Shown here: positions 1-43,563 of the stretch, piece after piece
Layout of the letters: each line of letters begins with the position of its first letter
How positions within the stretch are numbered: the stretch's first letter is position 1
IMG/VR virus record: IMGVR_UViG_3300027156_000015
Span: 1 to 43,563 of that record
Reading direction: 5' to 3' (one strand)
DNA length: 43,563 bases
Source of the DNA: a virus
Notes under the pieces: generated by a model
Seen by the model: only the letters and a program-made list of their open reading frames with translations
Database searches by the model: none
What the model was told of the DNA's origin: nothing
Program-made: the position numbers and the translations under genes

Positions 1-1638
1 GTTTAATACTCCTAATTCATTTAATTTAAATATTAAATCATTTAATTTTTGATTATCCTTACCTCTTACTAACTCTTTTATAAGCTCAAAAGATTCTTTT
101 CCTTCAGACCAATGAGCATTAGATACTAAAAACCCTATATTACCAAGTACGTTTTTAACGTGCGTCATAGGGTTGTATACTGTCTTAAATCCTCTAACAG
201 TACCTGCTAGTTTTGTAATCCATAATGTTTTTTCTTTTTCAGATTGCTCTAATGCCTCTTTTAATTCTGGGAATGTATATAATCCAGCTAATGGAGCCAT
301 AGACTCAGAGCCTTCTGCAGCTAGTAAGGATGTAGCTTCTTTAGGAGCATTTGGGTCTCCTTCTCTAAACAAGAATTTACCTAACCCTAAATTTCTAAGT
401 TCAACCATATATTTCTGTGAACTTATTAAGTTAGCCATTTTAAAAACAGTAATTGCATATTTATGCAAAGGGTCTGTATATTCCCCCATTAATGCTCTTA
501 ATGGTGCTGCTATGTCTTGTCTCTCTGTTAATGCTTTTACATTTAAACTTCCTTCCAATTTCTTTTTAGTAAATGGATTCTCTTCATCTGCTAAGATTTT
601 ATTAGCCATAAGCTTAGCCATATCCATAGCCTCTTCTTTAGTAAGAGTTTTATTATCTACAAATAAATCTCCTTGAGTTGATTGATTGTATATAACAGTT
701 GCTAAATAATTTAATGCATTATCTACAATAGTTTGGTCTACATTTTCAAGTTTTTTAGTGATATTGTCAATAGTAACTCCTGTAGCATTAAATAAAGCGT
801 ATGCTCTTGTTAAATAAGAACCTTTATTATTTCTAAAGTTTTCTATTTCTGTTATATCGGTAATAATTCCAAGGTCAATCATAGATTCTGTCATACCATC
901 AATATGCTCTCTTAGTTTTGATAATTGATTTGCAAGGTCTTCTGGTAGTGGCTTTGATAACTCTTTACCAGTTAAAAAGGCATCAATATCTTCTGGTGAA
1001 ATATTAGCTTTATACTTATTAATTAACTTAAGAGCTTGAACAGTATATATATCTGCTTTCTTCATTTCAGCAGAAATATATCCAGGGAGCTTTTCCTTTA
1101 AAGACGTTAATGTTCTTCCTAATACACCAAAAGGATTTAATTGCTTTTGTAGAAATAAAACTATTTTATTTTTAATCCCTTTAGTTGGAACATTTACTTC
1201 TTGTTGCGTCTCGCTGCCGATAGGTAGATTGCTATTATCTGTTTCATTGGTCGGTGGTGCTTGCTGGCCTTCAGTTTCTTTTACATTAGTTGGTTTGTTC
1301 ATTTCAAATAATGGATTACCATTTTCTGCTATTCCAACTTGTGTTGCTTCTCCAGATTTTACTAAACTTTTCCATACATTAATAGCATCTGGAGTTATAT
1401 CAAAATCTGATTTTAATGGGGGTTTCCCTTTATTAATTAAATCATTATTTACAAACCTATATATTTCTTTGCCAATACCTTTACCTTTTACATCAGGGTG
1501 TAAAACAACTCCTGCTATTGAACTTTCATTTCTATTACCAAGTGTTTCATTATTAACTGTTAAAACTCCTATTTCCTTACCTTGCGAATGTAATAAATAT
1601 ACATTTTGATTATTTGTAATCAGTAGCTGGGAATACAT
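1..1638 (-). CDS. GNAT-domain giant virion/polyvalent protein, C-terminus beyond window
   Basis: An open frame of 546 codons runs from ATG at 1638 to the window edge with no stop. An in-frame TAG directly precedes the ATG, which fixes the start. Residues 1-100 look like a GNAT acetyltransferase: VVLHPDVKGKGIGKEIYRF (44-62) is motif A, the acetyl-CoA pyrophosphate loop, and LKSD...VWKSL (75-92) is typical of phage GNATs. The rest is mostly helical and includes NPMTHVKNVLGNIGF (from about 489), the N-P-x-T-x-(R/K)-N pattern I associate with large polyvalent or injected virion proteins. It overlaps the upstream gene by 29 nt and is last in the structural operon. Inference: an ejected or head-internal protein carrying an acetyltransferase. 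The substrate is unknown. Confidence 0.8.
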   Translation of the reverse strand, partial: MYSQLLITNNQNVYLLHSQGKEIGVLTVNNETLGNRNESSIAGVVLHPDVKGKGIGKEIYRFVNNDLINKGKPPLKSDFDITPDAINVWKSLVKSGEATQVGIAENGNPLFEMNKPTNVKETEGQQAPPTNETDNSNLPIGSETQQEVNVPTKGIKNKIVLFLQKQLNPFGVLGRTLTSLKEKLPGYISAEMKKADIYTVQALKLINKYKANISPEDIDAFLTGKELSKPLPEDLANQLSKLREHIDGMTESMIDLGIITDITEIENFRNNKGSYLTRAYALFNATGVTIDNITKKLENVDQTIVDNALNYLATVIYNQSTQGDLFVDNKTLTKEEAMDMAKLMANKILADEENPFTKKKLEGSLNVKALTERQDIAAPLRALMGEYTDPLHKYAITVFKMANLISSQKYMVELRNLGLGKFLFREGDPNAPKEATSLLAAEGSESMAPLAGLYTFPELKEALEQSEKEKTLWITKLAGTVRGFKTVYNPMTHVKNVLGNIGFLVSNAHWSEGKESFELIKELVRGKDNQKLNDLIFKLNELGVLN

Positions 1639-3445
1639 CTATATTTAATTCAGCATTGCCATTATCTATGTTTTCAACAACATCAGAAATATCTTTTTTA
1701 GGAATTGTTTCTAATAATTCTTGATTTATTGGTTTATTAAATTTAGATTCAATAATTTTTGGTTTAACTTGTTCAGTCTCACTTGGCCCTTGCGGAGTAG
1801 TTTCTTCATAAGTTTGTTCAAATTCAAATCTATTCTTACTAATTTGTTCTGGAGCATTTTCTCCTATTTGCTTGTAATGCTTACCATCAACTTCGTAGTA
1901 TTTTGTTTTTTCTCCAGCAACTACATCTCTAACTCTATCATTAAAGCTGTTTCTAGCGTCTTTAAATAATTCTAAGTTTCTTAATTCTTCTCCTGCAACA
2001 GCCTCATCCATACTCTTGATTTCCTCTTCCTTTGTTTTTATATAGTCATCTATTTCATTCCTAGATTCAATTAATCTAATAGCTTGATTCTGAGCAGATG
2101 CTGGTATATTATTAGGAATAGTTTGCTTTATCTCAGCATATTTTCTAGCTTGAGCTATTACCATTTCTTTCTCTTGAGGAGAAAAGTTTTCATCCTTAAA
2201 AACTTGGTCTAAGTCTTTTATTAATATTTCAGACTCTTCTGGAGTTTTTGTTTCTGCAATGCTATTTAAAATTTCATTATTAGTATCTGCCATTAAAGAA
2301 GCACCTCCACCTATTACACCACCCATAATACTTCCTACTGCAGCAGAGTTTATTATATTTGAAAATAAATTCTTTTTAATATCTTCTTCATTAAATAACT
2401 CTTTACCTTGTATAGCATTAGATATATACTTAGAGCCTTCTTGTAATCCTGTTTGTAATCCTTCTGTTCCACCTTCTACACCCATAGCATATAATGCCTT
2501 TACACCTCTATTTTTAAGCGTAGACATAGCTCGTTTAGTTTCTATTTCAACTAATTTTTCAATAGCATCTACGCCAAGTTTACCTTCATAAACAGATGTT
2601 CTTTTCAAAACATCAGCAAATATTTTACTTTTTACTTTATTAAAAGCAGGGCCTTTAAATATCTTATTTATTGCAAATTGTTCAAGAACAGAATTAATAG
2701 CTCCACTTGCTACACCATAAAAACTTCTTGCATTATCATCAGATGGCTGTCCTGTTGTTTCAACCATTTTATCATATTCTCCAACAGCATCACTATACCC
2801 TTGCATATAATAAGTACTACCTCTTGTAGCAATACCAAGTGGTATATCTACCATCACTCTACCTGCTATTTCTGGTAATGCCTTTAAGTCTTCTATACCA
2901 AGACCATCTGTAATATCAAATTTACCTTTGTATCCAGTAGTTGGTTTTATACTTTCTAAATTAACACTCTCTCTGTATTTTTTAACAGATTCTATAGATG
3001 GCTTTTCTATTTTTACAGGCTTTCCTGTTTTAAGAGTTGCAGCAACACCCGCAATAGCTGGTATAACATCTGTAGCAACGCTTTCTGCCCCGTATTTTAA
3101 TAAGCTTTCAACAGAGTTGATACCTCCAACAGCAAGGCCAGAAGCTATCTTATACGCGCTCCTAGCCATATTAAAACCAGGAACTAAATCGTTAGGTATA
3201 GCTAAGTCTAAAAATGTAGAAAGATTGTTTCTATCCTTAGATATAGCTTCTTTAAGTTTAGATTGAGTGCCCTCTATTTTAACTGGCTGTGTAGCAGATT
3301 GAACATCTACCCTATCAGCATAAACTGGATATTTTTGTATAAATTTAGATACCAATGTAGAATCATCAATATCTTGATAAGCATTGTATTTCTCTCTTAT
3401 TTTAGACGCAAAATCTGCCTGCGATAATTTTGGTACATCTTGCAT
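1610..3445 (-). CDS. internal virion / ejection-type protein (611 aa)
   Basis: Located in the ejection-protein part of the tail operon. The N-terminus has the DVPKLSQADFASKIREKY then DDSTLVSKFIQKYPVYADRV pattern, common at the start of phage internal virion proteins. The middle has EGGTEGLQTGLQ (about 323-335) and a glycine-rich hydrophobic stretch, SAAVGSIMGGVIGGGASL (about 367-384), of the kind thought to cross membranes during DNA injection. The C-terminal third is charged and coiled-coil-like. I start at ATG 3445. A TTG at 3478 would add 11 residues, but homologous-looking starts begin near MQDVPKL. No enzymatic motif was seen. Confidence 0.75.
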   Translation of the reverse strand: MQDVPKLSQADFASKIREKYNAYQDIDDSTLVSKFIQKYPVYADRVDVQSATQPVKIEGTQSKLKEAISKDRNNLSTFLDLAIPNDLVPGFNMARSAYKIASGLAVGGINSVESLLKYGAESVATDVIPAIAGVAATLKTGKPVKIEKPSIESVKKYRESVNLESIKPTTGYKGKFDITDGLGIEDLKALPEIAGRVMVDIPLGIATRGSTYYMQGYSDAVGEYDKMVETTGQPSDDNARSFYGVASGAINSVLEQFAINKIFKGPAFNKVKSKIFADVLKRTSVYEGKLGVDAIEKLVEIETKRAMSTLKNRGVKALYAMGVEGGTEGLQTGLQEGSKYISNAIQGKELFNEEDIKKNLFSNIINSAAVGSIMGGVIGGGASLMADTNNEILNSIAETKTPEESEILIKDLDQVFKDENFSPQEKEMVIAQARKYAEIKQTIPNNIPASAQNQAIRLIESRNEIDDYIKTKEEEIKSMDEAVAGEELRNLELFKDARNSFNDRVRDVVAGEKTKYYEVDGKHYKQIGENAPEQISKNRFEFEQTYEETTPQGPSETEQVKPKIIESKFNKPINQELLETIPKKDISDVVENIDNGNAELNIDVFPATDYK

Positions 3446-3488
3446 TACAACTATTTTATTTGCTACAAATTTAGTCAATTAAGACTAA

Positions 3489-4928
3489 TTAAAATCCCAA
3501 ACCTAGTGGGTCTTTCTTTCCTTTTGGTTTGTTCTTTGATGGAACAACTGAAGGAGTTGTAGTTGATGGGTATTCTTGTATTGGCTGTCCACCTTTAAAT
3601 GTTACATCTGGAGCTGTTTTTACCAAGAATTGATTAAACTGCTCTAATGATGAATATTGAGGTGTTGTCGGGTCTTCAGATGTACTATAAGTAATAAATG
3701 GCTTTATACCAGCATCTGCATTCCCCTTATTGTAAAGAACATTTCTAAACTGCATTTTTCCACCCATTGCATTTGGAATTGTATAACTTGTAAACTCTCT
3801 TGTTATATCTTTATCTCCAGTTTTAGGAGTAAATGAAATATTGCCAGATTTTGGTGCTGTATAAGCATCATAATTATTTACTACTTTATTAATAGTAACA
3901 GAAGGATGTTCAAATGAAGGAGCTGGTTTTTCGTTTGACTTTTGAGCCAAAGTAGCTTTTTTATATTGTCTATCAAAAGCTTCACTTTCTGTTTGATTTT
4001 CCATCCTTGCTCTTGTATCGGTTTCAACTTGATTTATAACAGTAGGTGTATAAAAATTATAACCATAAACTTCAGATGGCTTTAATTTATCTACTGATAC
4101 ATCAGCTCCATATCCTAGTTCTTTCTTTATATTATCAAACTTAGTTATAGCATAAGTATCATTTTCATTAACGCCCTTAACAAGATTTTCGTAATCTGTT
4201 TTAGCAGCATTATATGCTTCTGGATGAGCAATTAAATATGCATCAAGAGAACCAATAACAGTTTTTGCATTTCTAGCTGCTGTAGTTGTGGCTATGTCTG
4301 ATGTTAACATTTTCCCACTAGCAGTCTTACCAATCTCTCTTCCTATAGTGTATGTTGTTGCTTTTTCCTTTAATCTAGCCCCCATAGCATCCATATAATC
4401 TGTCATCTTCTTAATATCTACCTCTTGTGCTACAAGTGGATTAGACCAAGCGGAAGGCATATTATCTAAATCAATTTTATCTATGCTGTTATTTGATAAC
4501 TGCATATAAGTATTGTTAACACTTTCTGGAACAGCAAATCCTTTTAATTTTGCAGTTTTTATATATTCATAATATTCTGCTTGATGATTAGACGCTTTTG
4601 TAGATTTAGTATGTATGCTATTCAGTTCATTAAGAGCTTTGTCTTTTAAATTACTAGCAACAACCATTTCTTCTGGTTTAGCACCAGACCTGTTCATCCT
4701 TGAATATCTTAAAGCAGCTTCTTTATAGTCTTTAAATGCCATTGTAAATGGAGCTAAATCTTGGTCTCTAAGCTTTGTCTTGTCATAATTTTTTTCAAAA
4801 TCTTCCAAATTTTTTTGCACAATTAAATCTTGTTCCTTTTTGAGTTGAGCGCGCATCAGCAATCCCTGTGCAATACCTTGCCCTATTCCAGAAAAATCAA
4901 CGCCTTGTACTCTAAAATCTATTGCCAT
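3489..4928 (-). CDS. putative virion-internal protein, unknown function (479 aa)
   Basis: Starts with IDFRVQGVDFSGIGQGIAQG, followed by a strongly helical, charged segment (about 28-115) rich in Lys/Glu/Asp. The C-terminal half is more polar, with Thr/Ser/Pro/Asn, and ends in KGKKDPLGLGF. There are no transmembrane segments and no catalytic motif. It sits between two proteins that look like ejection or internal core proteins, with gaps of about 10-18 nt, so it is probably translated from the same mRNA. Position and helical character suggest a cargo/core protein. This is inferred from neighbours, not from a recognised domain. Confidence 0.7.
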   Translation of the reverse strand: MAIDFRVQGVDFSGIGQGIAQGLLMRAQLKKEQDLIVQKNLEDFEKNYDKTKLRDQDLAPFTMAFKDYKEAALRYSRMNRSGAKPEEMVVASNLKDKALNELNSIHTKSTKASNHQAEYYEYIKTAKLKGFAVPESVNNTYMQLSNNSIDKIDLDNMPSAWSNPLVAQEVDIKKMTDYMDAMGARLKEKATTYTIGREIGKTASGKMLTSDIATTTAARNAKTVIGSLDAYLIAHPEAYNAAKTDYENLVKGVNENDTYAITKFDNIKKELGYGADVSVDKLKPSEVYGYNFYTPTVINQVETDTRARMENQTESEAFDRQYKKATLAQKSNEKPAPSFEHPSVTINKVVNNYDAYTAPKSGNISFTPKTGDKDITREFTSYTIPNAMGGKMQFRNVLYNKGNADAGIKPFITYSTSEDPTTPQYSSLEQFNQFLVKTAPDVTFKGGQPIQEYPSTTTPSVVPSKNKPKGKKDPLGLGF

Positions 4929-4946
4929 ATATGTTATGTTAGTTTA

Positions 4947-5567
4947 TCATTTTTTACCACCTGCACCAATTGCTGCTCCTGCAATCTGACCAAGAGCGCT
5001 TAAACCGCTAGATAATGTTTGATTTAATCTATTTCTATCTGCTACTCCCTTGTTTATTAATGCTTCATTCTTAGACATTTGTAATGCATTTGCTTGTTGA
5101 CCGTATTGCATTTTAAAACCAATATTAGATAGTTGATTTTGATTTTTCATCATAGCATTTGAAGCGGCTAGTCTTTTAGCAAAATCACCAGAAGAAATAG
5201 ATAGTCCAGGCATTGCTGATAATAAAGCACGCTTCCCACTAAGTGCTGAAAATTGAGCATTTTGTGCTCTAGCATTCTCTTCACGAGCTATTTGTAAAGA
5301 AGCAGCATCCATACCTTGATTAGCCATAGCATTTGATTGTGCTAATGCTTGTTGCTGTTCTGGGGCCATTTCCATATTCATCAAATTCTGCATTCCTTGC
5401 TGCTCTTGTTGTTTAGCGCGAGCAAGTTTTTGTGCGTGTCTTTGCCCCATACCAATTAAAGCTCCAAGACCACCAGTAAGGGCAACCCCTCCTGCTGTTT
5501 GGAAAAAAGTCTTTTTATATTTTTCTGGAGTAACTGTATTGTTCATACCAGACGTAGTCATTGCCAT
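4947..5567 (-). CDS. small internal virion-like protein, Gln/Ala/Met-rich (206 aa)
   Basis: The N-terminal region has one glycine-rich hydrophobic segment, GGVALTGGLGALIGM (about 27-41). A long, low-complexity, Ala/Gln/Met/Asn-rich helical body follows (about 45-175), with a second Gly/Ala-rich hydrophobic end (SALGQIAGAAIGAGG). This architecture resembles the small internal core proteins of podoviruses (role of T7 gp14), which form the outer-membrane part of the ejection channel. Similarity is by architecture only. The stop lies 1 nt before the ATG-side end of the next downstream spacing, so it is tightly packed with the muzzle gene upstream (2 nt gap). Confidence 0.7.
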   Translation of the reverse strand: MAMTTSGMNNTVTPEKYKKTFFQTAGGVALTGGLGALIGMGQRHAQKLARAKQQEQQGMQNLMNMEMAPEQQQALAQSNAMANQGMDAASLQIAREENARAQNAQFSALSGKRALLSAMPGLSISSGDFAKRLAASNAMMKNQNQLSNIGFKMQYGQQANALQMSKNEALINKGVADRNRLNQTLSSGLSALGQIAGAAIGAGGKK

Positions 5568-5568
5568 A

Positions 5569-8500
5569 TTATCTATTATTTATAGGTTGAAGTATTGATA
5601 AGTCAACATAATACAAATCTACTAAACTTTGCGGATTTACTGGCTGTAAGTTTAATTCTACCCAAGTTCCCTTTAAAGGAACGCCATTTAACAATCCACC
5701 CCTACTATTATAGTCTCTTTTAAAAGAAGCGTGGTACTTGTCATCCTTTATTTTAAAGTCTCCTTGTACTAGCTGAGACTGTTGATACAGATTAGTATAA
5801 GAGTCTTTTAAGTTTGTATTTACATCTCCTACAGCTGGAGCCACCCAAGTAGTATTCCCTAATGTAGTTATTGTATTGTAATGCTTTTTAATATTTTGTT
5901 GTTCATTAAATACAATCTTTATTGAAGGCGAATATTGTGTGCCGTAAAAGTTAGAATAGCTTGTTGTATTATTATGTGCCCATAATTCACCACTTACCCA
6001 AGTTATAATAAGATTACCAGCATTACATATCCACTCTGGATAAAAGTCATAGAAAGAAACATAACAGTTCCTTGCCTCTGAAAAAGCAAATGTCATCTGT
6101 GTAATTGGATTTGTAGCATCATTACTACCTTGCAAGCAAGTTGTAAATTGTTCTTCAAATACATCATACACTCCTAATATTTTAGCGTATCCACCATTAG
6201 CGAACTTATCTGGCAAAGGAGCGCCACCAGAGGTTGTTTTTTGATACTTAGTTAATTTATCATTGAAGTAATAGTGAGCCTTATACGTCTCAGTTAAAGA
6301 TGTCATACCATCTGCAGAAAGTCTAATCTGAGCGCCTATGACTGGGTCTGTAAAATAATCTGCACTAGCAGAAGATGCTAAAGAACAATATTGGTCTCCT
6401 AACCCAAACTCTCCTTGATAATATTGTATCTTATTAAGAACAGATAAATTTTGAGTAACTATACTATTTCCATCAGCTGTCTGCATTACATTTTGATATA
6501 CAGGAACTGCACCAACTCCTCTATTTTGGAATACTCTAAGTTGACTTCCTCTGCTTGTAAGTCTTTGAATATCACCTCTTTGTCTATCATACTCATCTAG
6601 ATTTGCAGGAAAGAATCTATTTGTATTATTAACATTTGTATTTTGTTCATACTGAAGAGAGTATCTAATAACCGTAGGATAGTATGTTTCTTTAGCATAA
6701 GCATCTATTACAAAAGCTCTACCATTTCCAACAACATTTGAATCATATTTATCTGATACAGATTTGTCTATGATATACATTGCCTGTACCGCATTGGCTG
6801 GATTTATTCTAGTTCTTTGATAGAAATCTCCTCTTGCAAAAGCAAATAGTGCTGGAGTTGTTCCGTACACTTGAGCTTGTATATCACTTCTGTGCGCAAT
6901 AGAACCATTTATATCTATTGTTGTTTGATATATTTCTCCAAACTCGTAATATATTTTTACATCTGAATTTTGATAAGTAGCTGGGGTATATAATTCTAAA
7001 TAAAATTCTGTATACCCAGCACTACCCCAAGAACTCATTACAACAGAATCATATGGTATTTTTATAAATGATTTTAAAGAAGTTCCTGTAGTTACCCAAG
7101 GAGTTGTTGAATCAGCTTCTATTAAATCTAATATTGCATATTCTCTAATAATCTGAGGGCTACTTGCTCCATTTTTTGTACCCATAATTCTAACTCTATC
7201 TCCCTTTAAAAATTCATAAACAGGATATCCGTTGGTATTTTTTTGGTATGAATCTATATTAAAATATACATATCCAGAGCCTGCTGAAGTTCCTTTAATA
7301 GTATTATCTGTAAATGTTGAAACCAAGTTTGATACACTTAAATTGCTAGTTCTAACAAATGAAAAATATTTAGCCCAACTTGGGGGTCTGTGATTTACAG
7401 AAAATGTAATCTTTGGTATAGATATACTAGCTAATCCTAAAGCACTTGTAGTACCTTCTGGTGCTATTATATTCATTGATTTACTTGTAACAACACCATT
7501 AGTTACGCCAAACTCATCAAAGTATACCATACCAAATCCATATCTACTTCCAGACTTATATACTGAATTATTCACATCTGTTACGCCAGCAGAAGATGTA
7601 GTAAAACTATTTGACCCAGTAATAGATACTTCAGAACCTCCATCTGATGGAGCTATCAATATAGAGTTTGCAGGTAAAGTATTACAAGCATCCCCAGTGG
7701 TGGCAACAAAACTGCTACCACTTTGATTAAACTGACTATTAAAATATGATACTATAGTTGCAATAGTATCTCCACTTGCATAAGTATACATAGGAGTTGT
7801 CCTCTTTAATTGATACCCACCTGGCGGTGTTGGTAATGCAAATAAATATTGAACACTTAAAGTAACATTTACTAAGCCTGCCAAGCCTCCAGAAAAAGTA
7901 AATAATATTGCATTTCTTCTGTTTGCACAAGAGCTATAATAGTAATCACTATTTACTTGTGTTATTATTAAACCTTGCGCAGTAGAGTTTGCTATTGTTG
8001 ATAAAGCGGCTGTAACATTGAATGTTTCTGAAAATGTGTTACCTTCTTTAATTCCAGCGTAAGCAACAATATTACCATTTAATAATTCTTGCGCATTAGC
8101 TGTTTTAGGAGAATAATCAAATAACAATCCCTCTTCAGCCTTATCAATAAAAGCGTAAGAACTATCATTATAAAAAGAGTATGTATAATTTGTATTATTA
8201 CCTATTGATAATGCAGCCTTATCTAATGTTGCAACAAGCATTGAGTCTGTAAATGTGTCTGCAATGTGATGCCTACCAGCTATTTCTATTTTAGTACAAT
8301 CTATATCACCAGTATTTAATAAAATAGTTATATAATTATCTACTTGAGGGTCTAATGCTGTAGATAATGTATCTGCATTTACTGGAGCAAACATTTTACT
8401 CCAAGGGCCCCAAGTTGATTTTGTACTATCCTTATATACCCATCTATATCTAAATTGGTATAATTTATTTTTTAAGTTATTTGAATTTGTATTTGCATCA

Positions 8501-8892
8501 CTTCCATAAGTACAAGTAGGACTTATTAAAGGCATTGGCCTTGCTACAGTTAAATACTTCTTCTTCCAAGAAGTGCCATATGTCTTACCAGAAATTAAAG
8601 CCTCTCTAATATTTAGCTTCATAGGTCTATTCTTCCTATCTGTCCAAAGTAATATATCTCCATCCTCCTCTGTTCTGTATAATATATTTATAGATGCAAC
8701 TGGATACTTAGGGTCAAAATCAAATAAGTCTTCACCGCTATCTACGTATGATATAAGCAATGGCGTTATTGCATTGGTTTTCATATCATATACATATATG
8801 CCATTATACCCAGATGAGTTATAATTATAGTAAAAAACCCTCTGTTTTAATTCATCATAATGAGACCCTATACACTGATTAGTAGATGGCAT
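5569..8892 (-). CDS. tail stabilization / muzzle-like beta-rich protein (1107 aa)
   Basis: The largest complete gene. The N-terminus (CIGSHYDELKQRVFYYNYNS, 7-26, then GIYVYDMKT and LLWTDRKNRPMKLNI, 81-95) matches the pattern seen in crAss-like phage 'stabilization'/muzzle proteins, whose blades carry 'TDg.n.PkkI'. Nearly all of the rest is Ser/Thr/Asn/Tyr-rich beta sequence. In known relatives this protein caps the tail nozzle. Here the usual N-terminal attachment segment (GGMN..., A.N......GN) is missing, and a related segment occurs as separate genes at 11692-12077 and at the start of the 839-aa fibre. This suggests the module has been split off. ATG start confirmed, 7 nt after the 74-aa gene. 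Confidence 0.8.
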   Translation of the reverse strand: MPSTNQCIGSHYDELKQRVFYYNYNSSGYNGIYVYDMKTNAITPLLISYVDSGEDLFDFDPKYPVASINILYRTEEDGDILLWTDRKNRPMKLNIREALISGKTYGTSWKKKYLTVARPMPLISPTCTYGSDANTNSNNLKNKLYQFRYRWVYKDSTKSTWGPWSKMFAPVNADTLSTALDPQVDNYITILLNTGDIDCTKIEIAGRHHIADTFTDSMLVATLDKAALSIGNNTNYTYSFYNDSSYAFIDKAEEGLLFDYSPKTANAQELLNGNIVAYAGIKEGNTFSETFNVTAALSTIANSTAQGLIITQVNSDYYYSSCANRRNAILFTFSGGLAGLVNVTLSVQYLFALPTPPGGYQLKRTTPMYTYASGDTIATIVSYFNSQFNQSGSSFVATTGDACNTLPANSILIAPSDGGSEVSITGSNSFTTSSAGVTDVNNSVYKSGSRYGFGMVYFDEFGVTNGVVTSKSMNIIAPEGTTSALGLASISIPKITFSVNHRPPSWAKYFSFVRTSNLSVSNLVSTFTDNTIKGTSAGSGYVYFNIDSYQKNTNGYPVYEFLKGDRVRIMGTKNGASSPQIIREYAILDLIEADSTTPWVTTGTSLKSFIKIPYDSVVMSSWGSAGYTEFYLELYTPATYQNSDVKIYYEFGEIYQTTIDINGSIAHRSDIQAQVYGTTPALFAFARGDFYQRTRINPANAVQAMYIIDKSVSDKYDSNVVGNGRAFVIDAYAKETYYPTVIRYSLQYEQNTNVNNTNRFFPANLDEYDRQRGDIQRLTSRGSQLRVFQNRGVGAVPVYQNVMQTADGNSIVTQNLSVLNKIQYYQGEFGLGDQYCSLASSASADYFTDPVIGAQIRLSADGMTSLTETYKAHYYFNDKLTKYQKTTSGGAPLPDKFANGGYAKILGVYDVFEEQFTTCLQGSNDATNPITQMTFAFSEARNCYVSFYDFYPEWICNAGNLIITWVSGELWAHNNTTSYSNFYGTQYSPSIKIVFNEQQNIKKHYNTITTLGNTTWVAPAVGDVNTNLKDSYTNLYQQSQLVQGDFKIKDDKYHASFKRDYNSRGGLLNGVPLKGTWVELNLQPVNPQSLVDLYYVDLSILQPINNR

Positions 8893-8899
8893 TTAATTG

Positions 8900-9124
8900 T
8901 TATTGTATTGTTAAATCAATAAAATTCGTACACAAACCTTTTGATAAGAGTCTAACGCTAGTAGCCGCTTCTGGAACGTTTGTATATTGAACTGGAGTAT
9001 TTACTACTAATGTTGCATTTGAGACTACAGTGCTTAAAACTGTGTTCCCATTGTATGCTATTATATCAAATGGCCCAGCATCTGCTCCTTTTGATGTCAA
9101 TGTAATGCTAAGTGTTTTAGCCAT
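8900..9124 (-). CDS. small beta-structured tail-associated protein (74 aa)
   Basis: A 74-aa protein with alternating hydrophobic and Thr/Val/Ser residues (LSITLTSKGADAGPFDIIAY, then STVVSNATLVVNTP), predicted as a small beta-sandwich. It lies between the tail fibre and the muzzle gene and starts with ATG. A perfect Bacteroidetes -7 box (TATCTTTG) lies about 22 nt upstream, so it may begin a transcript that also covers the muzzle gene. Function unknown. A fibre adaptor or decoration role is inferred from position. Confidence 0.65.
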   Translation of the reverse strand: MAKTLSITLTSKGADAGPFDIIAYNGNTVLSTVVSNATLVVNTPVQYTNVPEAATSVRLLSKGLCTNFIDLTIQ

Positions 9125-9145
9125 AAAGGGTTATTTTATAATGCT

Positions 9146-9153
9146 CAAAGATA
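9146..9153 (-). promoter_or_regulatory. -7 promoter element TATCTTTG upstream of the 74-aa/muzzle genes
   Basis: The minus-strand sequence TATCTTTG is a perfect TAnnTTTG match, located in the 44-nt gap between the fibre stop and the 74-aa gene. No good TTTG was found at the -33 distance, so it may be weak or need a phage factor. Confidence 0.4.
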
Positions 9154-9168
9154 CGATTTATATCCTTT

Positions 9169-11688
9169 TTATAATTGGAAACATTGAGAGACGTCATCAC
9201 AACTTACAACAGCTCCCAAGGTAAGTGCTCCAGAGGGGCTAGTTGTAGTGCCATCATAAGAATACAATGTAAGACAATTATTTACCGAAGTGTTTGTCCC
9301 TACTTTATATGTAGTTCCAACACTTCCATTGTTAGTTGTTTTTATAGATAGGGTAGCTCCTGATGCACAACTAATGGCTGTCCATAAATAATAAAAAGTT
9401 GCAGGAACACAATTTACTGTTAAAGAATATGAAGTATTTAGTGTACCTCTAGAGTCATACAATCTAATAGTATATACTGTTCCGCTGCCAACAAACCCAG
9501 CAACAGAAGCTCCATCAGCGTTAGAACCAGCATACCCATCAACTGTCCAAAAATATCCAGTCCCGTTTCCTCCAGCAATTCCATTAACCCTAATAGTTCC
9601 ATAACCTAATGAATTACAATTAGTAACAGATATAGTGCCATCCCCAGCTAATACTGGAGCAGGATAATCACTACATCCTATATTTATTGTATATGTTGTA
9701 GTAGTATCCCTTCTATAGTCTCCAACTACTACTGTATACTGCGCATTACTAAGGCTTGATATTGTTTGATTTCCTGGATATAATTCTGTTAAAAATGTGC
9801 CACCATTAAACACTCTTGCATAATATCCTTCTCCTACTCCTCCAGACCAAGAGCTAATGGTAATGTACCCAGTTCCTAAATATCCAGTACAACCACTTGA
9901 TATTGAAGCTGTTGGAGCGGCTATAGTAAAATCAGAACAGTTTGCTTCATTACTTAAAATACCACTAGCATCTACTGTCCAAACTTTTCCTCCATAAGAA
10001 TAATAGTATGAAGTATTTGGATGTCCTGTTAAATTTCCCGAAGCACCATCGTGATTAGTCCATACTTGAACTCCATTTGCAAGTGCTGGTATAGTATTAT
10101 ATGTATAAAGTGTTATTTTATTTGTAAAACCATAATTTGCGTGGTAACAAGCTAATGGTCTAGTTGTACCATACCCAGCTCCATAAGACTTTGGCGTAGT
10201 AAAGCAGTACGATGTATTATTACAATCGCTAACTGGCTGAAGACTATCTAAGTTAATATCGTAACTAGGGCCAGCAGCAGTGCCACTAACAGACACGCAA
10301 TTCATTTTTACAAATGCACCACCTAGATAAAAAGCACCACCTGGCGCGCTTTGTCTTATACTTCTAGCAATTAGCGTTCCACTTCCATCACATCTTGATA
10401 AAATATAATAGTAATAAACTTGGAATACTTGACCAGTCAACGGAGTACAACACTTACAATCTAATGTAACAGTATAAGCTGTATTAACAGTTTGCCTACC
10501 GTCGTAAACTCTTATTGTATAAGTTCCACTTGCTATACTACTTGTAGTTCCACTTACATTCTGGCCTATTGATAAATAACCACTTGTAGTTCCTTGTGGA
10601 TTTGTTATTGTCCACTTATAACCAAAAGCATTACCCCCACTAATAGAAGAGACGTTTATGTATCCAGTTCCATTACATCCACCTCCAGCACAACCAAAGT
10701 CATATGTTCCAGCTAAAGGGGGATATCCAAGAGATGAACAAGTCTGTTCGTTTTGTAAAATACTTACTATAGTATCTGCAGGACTGACATACCAAACCTT
10801 AGCATTTGTATTTGTAGTGTCTGAAGGGTCAGACCAAGAATACCAACCTGCAGGCACTAAGCCAGTAGGATTATTCAAAGGAGCGCTATTATAAACTATA
10901 GAACCATTACGAAGACCATATTGCTTTTGGTCGCACTGCACATATATAGTCTTCTTACCAGCAGCAAATTCTTGATAAGTAGGGTAAGCAGAAGGAGGAG
11001 CTATTCTATTGTAACAAGCTAGTTGGGCAGATATTGAAGAATAACCTGTACCATAAGCTCCAACTGTGGGGTTGCAATATAAACAGTTATCACAACCACC
11101 AGGGTCTAGTACGATATAGCTAGGGTTAGATAGGTCAAAGTCATAAGGTGGTGGAACTGGGTATCCTGGTATGCTGTAGTCGTAATACGGGCCGCTAGCG
11201 GCTGAGTTGATATAATGACACTGATAAGTGCCAAAGTTCCCTGCTGCGTACACCTGCCCCAATGGAGCGGATTGTCTTTTTGAGCGACCTACTACAGTTC
11301 CTGGCGTTCCGTCGCATCTTACTAAATTATAGTAATAATACATCTGAAATACTTGACCTGTAATAGTACAAATAACTTCTCTAGCTATGGCTGTAAAATC
11401 ACATAAATACCAGTTAGCTGTTCCTGTAATAGCACAATAGGTTGCAGTAGCTGTTGCCGTTAATGGCAAGCAATCATATACCCATCTAGCAGATGCTTTA
11501 AATTCACAGTACTGAGTTATTAAATTTGGGTTAGTTATTTTATTATTACCTTTTACTGAGGTAAAGTGCATCTCTGGAGCATTCCCTTTAAATACGCCAT
11601 TTTTAGCGTACTTGTGATTATGAGGCCCAATAACATCATTGCTCTCATCTAAGCTCATATTGCCATCAAAAATCTTAATCTCCTCCAT
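9169..11688 (-). CDS. modular tail fibre / receptor-binding-type protein (839 aa)
   Basis: Residues 1-57 (FDGNMSLDES, HKYAKNGVFKGN, SVKGNNKITNPNL) form an attachment module shared with the two 62-aa genes upstream. The rest is Cys/Tyr/Gly/Ser/Thr-rich extracellular-style sequence with large internal duplication. TGQVFQ(M/V)YYYY occurs at about 110-120 and 418-428, each followed by RCDG and RQSAP. Ig-like units with GTGYI, SGG, GY and D-x-R...Y occur near 333-411, 600-672 and 691-760. Such domains occur in Bacteroidetes adhesins and phage fibres. Bases 11041-11330 are clearly richer in G+C than the paralogous repeat near 10.1-10.4 kb, hinting at recent exchange. Probably contacts the host surface. 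Confidence 0.8.
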   Translation of the reverse strand: MEEIKIFDGNMSLDESNDVIGPHNHKYAKNGVFKGNAPEMHFTSVKGNNKITNPNLITQYCEFKASARWVYDCLPLTATATATYCAITGTANWYLCDFTAIAREVICTITGQVFQMYYYYNLVRCDGTPGTVVGRSKRQSAPLGQVYAAGNFGTYQCHYINSAASGPYYDYSIPGYPVPPPYDFDLSNPSYIVLDPGGCDNCLYCNPTVGAYGTGYSSISAQLACYNRIAPPSAYPTYQEFAAGKKTIYVQCDQKQYGLRNGSIVYNSAPLNNPTGLVPAGWYSWSDPSDTTNTNAKVWYVSPADTIVSILQNEQTCSSLGYPPLAGTYDFGCAGGGCNGTGYINVSSISGGNAFGYKWTITNPQGTTSGYLSIGQNVSGTTSSIASGTYTIRVYDGRQTVNTAYTVTLDCKCCTPLTGQVFQVYYYYILSRCDGSGTLIARSIRQSAPGGAFYLGGAFVKMNCVSVSGTAAGPSYDINLDSLQPVSDCNNTSYCFTTPKSYGAGYGTTRPLACYHANYGFTNKITLYTYNTIPALANGVQVWTNHDGASGNLTGHPNTSYYYSYGGKVWTVDASGILSNEANCSDFTIAAPTASISSGCTGYLGTGYITISSWSGGVGEGYYARVFNGGTFLTELYPGNQTISSLSNAQYTVVVGDYRRDTTTTYTINIGCSDYPAPVLAGDGTISVTNCNSLGYGTIRVNGIAGGNGTGYFWTVDGYAGSNADGASVAGFVGSGTVYTIRLYDSRGTLNTSYSLTVNCVPATFYYLWTAISCASGATLSIKTTNNGSVGTTYKVGTNTSVNNCLTLYSYDGTTTSPSGALTLGAVVSCDDVSQCFQL

Positions 11689-11691
11689 TGG

Positions 11692-11880
11692 TTATCTTGT
11701 GTTTACTTTAAGATTAGAGTTAGTGATTTTTTGGTTGCCCTTTATAGACTGAAATTTTGTGTAACCTACATTTCCCCTAAAAATACCATTACGAGCCTCC
11801 TTGTGATGTGTTCTAGGAAGAGTATCTCTAGGGTCATCTAGATTCATTATCCCACCAAATGTTTTTGTTTCTGTGCGCAT
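11692..11880 (-). CDS. orphan tail-attachment module, copy 2 (62 aa)
   Basis: A 62-aa protein consisting almost entirely of the module that starts the tail fibre: F-G-G-I-MNLDD, HHKEARNGIFRGN, KFQSIKGNQKITNSNL. By my count it is 43/62 identical to the neighbouring copy at 11889-12077. It is tightly packed, with a 3-nt gap to the fibre ATG and 8 nt from the other copy. The motif resembles the start of crAss-like tail proteins ('GGMN....A.N......GN'). Could be a separate adaptor subunit or the surviving head of a former fibre gene whose body was lost. Confidence 0.75.
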   Translation of the reverse strand: MRTETKTFGGIMNLDDPRDTLPRTHHKEARNGIFRGNVGYTKFQSIKGNQKITNSNLKVNTR

Positions 11881-11888
11881 TTCATCTA

Positions 11889-12077
11889 TTAACGGGTAAT
11901 TGTTTTTAAATTACTATTTGTAATCTTTTGATTACCTTTTATAGATTGAAATTTAATCATAGAGGAGTTTCCTCTAAATATACCATTCTTAGCTTCTTTA
12001 TGATGAACAGATGGAAATATTTCATTTGAATCATCTAGATTCATAACACCACTAAAAACTTTAGTTATGGTTTTCAT
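11889..12077 (-). CDS. orphan tail-attachment module, copy 1 (62 aa)
   Basis: First of three tandem copies of the module: F-S-G-V-MNLDD, HHKEAKNGIFRGN, IKFQSIKGNQKITNSNL. It differs from copy 2 mostly at non-core positions, while the C-terminal half is nearly invariant, which suggests purifying selection rather than decay. It follows the ring/connector gene by 1 nt. Role inferred as fibre or muzzle attachment. Not a recognised Pfam domain to me. Confidence 0.75.
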   Translation of the reverse strand: MKTITKVFSGVMNLDDSNEIFPSVHHKEAKNGIFRGNSSMIKFQSIKGNQKITNSNLKTITR

Positions 12078-12078
12078 A

Positions 12079-12849
12079 TTAAGCTTTAACTGCTAATTTA
12101 GTATTCATTCTTATAACCTCATTCGCATCCCATAATGTAACAGGATTTTCACGAAGATTCGCATTTCTTTTTTGGTTATAATATTCTTTTCTACGCAATT
12201 GCTTATCTCCTAAACTTGCTCTTCTTCCTAATGGTAAATGCTCAATATCCTTCCAAGCTATAAAAGCTAAAACAGCTTCTCTAATTTGTAAAGGTATTTT
12301 ATAATCAACATCATCAGCTGGAGATGATAAATATTCTAATACAACATATGCAAAAGAAAATTCATTATCTAAATAAATTAATCCTTGCTCTTCATCAACA
12401 TCAAACTGCCCAGCACTATTTAATACAGAACCAGCGCCAAAAATATTTACATATCTAGCTCCATCAAAATAATTGACATAAGCTAAGTCTTGTAATCTAT
12501 ATGTATTACCAGTTGTATTATCTGTATTGCTTGTAGTTCTATCTGTTTGATTTATTTTATAAGAAGACATATTTTTATTTCTTCTCAATGTAGATACTTC
12601 TCCGTATGCATTAAAAACTCCTACTTTAGAAAATCCAACATAGTCTGATGGAAGATTAACAGTCTTATTGGCATTAACAACTAGCTTAGCTGTCTTAGTA
12701 GTGCCATATACATCCATACCCATCTCTTCTACACCACGAACACCAACAGTCCATAATCTACGAAACTCTGCGCTAGTCTGTTTAGACTGGTCTAAGTATT
12801 GATAAATTACTTCTGCTAATCCAACCCATTTTGCTGTATCTTTTGCCAT
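12079..12849 (-). CDS. tail ring / tubular protein, crAss-like connector (256 aa)
   Basis: Has VGVRGVEEMGMDVYGTTKTA (about 34-53), then NANKTVNLPSDYVGFSKVG, then a central beta-rich part and a helical C-terminus (IPLQIREAVLAFIAWKDIEH). The 'vnank.v.LP.DY..y.kiGv' pattern is one I recognise from crAss-like ring/tail tube proteins (role comparable to T7 gp11/12 adaptors). It lies in the right order, between the smaller connector and the fibre genes. Family assignment from pattern memory; structural role likely. Confidence 0.7.
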   Translation of the reverse strand: MAKDTAKWVGLAEVIYQYLDQSKQTSAEFRRLWTVGVRGVEEMGMDVYGTTKTAKLVVNANKTVNLPSDYVGFSKVGVFNAYGEVSTLRRNKNMSSYKINQTDRTTSNTDNTTGNTYRLQDLAYVNYFDGARYVNIFGAGSVLNSAGQFDVDEEQGLIYLDNEFSFAYVVLEYLSSPADDVDYKIPLQIREAVLAFIAWKDIEHLPLGRRASLGDKQLRRKEYYNQKRNANLRENPVTLWDANEVIRMNTKLAVKA

Positions 12850-12854
12850 AATAT

Positions 12855-13478
12855 TTATACTTTATCTAATCCATCGTTTGTTGAATCTTGAGGAGTAGCT
12901 TTTCTAGTTCTAAGCTGATTCATAACTAAATTAATAATATCTGTAATGTACTCTTGAGGTACATTTATTTCTGCATCTAAATCTGCAGTTTCTGTACTTA
13001 CCATTCTTACAATAGCAAATTTGCCTACTAAGTTAGTATAGCTTTTAAACCAAAGTTTTTTACCTTCTGCCCAATAAAATATCTTACTAGGAGGCTGCTT
13101 TAAATTATCTATATAATCTAATTCTCTTGGAGAAATAGGTATTGGAGACTTAGCTAATCCAGTGCTTGTAGGGAATGTTACAGTAGAGATACCATATCCT
13201 CTTGATAAACCAAGTGGTACTTGAGGAAGGTCTAATGCATAGTATCCAGTATCATTATCTTTTGTAATAGCCAAGTTCTTGAATGTTGCATAAAAAGAAT
13301 CAGCAACAGTTTCTATACCATCAAGCTTTATAGCATCAGTATAATTAACTTTAGCCATATAGGCTATACCTTCATTAATATATAGGTTAATTTCCTTTTC
13401 TGTTACGTTAGCGTCATCTGTAGGTATACTACCATACATCATACGTCTTATCTGCTCTATTAGAACTTTTCTAGTCAT
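12855..13478 (-). CDS. head-tail connector / ring protein (207 aa)
   Basis: Starts with MTRKVLIEQIRRMMYGS and ends with INVPQEYITDIINLVMNQLR, then ATPQDSTNDGLDKV. This 'nVPqe.l..ii..v...l..rk.qP.D..NDg' ending recurs in structural proteins of Bacteroidetes phages. The ATG overlaps the upstream stop by 1 nt, giving translational coupling with the 327-aa connector. Its position between connector and ring protein supports a head-tail joining role. Confidence 0.7.
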   Translation of the reverse strand: MTRKVLIEQIRRMMYGSIPTDDANVTEKEINLYINEGIAYMAKVNYTDAIKLDGIETVADSFYATFKNLAITKDNDTGYYALDLPQVPLGLSRGYGISTVTFPTSTGLAKSPIPISPRELDYIDNLKQPPSKIFYWAEGKKLWFKSYTNLVGKFAIVRMVSTETADLDAEINVPQEYITDIINLVMNQLRTRKATPQDSTNDGLDKV

Positions 13479-14461
13479 TATTGGCCTTCGTTTTTAATTG
13501 TTTGAGATACTCTAAGTAAATCTCCATCTTTTAAGTTAATCCCTATAATACCTATTGCTCTATAAATAATTTCATTCATATCAGAATCAGCCCACTCTGG
13601 TTGAGTGCTTGGAACTCTTATCTCTACGGTAACAGTACCATCAAATGTATTACTTGGGACTATTGATATTGCAGCTGCTGTAGTAGCAATACCAGTAATA
13701 TTTATAGTTCCATTTACACTTGTTGTTCCAGTAAGACCACCAAAATTAACCGTAACAGAACCTACTGTTCTTGTTGATACTGTTACAACAATATTATAAT
13801 ATGTTCCTATAGTGGCTGTTGTTGCTGAGTTTGCCAATGGAACAACAGAGCCTGTAGTGTGAGTGTATCCGCCTGCACTTAACCCTGTTGCACCAGATGC
13901 TAATGCCCAGTTTGTACCAGATGCAGTAGTTGCAATATTTACATTTTCAGAATAAACCAAGTTACCAATATAAGCCCAAAGCATTTTATTTGGATTTCTA
14001 ATGTATCCTAATATTGGAGAAGCTACAGTAGATGGATAAAACTTAAAATTATCGCCAAACTCCATATAGATAGGGTCTGCAGTTGTTGGGGCGTCTATTG
14101 GATTACTAAGATGGTTTGCTAAATTATCATCAAATACTTTTTTGATTGGTCTATTAGCAGATGTTCTTAATGATGTTGCAGTATTCATTGCTGCAGGCTT
14201 TGCAGAAAGACTAGAAGCAACAGTTAATGTAGCTTCTGTATAAAACTTTGATAATCTATCAGATATAGAAGCATTGCTAATTAAACCTGCTGGACTATTT
14301 TTATTGTTTGAATTAATATTACCAGTTCCATCAACAATAGATTCTAAATATTGGGTTTGAGCCATATTTATAATGTTATTGAAATCTTCTGGAGATAGGT
14401 ATGTGCCTTGATATTTATCAACAAGGTAGGTTACTGTTTTATATACTTCATCTATAGTCAT
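13478..14461 (-). CDS. head-tail connector with inserted Ig-like/CBM-like domain (327 aa)
   Basis: Start is ATG 14461. A longer frame to 14530 would run through a terminator and a promoter box, so I reject it. The N-terminus, MTIDEVYKTVTYLVDKYQGT followed by LSPEDFNNIINMAQ, matches crAss-like connector proteins. The C-terminal PEWADSDMNEIIYRAIGIIG also looks like the family. Between them, at about 165-283, sits a Thr/Gly/Ser-rich beta domain (YYNIVVTVSTRTVGSVTVNFGG, in parts) of the kind phages display on capsids. This looks like an insertion into a loop near the C-terminus. Confidence 0.75.
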   Translation of the reverse strand: MTIDEVYKTVTYLVDKYQGTYLSPEDFNNIINMAQTQYLESIVDGTGNINSNNKNSPAGLISNASISDRLSKFYTEATLTVASSLSAKPAAMNTATSLRTSANRPIKKVFDDNLANHLSNPIDAPTTADPIYMEFGDNFKFYPSTVASPILGYIRNPNKMLWAYIGNLVYSENVNIATTASGTNWALASGATGLSAGGYTHTTGSVVPLANSATTATIGTYYNIVVTVSTRTVGSVTVNFGGLTGTTSVNGTINITGIATTAAAISIVPSNTFDGTVTVEIRVPSTQPEWADSDMNEIIYRAIGIIGINLKDGDLLRVSQTIKNEGQ

Positions 14462-14465
14462 ATTG

Positions 14466-14473
14466 CAAATATA
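14466..14473 (-). promoter_or_regulatory. -7 promoter element TATATTTG for connector operon
   Basis: Perfect TAnnTTTG on the minus strand, 4 nt before the connector ATG and 3 nt after the terminator T-tract. A transcript from here would have almost no leader. The -33 region is occupied by the terminator hairpin. Confidence 0.45.
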
Positions 14474-14476
14474 AAC

Positions 14477-14503
14477 AAAAAACCCCTCGTAGAAACGAGA
14501 GGT
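14477..14503 (-). terminator. rho-independent terminator after the 307-aa head protein gene
   Basis: On the minus strand a 9-bp stem, ACCTCTCGT/ACGAGGGGT (one G-U pair), with loop TTCT is followed by a run of T. It lies 35 nt beyond the stop at 14538. Confidence 0.85.
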
Positions 14504-14537
14504 CTTAACCAATGAAACCATATAACACAAAGCGAGG

Positions 14538-15458
14538 TTAGGCTTTCACCAAACTCTTTATTTCTAAATAGAAATCTCTACCTTTTTCAGTCAAACAAAA
14601 TTCAGCTAAGAATTCTGTAGCCTGCTTTCCATCGGGGATTTGAGCTATAAAGGTCTTCGTATCCGACCATATAGCTTGACCCTTGATTTGAGATAGGTTT
14701 ATTAAACCAGCTTCAATGGCTCTGTCAATTACAAATTTAGCTAAAATTAAAGGATTATTGTAACTCTTCAAAAATAGGTCTGGTAATCTTTTTGCTGCGT
14801 CGTAGTACTTAATCCTAAGACTTCTTTCTGAAACATACTCTCTGTTATCATCAATAACATTAACGCCTAAATATTTAGCGTGAGGTAGCATAATTTCATA
14901 TGCAGTTGTTTTAGCTAGTTCTGTAGCATTCATCTCGTTTTCAAGGCTTTTGAAGTTTTTATCTTCAATAGCTTGATTGTCAATTAAAGTGTAAATAGCC
15001 CTTGATTCTGGCAATCTGTTAGTATTTGCCTTGTTCATATTAGACTTATGTAAGAATTCTAATAAGGCTGTTTTTTGAGATTGTACCCTAAGTCTTCCAT
15101 TTACAAATCTAATTTCTGGTCTTTGCTTTTGTTTGTGCTCAGACAAGTGTTCTTGTTCGTCCACCCAAATAGTGCCTACACCCTCTAAGTACCTAATATT
15201 TCTTTCGGACTTTGTTTCTGGGTCGTAAATAACATCTGTGTTCTTAATGATGTAATTCTCTGGGAATGGAAACTTTGCGTTTACAGTATTAACTTGAAAC
15301 TTTTCAACTAGCTCAAATTCGTACCAAGGTGCTTGTTTTTTCTTTTTTTCAATTAATTCTGGGATAAACATTGAAGCTTCAGTAGCTTCTTTGGATGCGA
15401 TTTCTACATCTACGATGTTGCCTTCGGCATCAATTGTTTGTTTTTTTGCTTTTGCCAT
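14538..15458 (-). CDS. putative head/structural protein, own transcription unit (306 aa)
   Basis: Start is ATG 15458 (MAKAKKQTIDAEGN). A longer frame upstream enters the terminator and promoter of the capsid gene. The protein is soluble and mixed alpha/beta, with charged Lys/Glu-rich regions. APWYEFELVEKFQVN is followed by NYIIKNTDVIYDPET and NGRLRVQSQKTALLEFL. It is flanked on both sides by a terminator and preceded by a TATATTTG box, so it is probably expressed on its own. Position directly after the capsid gene suggests a head protein, for example head fibre, decoration or completion. No domain recognised. Confidence 0.7.
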   Translation of the reverse strand: MAKAKKQTIDAEGNIVDVEIASKEATEASMFIPELIEKKKKQAPWYEFELVEKFQVNTVNAKFPFPENYIIKNTDVIYDPETKSERNIRYLEGVGTIWVDEQEHLSEHKQKQRPEIRFVNGRLRVQSQKTALLEFLHKSNMNKANTNRLPESRAIYTLIDNQAIEDKNFKSLENEMNATELAKTTAYEIMLPHAKYLGVNVIDDNREYVSERSLRIKYYDAAKRLPDLFLKSYNNPLILAKFVIDRAIEAGLINLSQIKGQAIWSDTKTFIAQIPDGKQATEFLAEFCLTEKGRDFYLEIKSLVKA

Positions 15459-15478
15459 ATTGGTTATTTTATGTTCTA

Positions 15479-15486
15479 CAAATATA
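15479..15486 (-). promoter_or_regulatory. -7 promoter element TATATTTG for the 306-aa head gene
   Basis: Perfect TAnnTTTG, 21 nt before the ATG and 3 nt after the terminator T-tract. Same spacing as at 14466-14473. Confidence 0.45.
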
Positions 15487-15489
15487 GAT

Positions 15490-15521
15490 AAAAAAAAGAA
15501 CCCCACCATAAGGCAGGGTTC
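15490..15521 (-). terminator. rho-independent terminator after major capsid gene
   Basis: Minus-strand stem GAACCCTGCC/GGTGGGGTTC (10 bp, two G-U pairs), loop TTAT, then eight T. It lies 20 nt after the capsid stop. Confidence 0.9.
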
Positions 15522-15541
15522 CTTTTATTAATCTGTAAAGA

Positions 15542-16879
15542 TTAGTAAGTAACTGAAATGTATTGATTTGCAGCAAACACTTGCACACCTGCGTATGCCA
15601 TATGATGCACATTCAATTCCATTTTGTCTGAAGTTGGAACTTTAGCTAAAGCACCAGTTTCCCAAACTTTCACTTCTTTTCCTGGCTCTACTTCGTTAGA
15701 AACGATACGTAAAGAAGGAATTTTGTCTCCAGTTTGAGCATCACGACCTTCTTTCATAGGAATTAAAATACCACTATTCTTGTATAAAGAAGTTCCTGGA
15801 GTTACTCCATAAACAGCTTCAGCATTGAATGGTAAGTATTTCTTCATATGGAAAGTTGTACCGTCAATCTTGATAGAATCAAAACCGTACTTCACAGCAA
15901 CGTCTTGAGAACCACCAGCATTAGCCCAAACGATAGCACCATTTTGATACTTAGTAAATAAAGCATCATCAACTGCAGTTCTTAAGTAAGAATCCATTAA
16001 GAAATGGTATTCACTAGCACCACCGTTGAAATCAGCTAAACGAGCGATAGCGTGGAAATCATCAATATCAAATGCAGAGTTAGTACCCCACTGATAAGTT
16101 TGACCACCAGCTTTAATTTGAGGAATTAAACCAGTTGTACCAACTGTACCTGTGATGTTATCAGCAGCAGAACCAAACATCAATTTGAATTCTTTGTTAT
16201 TCATAAAGCGACGAACAGCCTCATCTAAACCTTTGTAGGTATAGTAAGCTTGACCGTTAACTTCAAAATACAATTCTTCAATCTTAGCACGGTCAGTGAT
16301 AGAAAAGTCTTCACGAATTTCAGTTGTGTAGAACATTTTCTTTTCAGTCAAACCAGTCATAGAGTTGAATTTGCTAGAAGCTTCACCAGCTTCAGTAATT
16401 CCACGGAACAATAAGAAAGCTGTAGAAGTAGCACCTAAGTCATCATTAGCATCAATTGCAGCTAATAAAGGCTTAATAGTACAAACAGTTGCAGAAGCAA
16501 CAGCTGTAATTTTGTACTGAACTCCTGTTGCAGCGTTCTCAACAACTTCACCTACGCGTAATGGAGAAATACCACCATTAACATAAGAAGAAGAGATTGT
16601 AACATCAATAGCAGCACCTGCAGCAACTGATGCTAATGCACCACCGCTTAATTGAACTGCACTATGTAATTTACCGCGAGATTCAAAGTGAAAGAATTCT
16701 CTTGAAGGAACTGTAGCTTTCATACCTAACGCCTCAAGTAATTGAGTGTAGTTTTGAGAGCCATATTTCTCAATAAACTTATCGTAGTATTGAGGTTTTA
16801 GGATAGATAAATCAGACACAAATTGTCTGTTTACTTGTCCTGTAGAGGTAACAACGTTACCTGGTTGAAGAACTGCCAT
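15542..16879 (-). CDS. major capsid protein, HK97-like (445 aa)
   Basis: Position after portal and scaffold, length, and pattern point to the major capsid protein. Features include a helical N-arm (about 1-45), a beta-rich insertion (about 75-160), EKKMFYTTEIREDFSITDRA (about 181-200), a central helix with GLDEAVRRFMNNKEFKLMFG, and the terminal P-domain strands ending in AYAGVQVFAANQYISV. It shows less A/T-biased, more uniform codon use (GCA, GAA, CCA) than neighbours, as expected for high expression. A strong terminator follows, which would leave a capsid-rich mRNA. Confidence 0.9.
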   Translation of the reverse strand: MAVLQPGNVVTSTGQVNRQFVSDLSILKPQYYDKFIEKYGSQNYTQLLEALGMKATVPSREFFHFESRGKLHSAVQLSGGALASVAAGAAIDVTISSSYVNGGISPLRVGEVVENAATGVQYKITAVASATVCTIKPLLAAIDANDDLGATSTAFLLFRGITEAGEASSKFNSMTGLTEKKMFYTTEIREDFSITDRAKIEELYFEVNGQAYYTYKGLDEAVRRFMNNKEFKLMFGSAADNITGTVGTTGLIPQIKAGGQTYQWGTNSAFDIDDFHAIARLADFNGGASEYHFLMDSYLRTAVDDALFTKYQNGAIVWANAGGSQDVAVKYGFDSIKIDGTTFHMKKYLPFNAEAVYGVTPGTSLYKNSGILIPMKEGRDAQTGDKIPSLRIVSNEVEPGKEVKVWETGALAKVPTSDKMELNVHHMAYAGVQVFAANQYISVTY

Positions 16880-16913
16880 TTTTTAATTTTTTAAATTATT
16901 TTTAAATTATTGT

Positions 16914-17987
16914 TTATAGACTAAACATTTTGCCTACCATCTTATCGTAATCACTTGTATCAGCTACAGCAGCTTGTCTAGGAGCGTTACTGTAATCAAT
17001 ATTTTTCATCCCCTTCAATAAATCTGACTTCGCTTTGCTTACCGCTTGGGTAACCATAGAGTTGACAATTTTATCTCTGTTTTGTAAGAAATAGACGTCT
17101 TCTGCTAATTGCTTGGAATCGTACTTACCATCCTTGTAGTAACGAGGCCCGTAAAAAGACTCTAAATCAAAAGTTTTCAAATCGCTTTGAAGTTGTGCTT
17201 TCTCCTCTGGTGACAGAGCATACTTGCCGTCAAATTGGACTTCCTCGTCCTTGTAGCTGACGTTAAATCCTTCAAAACCTTTTAAGCCATCTTCAATGCT
17301 TTTTTCAAACACCTCTCTGGCTTCTTGATACACTTTTGCATTTTCTTGCTCTTGAGATTCTAAATACTGATTAACAATATCGTCTGTATTAACAGGCGCT
17401 TGTTTTTGTTGTAAATGACTCAAGATATCTGGAAAGCTAATGTCCTGTTTTAATGTTTGCAAGTAATCTTTCGCATCACGAACATCTTTCTTCAATTCCC
17501 TTGCAATCGCTTTTTCTTGCTTCTCTATCTGCTTATTTTTAGCAGTAATTTCAATCTCTTGAGGAGTTAAATCTGGATAATCGTAAGCTAATCTTAACTT
17601 TACAATATCAGATTCACTCATCGTGTCCAACTCAGAAAGAACTTTTTGTTCATACAATATGTCTGCTATTTCGGATACGTTCCCGCTAACTAGACCATCG
17701 TATATATTTTTAGCTACATCATTGTTCCACTCAAATCCAACAGCTTCTGGCTCTTGGGTTGGTGTTTCAGTAGTTTCAATTTTTGTTTCAGTAGCTGTAG
17801 GCTCTGTTTTTACTTCTGTAGTAGTCTCTACTGGTGTAGATTCTGTTGGAGTAGATTCAGTGCTTTCGCTTGCTGTTTGTGTTGTTCCCTCTTGAGGTAA
17901 CTCCACTGCTTGTGCTTTTTCATTTGAGGCATTTAAGTCATTGGAATAACTTGATACATCAAACGGGTTGATTTCTTGCTCTGTCAT
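16914..17987 (-). CDS. probable scaffold/capsid assembly protein (357 aa)
   Basis: Lies between portal and capsid genes, the usual place for a scaffold. The N-terminal 75 residues are a Thr/Glu/Pro/Ser-rich disordered stretch (repeats of TETK, TPTES). The middle (about 110-270) is highly charged and coiled-coil-like, and the C-terminus (QAVSKAKSDLLKGMKNIDYS then DYDKMVGKMFSL) is a short helix such as scaffolds use to bind coat protein. No protease motif was seen. Role inferred from place and architecture. Confidence 0.7.
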   Translation of the reverse strand: MTEQEINPFDVSSYSNDLNASNEKAQAVELPQEGTTQTASESTESTPTESTPVETTTEVKTEPTATETKIETTETPTQEPEAVGFEWNNDVAKNIYDGLVSGNVSEIADILYEQKVLSELDTMSESDIVKLRLAYDYPDLTPQEIEITAKNKQIEKQEKAIARELKKDVRDAKDYLQTLKQDISFPDILSHLQQKQAPVNTDDIVNQYLESQEQENAKVYQEAREVFEKSIEDGLKGFEGFNVSYKDEEVQFDGKYALSPEEKAQLQSDLKTFDLESFYGPRYYKDGKYDSKQLAEDVYFLQNRDKIVNSMVTQAVSKAKSDLLKGMKNIDYSNAPRQAAVADTSDYDKMVGKMFSL

Positions 17988-18007
17988 TTTTGGTTTATTT
18001 TGTTATG

Positions 18008-18015
18008 CAAATATA
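18008..18015 (-). promoter_or_regulatory. -7 promoter element TATATTTG upstream of scaffold gene
   Basis: Perfect TAnnTTTG in the 32-nt gap between the portal stop and scaffold ATG, 20 nt before the ATG. No clear TTTG at -33. Confidence 0.4.
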
Positions 18016-18019
18016 TAAA

Positions 18020-20353
18020 TTATTGTGGTTCATTGGGTTGAGGTTGTTCCCCTTGTTGTTGAGCTTCCATTTGAGCTTGCTCTTGTTCCATTTGAGCTTG
18101 CTGTTGAAGTTGCATTTCTTCTTGTTGCTTCTTAGTAAAATAAGAATTAACTATTGATTGCAAAGCTTCATCAAGAGGTTTGCTTAACTCAAATGATTTA
18201 AGTAAAACATTTTGTACAAATTCTTGCTGAGATAAGTCTTGTTTCATCTTCATTTCTGTAGAAACCATAGTTACCTTAGTTTGACCTTGCATTTGTTCTA
18301 ATTGCATATCTGCTTGAGCCTTAGCTTGAATAGATTGCTGTTGAGACTGAGCATTCATTTGTGAATTCTGCTGAGCCTTTTGCATATCATATTTTTGCTT
18401 ATTCTTTTTAGCCTTTGTTAAATACATTTCAGCTAGTTTAACATTCTTAATGCTTCTAACTCTAAATGCATCTTCAAATTCAATCATACCTGCAGACAAA
18501 GCAGTTTGAATCATTGCTTCAAGAAATTGTCTTTCTCTGTCGTCTGGCATTACTTCAATCTTAACATCAAATGCTTTGCCCTTTATTTTATCTGGACTTA
18601 AATAATCTTCGTACTGCTTTCCTCCGTACAAAACAGAATCATAAAGTAATAAAGATATTTTAAATGCAGTCTGCTCGTATATGTTTAAATAAGCATCATA
18701 TATAAAATCTGTTGCATTGTTAGATGCTTGTATTTGAGACTGTTGGACACCTAATCCTGTTTTTGGATTAACTGTAGCACCTTCTCTATATTCATTTACT
18801 CCAATCTCATCTCTTAAACGGTCTAGGTAGTGATTATAAACCATAATCAACTGTTGGATTTGGCTTACACTACCAGAGTTTGGAGCTTCTTGAATTGGAA
18901 CTTGATTTATACTATCTCCATCTTCTGTTCTACGCTTATAGTAAATATTACCAGTTTGGTCATAAACAGATTGTAACTCTAATGGAGTTAATGCTTTAGC
19001 TTGCCCGATGTTAATATCTGATAAAGAATCAATATCTATAATCAAACCAGATGGTCTAAGTTTAGCTATTAATTGTTGAATCTTAAGGTGAGCTAATGTC
19101 ATTTGACGAATAGAAGTTTCCATCCTTTCTGGAATAGCCATATTCTCTAAGTCAAGGTTTTCGTGCATATATACACTATAACTAAAATAAGCATTAGCCA
19201 TCTCCTTTGTAGTAGAAGGCTTAATCATATTCTTAGCTACTCCCCACTCAAGCATCATATCACTATTTAACACATATACTCCACGATATATAACATACAT
19301 ATCCTTGGTAATTAACTCTTTGTTATCACCAAGTCTTTGAGGAGCTTTATCTTTTCTATCAACAGCAGTAAGATTGCCATACTTGTTAGTTTTGGCTTGA
19401 TACATCATACTGTCTATTGTTTTGATTTCATAATCCAAAACATCTACAGACCAATCATCATAAGGTCTATCAATAGAATATCTAAATCTGTCATCCCATT
19501 TAACAGTCTGAGTATATTGCTTTGCTTTTTGAGCTAGCAAAAATATTTTCTCTTCTGGCATATCTGGGTATGTATTTCTAATATCCACCAATTTCATAGA
19601 AATAATCTCTCCTATAAATGATACATCTCTAAAATCATCATAGTTTGAAAATCCATAAAAACTATTTTCTGGGACTACTCTTCTAATATTAATTTTACCA
19701 TTAGCAGTAGTAGTAACTTTAGTAGCACCTAATCCCGTCTCTGCTATATCTTCTATCAATTTTCTTTTTATAACAGGCCATCCATTTTCATAGAATACAA
19801 AATCAGCACCTTTCTCAAATAAAATCTCTTCTGGCATTTGATATTCTAGACCAAAGTATAATTCTAATTCATCATAATCAGCAGGGGTAAATTCTCCTTC
19901 TGACATTAACTTAACTCCTACTTGCTCTTCAATGCCTCTAACTTCGTCTCCAAAATTCATTCTGAATTCAGCTTCATCTCTATCGTACTTCTTTCTTTCT
20001 ACAGAAACGGGGTCAACAGCAGTTGCTTTTACCTTCTCATCTCTTTTAATAAAGCCACCGATAATGACTTGCATAAACTTAGGTGCAATAGCTGGAGCTT
20101 TCATATCTAGATTTACAAACGCTTCTTTTCCGTCTACGTTTAACAAATCAAGAAACTCAGCCATTGGCTGTTTACCTCTTGAAAACTTTCTATTCTTTTC
20201 AAATTTCTTATTACGTCTATTAAAATAGCCGCTGTTGTAAGCTCTTTGTAAAAACTTAGATATCTTTAGGCCCTCGGCCGTATCTCTTTTCAATCTTGAA
20301 TTGCCAAGATGGAAATTGAGAATTTCTTTATTTACTGGATTGTTATCACTCAT
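18020..20353 (-). CDS. portal protein (777 aa)
   Basis: A large protein next to TerL with the crAss-like portal start pattern: FNRRNKKFEKNRKFSRGKQP (about 40-59), LDMKAPAIAPKFMQVIIGG (about 77-95) and VKATAVDPVSVERKKYDRDE. The body is mixed alpha/beta, and the last about 120 residues are an extreme Gln/Met/Glu/Ala coiled coil (QQQ..., QMEQEQAQMEAQQQGE), consistent with the barrel/crown end seen in podoviral portals. It would form the dodecameric ring through which DNA is packaged. ATG start, about 26 nt after the TerL stop. Confidence 0.9.
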   Translation of the reverse strand: MSDNNPVNKEILNFHLGNSRLKRDTAEGLKISKFLQRAYNSGYFNRRNKKFEKNRKFSRGKQPMAEFLDLLNVDGKEAFVNLDMKAPAIAPKFMQVIIGGFIKRDEKVKATAVDPVSVERKKYDRDEAEFRMNFGDEVRGIEEQVGVKLMSEGEFTPADYDELELYFGLEYQMPEEILFEKGADFVFYENGWPVIKRKLIEDIAETGLGATKVTTTANGKINIRRVVPENSFYGFSNYDDFRDVSFIGEIISMKLVDIRNTYPDMPEEKIFLLAQKAKQYTQTVKWDDRFRYSIDRPYDDWSVDVLDYEIKTIDSMMYQAKTNKYGNLTAVDRKDKAPQRLGDNKELITKDMYVIYRGVYVLNSDMMLEWGVAKNMIKPSTTKEMANAYFSYSVYMHENLDLENMAIPERMETSIRQMTLAHLKIQQLIAKLRPSGLIIDIDSLSDINIGQAKALTPLELQSVYDQTGNIYYKRRTEDGDSINQVPIQEAPNSGSVSQIQQLIMVYNHYLDRLRDEIGVNEYREGATVNPKTGLGVQQSQIQASNNATDFIYDAYLNIYEQTAFKISLLLYDSVLYGGKQYEDYLSPDKIKGKAFDVKIEVMPDDRERQFLEAMIQTALSAGMIEFEDAFRVRSIKNVKLAEMYLTKAKKNKQKYDMQKAQQNSQMNAQSQQQSIQAKAQADMQLEQMQGQTKVTMVSTEMKMKQDLSQQEFVQNVLLKSFELSKPLDEALQSIVNSYFTKKQQEEMQLQQQAQMEQEQAQMEAQQQGEQPQPNEPQ

Positions 20354-20361
20354 AAGTATAG

Positions 20362-20369
20362 CAAAAGTA
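20362..20369 (-). promoter_or_regulatory. -7 promoter element TACTTTTG upstream of portal
   Basis: Perfect TAnnTTTG in the TerL-portal gap, 8 nt before the portal ATG. Would allow a portal-first transcript. Confidence 0.35.
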
Positions 20370-20379
20370 CAAAATTACA

Positions 20380-22401
20380 TTACACGGTAATCTTATATGT
20401 TTTTAATGGTAAAGCAGAGAGTCTAATCTCCTCTTTATGACTTTCCAAAGATACACCAGAAAGAAGACTAATCATAAAAGCCACAGTCCTATCAAATGGA
20501 GTACGATTTTCGTGGTCATACGCTAAAAGCTCTTCTAGTAAATCATTGAAGTATATTTTCTCGCAATGATTCTCTATGTAAGAAATAGCTGTTTCTAATT
20601 GTCTGGCCATAGCAAATGCATCAGCAGAAGCTACCCCGTATTTCCCAGGGCCGCCCTGTCTTCTTTTGAATCTGTCTATAGCAGCCATTGGCGTCTTTAA
20701 TAAATAAGCCTTAAACCCTTTGTTCTGAAAATAGTCTACAAAGTCATCTCCTACGTCATTCTCGTAACAAGCCTTGTATCCATAGAATACAGCCGCTTTT
20801 AACATTTCATCGTGAAACATACTTTTAAGTCTAGGCCTTCCCACATATTCTGCCACTGGCATACCTGTATTGTTAGGGTCTTTCATATCTAGCTTTTCAA
20901 ATATATAGCAAGCACCCATTGACCCCTTGCCACTAATGACAGAGGATTTAAAAGGGTCAATACCACTAGAGTAGATATGATTATTTGCAGGAGTCTTATA
21001 TCCTCCAATTTCTACCCATTTATTCTGCATCTCTTTAGGAGGGAACTTGTGAACAAGCCAACCTCCTTCTTTGTCATCCGTCCAATCTACAGTCTTATTA
21101 TCTTTCCAATACAACCTAACTCTACGGATAGGCGCATTCTCTTCTTTTAAGAAATCTAGTTGATTGTATATTTTTTCAGCATTGAAGTAACACTTTTTAG
21201 CATCAATCATAAATGCCTCGTTCTCGTCAAATGGATTCATACGAACCTCTTCTGACAACTGCTCTTTGTCTGTAATTAACTTTCTTTGGCTAATCAAGTA
21301 CTCCTTGCTTCCCATTTCAATCTTAATGCCGAACCTTTCGTAGATATACTTCTTTTGCCTATCAGTAGGTGTATCAATAATTGACTGTCCGTATTCGTCT
21401 ATAAATCCCTCGTAGCCATCGTAGGCTGGACAGAAGTATCTGTATAAACCAGAAGATGTCATTTGGTTTTCAAAATGATTAGAAGCGTCATATAGTTTCT
21501 TGTAGGGTTCTCCTCCAGACCTAGCATCGTTAGCTGTAGATGGTATCAAGCAGAATCCTACTTTAATAGCTCCTCTACCCATAGTCTTTTTTACAATCGG
21601 CCAGTACTGGTTAACAGATACCTCCTTTGGCCACTTGCCTGCCTCATCCATTAGAAGGGCAGTAACACGACCAGAGTCGTAAGAGTTAAGAGCAGTATTT
21701 TTATAATTAATTTTTGACTCTAAGCCAATATCATCGTCAAATATCTTTCCCTTCTCTCTACCCTTTACTTTCTTCTTATCTTTCTTTTTCTTGAATACTA
21801 GCTCTGTCTTAGTCTCTTCATCTTCGGCCCTAGGTTTAAGAAATACAGGAAGGTTTCTATATCCGTTCATTACCATATACACAAACGCATCTGAGGCATC
21901 CTTTCCTGTCTTAGATATAATACCACAGAAAGACTTTCGTTTAGTTATAGACTTCCATACAAGGTATGCTGTTGCTTGAGAGGTAGCACCTTCACGACGC
22001 TTCTTGATACGAACAATTCCAAAGCAATAGGGCAATGCCTCGCAGTAGTCTTGGAAAAAGTAATACCTTCTGTCTACATCTCTATAGTCTGGGTTGTTGC
22101 CATCCTCTAGTGTCCAATAGTTTAAATAAAAATAATGAAGCCCTGTAATATAGGTTACTTGCCCATTGTTTAAAAACCAGTACCCATCATTAATTCTTCT
22201 CCACTCTTGTATAATAAAGTCTCTTTGCTCATCCGAGTATATAGGACTTCCATCTTCATCAAACTCTAATTCATCAAATATATCTGGCGCTTCTGTTTTA
22301 TAAAACTTTTGTTGGTCTTTCTCTAAATCTACATTATCAATAACTTCTGGCTTAGCAGGAAGTTTATACTTTATTCCATATACTTCTATATAACTACTCA
22401 T
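20380..22401 (-). CDS. terL: terminase large subunit (673 aa)
   Basis: Two-domain packaging motor. ATPase: KKRREGATSQATAYLVW (133-149) is the non-classical Walker A seen in crAss-like terminases, and ALLMDEAGKW (248-257) is Walker B with the catalytic acid. Nuclease: GIDPFKSS (D482), YENDVGDDF (E547) and ASADAFAMA (D594) supply the three acidic metal ligands of the RNase H-like fold. A Lys-rich insertion lies at about 204-217. I start at ATG 22401 (MSSYIEVYG), which overlaps the upstream stop by 8 nt. A start 14 codons earlier would overlap by 50 nt. Confidence 0.95.
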   Translation of the reverse strand: MSSYIEVYGIKYKLPAKPEVIDNVDLEKDQQKFYKTEAPDIFDELEFDEDGSPIYSDEQRDFIIQEWRRINDGYWFLNNGQVTYITGLHYFYLNYWTLEDGNNPDYRDVDRRYYFFQDYCEALPYCFGIVRIKKRREGATSQATAYLVWKSITKRKSFCGIISKTGKDASDAFVYMVMNGYRNLPVFLKPRAEDEETKTELVFKKKKDKKKVKGREKGKIFDDDIGLESKINYKNTALNSYDSGRVTALLMDEAGKWPKEVSVNQYWPIVKKTMGRGAIKVGFCLIPSTANDARSGGEPYKKLYDASNHFENQMTSSGLYRYFCPAYDGYEGFIDEYGQSIIDTPTDRQKKYIYERFGIKIEMGSKEYLISQRKLITDKEQLSEEVRMNPFDENEAFMIDAKKCYFNAEKIYNQLDFLKEENAPIRRVRLYWKDNKTVDWTDDKEGGWLVHKFPPKEMQNKWVEIGGYKTPANNHIYSSGIDPFKSSVISGKGSMGACYIFEKLDMKDPNNTGMPVAEYVGRPRLKSMFHDEMLKAAVFYGYKACYENDVGDDFVDYFQNKGFKAYLLKTPMAAIDRFKRRQGGPGKYGVASADAFAMARQLETAISYIENHCEKIYFNDLLEELLAYDHENRTPFDRTVAFMISLLSGVSLESHKEEIRLSALPLKTYKITV

Positions 22402-23011
22402 TTGTTTCAAAATGTTTTTTAGTGAACTTATCAATCTTGTCAAACATAGATATACCTACGCCATTCAAAGCGTATGCTTTTACAACTTTTTCTTTTGATA
22501 TATCTTCTATAAAATTATGCTTTTTAAAATGAGCAATCATTCTGCTAAATTTATTTGGAGAATTTGGAAAGTCTCTTTTATAATCATTGGCAGTAAAATA
22601 CGCATACCTACCAGCCCATAGCATAAAAGAACAGAATCTTAGTTTCATCCCAAGTATTTCAGATACCTGTTCTATCTGTAATAAGAATTCGTACATCTTT
22701 TTTACAGAATAATCTTTTACCCTAATCTTATTGATACCTATCTCTACTCCTTTCTTTTTAGCCTTACTTCTTTCATTTACAGCAAACCTTTGTAGATTAA
22801 ATATATGCTTTTGCATCCTATATATCCTTTGGTCTCTTTTAAGAAGCTGGTATCTTAGTTCATTGTACTTCTTATTCTTTTCTTTTCGTACCTCTCTTAC
22901 CTTGTTCTGATTAATCTTCATTCTATGACGCTCCATCTTAAGCAAGTTCTGCGTTTCTATATAAGCCTCATATACTTCTTCTCTAGTAGCGTCTTTGGTT
23001 ATATAACTCAT
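22394..23011 (-). CDS. basic coiled-coil / winged-helix-like protein, small terminase candidate (205 aa)
   Basis: The N-terminal half is a strongly basic helix (RHRMKINQNKVREVRKEKNK and onwards). The C-terminal half (about 110-205) reads like a winged-helix domain: YEFLLQIEQVSEILGMKLRF, then RFCSFMLWAGRYAYFTANDY, then a basic turn and IAHFKKHNFIEDIS. It lies immediately upstream of TerL with an 8-nt overlap, where small terminase subunits usually lie. DNA binding is a fair guess, and TerS is a positional hypothesis only. Confidence 0.7.
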   Translation of the reverse strand: MSYITKDATREEVYEAYIETQNLLKMERHRMKINQNKVREVRKEKNKKYNELRYQLLKRDQRIYRMQKHIFNLQRFAVNERSKAKKKGVEIGINKIRVKDYSVKKMYEFLLQIEQVSEILGMKLRFCSFMLWAGRYAYFTANDYKRDFPNSPNKFSRMIAHFKKHNFIEDISKEKVVKAYALNGVGISMFDKIDKFTKKHFETNE

Positions 23012-23301
23012 CTTACAAGCTGTTCAATTAATGGCTTCTGTCTTGACTTATCTTTCTCTTCATCTCCTGTAAGGGAGTTGTCAAGTTTAAGTTTTTTCAT
23101 TACATCATTAATCTCTCCAACACTATTAAACAGCTTTAATACTCTCTCCCAAGAGCTGTCTTGTCTGTCAGCTAAGTCTAGCCTAGTTAAATCGTTATTA
23201 TTTAATAACCCAGTAATCTCATTTAGCTTACGATTGAGTGCATAATAAGCACCTACAATTCCATCGTCCTCGTATAGTTTTATTTTTTCTTTGTCGGTCA
23301 T
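23008..23301 (-). CDS. small helical protein before terminase genes (97 aa)
   Basis: Acidic/basic helical 97-aa protein (LYEDDGIVGAYYALNRKLNE, then SSWERVLKLFNSVGEINDVM) with no recognised domain. It overlaps the downstream gene by 4 nt (ATGA type) and the upstream one by 4 nt, so all three are translationally coupled. Could be a packaging cofactor, given its place. Confidence 0.65.
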   Translation of the reverse strand: MTDKEKIKLYEDDGIVGAYYALNRKLNEITGLLNNNDLTRLDLADRQDSSWERVLKLFNSVGEINDVMKKLKLDNSLTGDEEKDKSRQKPLIEQLVR

Positions 23302-23906
23302 ACAGTTTCTTTAGCTAGGCAATCAGAATATTTAAGTCTGATAATTGTTTCTTGTTTGCCATTTATGTTATGCGTCATCTCGTAATCAGAGTACTTATAA
23401 GTAACAGCTATATCTCCTACTTCAAAGTCTGTGATAGAGTCTGGCTTAGCAAGTATCTTTAACTTATTAGGTATCTTGACTGGCTCTGATACTAATATGA
23501 TTCCAAATTTAGATATAGGCTCTGGCTCGTATAATCTTTCTGCCAACATATAACCATCTAGTGGTATTAGTTTTTCTTCGTCTGCGCCAAAGTAAATAAA
23601 ATTCTCTTCAATGGAGAACAGCTTGTGTCCGTGTGGGATACCTTCGTGAACCAACTCGCATTCGTCCCCCATACTACTGTGGTGTGCCAATACATACATT
23701 CCTGCTTTTAAGTTTTTATAATCGGTAAGTAAGATACCTTGAGTCAGTCCTGTTACACGACCATCCCAAGAGTATTCTGTAGCTATCTCTAAGCTAACAG
23801 ACTTTCCATTTCCTAAATCTAAATTGTGTGATTTCTTTCCGTCAATGTCAACAAGTACAATGACGCGCCTTCCTACGGGCTTTATCTTATTGTAAAGATG
23901 TTTCAT
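23298..23906 (-). CDS. GroES-like co-chaperonin candidate (202 aa)
   Basis: Begins KHLYNKIKPVGRRVIVLVD, resembling the 'iKPlgDRVlV' start of GroES, and ends with GDIAVTYKYSDYEMTH then ETIIRLKYSDCLA, like the GroES roof/base strands. Phage co-chaperonins (T4 gp31, RB49 CocO) help fold capsid protein, which fits a gene at the head of the morphogenesis operon. At 202 aa it is about twice the bacterial length, so it may be a tandem or extended version. It starts the operon served by the operator/promoter at 23923-23945. Confidence 0.5.
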   Translation of the reverse strand: MKHLYNKIKPVGRRVIVLVDIDGKKSHNLDLGNGKSVSLEIATEYSWDGRVTGLTQGILLTDYKNLKAGMYVLAHHSSMGDECELVHEGIPHGHKLFSIEENFIYFGADEEKLIPLDGYMLAERLYEPEPISKFGIILVSEPVKIPNKLKILAKPDSITDFEVGDIAVTYKYSDYEMTHNINGKQETIIRLKYSDCLAKETV

Positions 23907-23922
23907 TTGCTTTGGTTATTTG

Positions 23923-23945
23923 CAAATATACGAAACGATTCGTAT
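23923..23945 (-). promoter_or_regulatory. late promoter with embedded palindromic operator
   Basis: The minus strand has TATATTTG (23923-23930), a perfect -7 element, 17 nt before the GroES-like ATG. Overlapping its upstream edge is the palindrome ATACGAA-N4-TTCGTAT (23928-23945, 7-bp arms). The same ACGAA-N4-TTCGT site occurs at 27111-27124 and 27210-27225 in the central divide. Binding here would sit on the promoter, as for a repressor or activator of the packaging/structural genes. Confidence 0.6.
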
Positions 23946-23956
23946 TTGTATCAGAA

Positions 23957-24262
23957 TTATTTAAATCTTTCTCCTTTACCAGAACTTTTTCCAGAACGGT
24001 ATACTTGAGAATTTTTCCCCCATAAAAAATGGTAGGCCCACCATCCAGCAGATAGCTTAGATGAGTTTGCTTCTTTAGCGTGTCTTTGTTTGTATTGCTT
24101 TCTTGCCTCTGCGCTATAGTTAGAAGAATAACCTTTAGCTCCAAATCTAACCATACGTACTTTATCTCCTTCCTTAGCAAGTACTACTTTTTTGTGCGTA
24201 CCATCAGATGCGTCTTTAGGTTTATTATAACCAGAGAATTTCTCTCCTCTATATTCTACCAT
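23957..24262 (-). CDS. conserved small phage protein, 'VRFG...RH...W' type (101 aa)
   Basis: Contains KVRMVRFGAKGYSSNY, EARKQYKQRHAKEA and AGWWAYHFLWG. This order (VRFG, R-x(5)-RH, then a W-rich patch) is a pattern I recognise from many phage genomes, usually next to a DUF5872 protein, as here. Very basic. Overlaps the upstream stop by 1 nt. Function not known. Association with packaging or head assembly is inferred from position. Confidence 0.7.
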   Translation of the reverse strand: MVEYRGEKFSGYNKPKDASDGTHKKVVLAKEGDKVRMVRFGAKGYSSNYSAEARKQYKQRHAKEANSSKLSAGWWAYHFLWGKNSQVYRSGKSSGKGERFK

Positions 24263-24648
24263 TATCTATATTTTTTAGCTATTGATGCAACTGACTTAGG
24301 TTGCTTTACAAATTGTTTTCCTTTGCTGTTACCTTCTGCTTTTGCCTTATTGGTTGAAGCTCTTTGAGAAGGACTCAATGCTTTCCAAGCAGCTTCTGGA
24401 AGATATCTTCTTTTACCTTCAGATGGTTTACCAGAAGATGTAGTCCATTTCTGTTTGCTCCATTTAGATAATGCATTGCCACTAGACTTTGCTCCTCTAT
24501 ATCCACCACCTGCTTTTTTATACAATCCAACAGCTAGTTGAGCTTTTCTTGCACTCCACTCACCCGCATCACCACCCTTGCTTCCAGACTTTACTCTAGA
24601 TACAATTCCCGACCACAATGCTGGTTTTGTTTTTTGTGCAGTACTCAT
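24262..24648 (-). CDS. DUF5872-like basic protein (128 aa)
   Basis: Lys/Ser/Gly-rich with KWTTSSGKPSEGKRRYLPEA (about 69-88), AAWKALSPSQRASTNKAKAE and KGKQFVKQP, the pattern I associate with DUF5872. These proteins are common in phages and nucleocytoplasmic viruses and are of unknown role. Its ATG overlaps the stop of the 41-aa gene upstream (ATGA), and its stop overlaps the next gene. Strongly positive charge suggests nucleic-acid contact. Confidence 0.7.
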   Translation of the reverse strand: MSTAQKTKPALWSGIVSRVKSGSKGGDAGEWSARKAQLAVGLYKKAGGGYRGAKSSGNALSKWSKQKWTTSSGKPSEGKRRYLPEAAWKALSPSQRASTNKAKAEGNSKGKQFVKQPKSVASIAKKYR

Positions 24649-24770
24649 CGTCCTTGTCCTTTATAAGCTTTTGGCTGAGGTGAATGTTTATTATAAGTTT
24701 TTTTAGCAGAGCCTGTTTTGCGCTTGCCAAATGAAACCTTGTTACTATTTACTTTAGCTGATTTTGCCAC
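24645..24770 (-). CDS. tiny basic phage protein '...NKHSPQPKAYKGQGR' (41 aa, GTG start)
   Basis: Frame GTG 24770 to TGA 24645, 41 codons: AKSAKVNSNKVSFGKRKTGS, then KKTYNKHSPQPKAYKGQGR. The ending NKH-x-P-x-PK-x-Y-(K/R)GQGR recurs in small proteins near packaging genes in many phages, by memory. The GTG lies inside the end of the 86-aa gene, and the TGA shares ATGA with the DUF5872 start, so both junctions are overlapping. Confidence 0.6.
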   Translation of the reverse strand: MAKSAKVNSNKVSFGKRKTGSAKKTYNKHSPQPKAYKGQGR

Positions 24771-25014
24771 CTCTACGTTTTACAAATGATTCAAATTGTT
24801 CCTTAGACATTTCTATTTCGTTTCCGTTTTTGTCTTTTACCTTATAGGTTTTTGTACCTTTAGCGTTTTTATCAATAGGTTTTTCTTGCTGTAATTTTAC
24901 TTTACCTGCAGTAATATCATTTATTCTTTGAATAAACTCTCCTCTGTTGTACATCTTGGTTGTATCCTGTCCTTGCTTAGACTTTATGATACCTGTGATT
25001 TTCTTTAAGTCCAT
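24754..25014 (-). CDS. small hypothetical protein (86 aa)
   Basis: Basic, Lys/Gln-rich. Begins LKKITGIIKSKQGQDTTKMY and ends EMSKEQFESFVKRRGGKIS. No recognised domain. Part of the run of small basic genes before the packaging genes. Its 3' end overlaps the 41-aa GTG gene. Confidence 0.6.
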   Translation of the reverse strand: MDLKKITGIIKSKQGQDTTKMYNRGEFIQRINDITAGKVKLQQEKPIDKNAKGTKTYKVKDKNGNEIEMSKEQFESFVKRRGGKIS

Positions 25015-25027
25015 ATTGTTTTTTTAT

Positions 25028-25315
25028 TTATTGCTTAATCTTAGCTCTTCTAGCAGCTGCAGCCAAACGACCAGCAACTCTTGCTTTATCATCAGCTTTT
25101 ATCTGGTCATCAATTCTTTTAACTTCCATTTCATTATCTTTCATAGCTTTCATATATCCAGCTTCTTGCTTAGCAGTTCTACCTTCTGAATTCTTAGGCT
25201 CTTCTTTTTTTCTTGAAGCAATTATTTTTGCAGCATTTTGTCTGTCTTCTTCTTTCATCTTAGCTACTTGAGCTGGAGTTTTACCTTGGTAGATATTCTT
25301 TAAATCTTGTGCCAT
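25028..25315 (-). CDS. small charged helical protein (95 aa)
   Basis: An almost entirely helical, Lys/Glu/Asp/Ala-rich protein (IYQGKTPAQVAKMKEEDRQN, then VKRIDDQIKADDKARVAGRL). Not recognised. ATG start, 1 nt after the stop of the 52-aa gene and 13 nt before the next gene. Confidence 0.6.
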   Translation of the reverse strand: MAQDLKNIYQGKTPAQVAKMKEEDRQNAAKIIASRKKEEPKNSEGRTAKQEAGYMKAMKDNEMEVKRIDDQIKADDKARVAGRLAAAARRAKIKQ

Positions 25316-25316
25316 A

Positions 25317-25475
25317 TTATTTTGTTTTCTTTTTGACTGTTTTGTTTGTCTGCTTTTTAGCAGCTGGTTTCTTTTTGGGTGCTTTGGCTTTTACTTCTTT
25401 AACTTCTGATACAAAGATATGAGCTGGCTGTTCTTTAGTAAATAGGCTTTTAATAAATGCTATAATTTTTTTCAT
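25317..25475 (-). CDS. very basic small protein with Lys/Ala/Pro tail (52 aa)
   Basis: ATG 25475 to TAA 25317. A hydrophobic/basic start (MKKIIAFIKSLFTKEQP) is followed by a histone-like tail (KAKAPKKKPAAKKQTNKTVK). The tail suggests DNA binding or charge neutralisation. A perfect TACTTTTG promoter element (25481-25488) lies 5 nt upstream of the ATG. Confidence 0.55.
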   Translation of the reverse strand: MKKIIAFIKSLFTKEQPAHIFVSEVKEVKAKAPKKKPAAKKQTNKTVKKKTK

Positions 25476-25480
25476 ATCTA

Positions 25481-25488
25481 CAAAAGTA
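25481..25488 (-). promoter_or_regulatory. -7 promoter element TACTTTTG before small basic genes
   Basis: Perfect TAnnTTTG on the minus strand between the metalloprotein stop (25490) and the 52-aa ATG. No clear -33 TTTG. Confidence 0.35.
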
Positions 25489-25489
25489 A

Positions 25490-26110
25490 CTATTTCTTTG
25501 AAAAGTTTGTTAATATGTAATTGCGTATATCATCTGGTACTTTTTGGTAGGATTTCTTAAATACAGTAGGAGCAAGTTTCATTAACTTATTATCAGAGTG
25601 TACGCCTGTTGGGAACCTCTTTATCTCTGGAAGCATATAGTAGCTGTATAGGTATATGTTTGCTTTTTGTACGTACTGCTTTATCTGAACGGGTAGTCCC
25701 CACTCCCTAATCTTTTCAACAGACCTCATCTCACAATCTTTCTCTAACTCTACCATATCATTTAAAACTGCAAGCACTTGTTTCTTATTCATAATGATAT
25801 CTCCTGCTAACCACTCCCAAGTCTTACCACAAGCAACAGTCCACTTATCCCACCTATCGTCTGTCTTCCACTGCTCCATATGAGAGAACTCGTGAATTAA
25901 AATTTCAACCCACTCATTAAATGGTTTACCACAAGCCACCACTAAAGCTTTGTTTGTATCACAGAAGTATCCACTACAATCTTGCGTGTAGTCATCTGTT
26001 AGTACTACGTTCCTTGAAGGAGATAGCACTAACTCAATTCCGTAAGTCTTACATTGTCTTTTTACAGATGTCATAAAAGGCTTAAACTCTGTAGGTATAT
26101 CATATTTCAT
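25490..26110 (-). CDS. HExxH putative metallopeptidase (206 aa)
   Basis: ILIHEFSHMEQW (71-82) has the zinc-metallopeptidase signature HEFSH (H73, E74, H77). The preceding segment (YTQDCSGYFCDTNKALVVACGKPFNEW) resembles the strand-helix lead-in of SprT/ImmA-type phage proteins. A downstream helix with ELEKDCEMRSVE could supply the third ligand. I use ATG 26110 (MKYDIP). A TTG at 26134 is possible. Substrate unknown. It could process a phage or host protein. No signal peptide, so not an obvious lysin. Confidence 0.7.
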   Translation of the reverse strand: MKYDIPTEFKPFMTSVKRQCKTYGIELVLSPSRNVVLTDDYTQDCSGYFCDTNKALVVACGKPFNEWVEILIHEFSHMEQWKTDDRWDKWTVACGKTWEWLAGDIIMNKKQVLAVLNDMVELEKDCEMRSVEKIREWGLPVQIKQYVQKANIYLYSYYMLPEIKRFPTGVHSDNKLMKLAPTVFKKSYQKVPDDIRNYILTNFSKK

Positions 26111-26150
26111 ATGTAAGTTTTTTGGCTTACCCAAATCTACGACGGTATTG

Positions 26151-26207
26151 CCTTACAGCAAATTCCCGCATCGTAAGGGTATGTTATAACGTCAAAATGT
26201 TTATAAC
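26151..26207. repeat. two inverted repeats between RepL-like and metalloprotein genes
   Basis: CCTTAC/GTAAGG at 26151-26156 and 26173-26178, and GTTATAA/TTATAAC at 26183-26189 and 26201-26207. Together they fill the short gap between the two genes. They could be a weak terminator or mRNA processing hairpins for the RepL-like transcript. No T-tract follows. Confidence 0.4.
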
Positions 26208-26659
26208 CTCCTTAGTCTACTCCCATTATAGAATACGTTAGGGTTAATCCAGAACTCCATATGGCTACCTACCTTCCTCGCTATTATCTTAGCATCTAAC
26301 AACCCTTTAAGGCCCTCTCTATAGCTTGTAGCTGACTTGAACCCACAGATGAGTAGGCAGTCATCTATATTAAAAAAAATACTATCCTGTAGGGGCCTAA
26401 GCCTACACATACCGTATAGCAAAAGCTTCATTCCTGTACTGGGTAGGGTCATAAATGCCTCTAAGTTGTCTGTAAACAATTTTGTATATACCTTCGTATC
26501 GTTCAACTGTTCTTTATTTTTAGGAAGTCTACGTACAGATAGTAGTTCATTCGTTTCTGGGTCTACCATTAACTGTTCTCCTACCTTCTGAGTATACTGC
26601 CTCATCTCTAGCCCTTCTACTCTAAAAGGGTTCTCTAAGAAGGCTACATTGGTCTTCAT
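26201..26659 (-). CDS. RepL-like winged-helix protein, replication or regulatory (152 aa)
   Basis: The C-terminal half reads as a winged helix: FMTLPSTGMKLLLYGMCRL, then DSIFFNIDDCLLICGF, then REGLKGLLDAKIIARKVGSH and EFWINPNVFYNGSRLRRL. The 'INP...fYnG.R' ending is typical of RepL/plasmid-type replication initiators (PF05732-like). It is the first minus-strand gene next to the iteron-bearing divide, fitting an initiator or its regulator. I use ATG 26659. An upstream GTG at 26701 is possible but lies in the operator palindrome ACAGATATCTGT. Confidence 0.6.
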   Translation of the reverse strand: MKTNVAFLENPFRVEGLEMRQYTQKVGEQLMVDPETNELLSVRRLPKNKEQLNDTKVYTKLFTDNLEAFMTLPSTGMKLLLYGMCRLRPLQDSIFFNIDDCLLICGFKSATSYREGLKGLLDAKIIARKVGSHMEFWINPNVFYNGSRLRRL

Positions 26660-26699
26660 AATTACATTGGTTTTGGTTCCCCTAAAAGTACTTAAAAAC

Positions 26700-26735
26700 A
26701 CAGATATCTGTTATTTAAAACATAATAATGTTTTA
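26700..26735. promoter_or_regulatory. palindromes upstream of the RepL-like gene
   Basis: ACAGATATCTGT (26700-26711) is a perfect 12-bp palindrome. TAAAACAT-AATA-ATGTTTTA (26716-26735) has perfect 8-bp arms with a 4-nt centre. Placed 40-75 nt upstream of the RepL-like ATG, they are good candidates for autoregulatory operators. Confidence 0.5.
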
Positions 26736-26892
26736 CACATATTGATACTCAAGTGTTTATGAGGTTTCCTTCTTATATATATTAATACATACACCTATCA
26801 GTGTAATAATGATTAGATAGCTGTAGAATGTAAAGCTATCCCTTTACTTTTCTGGAGTTTGGTGAAGCTATTACTTGACGAGGTATGTGATG

Positions 26893-26923
26893 CCGTAAGG
26901 GAGATGTATGACACCGTAAGGGA
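26893..26923. repeat. direct repeat CCGTAAGGGA, 21-bp period
   Basis: CCGTAAGGGA at 26893-26902 and 26914-26923, exactly 21 bp apart (two helical turns). It precedes the TCAATGTT iterons with the same period. Confidence 0.6.
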
Positions 26924-26983
26924 ACTATATAGTAATAGAGAGATTGCTATGGTGTGGAAAGTCAATTCCTATGACCGAGTACA

Positions 26984-27046
26984 TCAATGTTCAAACATCA
27001 AATCTCAATGTTGCAACATTAAAAGTCAATGTTTAACCACTAAAAT
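26984..27046. repeat. three iteron-like repeats, 21-bp period
   Basis: TCAATGTT begins at 26984, 27005 and 27026, exactly 21 bp apart, followed in each unit by a partly conserved tail of the form NN-A-(A/C)-C-A. The middle copy contains the perfect palindrome AATGTTGCAACATT. Spacing by two helical turns next to a RepL-like gene suggests initiator-binding iterons. An open frame through the region would also read a 7-residue repeat, so a coding origin is not fully excluded. Confidence 0.55.
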
Positions 27047-27110
27047 TGATTATCTAATGCTAACAATCGTTCACGATAACCCTCGTACATCTATTTACTA
27101 ACAATAATTC

Positions 27111-27225
27111 ACGAAACAATTCGTAGATAAAACTTACTAAATTTTTTAGTATATTGTTGCTAACTATTTTAGTACTAACACTCGTTAGTTATGCCCTATA
27201 TTGACTAACTACGAAAATATTCGTA
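27111..27225. promoter_or_regulatory. ACGAA-N4-TTCGT operators and a neighbouring ACTAAC-N4-GTTAGT site
   Basis: ACGAA-ACAA-TTCGT lies at 27111-27124, TACGAA-AATA-TTCGTA at 27210-27225 and ACTAAC-ACTC-GTTAGT at 27174-27189. Also present are TACTAAA/TTTAGTA at 27135-27151 and ATCGT/ACGAT at 27066-27077. The ACGAA type recurs in the late promoter at 23928-23945. Confidence 0.6.
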
Positions 27226-27399
27226 ATACCCTTTATTCTCATTTTAAGCCTATTACAGCCCATTAGCCCATTGGACATATTAGGACTAGCAAAGGCCCGA
27301 GATAAGGCAACCTTGAGGAAATTAGCCTTTTGATATTATTCTTTTTTATATATATAAACTATTCATATTCAATTACTTACAAGCTCCTTTTTTACTTAT

Positions 27400-27480
27400 A
27401 CTTACGCTCGTTAGTTTTCTTTATAACAAAACTTTAACACTTGACTAACACTTGTTAGTTCTTTTTCTTTGTAGTTTTAC
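27400..27480 (+). promoter_or_regulatory. ACTAAC-type operators over the rightward early promoter
   Basis: ACTTAC-GCTC-GTTAGT (27400-27415, one mismatch) and ACTAAC-ACTT-GTTAGT (27444-27459, perfect). The second overlaps a possible -33 TTG (27452-27454), with TAGTTTTA 17 nt later as a -7-like box, so a protein bound there would block rightward transcription toward 27565. Confidence 0.45.
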
Positions 27481-27564
27481 AATGTTGAAGCGAAAACCTT
27501 ACTAAGTAAGTCCGCTACAGCAAAAAAAAAGTTCTTTATTTATTCATTTTTAAATTTTAATTGT

Positions 27565-28002
27565 ATGCAAAACGCATCAAAAAATGTACTTGTAAAAGGT
27601 ACAAAAAAAGCTACTTTAAAAACTACATTAATTAACACTAAAAAGGGAATGGCCTTGAATGTGGAAAGTAGCGTGAAAGGGTCGGACATTATCAAAGTAA
27701 AGCGTGAAATGTCCGCCTTGCAAGTCTCTAAGATAACAGCCAATAAGCTACATAAAAGTTATGTAGGTGGCTTTAAATTTATCTTAGATAGTTTCAAAGA
27801 TAGGGGAACTACCTATTTAAAAGAGCTAAATTCTAAGTACGAATTGACTGCAAAAATGGACGAAATTACAGCCTTAAAGCCTACCGACCTATGCAAGTTA
27901 ATGACTGCAAAAGAAAGCGAAAGGCAAGCCAAAAATGGCAATTTATGGGCCTTTTGGCAAGTTGAAACGCTTATTGCTAGGTATCTTAAAGCTAGTAAGT
28001 AA
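27565..28002 (+). CDS. basic hypothetical early protein (145 aa)
   Basis: First clear plus-strand gene beyond the control region. Lys/Thr-rich start (NVLVKGTKKATLKTTLINTK), then a helical body (LQVSKITANKLHKSYVGGFK, LKPTDLCKLMTAKESERQAK) and WAFWQVETLIARYL near the end. No domain recognised. Net positive charge and place suggest an early DNA-binding or host-takeover factor, which is inference. An inverted repeat CTTACT-A-AGTAAG (27498-27510) lies in its leader. Confidence 0.65.
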   Translation: MQNASKNVLVKGTKKATLKTTLINTKKGMALNVESSVKGSDIIKVKREMSALQVSKITANKLHKSYVGGFKFILDSFKDRGTTYLKELNSKYELTAKMDEITALKPTDLCKLMTAKESERQAKNGNLWAFWQVETLIARYLKASK

Positions 28003-28029
28003 GCTACAAAAATAGGGTTAAGAGGCTGA

Positions 28030-28067
28030 AAATAGGCCTTTGCTAATATCGGATATTAGCCCTATTT
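28030..28067 (+). terminator. two-tier hairpin, possible terminator
   Basis: Inner stem GCTAATAT-CGG-ATATTAGC (28042-28060) and outer AAATAGG/CCTATTT (28030-28036 with 28061-28067). It is followed by T-rich sequence including TTTTTT after about 8 nt. A second upstream AATAGGG can compete for CCCTATT. Lies just after the 145-aa gene. Confidence 0.45.
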
Positions 28068-28093
28068 CAATATTATAATTTTTTATAATATGT

Positions 28094-28339
28094 ATGTCTC
28101 AAAAGGACATTAGTACACCAATGGCAAAGTATTTTTATACTATGCCCTAAATAAATAAGATACTAGAATTAGTACACTATTTAAGCTATGCCAAAAGCCA
28201 AGGCCTAAATAAATTCAATAATGTATCTTTTAAGTTATTAGCCAATGATAACCAAAGCAATAGGGCTGTACTATGCCCGATAAAATTGGAAGCTCAAGAC
28301 AATGAGCGAACAAATTTTGCCTATGTATTATGCTATTAA
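28094..28339 (+). pseudogene. possible small gene interrupted by one stop (18 + 62 codons)
   Basis: From ATG 28094 the frame gives 18 codons (MSQKDISTPMAKYFYTMP), then TAA at 28148-28150, then 62 open codons in the same frame (ILELVHYLSYAKSQGLNKF and onwards) to TAA 28339 with no start codon of their own. The second part has protein-like composition. Either a nonsense mutation, readthrough, or chance. Not recognised. Confidence 0.25.
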
Positions 28340-28412
28340 TGAAACTACGCACCACCTAAAAATGGATAACGGCGATACCCTACGCAATACTTTTCTTAAC
28401 AAGTCTTTGTAG
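28302..28412 (+). CDS. possible micro-protein (36 aa)
   Basis: ATG 28302 to TAG 28412: MSEQILPMYYAINETTHHLK, then DNGDTLRNTFLNKSL. It overlaps the end of the interrupted frame in another phase. Supported only by an open frame with plausible composition. Confidence 0.3.
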   Translation: MSEQILPMYYAINETTHHLKMDNGDTLRNTFLNKSL

Positions 28413-28494
28413 GTAGTAGTAAAGTAAATAAATAGACTGAATAAGCGGGTTCGTTTACGCTGACTTATTGATGTAACAATAAGATAATATAAAC

Positions 28495-28554
28495 CTATAC
28501 AAGTTAGAGCCTTTCAATTAAAATGATATTATTGAAAGTAGATTGGCTGTATAG
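28495..28554 (+). repeat. nested inverted repeat (RNA hairpin)
   Basis: Outer arms CTATAC (28495-28500)/GTATAG (28549-28554) enclose perfect 8-bp arms CTTTCAAT (28511-28518)/ATTGAAAG (28531-28538). No T-tract, so not a terminator. Possible structured RNA. Confidence 0.45.
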
Positions 28555-28596
28555 TAATCAAAGTAAATATCAAAGTAAATAAAAAATAAAGGGGAT

Positions 28597-28623
28597 GGCT
28601 GACTAGCTTAATGTTAGTCGGCC
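28597..28623 (+). repeat. 9-bp hairpin upstream of membrane-protein gene
   Basis: GGCTGACTA-GCTTAATGT-TAGTCGGCC (one G-U). The 5' arm GCTGACT can instead pair with AGTCAGC at 28658-28664, so two folds are possible in the leader of the gene at 28705. Confidence 0.45.
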
Positions 28624-28704
28624 TTCCTATCTAATGCAACCAATACGGCTGTCCCAAGTCAGCACAAATGCAGAGGGGAATTTTATAATCTAAAATTAAA
28701 ACAA

Positions 28705-28917
28705 ATGAAGAAAAAATTATCAATTACAGCTGTACTAATAGCTGTGGCAACAACGCTGGCAACTATCACGCTTGCTCTATTCTGCTACGAGACAGAGGCA
28801 CAAGGGCAAATGATTGATTTTGGCATAGCTGTTATATGGATGGGTGGTATGCTTACTGCATATGCTGAGCAACTTAAATATTCAGAAAAAAATAGAGTAA
28901 AAAGATGGGAAGAGTAG
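28705..28917 (+). CDS. small two-segment membrane protein (70 aa)
   Basis: Residues 5-27 (LSITAVLIAVATTLATITLA then LFCYE) and about 37-53 (IDFGIAVIWMGGMLTAYA) are hydrophobic. The end is basic (KNRVKRWEE). Likely inner-membrane protein. Function unknown. Overlaps the next gene by 13 nt. Confidence 0.65.
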   Translation: MKKKLSITAVLIAVATTLATITLALFCYETEAQGQMIDFGIAVIWMGGMLTAYAEQLKYSEKNRVKRWEE

Positions 28918-29042
28918 AAAAGTGGTATCATAACGGCTATTGGATATATCTAATAGCTGACAAATTTTGCCCTAGTATAGATGGCTCACAATGGGCCACA
29001 CTAGACGGGGCAAAAGCACATATAGATTACTTAACTAAATAA
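28905..29042 (+). CDS. small hypothetical protein (45 aa)
   Basis: ATG 28905 to TAA 29042. RVEKWYHNGYWIYLIADKF, then PSIDGSQWATLDGAKAHIDY. The W/Y-rich sequence ending in 'LDgAKahIDyL' looks like a small conserved phage protein. It overlaps the membrane protein gene and sits 7 nt before the next. Confidence 0.55.
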   Translation: MGRVEKWYHNGYWIYLIADKFCPSIDGSQWATLDGAKAHIDYLTK

Positions 29043-29049
29043 AATACAA

Positions 29050-29316
29050 ATGAAAAAAACAATCAACCAATGGATTGAAGATGCGATAGCATTAGTTCCA
29101 TCAGAAAAAGAAAAGATACGCAAGTATGTAACTCAGTATCAAATGCCGAATGGCGTACAGCGTAGGGTTTTAGACAGCACTGCAATTAGCTTCCAAGACG
29201 CCTTAATGGGGTCTTTTGTGTTTTCGGAGACAGATGAGGGCTTTGATTATTGGTACAATGTATGCCTATTAGAAGAGAAGGCAATGAATAGTTTATATGA
29301 ATTTTCAGCAGAATAA
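29050..29316 (+). CDS. hypothetical 'F.FSETDEGFDYW' protein (88 aa)
   Basis: Contains SFQDALMGSFVFSETDEGFD then YWYNVC, a pattern ('F.W..T.EGfdFW') I have seen in many small phage proteins of unknown role. Helical N-terminus (INQWIEDAIALVPSEKEKI). Member of the early small-gene series. Confidence 0.65.
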   Translation: MKKTINQWIEDAIALVPSEKEKIRKYVTQYQMPNGVQRRVLDSTAISFQDALMGSFVFSETDEGFDYWYNVCLLEEKAMNSLYEFSAE

Positions 29317-29332
29317 ATTAAATAAAAAAAAT

Positions 29333-29545
29333 ATGGCAAAGATAATAATATATGAGGCTTACGGATTTTATACCGAACTCGGAGAGTTTAGTATAGATAA
29401 ATACGAAGAAGAAGTGCAAGGCACAAGGCATCTAGGAGAAAATGAATTCTATACAAGAGAAGAGACTGAAGCCTATGTAATTGAACAATACAAAGGCATA
29501 ATACAATATTATCAGAATCTAATTGACAAATTAACAATTAAATAA
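29333..29545 (+). CDS. small acidic hypothetical protein (70 aa)
   Basis: Start set at ATG 29333 (MAKIIIYEAYG). An in-frame ATG 12 codons earlier lies inside the previous gene. Acidic (YEEEVQGTRHLGENEFYTRE) with a helical end (YKGIIQYYQNLIDKL). Not recognised. Confidence 0.55.
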   Translation: MAKIIIYEAYGFYTELGEFSIDKYEEEVQGTRHLGENEFYTREETEAYVIEQYKGIIQYYQNLIDKLTIK

Positions 29546-29553
29546 ATAAGCAT

Positions 29554-29793
29554 ATGGAAAAAACTCTATGCGTTAGATGTGGGCAAGATATGCCCATATT
29601 ACGGCTGTCTAAATATGGCTACAACTACTGCATTAATTGTAGCACGACAGCAAAGGTAGGCTGTGCGCCTATCAACAATCACAAGACTGGCAATACCATA
29701 CAGGTACTACCTATGGACTTGGCTGTGAGGTTAACAAGATTATCACAGCGTCAAGGCTATGGCGTATGTAAAGGGATGAAGTCATCCTTTTAA
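29554..29793 (+). CDS. zinc-ribbon protein (79 aa)
   Basis: Two knuckles, C6-x2-C9 and C26-x2-C29 (NYCINCS), make one zinc ribbon. The C-terminal half (LAVRLTRLSQRQGYGVC) is helical and basic. Could bind nucleic acid or protein. Specific role unknown. Confidence 0.65.
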   Translation: MEKTLCVRCGQDMPILRLSKYGYNYCINCSTTAKVGCAPINNHKTGNTIQVLPMDLAVRLTRLSQRQGYGVCKGMKSSF

Positions 29794-29855
29794 ACTTTAA
29801 CATATCATTAAGATATGGTTTCCTAATTTTATTTTTTAACCAAATACATATAACA

Positions 29856-29987
29856 ATGGAAGAACTGCTCCACCTAGTCGGATTATGCCCCGACTCAAAC
29901 ACGCATTTAAACTTTCTGTTAGTCTCGGCAAATGAGATGAGACACTATTTTTTAACCTTTAAAATTATGTTATGGACAAAGATGTAA
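29856..29987 (+). CDS. possible small protein overlapping the amidoligase start (43 aa)
   Basis: ATG 29856 to TAA 29987: EELLHLVGLCPDSNTHLNFL, then VSANEMRHYFLTFKIM. The start follows an A/T-rich stretch like other genes here. It overlaps the amidoligase gene by 16 nt. Composition looks protein-like, but support is an open frame only. Confidence 0.45.
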   Translation: MEELLHLVGLCPDSNTHLNFLLVSANEMRHYFLTFKIMLWTKM

Positions 29988-31282
29988 TTGAAACCAATGC
30001 GGTAGAGGGCCTCAAGGAAGGCTATCTAAACTGCGCACAATGTGAAGCCATTACTCCAGACTGCGATGCGTCAGATACCTATGACGGATTAGTATGTGAG
30101 AAATGCTTTGAGGATTATGTTGAGTGTGAAGATTGTAGCAATCAAATTCATACCGACCACTCTCACAGAAGCAATGGCTCTGACTATTGCGAAGATTGTT
30201 ACGCTGAGCTACCATTCTGTGAGAACTGCGAGGAACGAGATAGCTCGTTTGAATTAACATCCGTTCACACTAGGAGAGACCAACAGATGTGGTGCGAGGG
30301 CTGTACGCAAACCAATGCTTGGGATTGTGAAAGATGTAATGAATCACATAGCGATTGGCATAGCTCGTATTATATACGAGGCGTAGGTAATCTATGCGAG
30401 GGCTGTAATGAAAATGTAGACACCTTTGAATGCTGTGAATGTAATGACAGATGGGAATTTGATTCGTGTGCTAATCCAGATGACGATTCGGAAGAGTATG
30501 TATGTAGACAATGCGACAGAGGAGGCAAGCGATATATAAAGTCTTATAATCACAAGCCTACTCCGATATTCAAGTTAGCTACCAATCAGAAGTACAAGAC
30601 AGACCAACTATTCTTTGGTATTGAGTTAGAGGTAGAGCAAAAAGATAGCTCAGTAAAAATCAGTAAGATGGCAGAGGATATCTCAACTACCGATACCTAC
30701 TACCTTAAGTCTGACGGCAGTCTTAACAATGGCTTTGAGATTGTTACACACCCTATGACCTTTGAGTATATACAAGAAGTCAAGCTAGATATATTCAAGA
30801 AGATGCTTGACAAGTTAATCAAGGCAGGGTATAGGTCATACGATTCAAGTACCTGTGGCATTCACATACACCTCAGTAAGAAATGCTTTACCACTTGGCA
30901 GCTGTTTAGGTTTATCAAATTCTTTATAGACAATAAGCAATTTGTAATAGACATATCTCAACGAGAGATTGAACAGCTAGAAAGATGGGCCGCCATAGAG
31001 AACGACAACGATGACACGATTATCTACAAGGCTAAGAAAAAATGTGGAGGCTTCAAAAGATACTCAGCTATCAATGTGCAGAATGACAGCACGATAGAGA
31101 TAAGAATCTTTAGAGGTACGCTCAACTACTTATCGTTCCTTAAAAATATAGAGTTCTGCTATGCTCTATTCAATTTCAGTAGAGATAGCAAGGAGACTAC
31201 AATCAGCGCATTCAAAGAATACATTGAACAATCTCACGAGTACGCTATGCTTAAAAAATTCATTAAAACTAAAAACTTATAA
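29972..31282 (+). CDS. amidoligase (COOH-NH2 ligase) with N-terminal zinc-ribbon array (436 aa)
   Basis: Residues 200-436 match Amidoligase_2, ATP-dependent ligases of the glutamine-synthetase/ATP-grasp-like fold that join a carboxylate to an amine. Motifs are FGIELEVE (215-222), LKSDGSL (245-251), GFEIVTHPM (254-262), CGIHIHLS (295-302) and IEIRIFRGT (375-383). Residues 20-185 carry ten CxxC knuckles (C21/24, 42/45, 52/55, 73/76, 83/86, 108/111, 119/122, 142/145, 154/157, 178/181), so about five zinc ribbons that may hold the target protein. The glutamine amidotransferase follows 2 nt after the stop, a known pairing. Target unknown; a protein or peptidoglycan-type substrate is possible. Confidence 0.85.
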   Translation: MDKDVIETNAVEGLKEGYLNCAQCEAITPDCDASDTYDGLVCEKCFEDYVECEDCSNQIHTDHSHRSNGSDYCEDCYAELPFCENCEERDSSFELTSVHTRRDQQMWCEGCTQTNAWDCERCNESHSDWHSSYYIRGVGNLCEGCNENVDTFECCECNDRWEFDSCANPDDDSEEYVCRQCDRGGKRYIKSYNHKPTPIFKLATNQKYKTDQLFFGIELEVEQKDSSVKISKMAEDISTTDTYYLKSDGSLNNGFEIVTHPMTFEYIQEVKLDIFKKMLDKLIKAGYRSYDSSTCGIHIHLSKKCFTTWQLFRFIKFFIDNKQFVIDISQREIEQLERWAAIENDNDDTIIYKAKKKCGGFKRYSAINVQNDSTIEIRIFRGTLNYLSFLKNIEFCYALFNFSRDSKETTISAFKEYIEQSHEYAMLKKFIKTKNL

Positions 31283-31284
31283 TT

Positions 31285-32172
31285 ATGTGTGTAATTGCAA
31301 TTCAGCCGAGAGGCATTCAAATCAGTAAAGAACATTTAGAAAATTGTTGGGACAATAACAACCACGGAGCGGGTATTATGTACGCTGTCAATGGTAAAGT
31401 TATTGTCAAGAAAGAAATGGAATCGTTTGACAAATTCTACAGCCATATAGTAGAGGCTAGTGCGCACGACACTAGCGTAGTGATTCACTTCCGTATCGCT
31501 ACAAGTGGTGGTATCAATGACTATAACTGCCACCCATTCAAGGTACACAAGAATCTATACTTCTGCCACAATGGTATATTAGATATAGATGTACCCAAGG
31601 GTAGCAAGGAGAATGACACGCAGATATTCAACAATGGCTTAATGAAACCAATGCCTTATAACTTCTATAAGAACAATGCCATTATGAATGTGCTAGAGTT
31701 TACGATAGGTAGTGGTAACAAATTTGTATTCTTAGATGATGCGGGCGACTTCTTCATACTTAACGAGAAGGCGGGCGAGTGGAGTGAGGATGGTGCGTGG
31801 TTCTCTAACACATCATACAAGCGTTCATCTTATAGCAAGTCTTATGGCTCATATGCTTGGGCTGACGATTGGTACGAAGGTTACTCTAAGTCATCTGTCA
31901 GTAATAGCAAGACAACATACAAATACAATAAGGATGCCTTTGACGGAGAAGAGTCTGTTGACGAGGCTATGGGAGAGGGCGAAGGATTTGATTACTCTAT
32001 CTGCGACTGCTGTAGCGAGTGGAAGGAAGTAGATGATGTATTCTATATCAGAGATTGGAACAGCTATATGTGTAGTGAATGTGCTGAGTCTATGGAGCTT
32101 GATGAGAAATACTATATTGAAACACCAATAGTTGCTGAAGAAGAAATAGAACAACACATCATTCACGATTAA
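31285..32172 (+). CDS. class II glutamine amidotransferase with zinc knuckles (295 aa)
   Basis: Ntn-type glutaminase: the nucleophile is Cys2, exposed after Met removal, with HFRIATSGG (68-76, R70), NCHPF (81-85), FCHNGILD (93-100) and DTQIF (111-115). It releases ammonia from glutamine for a partner enzyme, here most likely the amidoligase 2 nt upstream. Residues 170-235 are a low-complexity Ser/Tyr then acidic linker, and the end has C240/C243 and C263/C266, a zinc ribbon like those in the partner, perhaps for docking or a shared substrate. Confidence 0.85.
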   Translation: MCVIAIQPRGIQISKEHLENCWDNNNHGAGIMYAVNGKVIVKKEMESFDKFYSHIVEASAHDTSVVIHFRIATSGGINDYNCHPFKVHKNLYFCHNGILDIDVPKGSKENDTQIFNNGLMKPMPYNFYKNNAIMNVLEFTIGSGNKFVFLDDAGDFFILNEKAGEWSEDGAWFSNTSYKRSSYSKSYGSYAWADDWYEGYSKSSVSNSKTTYKYNKDAFDGEESVDEAMGEGEGFDYSICDCCSEWKEVDDVFYIRDWNSYMCSECAESMELDEKYYIETPIVAEEEIEQHIIHD

Positions 32173-32193
32173 TAAACCAATTAAAACTATCAT

Positions 32194-32502
32194 ATGCCAA
32201 GAAAACTTACAGCATCAGAAGAACTGAAGCTAATCATCATTGAAAACTTTATTGACTACTATACAAGTAACGATAAAGAAAGAGAGGAAATAAAAGAGTG
32301 CGCCTTTGACTATGTCGCAGAAGACCATTGCAACGAGTTAGAAGACCATTATGCAAATCCAAATACTATTAAGATAGGCATCTATCAATATATAGATGAG
32401 GATGGCAAGAAGGTCTATGACTTTGAAGAGATGAGCCTTGAATTTGAGAATGAACTCTCAAAGCTAGATGACTCAGTAGTGGTAATGTGTTCTATTGAAT
32501 AA
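32194..32502 (+). CDS. acidic hypothetical protein (102 aa)
   Basis: Strongly acidic helical protein (ASEELKLIIIENFIDYYTSN, then REEIKECAFDYVAEDHCNEL). Follows the amidotransferase by 21 nt and could be part of that operon. No domain recognised. Confidence 0.6.
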   Translation: MPRKLTASEELKLIIIENFIDYYTSNDKEREEIKECAFDYVAEDHCNELEDHYANPNTIKIGIYQYIDEDGKKVYDFEEMSLEFENELSKLDDSVVVMCSIE

Positions 32503-32519
32503 CAATTAAATTAAATTTT

Positions 32520-32783
32520 ATGAACAAAAAAGAAATCGTTGAAAAAATTAGAATCGTTGAAGTATCCCAAAATTCTTGGGATGAAGAAAATCTATTATTG
32601 CTTACTACCTTAAGTGATGAGCAAATTGAAGCTGTCTTGTCCCCCTTGATTGAAGAAGAAAGGCAATCAGAAAATGGCGAAGTAATATATGCCAATGATG
32701 ATATGGCACAAAGATTAAGCGACAAATACCCTAATGATATTGTGGTATTGTATGCAGAACCAGATTATCTAACAATTAAATAA
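32520..32783 (+). CDS. acidic hypothetical protein (87 aa)
   Basis: Helical, Glu/Ile/Leu-rich (KKEIVEKIRIVEVSQNSWDE). The middle LSDEQIEAVLSPLIEEERQ and ending in DIVVLYAEPDYLTIK. Not recognised. One of several consecutive small acidic proteins, a common style of early phage proteins that bind host targets. Confidence 0.6.
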   Translation: MNKKEIVEKIRIVEVSQNSWDEENLLLLTTLSDEQIEAVLSPLIEEERQSENGEVIYANDDMAQRLSDKYPNDIVVLYAEPDYLTIK

Positions 32784-32791
32784 AAATTAAA

Positions 32792-33049
32792 ATGGTAAAA
32801 GAAACCAAAGACCTTGAAACCTTTTGGAACAAAAGAGCAAGGCAAGTATTATTGGGACAGACAATAGTTAGTGTAAACTATATGTCAGAAGAAAATGCAG
32901 AACAAATGGGGTGGTATAAAAGACCCATAGTGTTTAAGCTAAGTAATGGAACTATCTGCTATCTATCTTGCGATGACGAAGGCAACGATGGTGGCGCAAT
33001 GTTCTTTACAGATAAGAATGGCAAGCACGATGAATTACCCGTATTATAA
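32792..33049 (+). CDS. hypothetical protein (85 aa)
   Basis: ETKDLETFWNKRARQVLLGQ, then IVSVNYMSEENAEQMGWYKR and FKLSNGTICYLSCDDEGNDG, MFFTDKNGKHDELPVL. The 'W....P.v..L.dG....s.DDEGNdgGa.f' layout is one I recognise from small phage proteins of unknown role. 8 nt after the previous gene. Confidence 0.65.
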   Translation: MVKETKDLETFWNKRARQVLLGQTIVSVNYMSEENAEQMGWYKRPIVFKLSNGTICYLSCDDEGNDGGAMFFTDKNGKHDELPVL

Positions 33050-33066
33050 ATTTTAAAAAATAAATT

Positions 33067-33177
33067 ATGTTTTTACCAACAGCACTAGAATACCTAGTAA
33101 AAGGAATGCTCGTATCATACGCGCTAGTTATTATATTTCTATTATATCAATTATATAAAGTAATAAAAGAAAAATGA
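33067..33177 (+). CDS. micro membrane protein (36 aa)
   Basis: ATG 33067 to TGA 33177. One membrane segment (MLVSYALVIIFLLYQLY), then a basic tail KVIKEK. The stop shares ATGA with the next micro gene, so the two are coupled. Could be a holin-, toxin- or host-membrane-acting peptide; unproven. Confidence 0.55.
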   Translation: MFLPTALEYLVKGMLVSYALVIIFLLYQLYKVIKEK

Positions 33178-33287
33178 GAGGTAAAATAATACTACTTATT
33201 TATATGTTATGTGTGCTAGCTATCAATGTATGGCTACACATAAGATATGTAAGTCTTACTAAAGAATCAAGAAAAAAACCACCATAA
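33174..33287 (+). CDS. micro membrane protein (37 aa)
   Basis: ATG 33174 to TAA 33287. KIILLIYMLCVLAINVWLHI forms one membrane segment, ending in a basic tail (KESRKKPP). Overlaps the preceding membrane gene by 4 nt. The pair might form a two-component membrane unit. Confidence 0.55.
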   Translation: MRGKIILLIYMLCVLAINVWLHIRYVSLTKESRKKPP

Positions 33288-33290
33288 TTA

Positions 33291-33322
33291 TTTGCAATTT
33301 AACAAATAATTGATTATTTTTG
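33291..33322 (+). promoter_or_regulatory. Bacteroidetes-type promoter
   Basis: TTTG (33291-33294), 20 nt, TATTTTTG (33315-33322), a full match to TTTG-N19-21-TAnnTTTG. It lies 21 nt before the ATG at 33344. One of the best promoters in the window. Confidence 0.75.
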
Positions 33323-33343
33323 TAACAAATAAAAAATATATAT

Positions 33344-33595
33344 ATGAACCAAGACCAATGGAATTCATTATTAGTTGAGCGCGCATCAGAGATGGCGCAT
33401 CATCGCACAATTATTGATTTTATTATCAACGCTCCGTTTGACAAAGAGTTCAATGAAGAGAACTTATGGGTGCACGATGGAGGAGACCAAGAAGACAGCT
33501 TAGTATACACGGAAGAGGCTCAAGACGTATTTGATTTTTACTACGATGAGTACTACGACCAATTAATTAACACCTACGAAATACCAATCATATGA
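33344..33595 (+). CDS. acidic hypothetical protein (83 aa)
   Basis: Asp/Glu/Tyr-rich (HDGGDQEDSLVYTEEAQDVF, then DFYYDEYYDQLINTYE). First gene after a strong promoter, so probably well expressed early. Its negative charge and size resemble DNA-mimic or inhibitor proteins, but no family is recognised. Confidence 0.65.
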   Translation: MNQDQWNSLLVERASEMAHHRTIIDFIINAPFDKEFNEENLWVHDGGDQEDSLVYTEEAQDVFDFYYDEYYDQLINTYEIPII

Positions 33596-33825
33596 TATTT
33601 ACAGTAATGAGTCAGATGACTCTAGGCGGAGACACGGATAACTATGAGTATAGCTTTACTTCTCACAAAGAAGCACTAGACTACTATAGAAAATCCTTTT
33701 TAGTAATGGCAGAAACCATTGTAGATTATGATGGAGACTTTACATCAACGCTGTTTAAGGGCGATGTAATGATTCAAAGAAATACAATAGGTACTACTAT
33801 AAATTTTATCAACAATGAGATGTAG
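33592..33825 (+). CDS. hypothetical protein (77 aa)
   Basis: Starts by ATGA overlap with the previous gene. FTVMSQMTLGGDTDNYEYSF, then KEALDYYRKSFLVMAETIVD. A beta-helix mixed small protein, unrecognised. Coupled with its neighbours. Confidence 0.6.
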   Translation: MIFTVMSQMTLGGDTDNYEYSFTSHKEALDYYRKSFLVMAETIVDYDGDFTSTLFKGDVMIQRNTIGTTINFINNEM

Positions 33826-34051
33826 TATGAACAATGTAGCCATAGCAGCTACTATAGCAAAGGATATTGAAATGTTTAGGGATTGCGATATGATTGCAGC
33901 CATATACAGAAATGTATTGCCAGAATCATATGTACCTATGGAAAACTTAATCGTAAGTAATTACAGGGTAGCTATATATGATATGAATATGATTGGCAAG
34001 AAGTCCTATCTATTGAGCATTAAACATCTAGGAGATTTTCAAGTTATGTAA
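33815..34051 (+). CDS. hypothetical protein (78 aa)
   Basis: ATG 33815 overlaps the previous stop by 11 nt. ATG 33827 (MNNVAIAATIAK) is an equally good start just after it. Mixed hydrophobic/polar, with ENLIVSNYRVAIYDMNMIGK. Not recognised. Confidence 0.55.
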   Translation: MRCSMNNVAIAATIAKDIEMFRDCDMIAAIYRNVLPESYVPMENLIVSNYRVAIYDMNMIGKKSYLLSIKHLGDFQVM

Positions 34052-34067
34052 TTTAAAATAAAAAAAT

Positions 34068-34265
34068 ATGAATGTAAATGAATTAAAGCCTAATCAAATG
34101 ATTTATGGCAACAAGGGTAATGTATGGTCTAAGACAGCTCACATCTATGAGTCTGGTAAAGGTAATTTGTGTGGGACACCCGCACTAGCTACAAATTGGG
34201 CTCGCATTGAGGGAGTGCAAGTTATTGGTTGTCAAGATTGTCTTAAAAAAGTAAAGGCTAATTAG
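34068..34265 (+). CDS. small Cys-containing hypothetical protein (65 aa)
   Basis: Has C35 and C55-x2-C58 (IGCQDCLKKVKAN). The ending 'v.C..CLkk' is common in small phage proteins and suggests half a zinc site. Role unknown. Confidence 0.6.
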   Translation: MNVNELKPNQMIYGNKGNVWSKTAHIYESGKGNLCGTPALATNWARIEGVQVIGCQDCLKKVKAN

Positions 34266-34307
34266 TTTTTGCTAGGCAGTATTTTGTTACCAATTTAAAA
34301 TAACCAA

Positions 34308-34709
34308 ATGAAAGATAAAGAAGTGATAAATCCCTATGTAATAGTAGGGTTGAGAAGAATTGATTGGCCTGTCAGTATCAAGGTTAACATAACAAATCGT
34401 AAGTATAGGTATAATCAAGAGATGATTATAGAGGCTGTTGAAAAACATACTGAAATAAAGTTTTCGGATATCGTTAAGAAAAGTAGAAAAAGAAAATTAA
34501 CGGAGGCTAGAAAACTATATTGTTATTTTATGAAGACTAGATTGAAGTGGTCGTTAGCGGAAATAGGCGAGACTATTGGCGGTAGAGACCATACAACGGT
34601 AGTTCATAACATAAGGGTATATAATGATTTGTACGATACTGATGACGAATTCAGATTCAAGGCTGATGGTATTGCAAAGGAATTAGAACACAAAGGAATC
34701 ACCATTTAA
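34308..34709 (+). CDS. stand-alone DnaA domain IV-like DNA-binding protein (133 aa)
   Basis: Residues 38-125 match the DnaA C-terminal domain, which binds DnaA boxes. A helical lead (IIEAVEKHTEIKFSDIVKKS) is followed by KSRKRKLTEARKLYCYFMKT and the signature GGRDHTTVVH (91-100). The ATPase domain of DnaA is absent. It could bind the phage origin, occupy host oriC, or act as a regulator. Sits in the early replication operon. Confidence 0.85.
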   Translation: MKDKEVINPYVIVGLRRIDWPVSIKVNITNRKYRYNQEMIIEAVEKHTEIKFSDIVKKSRKRKLTEARKLYCYFMKTRLKWSLAEIGETIGGRDHTTVVHNIRVYNDLYDTDDEFRFKADGIAKELEHKGITI

Positions 34710-34717
34710 ATTTAACT

Positions 34718-35104
34718 ATGAACATAATACAAAGACTATTGACCCCCGACCCTCCTAATAAGGATTCGGTTAGGTACGATTACTCCGTACTATTGGCAGA
34801 GGATAGAGACATACTCCTAGAAGGGCTGTTTAAGGCCCAAAGGGAGGTCTTAACCAAGAAAGGGTATGACTACGCAGGCGAGGATGTGCTGTCAAATTTT
34901 AGGCTTGCAGGAATGATTGTGAACCAAGGGAGTAAACACCCCGACGCAACTAACTGCCTTAACCTAATTGGTACTAAGGTAGCAAGACTAGGACAGCTGC
35001 TATCTAGTGGCAAGCACGCACAAAATGAGTCAGTACAGGACTCTGTCATTGACCTGTGTAACTACTCGGCATTACTTTACTTACTTCTTAAAATGGAAAA
35101 ATAA
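34718..35104 (+). CDS. DUF1599 / Nmad1-like protein (128 aa)
   Basis: KKGYDYAGEDVLSNF (47-61), GTKVARL (85-91) and NESVQDSVIDLCNYS (103-117) give the DUF1599 pattern, described as nucleotide-modification-associated domain 1 with a MazG-like helical fold. It may act on nucleotides (pyrophosphohydrolase-like) or on modified bases. No base-modifying enzyme is evident nearby, so the exact role is open. Confidence 0.75.
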   Translation: MNIIQRLLTPDPPNKDSVRYDYSVLLAEDRDILLEGLFKAQREVLTKKGYDYAGEDVLSNFRLAGMIVNQGSKHPDATNCLNLIGTKVARLGQLLSSGKHAQNESVQDSVIDLCNYSALLYLLLKMEK

Positions 35105-35105
35105 A

Positions 35106-35471
35106 ATGAAAAAGAAACAAAAGGAATTAGATAATGATGTAGAGGATGTATCATCCGTCTATATTATCAATGAATCAGAGAAAGGCTTTGAGCACGAGTA
35201 TGATGTCAAGTACAATTATAACAAAGGCAAAACTATCATTACGCGCTCACACAGTAGCGAGTGGTCAGAAGATTGCAGAGGAGAGATTGTAGGCAGTCTA
35301 GTAGACAATGGCAACGATGTCCACATACATATAGACGGAGAGTCTATTGCCCTAGATTATACCCAAATGGAGGTACTTACATCACTTATCATAGCTACCA
35401 ATAAGTTTGAGATAGAGATAAGAGAACATAAACTAATTTCTAAGTTAACAAGTAAAAATGAATCTAAGTGA
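35106..35471 (+). CDS. acidic hypothetical protein (121 aa)
   Basis: Start at ATG 35106 (MKKKQKELDND), directly after the DUF1599 stop. Rich in Glu/Asp/His/Ile (YIINESEKGFEHEYDVKYNY, then VDNGNDVHIHIDGESIALDY). Mostly beta. Not recognised. Overlaps the next gene by 14 nt. Confidence 0.6.
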   Translation: MKKKQKELDNDVEDVSSVYIINESEKGFEHEYDVKYNYNKGKTIITRSHSSEWSEDCRGEIVGSLVDNGNDVHIHIDGESIALDYTQMEVLTSLIIATNKFEIEIREHKLISKLTSKNESK

Positions 35472-35871
35472 ACTAAAAGAAAAGACGCTGTTTGATTGGT
35501 TTAAGGATACCAGATTCAGCGACATTCAGCAGACAAGTAAGTACAGCTATACTGATGCATATATCCCATCTTTAAATGTGTATGTTGAATTTAAGTGTAG
35601 GAGAGAGCATTACGATGCTTTACTTATAGAGAAGCCTAAATGGAAGCACTTGCATAAGCTACCTAATTGTAGGTACATTAACTCTACCCCTAGGGGGATA
35701 TACTCATTCAATATGTCAGTAATGGCACAACCAAGTTGGCATATGAGGGTAATGCCTAGGACAACCAATTTTGAGAATAAAGATAAGATAATCAAAGAGG
35801 TTGGCTATCTGCATATTAGACAAGCTGTTGAACTGACAGATTCTTTTTTAGAATATAATTTGGATAATTAA
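35458..35871 (+). CDS. PD-(D/E)XK-like nuclease (137 aa)
   Basis: YTDAYIPSLNVYVEFKCRRE (31-50) gives the core D33...E44-x-K46 of the PD-(D/E)XK fold, followed by KPKWKHL (59-65). A compact single-domain enzyme like those phages use for resolution or DNA breakdown. The end of the protein overlaps the -33 box of the ncRNA promoter. Confidence 0.65.
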   Translation: MNLSELKEKTLFDWFKDTRFSDIQQTSKYSYTDAYIPSLNVYVEFKCRREHYDALLIEKPKWKHLHKLPNCRYINSTPRGIYSFNMSVMAQPSWHMRVMPRTTNFENKDKIIKEVGYLHIRQAVELTDSFLEYNLDN

Positions 35872-35889
35872 AAAAGATTTATATCTTTG
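35859..35889 (+). promoter_or_regulatory. promoter of the structured RNA
   Basis: TTTG (35859-35862), 19 nt, TATCTTTG (35882-35889), a full Bacteroidetes promoter match. Transcription should begin near 35895, with a terminator only about 100 nt later and no gene between. Confidence 0.75.
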
Positions 35890-35894
35890 TGTAG

Positions 35895-35993
35895 CAAATC
35901 CGATAAGGTAGTGAAGTTACGTTATCGGGTATGTTTCAAGAACTAACCCTTCTTTAGATATGCCCATTAGAACTTCACTCTAGTGGGCTTTTT
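35895..35993 (+). ncRNA. predicted about 99-nt RNA with two complementary hairpin loops
   Basis: Hairpin 1 has stem CCGATAA (35900-35906)/TTATCGG (35922-35928) continued by GTA/TAC, with loop GTGAAGT (35911-35917). Hairpin 2 is the terminator with loop ACTTCAC (35972-35978). The loops are exact reverse complements (7/7), and the match extends to nine bases into the stems. Bounded by a strong promoter and terminator. It could fold as an intramolecular kissing loop or pair between molecules. No coding frame of note. The 5' end is an estimate. Confidence 0.65.
35962..35993 (+). terminator. rho-independent terminator of the structured RNA
   Basis: Stem GCCCATTAGA/TCTAGTGGGC (10 bp, one G-U), loop ACTTCAC, then TTTTTA. 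Confidence 0.9.
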
Positions 35994-36169
35994 ATTGGGT
36001 GTAGTCAAAGCAATACGGCTACTGCAACTGAAAGTTAGTTACAGACTAATGGAGGTAAATGCATAAAGACCATTCTAAGGGAATCTGATATTCAACTTTT
36101 AAATGTATAGTATTCTTCACGACTTGCGTAACTATACAGCCTCAATTAACGATAGCTCATTAACTCAGT

Positions 36170-36224
36170 GGTAAGTAGTCAGTCTCCTAACAGGGGGTAG
36201 GGGGCTGACTTCGTTTTACTTACC
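36170..36224 (+). ncRNA. long imperfect hairpin, candidate structured RNA
   Basis: GGTAAGT/ACTTACC (36170-36176, 36218-36224) is stacked on AGTCAG/CTGACT (36177-36182, 36205-36210). TCTCC then pairs with one of two G5 runs (36193-36197 or 36200-36204). The two G-runs offer alternative pairings, as in a switch. No T-tract. Could be a regulatory leader or part of a larger RNA. Confidence 0.4.
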
Positions 36225-36276
36225 TAATTACTTCTAGTCTTTTAATCTAGTGGTAAATAAAAAACATTAAAAAATA

Positions 36277-36308
36277 TTTGGATAATAATAAAGTATTTTG
36301 TAATTTTA
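36277..36308 (+). promoter_or_regulatory. probable promoter of the recombination genes
   Basis: TTTG (36277-36280), 20 nt, TAATTTTA (36301-36308, one mismatch to TAnnTTTG). 21 nt before the ERF ATG. Confidence 0.5.
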
Positions 36309-36329
36309 CAAACATATAAACACAAAGCA

Positions 36330-36890
36330 ATGAAAGCACTTTTAAAAGCCTTGGATAAATTCCAAGCAGAATGCCCTGCTGTTGGCAAATCAGCATCAAA
36401 CCCATTTTTTAAATCTAAGTATGCTACACTTGATGCAATACAGCATCACATTAAACCATACCTACATAAAAATGGATTAGTAGTTACTCAAGTAAACATA
36501 GTAGCAGGAGAACAAGGTTTTGTTCAGACCAATGTCTGGCATACAGAATCTGGAGAGACTATGCTATCTACCTTCCCTATCATTGTTCAGAAGCACTCTG
36601 CTCAAGACTATGGTAGTGCTGTATCCTATGCAAAGCGTTACAGTTTATCGGGATTACTTAACATCATTATAGAGGATGAAGATGATGATGGAAACAGAGC
36701 ATCTAATCCTACACCTAATGTAGTAGTAACTCAGACAGCTGTTGATACAGATAAGCCTTGGTTAAACAAACAGAATCCTAATTGGGATGTTATAATACAA
36801 GCACTTAAAGATGCTAAGACAGACATCAAGAGACTTAGAACTAAATATAAAATATCTAAAGCTGTAGAGGCTGAACTATCTGCATTATAA
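36330..36890 (+). CDS. erf: ERF-family single-strand annealing protein (186 aa)
   Basis: LDKFQAECPAVGKSASNPFF, YATLDAIQHHIKPYLHKNGL and YGSAVSYAKRYSLSGLLNI are the hallmark ERF segments. GNRAS and a Pro/Thr linker lead to a C-terminal basic helix. ERF anneals complementary single strands for homologous recombination. The RecE-like exonuclease downstream would supply those single strands, completing a two-gene recombination pair. Confidence 0.85.
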   Translation: MKALLKALDKFQAECPAVGKSASNPFFKSKYATLDAIQHHIKPYLHKNGLVVTQVNIVAGEQGFVQTNVWHTESGETMLSTFPIIVQKHSAQDYGSAVSYAKRYSLSGLLNIIIEDEDDDGNRASNPTPNVVVTQTAVDTDKPWLNKQNPNWDVIIQALKDAKTDIKRLRTKYKISKAVEAELSAL

Positions 36891-36893
36891 CTT

Positions 36894-37022
36894 ATGAAAA
36901 TACTTTCAATACTAAGATTCTTTTTAATAGCAATCCCTGTATTTATAATAGTATATATATCAGCTATCGGTGTAATGGCAATTAAAGAACTTATAAAAAA
37001 ATATAAAACAAAGCAATGGTAA
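36894..37022 (+). CDS. micro membrane protein (42 aa)
   Basis: ATG 36894 to TAA 37022. ILRFFLIAIPVFIIVYISAI is a clear membrane segment, then a basic tail (KELIKKYKTKQW). Its end overlaps the exonuclease ATG by 7 nt. Role unknown. Confidence 0.55.
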   Translation: MKILSILRFFLIAIPVFIIVYISAIGVMAIKELIKKYKTKQW

Positions 37023-37774
37023 CAATAGAAACACTAAATGAAAGACCTCTTAGCTACAGCTCACTAAAAGAGTTTGCTAAGTCTCCCGCTCACTACGTAG
37101 AATATCTACGCAGAGAGAGAAAGCCTACGCCCGCAATGGCATTCGGTAGTTTAATACACTGCCTATTACTACAGCCCAATGAATTTGGAAAACAATTTAT
37201 TGTGATGCCTAACATAGACAGACGAACAAAGGAAGGCAAGGCCCTATACGAATCATTCTTAGCGCAAACAGAAGGTAAAGAAATTATAACAGAGGAGCAA
37301 TACGAGGAGGCTAATAACCTTATCAACAAGGCTATAGCTGAACCACACATAGCTAATGCTATACAAGGCTGTAACAGTTTTGAGAAAGAGTGGCGCGCAG
37401 AAATCAACGGACTACCCTTTAGAGGATTCTTTGATGGAGAGGCTGATGACTACATCCTAGAAGTAAAGACAGCCAATGATGCTAGCCACAAAACTATCAT
37501 TAATGATTTTTACAATCGCTCCTACCACATTCAAGCAGGTTTATATTCACACATTTCTGGTAAACCAATAAAGTATTTACTGATTGAAACTAATGCACCA
37601 TACAATATATCTCTAGCAGATGTAGACCCCTCTTTTAACCAATACGGCATAACACAGGCTGTTAAATTGATAGAAGATTTTAAGTCTTGTATGGAAAATA
37701 ATATGTTTAATATGGGCTATGAGTACCACAGCCAAGGTAACTTTACAATAACATTACCTAGTTGGATTAAATAA
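37016..37774 (+). CDS. RecE/RecB-like PD-(D/E)XK exonuclease (252 aa)
   Basis: Full lambda-exo/RecE-type motif set: MAFGSLIHCLLL (41-52, H48), FFDGEAD (138-144, D140), LEVKTA (148-153, E149 and K151) and HIQAGLYSH (171-179, Q173). N-terminal LSYSSLKEFAKSPAHY and RRTKEGKALYESF are typical of exonuclease VIII-like PDDEXK proteins (DUF3799). Digests double-stranded ends 5' to 3' to make tails for ERF. Confidence 0.85.
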   Translation: MVTIETLNERPLSYSSLKEFAKSPAHYVEYLRRERKPTPAMAFGSLIHCLLLQPNEFGKQFIVMPNIDRRTKEGKALYESFLAQTEGKEIITEEQYEEANNLINKAIAEPHIANAIQGCNSFEKEWRAEINGLPFRGFFDGEADDYILEVKTANDASHKTIINDFYNRSYHIQAGLYSHISGKPIKYLLIETNAPYNISLADVDPSFNQYGITQAVKLIEDFKSCMENNMFNMGYEYHSQGNFTITLPSWIK

Positions 37775-37779
37775 AATTT

Positions 37780-37950
37780 ATGAGCGACATAGTATTTGTA
37801 GTGTATAGCGTATTCTATACCAAGCCTAAAAAAGCTAGAAGAGAGGCCTTATATAAGATGATTAAGTGGTGTATTAAAGAATACATAGCCACCTTTAAAA
37901 GAGAAGAAATCCAAGTAAACGTAATGACAGATGAGATTACTAATGTTTAA
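37780..37950 (+). CDS. small basic hypothetical protein (56 aa)
   Basis: ATG 37780 to TAA 37950: IVFVVYSVFYTKPKKARREA, then LYKMIKWCIKEYIATFKREE. Basic helical. Five nt after the exonuclease stop and overlapping the next micro gene by 8 nt. Not recognised. Confidence 0.55.
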   Translation: MSDIVFVVYSVFYTKPKKARREALYKMIKWCIKEYIATFKREEIQVNVMTDEITNV

Positions 37951-38026
37951 AATTAAGTTTTTTTTACTGCTGACTATAGCTTATGTTGTTGTATCTACAT
38001 TAGCCTTTTTTCAGAGAATAAAATAA
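37943..38026 (+). CDS. micro membrane peptide (27 aa)
   Basis: ATG 37943 to TAA 38026. One membrane segment (FKIKFFLLLTIAYVVVSTLA). Overlaps the preceding gene. Very short, so real translation is uncertain, but the pattern matches the other micro membrane genes. Confidence 0.4.
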   Translation: MFKIKFFLLLTIAYVVVSTLAFFQRIK

Positions 38027-38028
38027 AA

Positions 38029-38061
38029 TTTGGTTGTTTCGCAAAATATATTGTATATTCG
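38029..38061 (+). promoter_or_regulatory. probable promoter before the 120-aa gene
   Basis: TTTG (38029-38032), 21 nt, TATATTCG (38054-38061, one mismatch). The predicted leader of about 70 nt contains the hairpin at 38100-38123. Confidence 0.5.
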
Positions 38062-38099
38062 CAATAGAACTTTGAGAGTGTAACAATTGTGTTTGAATA

Positions 38100-38123
38100 G
38101 GGGATGTAGCATAGTGCATCCCC
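38100..38123 (+). promoter_or_regulatory. 5' leader hairpin
   Basis: GGGGATGTA/TAGTGCATCCCC region: GGGGATG pairs with CATCCCC (7 perfect pairs plus two more inside), loop about 6 nt, ending 15 nt before the ATG at 38139. No T-tract. Likely an mRNA stability or translation-control element. Confidence 0.5.
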
Positions 38124-38138
38124 TAAACTTTAAAAATT

Positions 38139-38501
38139 ATGGGAAGATTTGATTCCTTTAAAATAAATGCGAAACTATTACCTACGTCTAATGCGCAGGA
38201 ACTAGAAGACTTAACTGACTTAGAATTTCAAACAAAAGATTTAGAAAGAGAATTTCTAGACTACTTTGTAGGAGAAGACGGGTACTTATATTTTGAAGAC
38301 TTTGAGTACGAGATGACTCCAACAGATAATCCAGAAGGGTTATTTAGTATTGAACTAAAAAAAATTAATAAAACAGTAAAGAAGAGCTACCACACAGGAG
38401 ATGTGGAGTTTTATGGCAAACCATACGAGGTGTTTTATACTTTTAAAGCACACCTACACGATGGCAAGCTAGAGACGGTAGACCTTGTTTCAAAAACATA
38501 G
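38139..38501 (+). CDS. conserved hypothetical phage protein (120 aa)
   Basis: The 'EFQTKDLEREFLDYFVGEDG' segment (about 29-48) resembles a family of small phage proteins (W/FQTKdLe....Y.i..dG.L). Acidic beta-rich remainder (YFEDFEYEMTPTDNPEGLFS). Located with recombination and replication genes. Function unknown. Confidence 0.65.
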   Translation: MGRFDSFKINAKLLPTSNAQELEDLTDLEFQTKDLEREFLDYFVGEDGYLYFEDFEYEMTPTDNPEGLFSIELKKINKTVKKSYHTGDVEFYGKPYEVFYTFKAHLHDGKLETVDLVSKT

Positions 38502-38517
38502 AGACCAATCAAACCAT

Positions 38518-38751
38518 ATGACCACAAAGGCAAAGGGGATAACCAAAGCAAAATTAACCAAGAGCTACCCCCAAATCGCAACAATTGTTAACCACATCTA
38601 CGAGACCGACAAAGCAAGGAATTACTGGTTTTTCGTAAACTACTGTGGGAAATACAAAGACAAACAAGGCAACCCTAGAGCTGTATCTATGGGTGCTATT
38701 ATAGACTTACTCACAGAGTATGGATATAAGGTAGACATTACAGCAAAATAA
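38518..38751 (+). CDS. basic hypothetical protein (77 aa)
   Basis: Start at ATG 38518 (MTTKAKGITKAK). An earlier in-frame ATG lies inside the previous gene. Lys-rich with SYPQIATIVNHIYETDKARN, then FFVNYCGKYKD. Possibly nucleic-acid binding. Not recognised. Confidence 0.55.
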   Translation: MTTKAKGITKAKLTKSYPQIATIVNHIYETDKARNYWFFVNYCGKYKDKQGNPRAVSMGAIIDLLTEYGYKVDITAK

Positions 38752-38779
38752 TTATTTTTTAACCAAAATATATAACACA

Positions 38780-39055
38780 ATGGCACAAGACACCATCTAT
38801 TTCAATTCCCTACGCGGAAAGAAAACTCAGTACGGAACAAAAGTTTCTGTTAATGTAGAAAAATTCATTGAAGAGTTAAAAGCTCATCAGAATGAAAAAG
38901 GCTACGTCAATATGGAATTCAAGGACAGAAAAGAAGCAGACAAATTCGGCAACAACGTATACGCTGTACTAGATACGTGGAAGCCAACAGGAACTAATAA
39001 AGTAGCTGTTCAAGATGTAAATGTGGAGACAGATATTGACAATCTTCCGTTTTAG
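38780..39055 (+). CDS. SSB-like small protein with acidic tail (91 aa)
   Basis: A short beta-type protein (TIYFNSLRGKKTQYGTKVSV, then YAVLDTWKPTGTNKVAVQ) ending in DIDNLPF, like the acidic 'DLPF/DDIPF' tips by which SSB proteins bind partners. Placed directly before the primase-helicase. An SSB-type role is plausible, but the fold cannot be proved by eye. Confidence 0.55.
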   Translation: MAQDTIYFNSLRGKKTQYGTKVSVNVEKFIEELKAHQNEKGYVNMEFKDRKEADKFGNNVYAVLDTWKPTGTNKVAVQDVNVETDIDNLPF

Positions 39056-39096
39056 TTTTTCTGATTTGATGAAGGAGCAATCCTAATTGTAAGTAT

Positions 39097-39128
39097 CCCT
39101 CACGGCCTAAAAATCGTGAGGGTTTTTT
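39097..39128 (+). terminator. rho-independent terminator before primase-helicase
   Basis: CCCTCACG/CGTGAGGG (8 perfect pairs), loop GCCTAAAAAT, then TTTTTT. Only 14 nt before the primase-helicase ATG, so it probably reduces expression of the genes that follow. Confidence 0.9.
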
Positions 39129-39142
39129 AACACAAACTTTCT

Positions 39143-40960
39143 ATGCAAAAAGTTACACTATTCAAGAGTATCACTAATATTAGTGAGCCACACTTCGTCC
39201 CTATAGAAAGTGTCTTACAGGCCATTAAAAATGGCAGGTATAAAGACAAAGTAGATAACATTAGAAACTGTACCGAAGAGTACAAGATAAGGTCGCTCAA
39301 AGCTGAACTACCTTGCGCTTTATTCTCTGGAGAGTTTGCTAAGCCTATTGAAAAATCTAGAGAGGACGGAGAAAAATACATCTCATATAGAGATGATAAA
39401 TCATTAACATCCCACAGCGGATTTGTTCCCATTGACATTGATGACATTGATAATATTGAATCCGTTAAAAAAGATTTAATAAATAATCCATACATATACG
39501 CGCTATGGTTATCTTCTAGTGGCAAGGGCCTACACGGACTTGTCAGAATAGGAGATGGCAATAAACATACGCAACACTACAAAGCTTTACTTGAAACTAT
39601 TAAGGGACTAGACCCTACAGCTAGAAATCCATCAAGAGTTTTATATCTATCCTACGACCCCGATATTTATATTAATACTTCTTCAAGCACCTTCTTTGAC
39701 ATTGTCTTAGATGATGAGCAGAAGAAATCTAATATCCATATGGGCGATGGGTTTACTGACTATAAGAAAATTGATATAGCATCTAGGATGATACGACTTG
39801 CTCCCGATGGGGAGAAGCACCACGTATTATTAAAGGCCGCTAATTTATTAGGAGGTTACATAGCTACTAAACATATTGAGTATGATATGGCTAAGGATAT
39901 TCTAATACACGAGATAGGCAAGAAGAATATTGATGATATGCAGTTAGCTATCAGTACGATAGATGACGGACTAAGACACGGAATGACTAAGCCTATATCT
40001 GAAATTGAGATAGATTATAGAGAGGCTGTCAGAGAGATAGGTGTAATGGAGGAGGACTTATCTTTCCTTACATCCAACAGCAGAGATGATGACTATATCT
40101 ATAGATTTAGGGCAGGACTTATCCCTATGGGGTATGGTTTTGGCTACGATGATTTAGATAAGCATTTAAGGCTCAAGGAGGGCGAGTTCTATGCCTCCCT
40201 AGCGCACAGTCATATTGGTAAAACAACGGTCAATTTGTGGCTTATATTCCTATCTGCGATACATTACAATTGGAATTGGATGCTGTATATGGGAGAGAAT
40301 CAGTCTGCCTCTATTAAGATGAAGATTATGGAGTTCTTTATAGGTAAGAAGATACAGCAGATGTCTGACCAAGAGCATAACGTATCGCTACGATTTGTAG
40401 ATGAACACTTCTTTATCTTATCTACCGATAATATGTATACCTATGGAGAGATACTAGAGCACTCAAAGATGCTAATGCAATACAAGTCATTGAAGGGTGT
40501 ATTCATTGACCCCTACAACTCACTTAAGATGGAGTTAACTGCGGCTAAGAATAAATACATATACGACTACGAGGCATACAGCGAGATGTTAAACTTTACT
40601 AAGAAATACAACACCACGATATTTTTATCTGTTCACACTACGACAGCCTCCCAAAGAGATAGAGATAGTAGTGGTAACCAAAAGATGCCACACGCATCAG
40701 ATACTGAGGGCGGAGCAGCTTTATACAATAGAGCAGATAACTTTGTAACACTTCATAGAAAGATTAAATCAGCAGATGAGTGGATGTTTACAGAGGTATC
40801 AATTGATAAGGTTAGAAATAGAGAGACAGGAGGTATGCCTACCACACAAGGGACTCCTATTATGTTACGAATGAATAATGGATTGGAGTTTGTTGATATA
40901 CACGGACAGCTTCCTTTCAATAGAGAATTATTATTACTAAAACATAAATGCAGATTTTAA
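39143..40960 (+). CDS. primase-helicase: VirE_N/BT4734-type primase plus RecA-like helicase (605 aa)
   Basis: N-terminal about 1-190 resembles VirE_N/BT4734-like primase domains: FVPIDIDDID (94-103), SSSGKGLHGLV (124-134) and RNPSRVLYLSYDP (161-173). C-terminal about 320-600 is a DnaB/RecA-type ATPase: ASLAHSHIGKTT (351-362) is Walker A, with His in place of the usual first Gly, and GVFIDPYNSL (452-461) is Walker B. FLSVHTT and GGAALYNRADNFVTLHR follow, as in replicative helicases. Primes and unwinds the phage replication fork. Confidence 0.85.
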   Translation: MQKVTLFKSITNISEPHFVPIESVLQAIKNGRYKDKVDNIRNCTEEYKIRSLKAELPCALFSGEFAKPIEKSREDGEKYISYRDDKSLTSHSGFVPIDIDDIDNIESVKKDLINNPYIYALWLSSSGKGLHGLVRIGDGNKHTQHYKALLETIKGLDPTARNPSRVLYLSYDPDIYINTSSSTFFDIVLDDEQKKSNIHMGDGFTDYKKIDIASRMIRLAPDGEKHHVLLKAANLLGGYIATKHIEYDMAKDILIHEIGKKNIDDMQLAISTIDDGLRHGMTKPISEIEIDYREAVREIGVMEEDLSFLTSNSRDDDYIYRFRAGLIPMGYGFGYDDLDKHLRLKEGEFYASLAHSHIGKTTVNLWLIFLSAIHYNWNWMLYMGENQSASIKMKIMEFFIGKKIQQMSDQEHNVSLRFVDEHFFILSTDNMYTYGEILEHSKMLMQYKSLKGVFIDPYNSLKMELTAAKNKYIYDYEAYSEMLNFTKKYNTTIFLSVHTTTASQRDRDSSGNQKMPHASDTEGGAALYNRADNFVTLHRKIKSADEWMFTEVSIDKVRNRETGGMPTTQGTPIMLRMNNGLEFVDIHGQLPFNRELLLLKHKCRF

Positions 40961-40961
40961 T

Positions 40962-41198
40962 ATGGGATATGAATTTATAGATGACTCAGCATTACCGATA
41001 CTAGCTTATGATTTATCTATCAAGGATATCAAGAAGAGAAGAGAGAATGCGATAGAATTTAAGACACTAAAGATAGCCCAACAAAAGCTGTTAATAGGTC
41101 AGCACGTACTTAAGAATGCATTAATAAAAAAGACAAGAGTATACTCTGAGTCATTAGGCAAGGAGTTTGCTTTAAGAATAAAACCTAAAAACAAATAA
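40962..41198 (+). CDS. small basic hypothetical protein (78 aa)
   Basis: Lys/Ile/Leu helical protein (LSIKDIKKRRENAIEFKTLK) one nt after the primase-helicase stop. Could be a helicase accessory factor by position only. Confidence 0.55.
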   Translation: MGYEFIDDSALPILAYDLSIKDIKKRRENAIEFKTLKIAQQKLLIGQHVLKNALIKKTRVYSESLGKEFALRIKPKNK

Positions 41199-41201
41199 AA
41201 T

Positions 41202-41345
41202 ATGGGATACTTAATTACAATTGGATGCAGCGTATTTTTAGCAGCAATTATCTCTTTCTTTTGGGTAAGAGGGATTGATTATATGAAAGAAAATCATCCT
41301 AATTATAATGGTGAAGACCTATTTGATGAAAACAAAAATATTTAA
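41202..41345 (+). CDS. small membrane protein '...GIDYMKENHPNYNGEDLFDE' (47 aa)
   Basis: ATG 41202 to TAA 41345. The membrane segment LITIGCSVFLAAIISFFWV is followed by DYMKENHPNYNGEDLFDE. This ending ('DyM...hPdYkGeDlFdE') recurs in small membrane proteins of aquatic phages, as I recall. Role unknown. Confidence 0.6.
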   Translation: MGYLITIGCSVFLAAIISFFWVRGIDYMKENHPNYNGEDLFDENKNI

Positions 41346-41350
41346 GATGT

Positions 41351-41408
41351 TATCCCTGCAATTAAATTATTAATAACTGTAGTGGGTTATCCTAATAGGG
41401 CAGGGATA
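41351..41408 (+). repeat. 9-bp inverted repeat upstream of the 87-aa gene
   Basis: TATCCCTGC (41351-41359) and GCAGGGATA (41400-41408) are perfect complements separated by 40 nt. No T-tract. It fills the 85-nt gap before 41431 and would fold the mRNA leader. Confidence 0.5.
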
Positions 41409-41430
41409 CTCTTAAACTTAAACAAATAAA

Positions 41431-41694
41431 ATGATAATTCAAACAATACACGAAATAGTAAATCCTTTTGATGTAGAAACACCATTAGGATACGGAGTAG
41501 CAATCTTTATGATTGGCGGGTCTATTCACTCTAATCCTCAATTCATAATTAGATTGTATAATACAGGAGATATTAGAACAGTAGACCAAAACGATGTTAA
41601 GATATATGGGAATCCAAGTACAGGAGAACCTTTAATACCCACTAATAAACAATTTATAAAAGGTTTAAAAAATCACTTTGGCCCTAAAAAATAA
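41431..41694 (+). CDS. conserved small phage protein (87 aa)
   Basis: VETPLGYGVAIFMIGGSIHS then QFIIRLYNTGDIRTVDQNDV. The 'TPlGyG.aiF...........l..tG.i' pattern is frequent in small Bacteroidetes phage proteins. Beta-rich. Role unknown. Confidence 0.65.
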   Translation: MIIQTIHEIVNPFDVETPLGYGVAIFMIGGSIHSNPQFIIRLYNTGDIRTVDQNDVKIYGNPSTGEPLIPTNKQFIKGLKNHFGPKK

Positions 41695-41714
41695 AATATA
41701 AAAACAACTAAAAT

Positions 41715-42116
41715 ATGAAACAAGTATTTAAAGAAGGCTCTGACGAGCAAAAAGATTTTGAGAAGTGCGTACAGATGTATGACTCTTTCCAGAAAGTCAT
41801 ATCAAAACAGATTGACTGTTCTAACCCTACAGAGATTATCAAACATCTTACTGAGATTACAGGTATACTAGGTATGGGTGCGAGTTGTAAAGCAAAACTT
41901 GACATCCTAACCGATAAGCTGTCTATGAAGAAGATGATGAACATAAAGACAGAAGATATGTCTGCCACAGAGAAGAAGGTCGTGCTTGCCTACGAGATAG
42001 GGGACTGCAGTTTCTACAATGTGGTTATGGAGTTGCTAATAAAAGAGGCCCACTACAAGATAGAGATAATGAGGACATCACTATCATACTGCAAGAGTGA
42101 GCTATCTTTAGGTTAA
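41715..42116 (+). CDS. helical hypothetical protein (133 aa)
   Basis: Helical with Lys/Glu (GSDEQKDFEKCVQMYDSFQK, TEIIKHLTEITGILGMGASC). Six Cys/Met-rich helices. No domain recognised. Its stop overlaps the DUF1064 ATG (TAATG), indicating coupling. Confidence 0.6.
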   Translation: MKQVFKEGSDEQKDFEKCVQMYDSFQKVISKQIDCSNPTEIIKHLTEITGILGMGASCKAKLDILTDKLSMKKMMNIKTEDMSATEKKVVLAYEIGDCSFYNVVMELLIKEAHYKIEIMRTSLSYCKSELSLG

Positions 42117-42481
42117 TGAGGCAAATAAAAAAACATATTAAGTACGGTTTAAAATTTGATTCTAGACTAGAATTATTCTTCTATGAACTTTGTCGTAGTG
42201 AAGGATTAAAGTTTGACTTTCAAGTTCCCTACGAACTCCATCCCCCTTTTAAATACCAAGGAAAAACAATTAGGGCTATGACCTTGACTGTTGATTTTGA
42301 ATTTATTGATTACGGAAAGAATGTAATCGTTGATACCAAAGGGTTTCAGCGTAATGATAATAAACTAAAATGGAAATTACTTAAGTACGGACTTAGTGAT
42401 GACCACCAACAGCCACATATATTTTTGCCAAAAAACCAAAAAGAATGTAAAGAAGTTGTTGATTTCATAAAGAAGTTGTAG
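42116..42481 (+). CDS. DUF1064-like PD-(D/E)XK endonuclease (121 aa)
   Basis: GLKFDSRLELFFYE (11-24, E19), TLTVDFEFID (56-65, D60) and VIVDTKGFQ (70-78, D73 and K75) reproduce the DUF1064 nuclease pattern, with KLKWKLLKYG after it. Comparable to phage Holliday-junction resolvases and T7 endonuclease I-type folds. Probably debranches DNA before packaging. Confidence 0.8.
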   Translation: MRQIKKHIKYGLKFDSRLELFFYELCRSEGLKFDFQVPYELHPPFKYQGKTIRAMTLTVDFEFIDYGKNVIVDTKGFQRNDNKLKWKLLKYGLSDDHQQPHIFLPKNQKECKEVVDFIKKL

Positions 42482-42515
42482 TTTAGCAAAACCAATTACT
42501 AACCCATCTAACACT

Positions 42516-43556
42516 ATGAGCAAAAAAGAACTACGTCCTCGCATTACCAAGAGCGAGTACGAAATCCTGCAAGACATCCGAGACAAGCATTCAGCCCTTA
42601 CAGAAGAGTGCGTAGCACAAGGCATCCCTGTTCAAGACGTTAAATACTATTGGTTTAAAGGAGAACGCTTCTCTATTAATGTTAGAGGCGCTCAAGTATC
42701 TTACGATGATATCAGAAAAGATATTGTTCAAGATATGATTGACCACGCACCTAAGTACAATACAGTCAAGAGAGATGTTAAGAAACCAGAGGACTCACAC
42801 TTATTAGTTATTGACCCCGCTGATATACATATAGGTAAGCTAGCCGCTATATCTGAGACAGGAGATGAATACAACAATAAGATAGCTGTTAAGAGAGTTT
42901 TAGATGGTGTCTATGGTATTGTGGAGAAGGCCTCGGCATTCAAGACAGATAAGATACTATACATTATAGGTAATGATGTTCTACACATAGATACCCCTAA
43001 AAGACAGACAACATCGGGTACTCCACAAGATACAGATGGTATGTGGTACGATAACTTCTTGATAGCTAGGAAGATGCACGTAGAGGTACTAGAGGTGCTA
43101 AGAGAGATTGCTGATGTGCACGTTCAGTACGACCCATCTAACCACGATTATACTAACGGATTTTTTTTAGCAGACACTATCCAATCTTGGTTTCATAATG
43201 ATAAACACATTACATTTAATTGTTCTATAGCACATAGAAAATATTTTAAATATTACAACAATCTTATTGGAACTACGCACGGAGACGGAGCTAAAGAAAA
43301 TGATTTGCCATTGTTAATGGCACACGAGGCTAAGGAGGATTGGGCTGTAGTTAATCACAGATACTTTTATACACACCATATACACCACAAGCGTTCTAGA
43401 GATATTATGGGTGTTACTATAGAATCCCTTAGAAGCCCATCTGGAGCAGATAGTTGGCATCACCGAAATGGCTACGTCCACAGCCCTAAAGCAATAGAAG
43501 GGTTCTTACATCACAAGATATATGGGCAGATATGTAGGTTCACACATATATTTTAA
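42516..43556 (+). CDS. calcineurin-like metallophosphoesterase (346 aa)
   Basis: All metal-binding blocks are visible: DIHIG (103-107, D103 and H105), IGND (151-154), SNHD (208-211, Ser in place of the usual Gly), THGDG (254-258) and HHIHH (287-291). Residues 1-90 are an extra N-terminal helical region. Phage members are often paired with DUF1064 nucleases, as here, suggesting DNA end processing (SbcD/Mre11-like). It ends 7 nt before the window edge. Confidence 0.85.
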   Translation: MSKKELRPRITKSEYEILQDIRDKHSALTEECVAQGIPVQDVKYYWFKGERFSINVRGAQVSYDDIRKDIVQDMIDHAPKYNTVKRDVKKPEDSHLLVIDPADIHIGKLAAISETGDEYNNKIAVKRVLDGVYGIVEKASAFKTDKILYIIGNDVLHIDTPKRQTTSGTPQDTDGMWYDNFLIARKMHVEVLEVLREIADVHVQYDPSNHDYTNGFFLADTIQSWFHNDKHITFNCSIAHRKYFKYYNNLIGTTHGDGAKENDLPLLMAHEAKEDWAVVNHRYFYTHHIHHKRSRDIMGVTIESLRSPSGADSWHHRNGYVHSPKAIEGFLHHKIYGQICRFTHIF

Positions 43557-43563
43557 TTATAAT

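Follow-up and report, generated by a model that had tools for sequence, protein, structure and literature searches.

The window analysed here, a 43.6-kb virus record carrying genes for a portal protein, a terminase, ERF, a RecE-like exonuclease and a primase, contains a short leader RNA in which the apical loop of a 5' hairpin is complementary to the loop of an intrinsic terminator. Some two dozen further virus contigs from metagenomes carry the same promoter/two-hairpin/terminator RNA. Based on sequence comparison, we propose that this leader is, on balance, probably a cis-acting transcription attenuator of about 100-130 nt that forms the 5' end of a non-coding RNA unit in phages. Its four segments would adopt two alternative pairings: 1:2 (hairpin P1) together with 3:4 (the terminator), which would stop transcription, and 2:3, which would oppose the terminator and would consist of a loop 1-loop 2 helix of 7-9 bp (alpha) nested with a helix between the P1 base and the terminator 5' arm (beta). 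Conservation or covariation is seen in each of the four helices, and the promoter, the U tract and the spacing to the element that follows are constant.

Architecture and distribution of the leader

An earlier, sequence-only reading of the window had described a full promoter, a gene-free stretch of about 99 nt and a strong terminator. The sequence and the listed open reading frames bear this out, as no listed gene lies inside the 99-nt RNA (Table 1). Transcription of the leader is expected to start around 35894-35897. The window leader folds with z = -4.2, and none of 200 shuffled sequences was as stable. In the aligned copies, stems are nearly invariant and loops differ: 96.7% of cells are paired in P1, with covariation from G-C to A-U, and 97.1% in the terminator hairpin, with three covarying pairs. 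The distance from the start to the U tract is about 95-135 nt in 23/23 leaders, each with a promoter and then an intrinsic terminator upstream of the putatively regulated sequence, and the linker between the hairpins differs in sequence and length from phage to phage.

Table 1. Coordinates of the leader and of neighbouring features (positions in the window unless another locus is named).
Feature	Position	Strand	Remarks
-33 promoter box, TTTGG	35859-35863	+	Bacteroidota type; aligned in 23 leaders
-7 promoter box, TATCTTTG	35882-35889	+	19-nt spacer to -33 box here and in most leaders
Hairpin P1 (segments 1:2)	35898-35930	+	Strands 35898-35910 and 35918-35930; 12 pairs
Loop 1, GTGAAGT	35911-35917	+	7 nt; alpha strand 35910-35918, AGTGAAGTT
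Beta 5' strand, GGGTATGTTT	35927-35936	+	Overlaps P1 base
Linker hairpin, AAGAA-CTAACCC-TTCTT	35938-35954	+	From folding of the window leader
Beta 3' strand, AGATATGCCC	35956-35965	+	Overlaps terminator 5' arm
Terminator hairpin (segments 3:4)	35962-35988	+	10 pairs
Loop 2, ACTTCAC	35972-35978	+	7 nt; alpha strand 35971-35979, AACTTCACT
U tract of intrinsic terminator, T5	35989-35993	+	T5 or more in 23/23 aligned leaders
Class B downstream element	35999-36260	+	Approximate bounds; no ORF of at least 40 aa on + strand; no promoter-like site
Class B hairpins	36104-36111/36131-36138 and about 36170-36224	+	
ERF promoter-like site, TTTGGA, 20-nt spacer, TAATTTTA	36277-36308	+	Score 13.1, versus 21.5 for the leader promoter
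Conserved element right behind leader, L078	454-774		
Conserved element right behind leader, L057	9868-10191		
Conserved element right behind leader, L153	2765-3086		

Related contigs were gathered using the ERF protein and the primase as queries, and a DNA search of these records showed the leader to be an isolated conserved non-coding island. Scanning IMG/VR with a P1-stem pattern returned 31 stretches, 24 of which are genuine leaders, duplicates included. The homologues are metagenomic contigs throughout and several are closely related, so that locus counts overstate independence and the 20 distinct loop pairs described below are the better measure. Judging from the promoter type, the host of the leader-bearing phages is probably a member of the Bacteroidota.

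Reference phages gave no nucleotide match to the window region or to three other units. Under the stricter filters applied to covariance-model searches of more than 40 genomes (here ~790 Bacteroidota genomes), with which weak members could be lost, a phylum-wide sample of 395 genomes yielded nothing at E 1e-4, and 396 genomes of one order yielded three matches of 37.7-39.5 bits. We rejected these three as ordinary terminators without a leader; true leaders score 65-101 bits. A further 65 pattern matches in bacterial genome contigs contained no leader, as no downstream terminator with a matched loop was present. Rfam searches of the window and of 10 homologous loci, leader and downstream element included, gave no match at or above a family's gathering score; the candidates rejected as below threshold were RsaOG (20.8 bits, E 0.89, gathering score 50), ncr1575 (29 bits where 60 are needed, E 0.03) and the trpB motif (E 1.5). 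In the open-access literature we found no description of an RNA built in this way from such phages.

The loops of P1 and the terminator covary

In the window, the two loops are exact reverse complements and their complementarity extends to 9 nt, as the sequence-only reading had stated. It had also proposed looking in related phages for compensatory changes in both loops, and such changes are present in the leader family. The final set comprised 27 leaders with 20 distinct loop pairs, of which 19 form 6-9 uninterrupted Watson-Crick pairs without an internal G.U, and most leaders have exactly matching 7-nt loops. The mean complementary run was 7.95 when each loop was compared with its own partner and 4.1 when partners were swapped, and the observed sum was reached in 0/20,000 permutations. 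In the first set, of 14 distinct loop pairs, the summed complementary run was 116, compared to a maximum of 99 in 20,000 permutations. The loop pairs covary even on an imperfect alignment. We also scanned 2.99 Mb blindly, on both strands, for any terminator loop complementary over at least 7 nt to the apex of an upstream hairpin; of 50 matches, 49 were the leader RNA (some copies counted twice) and one was background. From the permutations and the blind scan we rejected chance complementarity of the loops, and the compensatory changes in 19 of the 20 loop pairs support the view that the loop-loop pairing is under selection.

A scan that used only the downstream sequence identified eleven loci new to the analysis (L153, L154, L155, L157, L158, L159, L172, L179, L181, L189 and L210), and a leader with complementary loops was present at 11/11. 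Four of these (L153, L155, L157 and L158) carry a type II leader, with different stems and with the loops TTGGAAG/CTTCCAA, TTGGACA/TGTCCAA (two copies) and GTAGAGA/TCTCTAC. The leaders of L181 and L210 are near-identical to each other and have different matched loops (GTAGAG/CTCTAC and GTACGAT/ATCGTAC, respectively).

The sole leader without full loop complementarity is that of L085 (3770-3868; two G.U pairs and one A.C mismatch), and it counts against attenuation as the function of the pairing. Its loop 1 is that of the window and its loop 2, AATTCCGCT, resembles loop 2 of L058, which suggests that this leader is a natural intermediate or a recombinant. As isolated duplexes, the loop pairs have energies of about -10 to -14 kcal/mol, compared to -3.8 for L085.

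A further covarying helix joins the hairpins

The earlier description of the two hairpins as the only ones in this RNA did not hold, as a further, covarying helix, beta, pairs strands of the linker (Table 1). Across the family, beta consists of GGGUNNN after P1 paired with NNNRCCC running into the terminator 5' arm; it is 7-10 bp long in 21/23 type I leaders and 4 bp long in L172 and L181. Its pairing was matched in 0/20,000 permutations, 98.1% of cells are paired over 7 columns, and its covariation score is 0.54, compared to at most 0.10 when the strands are slid. The GGG and CCC common to P1, beta and the terminator are invariant and never vary, and exclusivity of the alternative folds therefore rests on geometry, not on covariation.

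As beta lies between the two loops, alpha and beta are nested and would form one long rod, and this predicted rod is incompatible with full P1 and terminator hairpins. With beta present, the loop pairing may also lie nested within an antiterminator rod, and a kissing pseudoknot is not its sole explanation. The inner pairs of beta, which in the window are 35930-35936/35956-35962, could also coexist with P1 and the terminator as a three-way junction. Both beta and alpha provide a conserved alternative pairing that overlaps the terminator 5' arm, a feature by which attenuators are recognized.

In fold energies that exclude any kissing contribution, the two-hairpin form of the full window leader has -34.6, versus -29.2 with beta, and P1 plus terminator is the best fold in 22/23 full-length type I leaders. 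When the leaders are cut before the terminator 3' arm, beta is in the minimum-energy fold in 23/23 type I leaders (window: -25.7 kcal/mol with beta versus -19.0 with the P1 base forced). Type II leaders have the same alpha/beta nesting and are close to balanced (bistable), with the rod as the minimum-energy fold. Since the full-length type I leader favors P1 plus terminator, antitermination would need to be kinetic or induced.

The leader precedes a conserved non-coding element

Wherever a copy extends far enough, a different stretch of conserved non-coding sequence, 250-330 nt long, begins within about 10-25 nt of the U tract. This element belongs to at least three classes, A, B (that of the window) and C, none with an Rfam match. 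Class A contains several covarying helices, one crossing another, that column-shuffled controls almost never gave; its invariant core is AAAGTGGTAGCNATGTCTTA...GACAACTGCCGACAAG, and the crossing helix occurs as CAGGTT/AACCTG, CGGGTT/AACCCG and CTGGTT/AACCAG. Class B has one covarying hairpin, in which TGTATAGT/ACTATACA changes to TGAATGGT/ACCATTCA, and its helix count is not clearly above controls. The downstream element may represent a new class of large RNAs in phages. A group I intron was rejected for class A: a helix order like that of P3-P7-P8 is present, but no counterpart of P4-P6 is, and there is no Rfam support. ARAGORN called no tRNA or tmRNA in the element.

Scoring of promoters across the copies revealed none of comparable score between the U tract and the element, so the element appears reachable by read-through only. 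The leaders' own promoters score 15-23; promoter-like sites inside the element score 11.2 in L154 and 9.2 in L074, and better-scoring sites lie mostly immediately upstream of the next gene.

Several other features of these regions were observed. A G-rich hairpin in class B (window 36158-36250, with equivalents in L061, L066 and L058) has direct repeats on either side, and these differ from phage to phage in a concerted way (window, CTCAGTGGTA/CTAGTGGTA; L061, CTCATTAGTATG/CTATTAGTATG; L066, CTCATCGGTAT/CTATCGGTAT). The class C element of L041 and L002 contains G runs (GGGGGAGGGTAGGGAGGGGG) that possibly form a G-quadruplex. About 0.6-0.85 kb 3' of the leader, L067 and L086 carry a tRNA-like sequence, ATAGTCAGGAAG...GGTTCGAATCCTACACTGACTACG, which ARAGORN did not call in L086.

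Proposed attenuation and alternative readings of the leader

We favor an attenuator for the downstream RNA because of the layout of 1:2 plus 3:4 versus 2:3 before a U tract and because of the precedent of the guanidine-IV riboswitch (see below). P1 would fold first. As the terminator 5' arm and its loop emerge from the polymerase, loop 1 would capture loop 2 in a kissing contact, which might either persist as a kissing complex or seed strand exchange into the alpha plus beta rod; the terminator would be delayed, and the polymerase could read into the structured RNA just downstream. We infer that a transcript is made, that its termination is regulated and that the effect has this direction. If a signal sets the switch, it would most likely bind the 5' strand AAATCCGATAAGGTA, which is almost invariant.

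Alpha is strictly Watson-Crick, which suggests that it starts out, at least, as a true loop-loop contact; this strictness would fit a lasting kissing interaction no less well than it fits a nested helix. Accepting a permanent contact, the leader might be a stand-alone small RNA, closed and pseudoknotted by intramolecular kissing of P1 with the terminator hairpin, in which kissing stabilizes the RNA or presents the P1 stem and the downstream element would be a distinct RNA acting as its partner. We consider this unlikely, yet the strongest of the alternatives: every copy has its own strong promoter and terminator, the best fold of the full leader is P1 plus terminator, and alpha is strictly Watson-Crick in 19/20 variants, with exact 7-nt loop matches in most leaders. 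On the other hand, the covariation of beta would be unneeded unless a three-way junction forms, the element is always directly downstream and lacks a promoter, and the loops hold no conserved target sequence.

Such a junction of P1, beta and the terminator is also the basis of a more doubtful proposal, in which it prevents intramolecular kissing and loop 1 pairs with loop 2 of the next molecule to form a dimer or ring, in the manner of phi29 pRNA or of the ROOL/GOLLD assemblies. Each molecule does carry two mutually complementary loops, the three-helix junction is possible, and phage and bacterial RNAs are known whose quaternary kissing loops are conserved by covariation (PMC12286853). However, the linkers of roughly 30-65 nt permit intramolecular pairing, which is expected to win at cellular concentrations, there is no Rfam match to phi29 pRNA, ROOL or GOLLD, and the unit shows no consistent association with packaging genes.

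It is very improbable that the unit acts as DNA (an operator pair, or recombination or mobile-element hairpins, with inverted repeats that are incidentally transcribed): the unit is hairpin-rich and its genomic place differs among phages, but the promoter and the U tract share one direction, no transposase or recombinase is among the annotated neighbors, and the G.U pairs in P1, beta and the terminator read correctly on the + strand only, which identifies the promoter's strand as the functional one.

The unit is not tied to a particular gene

The sequence-only reading had suggested a switch in which loop pairing weakens the terminator and lets transcription reach the ERF and RecE genes. A switch that opposes the terminator, through a pairing that appears to be under selection, is retained here as the best reading; the proposed target is not. 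In the window, the unit lies upstream of ERF, which follows about 340 nt downstream, but ERF has its own promoter-like site, which argues against dependence on read-through. Elsewhere the unit adjoins unrelated genes: it lies behind the major head protein gene in L087, upstream of a tail fibre gene in L057 and L181, near PAPS reductase and ferredoxin in L153 and between primase and terminase in L074. In L003/L035 it is about 0.8-2.5 kb upstream of ERF. Because these neighbors differ across phages, the unit belongs to no particular gene, and control of ERF/RecE expression by loop pairing is the least probable of the readings that we weighed.

More speculatively, and with considerable doubt, the two loops may constitute a hypervariable address, a private pair for each phage lineage within a self-contained, horizontally spread RNA module. 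If so, each switch would answer the RNA of its own phage, in cis or in trans, while ignoring RNA from related phages in the same cell, a specificity resembling that of plasmid incompatibility RNAs; the module itself would deliver a new class of large structured RNA.

Comparison with known systems

Few examples are known of an upstream hairpin loop that contacts a terminator loop. The one that our literature search turned up is the guanidine-IV (mepA/GGAM-1) riboswitch, in which the loop of a 5' hairpin pairs with the terminator loop and influences read-through (PMC11611296, PMC7736828, PMC10907184). The leader likewise has a 5' hairpin loop complementary to its terminator loop. In contrast to the riboswitch, its loops vary in 20 ways and lack the conserved binding-site nucleotides, and this variation argues against a conserved ligand pocket in the loops. 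The complementarity in the leader is also contiguous over 6-9 bp, an extra helix, beta, joins the hairpins, there is no Rfam match, and what follows is a non-coding element and unrelated phage genes rather than guanidine transporter or carboxylase genes.

Attenuators of the trp type have four segments with alternative 1:2 plus 3:4 and 2:3 pairings before a U tract. The leader shares this 1-2-3-4 layout, but no leader peptide was seen, its 2:3 pairing takes in both apical loops and its apparent product is RNA.

RsaOG (RsaI) of Staphylococcus aureus is an sRNA of about 150 nt with a terminator and a predicted pseudoknot (PMC5826253), to which the leader is not homologous by the Rfam score test. 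Covarying kissing loops also occur in ROOL, GOLLD and OLE, non-coding RNAs from phages or bacteria, of which GOLLD and ROOL are phage-associated (PMC12286853). These RNAs are several hundred nt long and form cages or dimers, whereas the leader is about 100 nt long and has no Rfam match.

The packaging RNA (pRNA) of phi29 is likewise small, comes from a phage and has two loops complementary to each other; the leader differs from it in its longer complementarity, its intrinsic terminator end and its position, which is generally not beside packaging genes. The RNAI/RNAII pair of ColE1 has fully complementary 7-nt loops whose identity varies between relatives, but that pair consists of a sense and an antisense RNA, whereas the leader carries both loops in one RNA. 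Within the leader family, the contact covaries freely through 20 sequences and the stems hardly change, a pattern in which the rule would be pairing, not sequence. The family points to a structured phage RNA, without an Rfam match and apparently reached by read-through only, that occurs in very different genome places and, if confirmed, would be a gene-independent RNA module carrying its own regulator.
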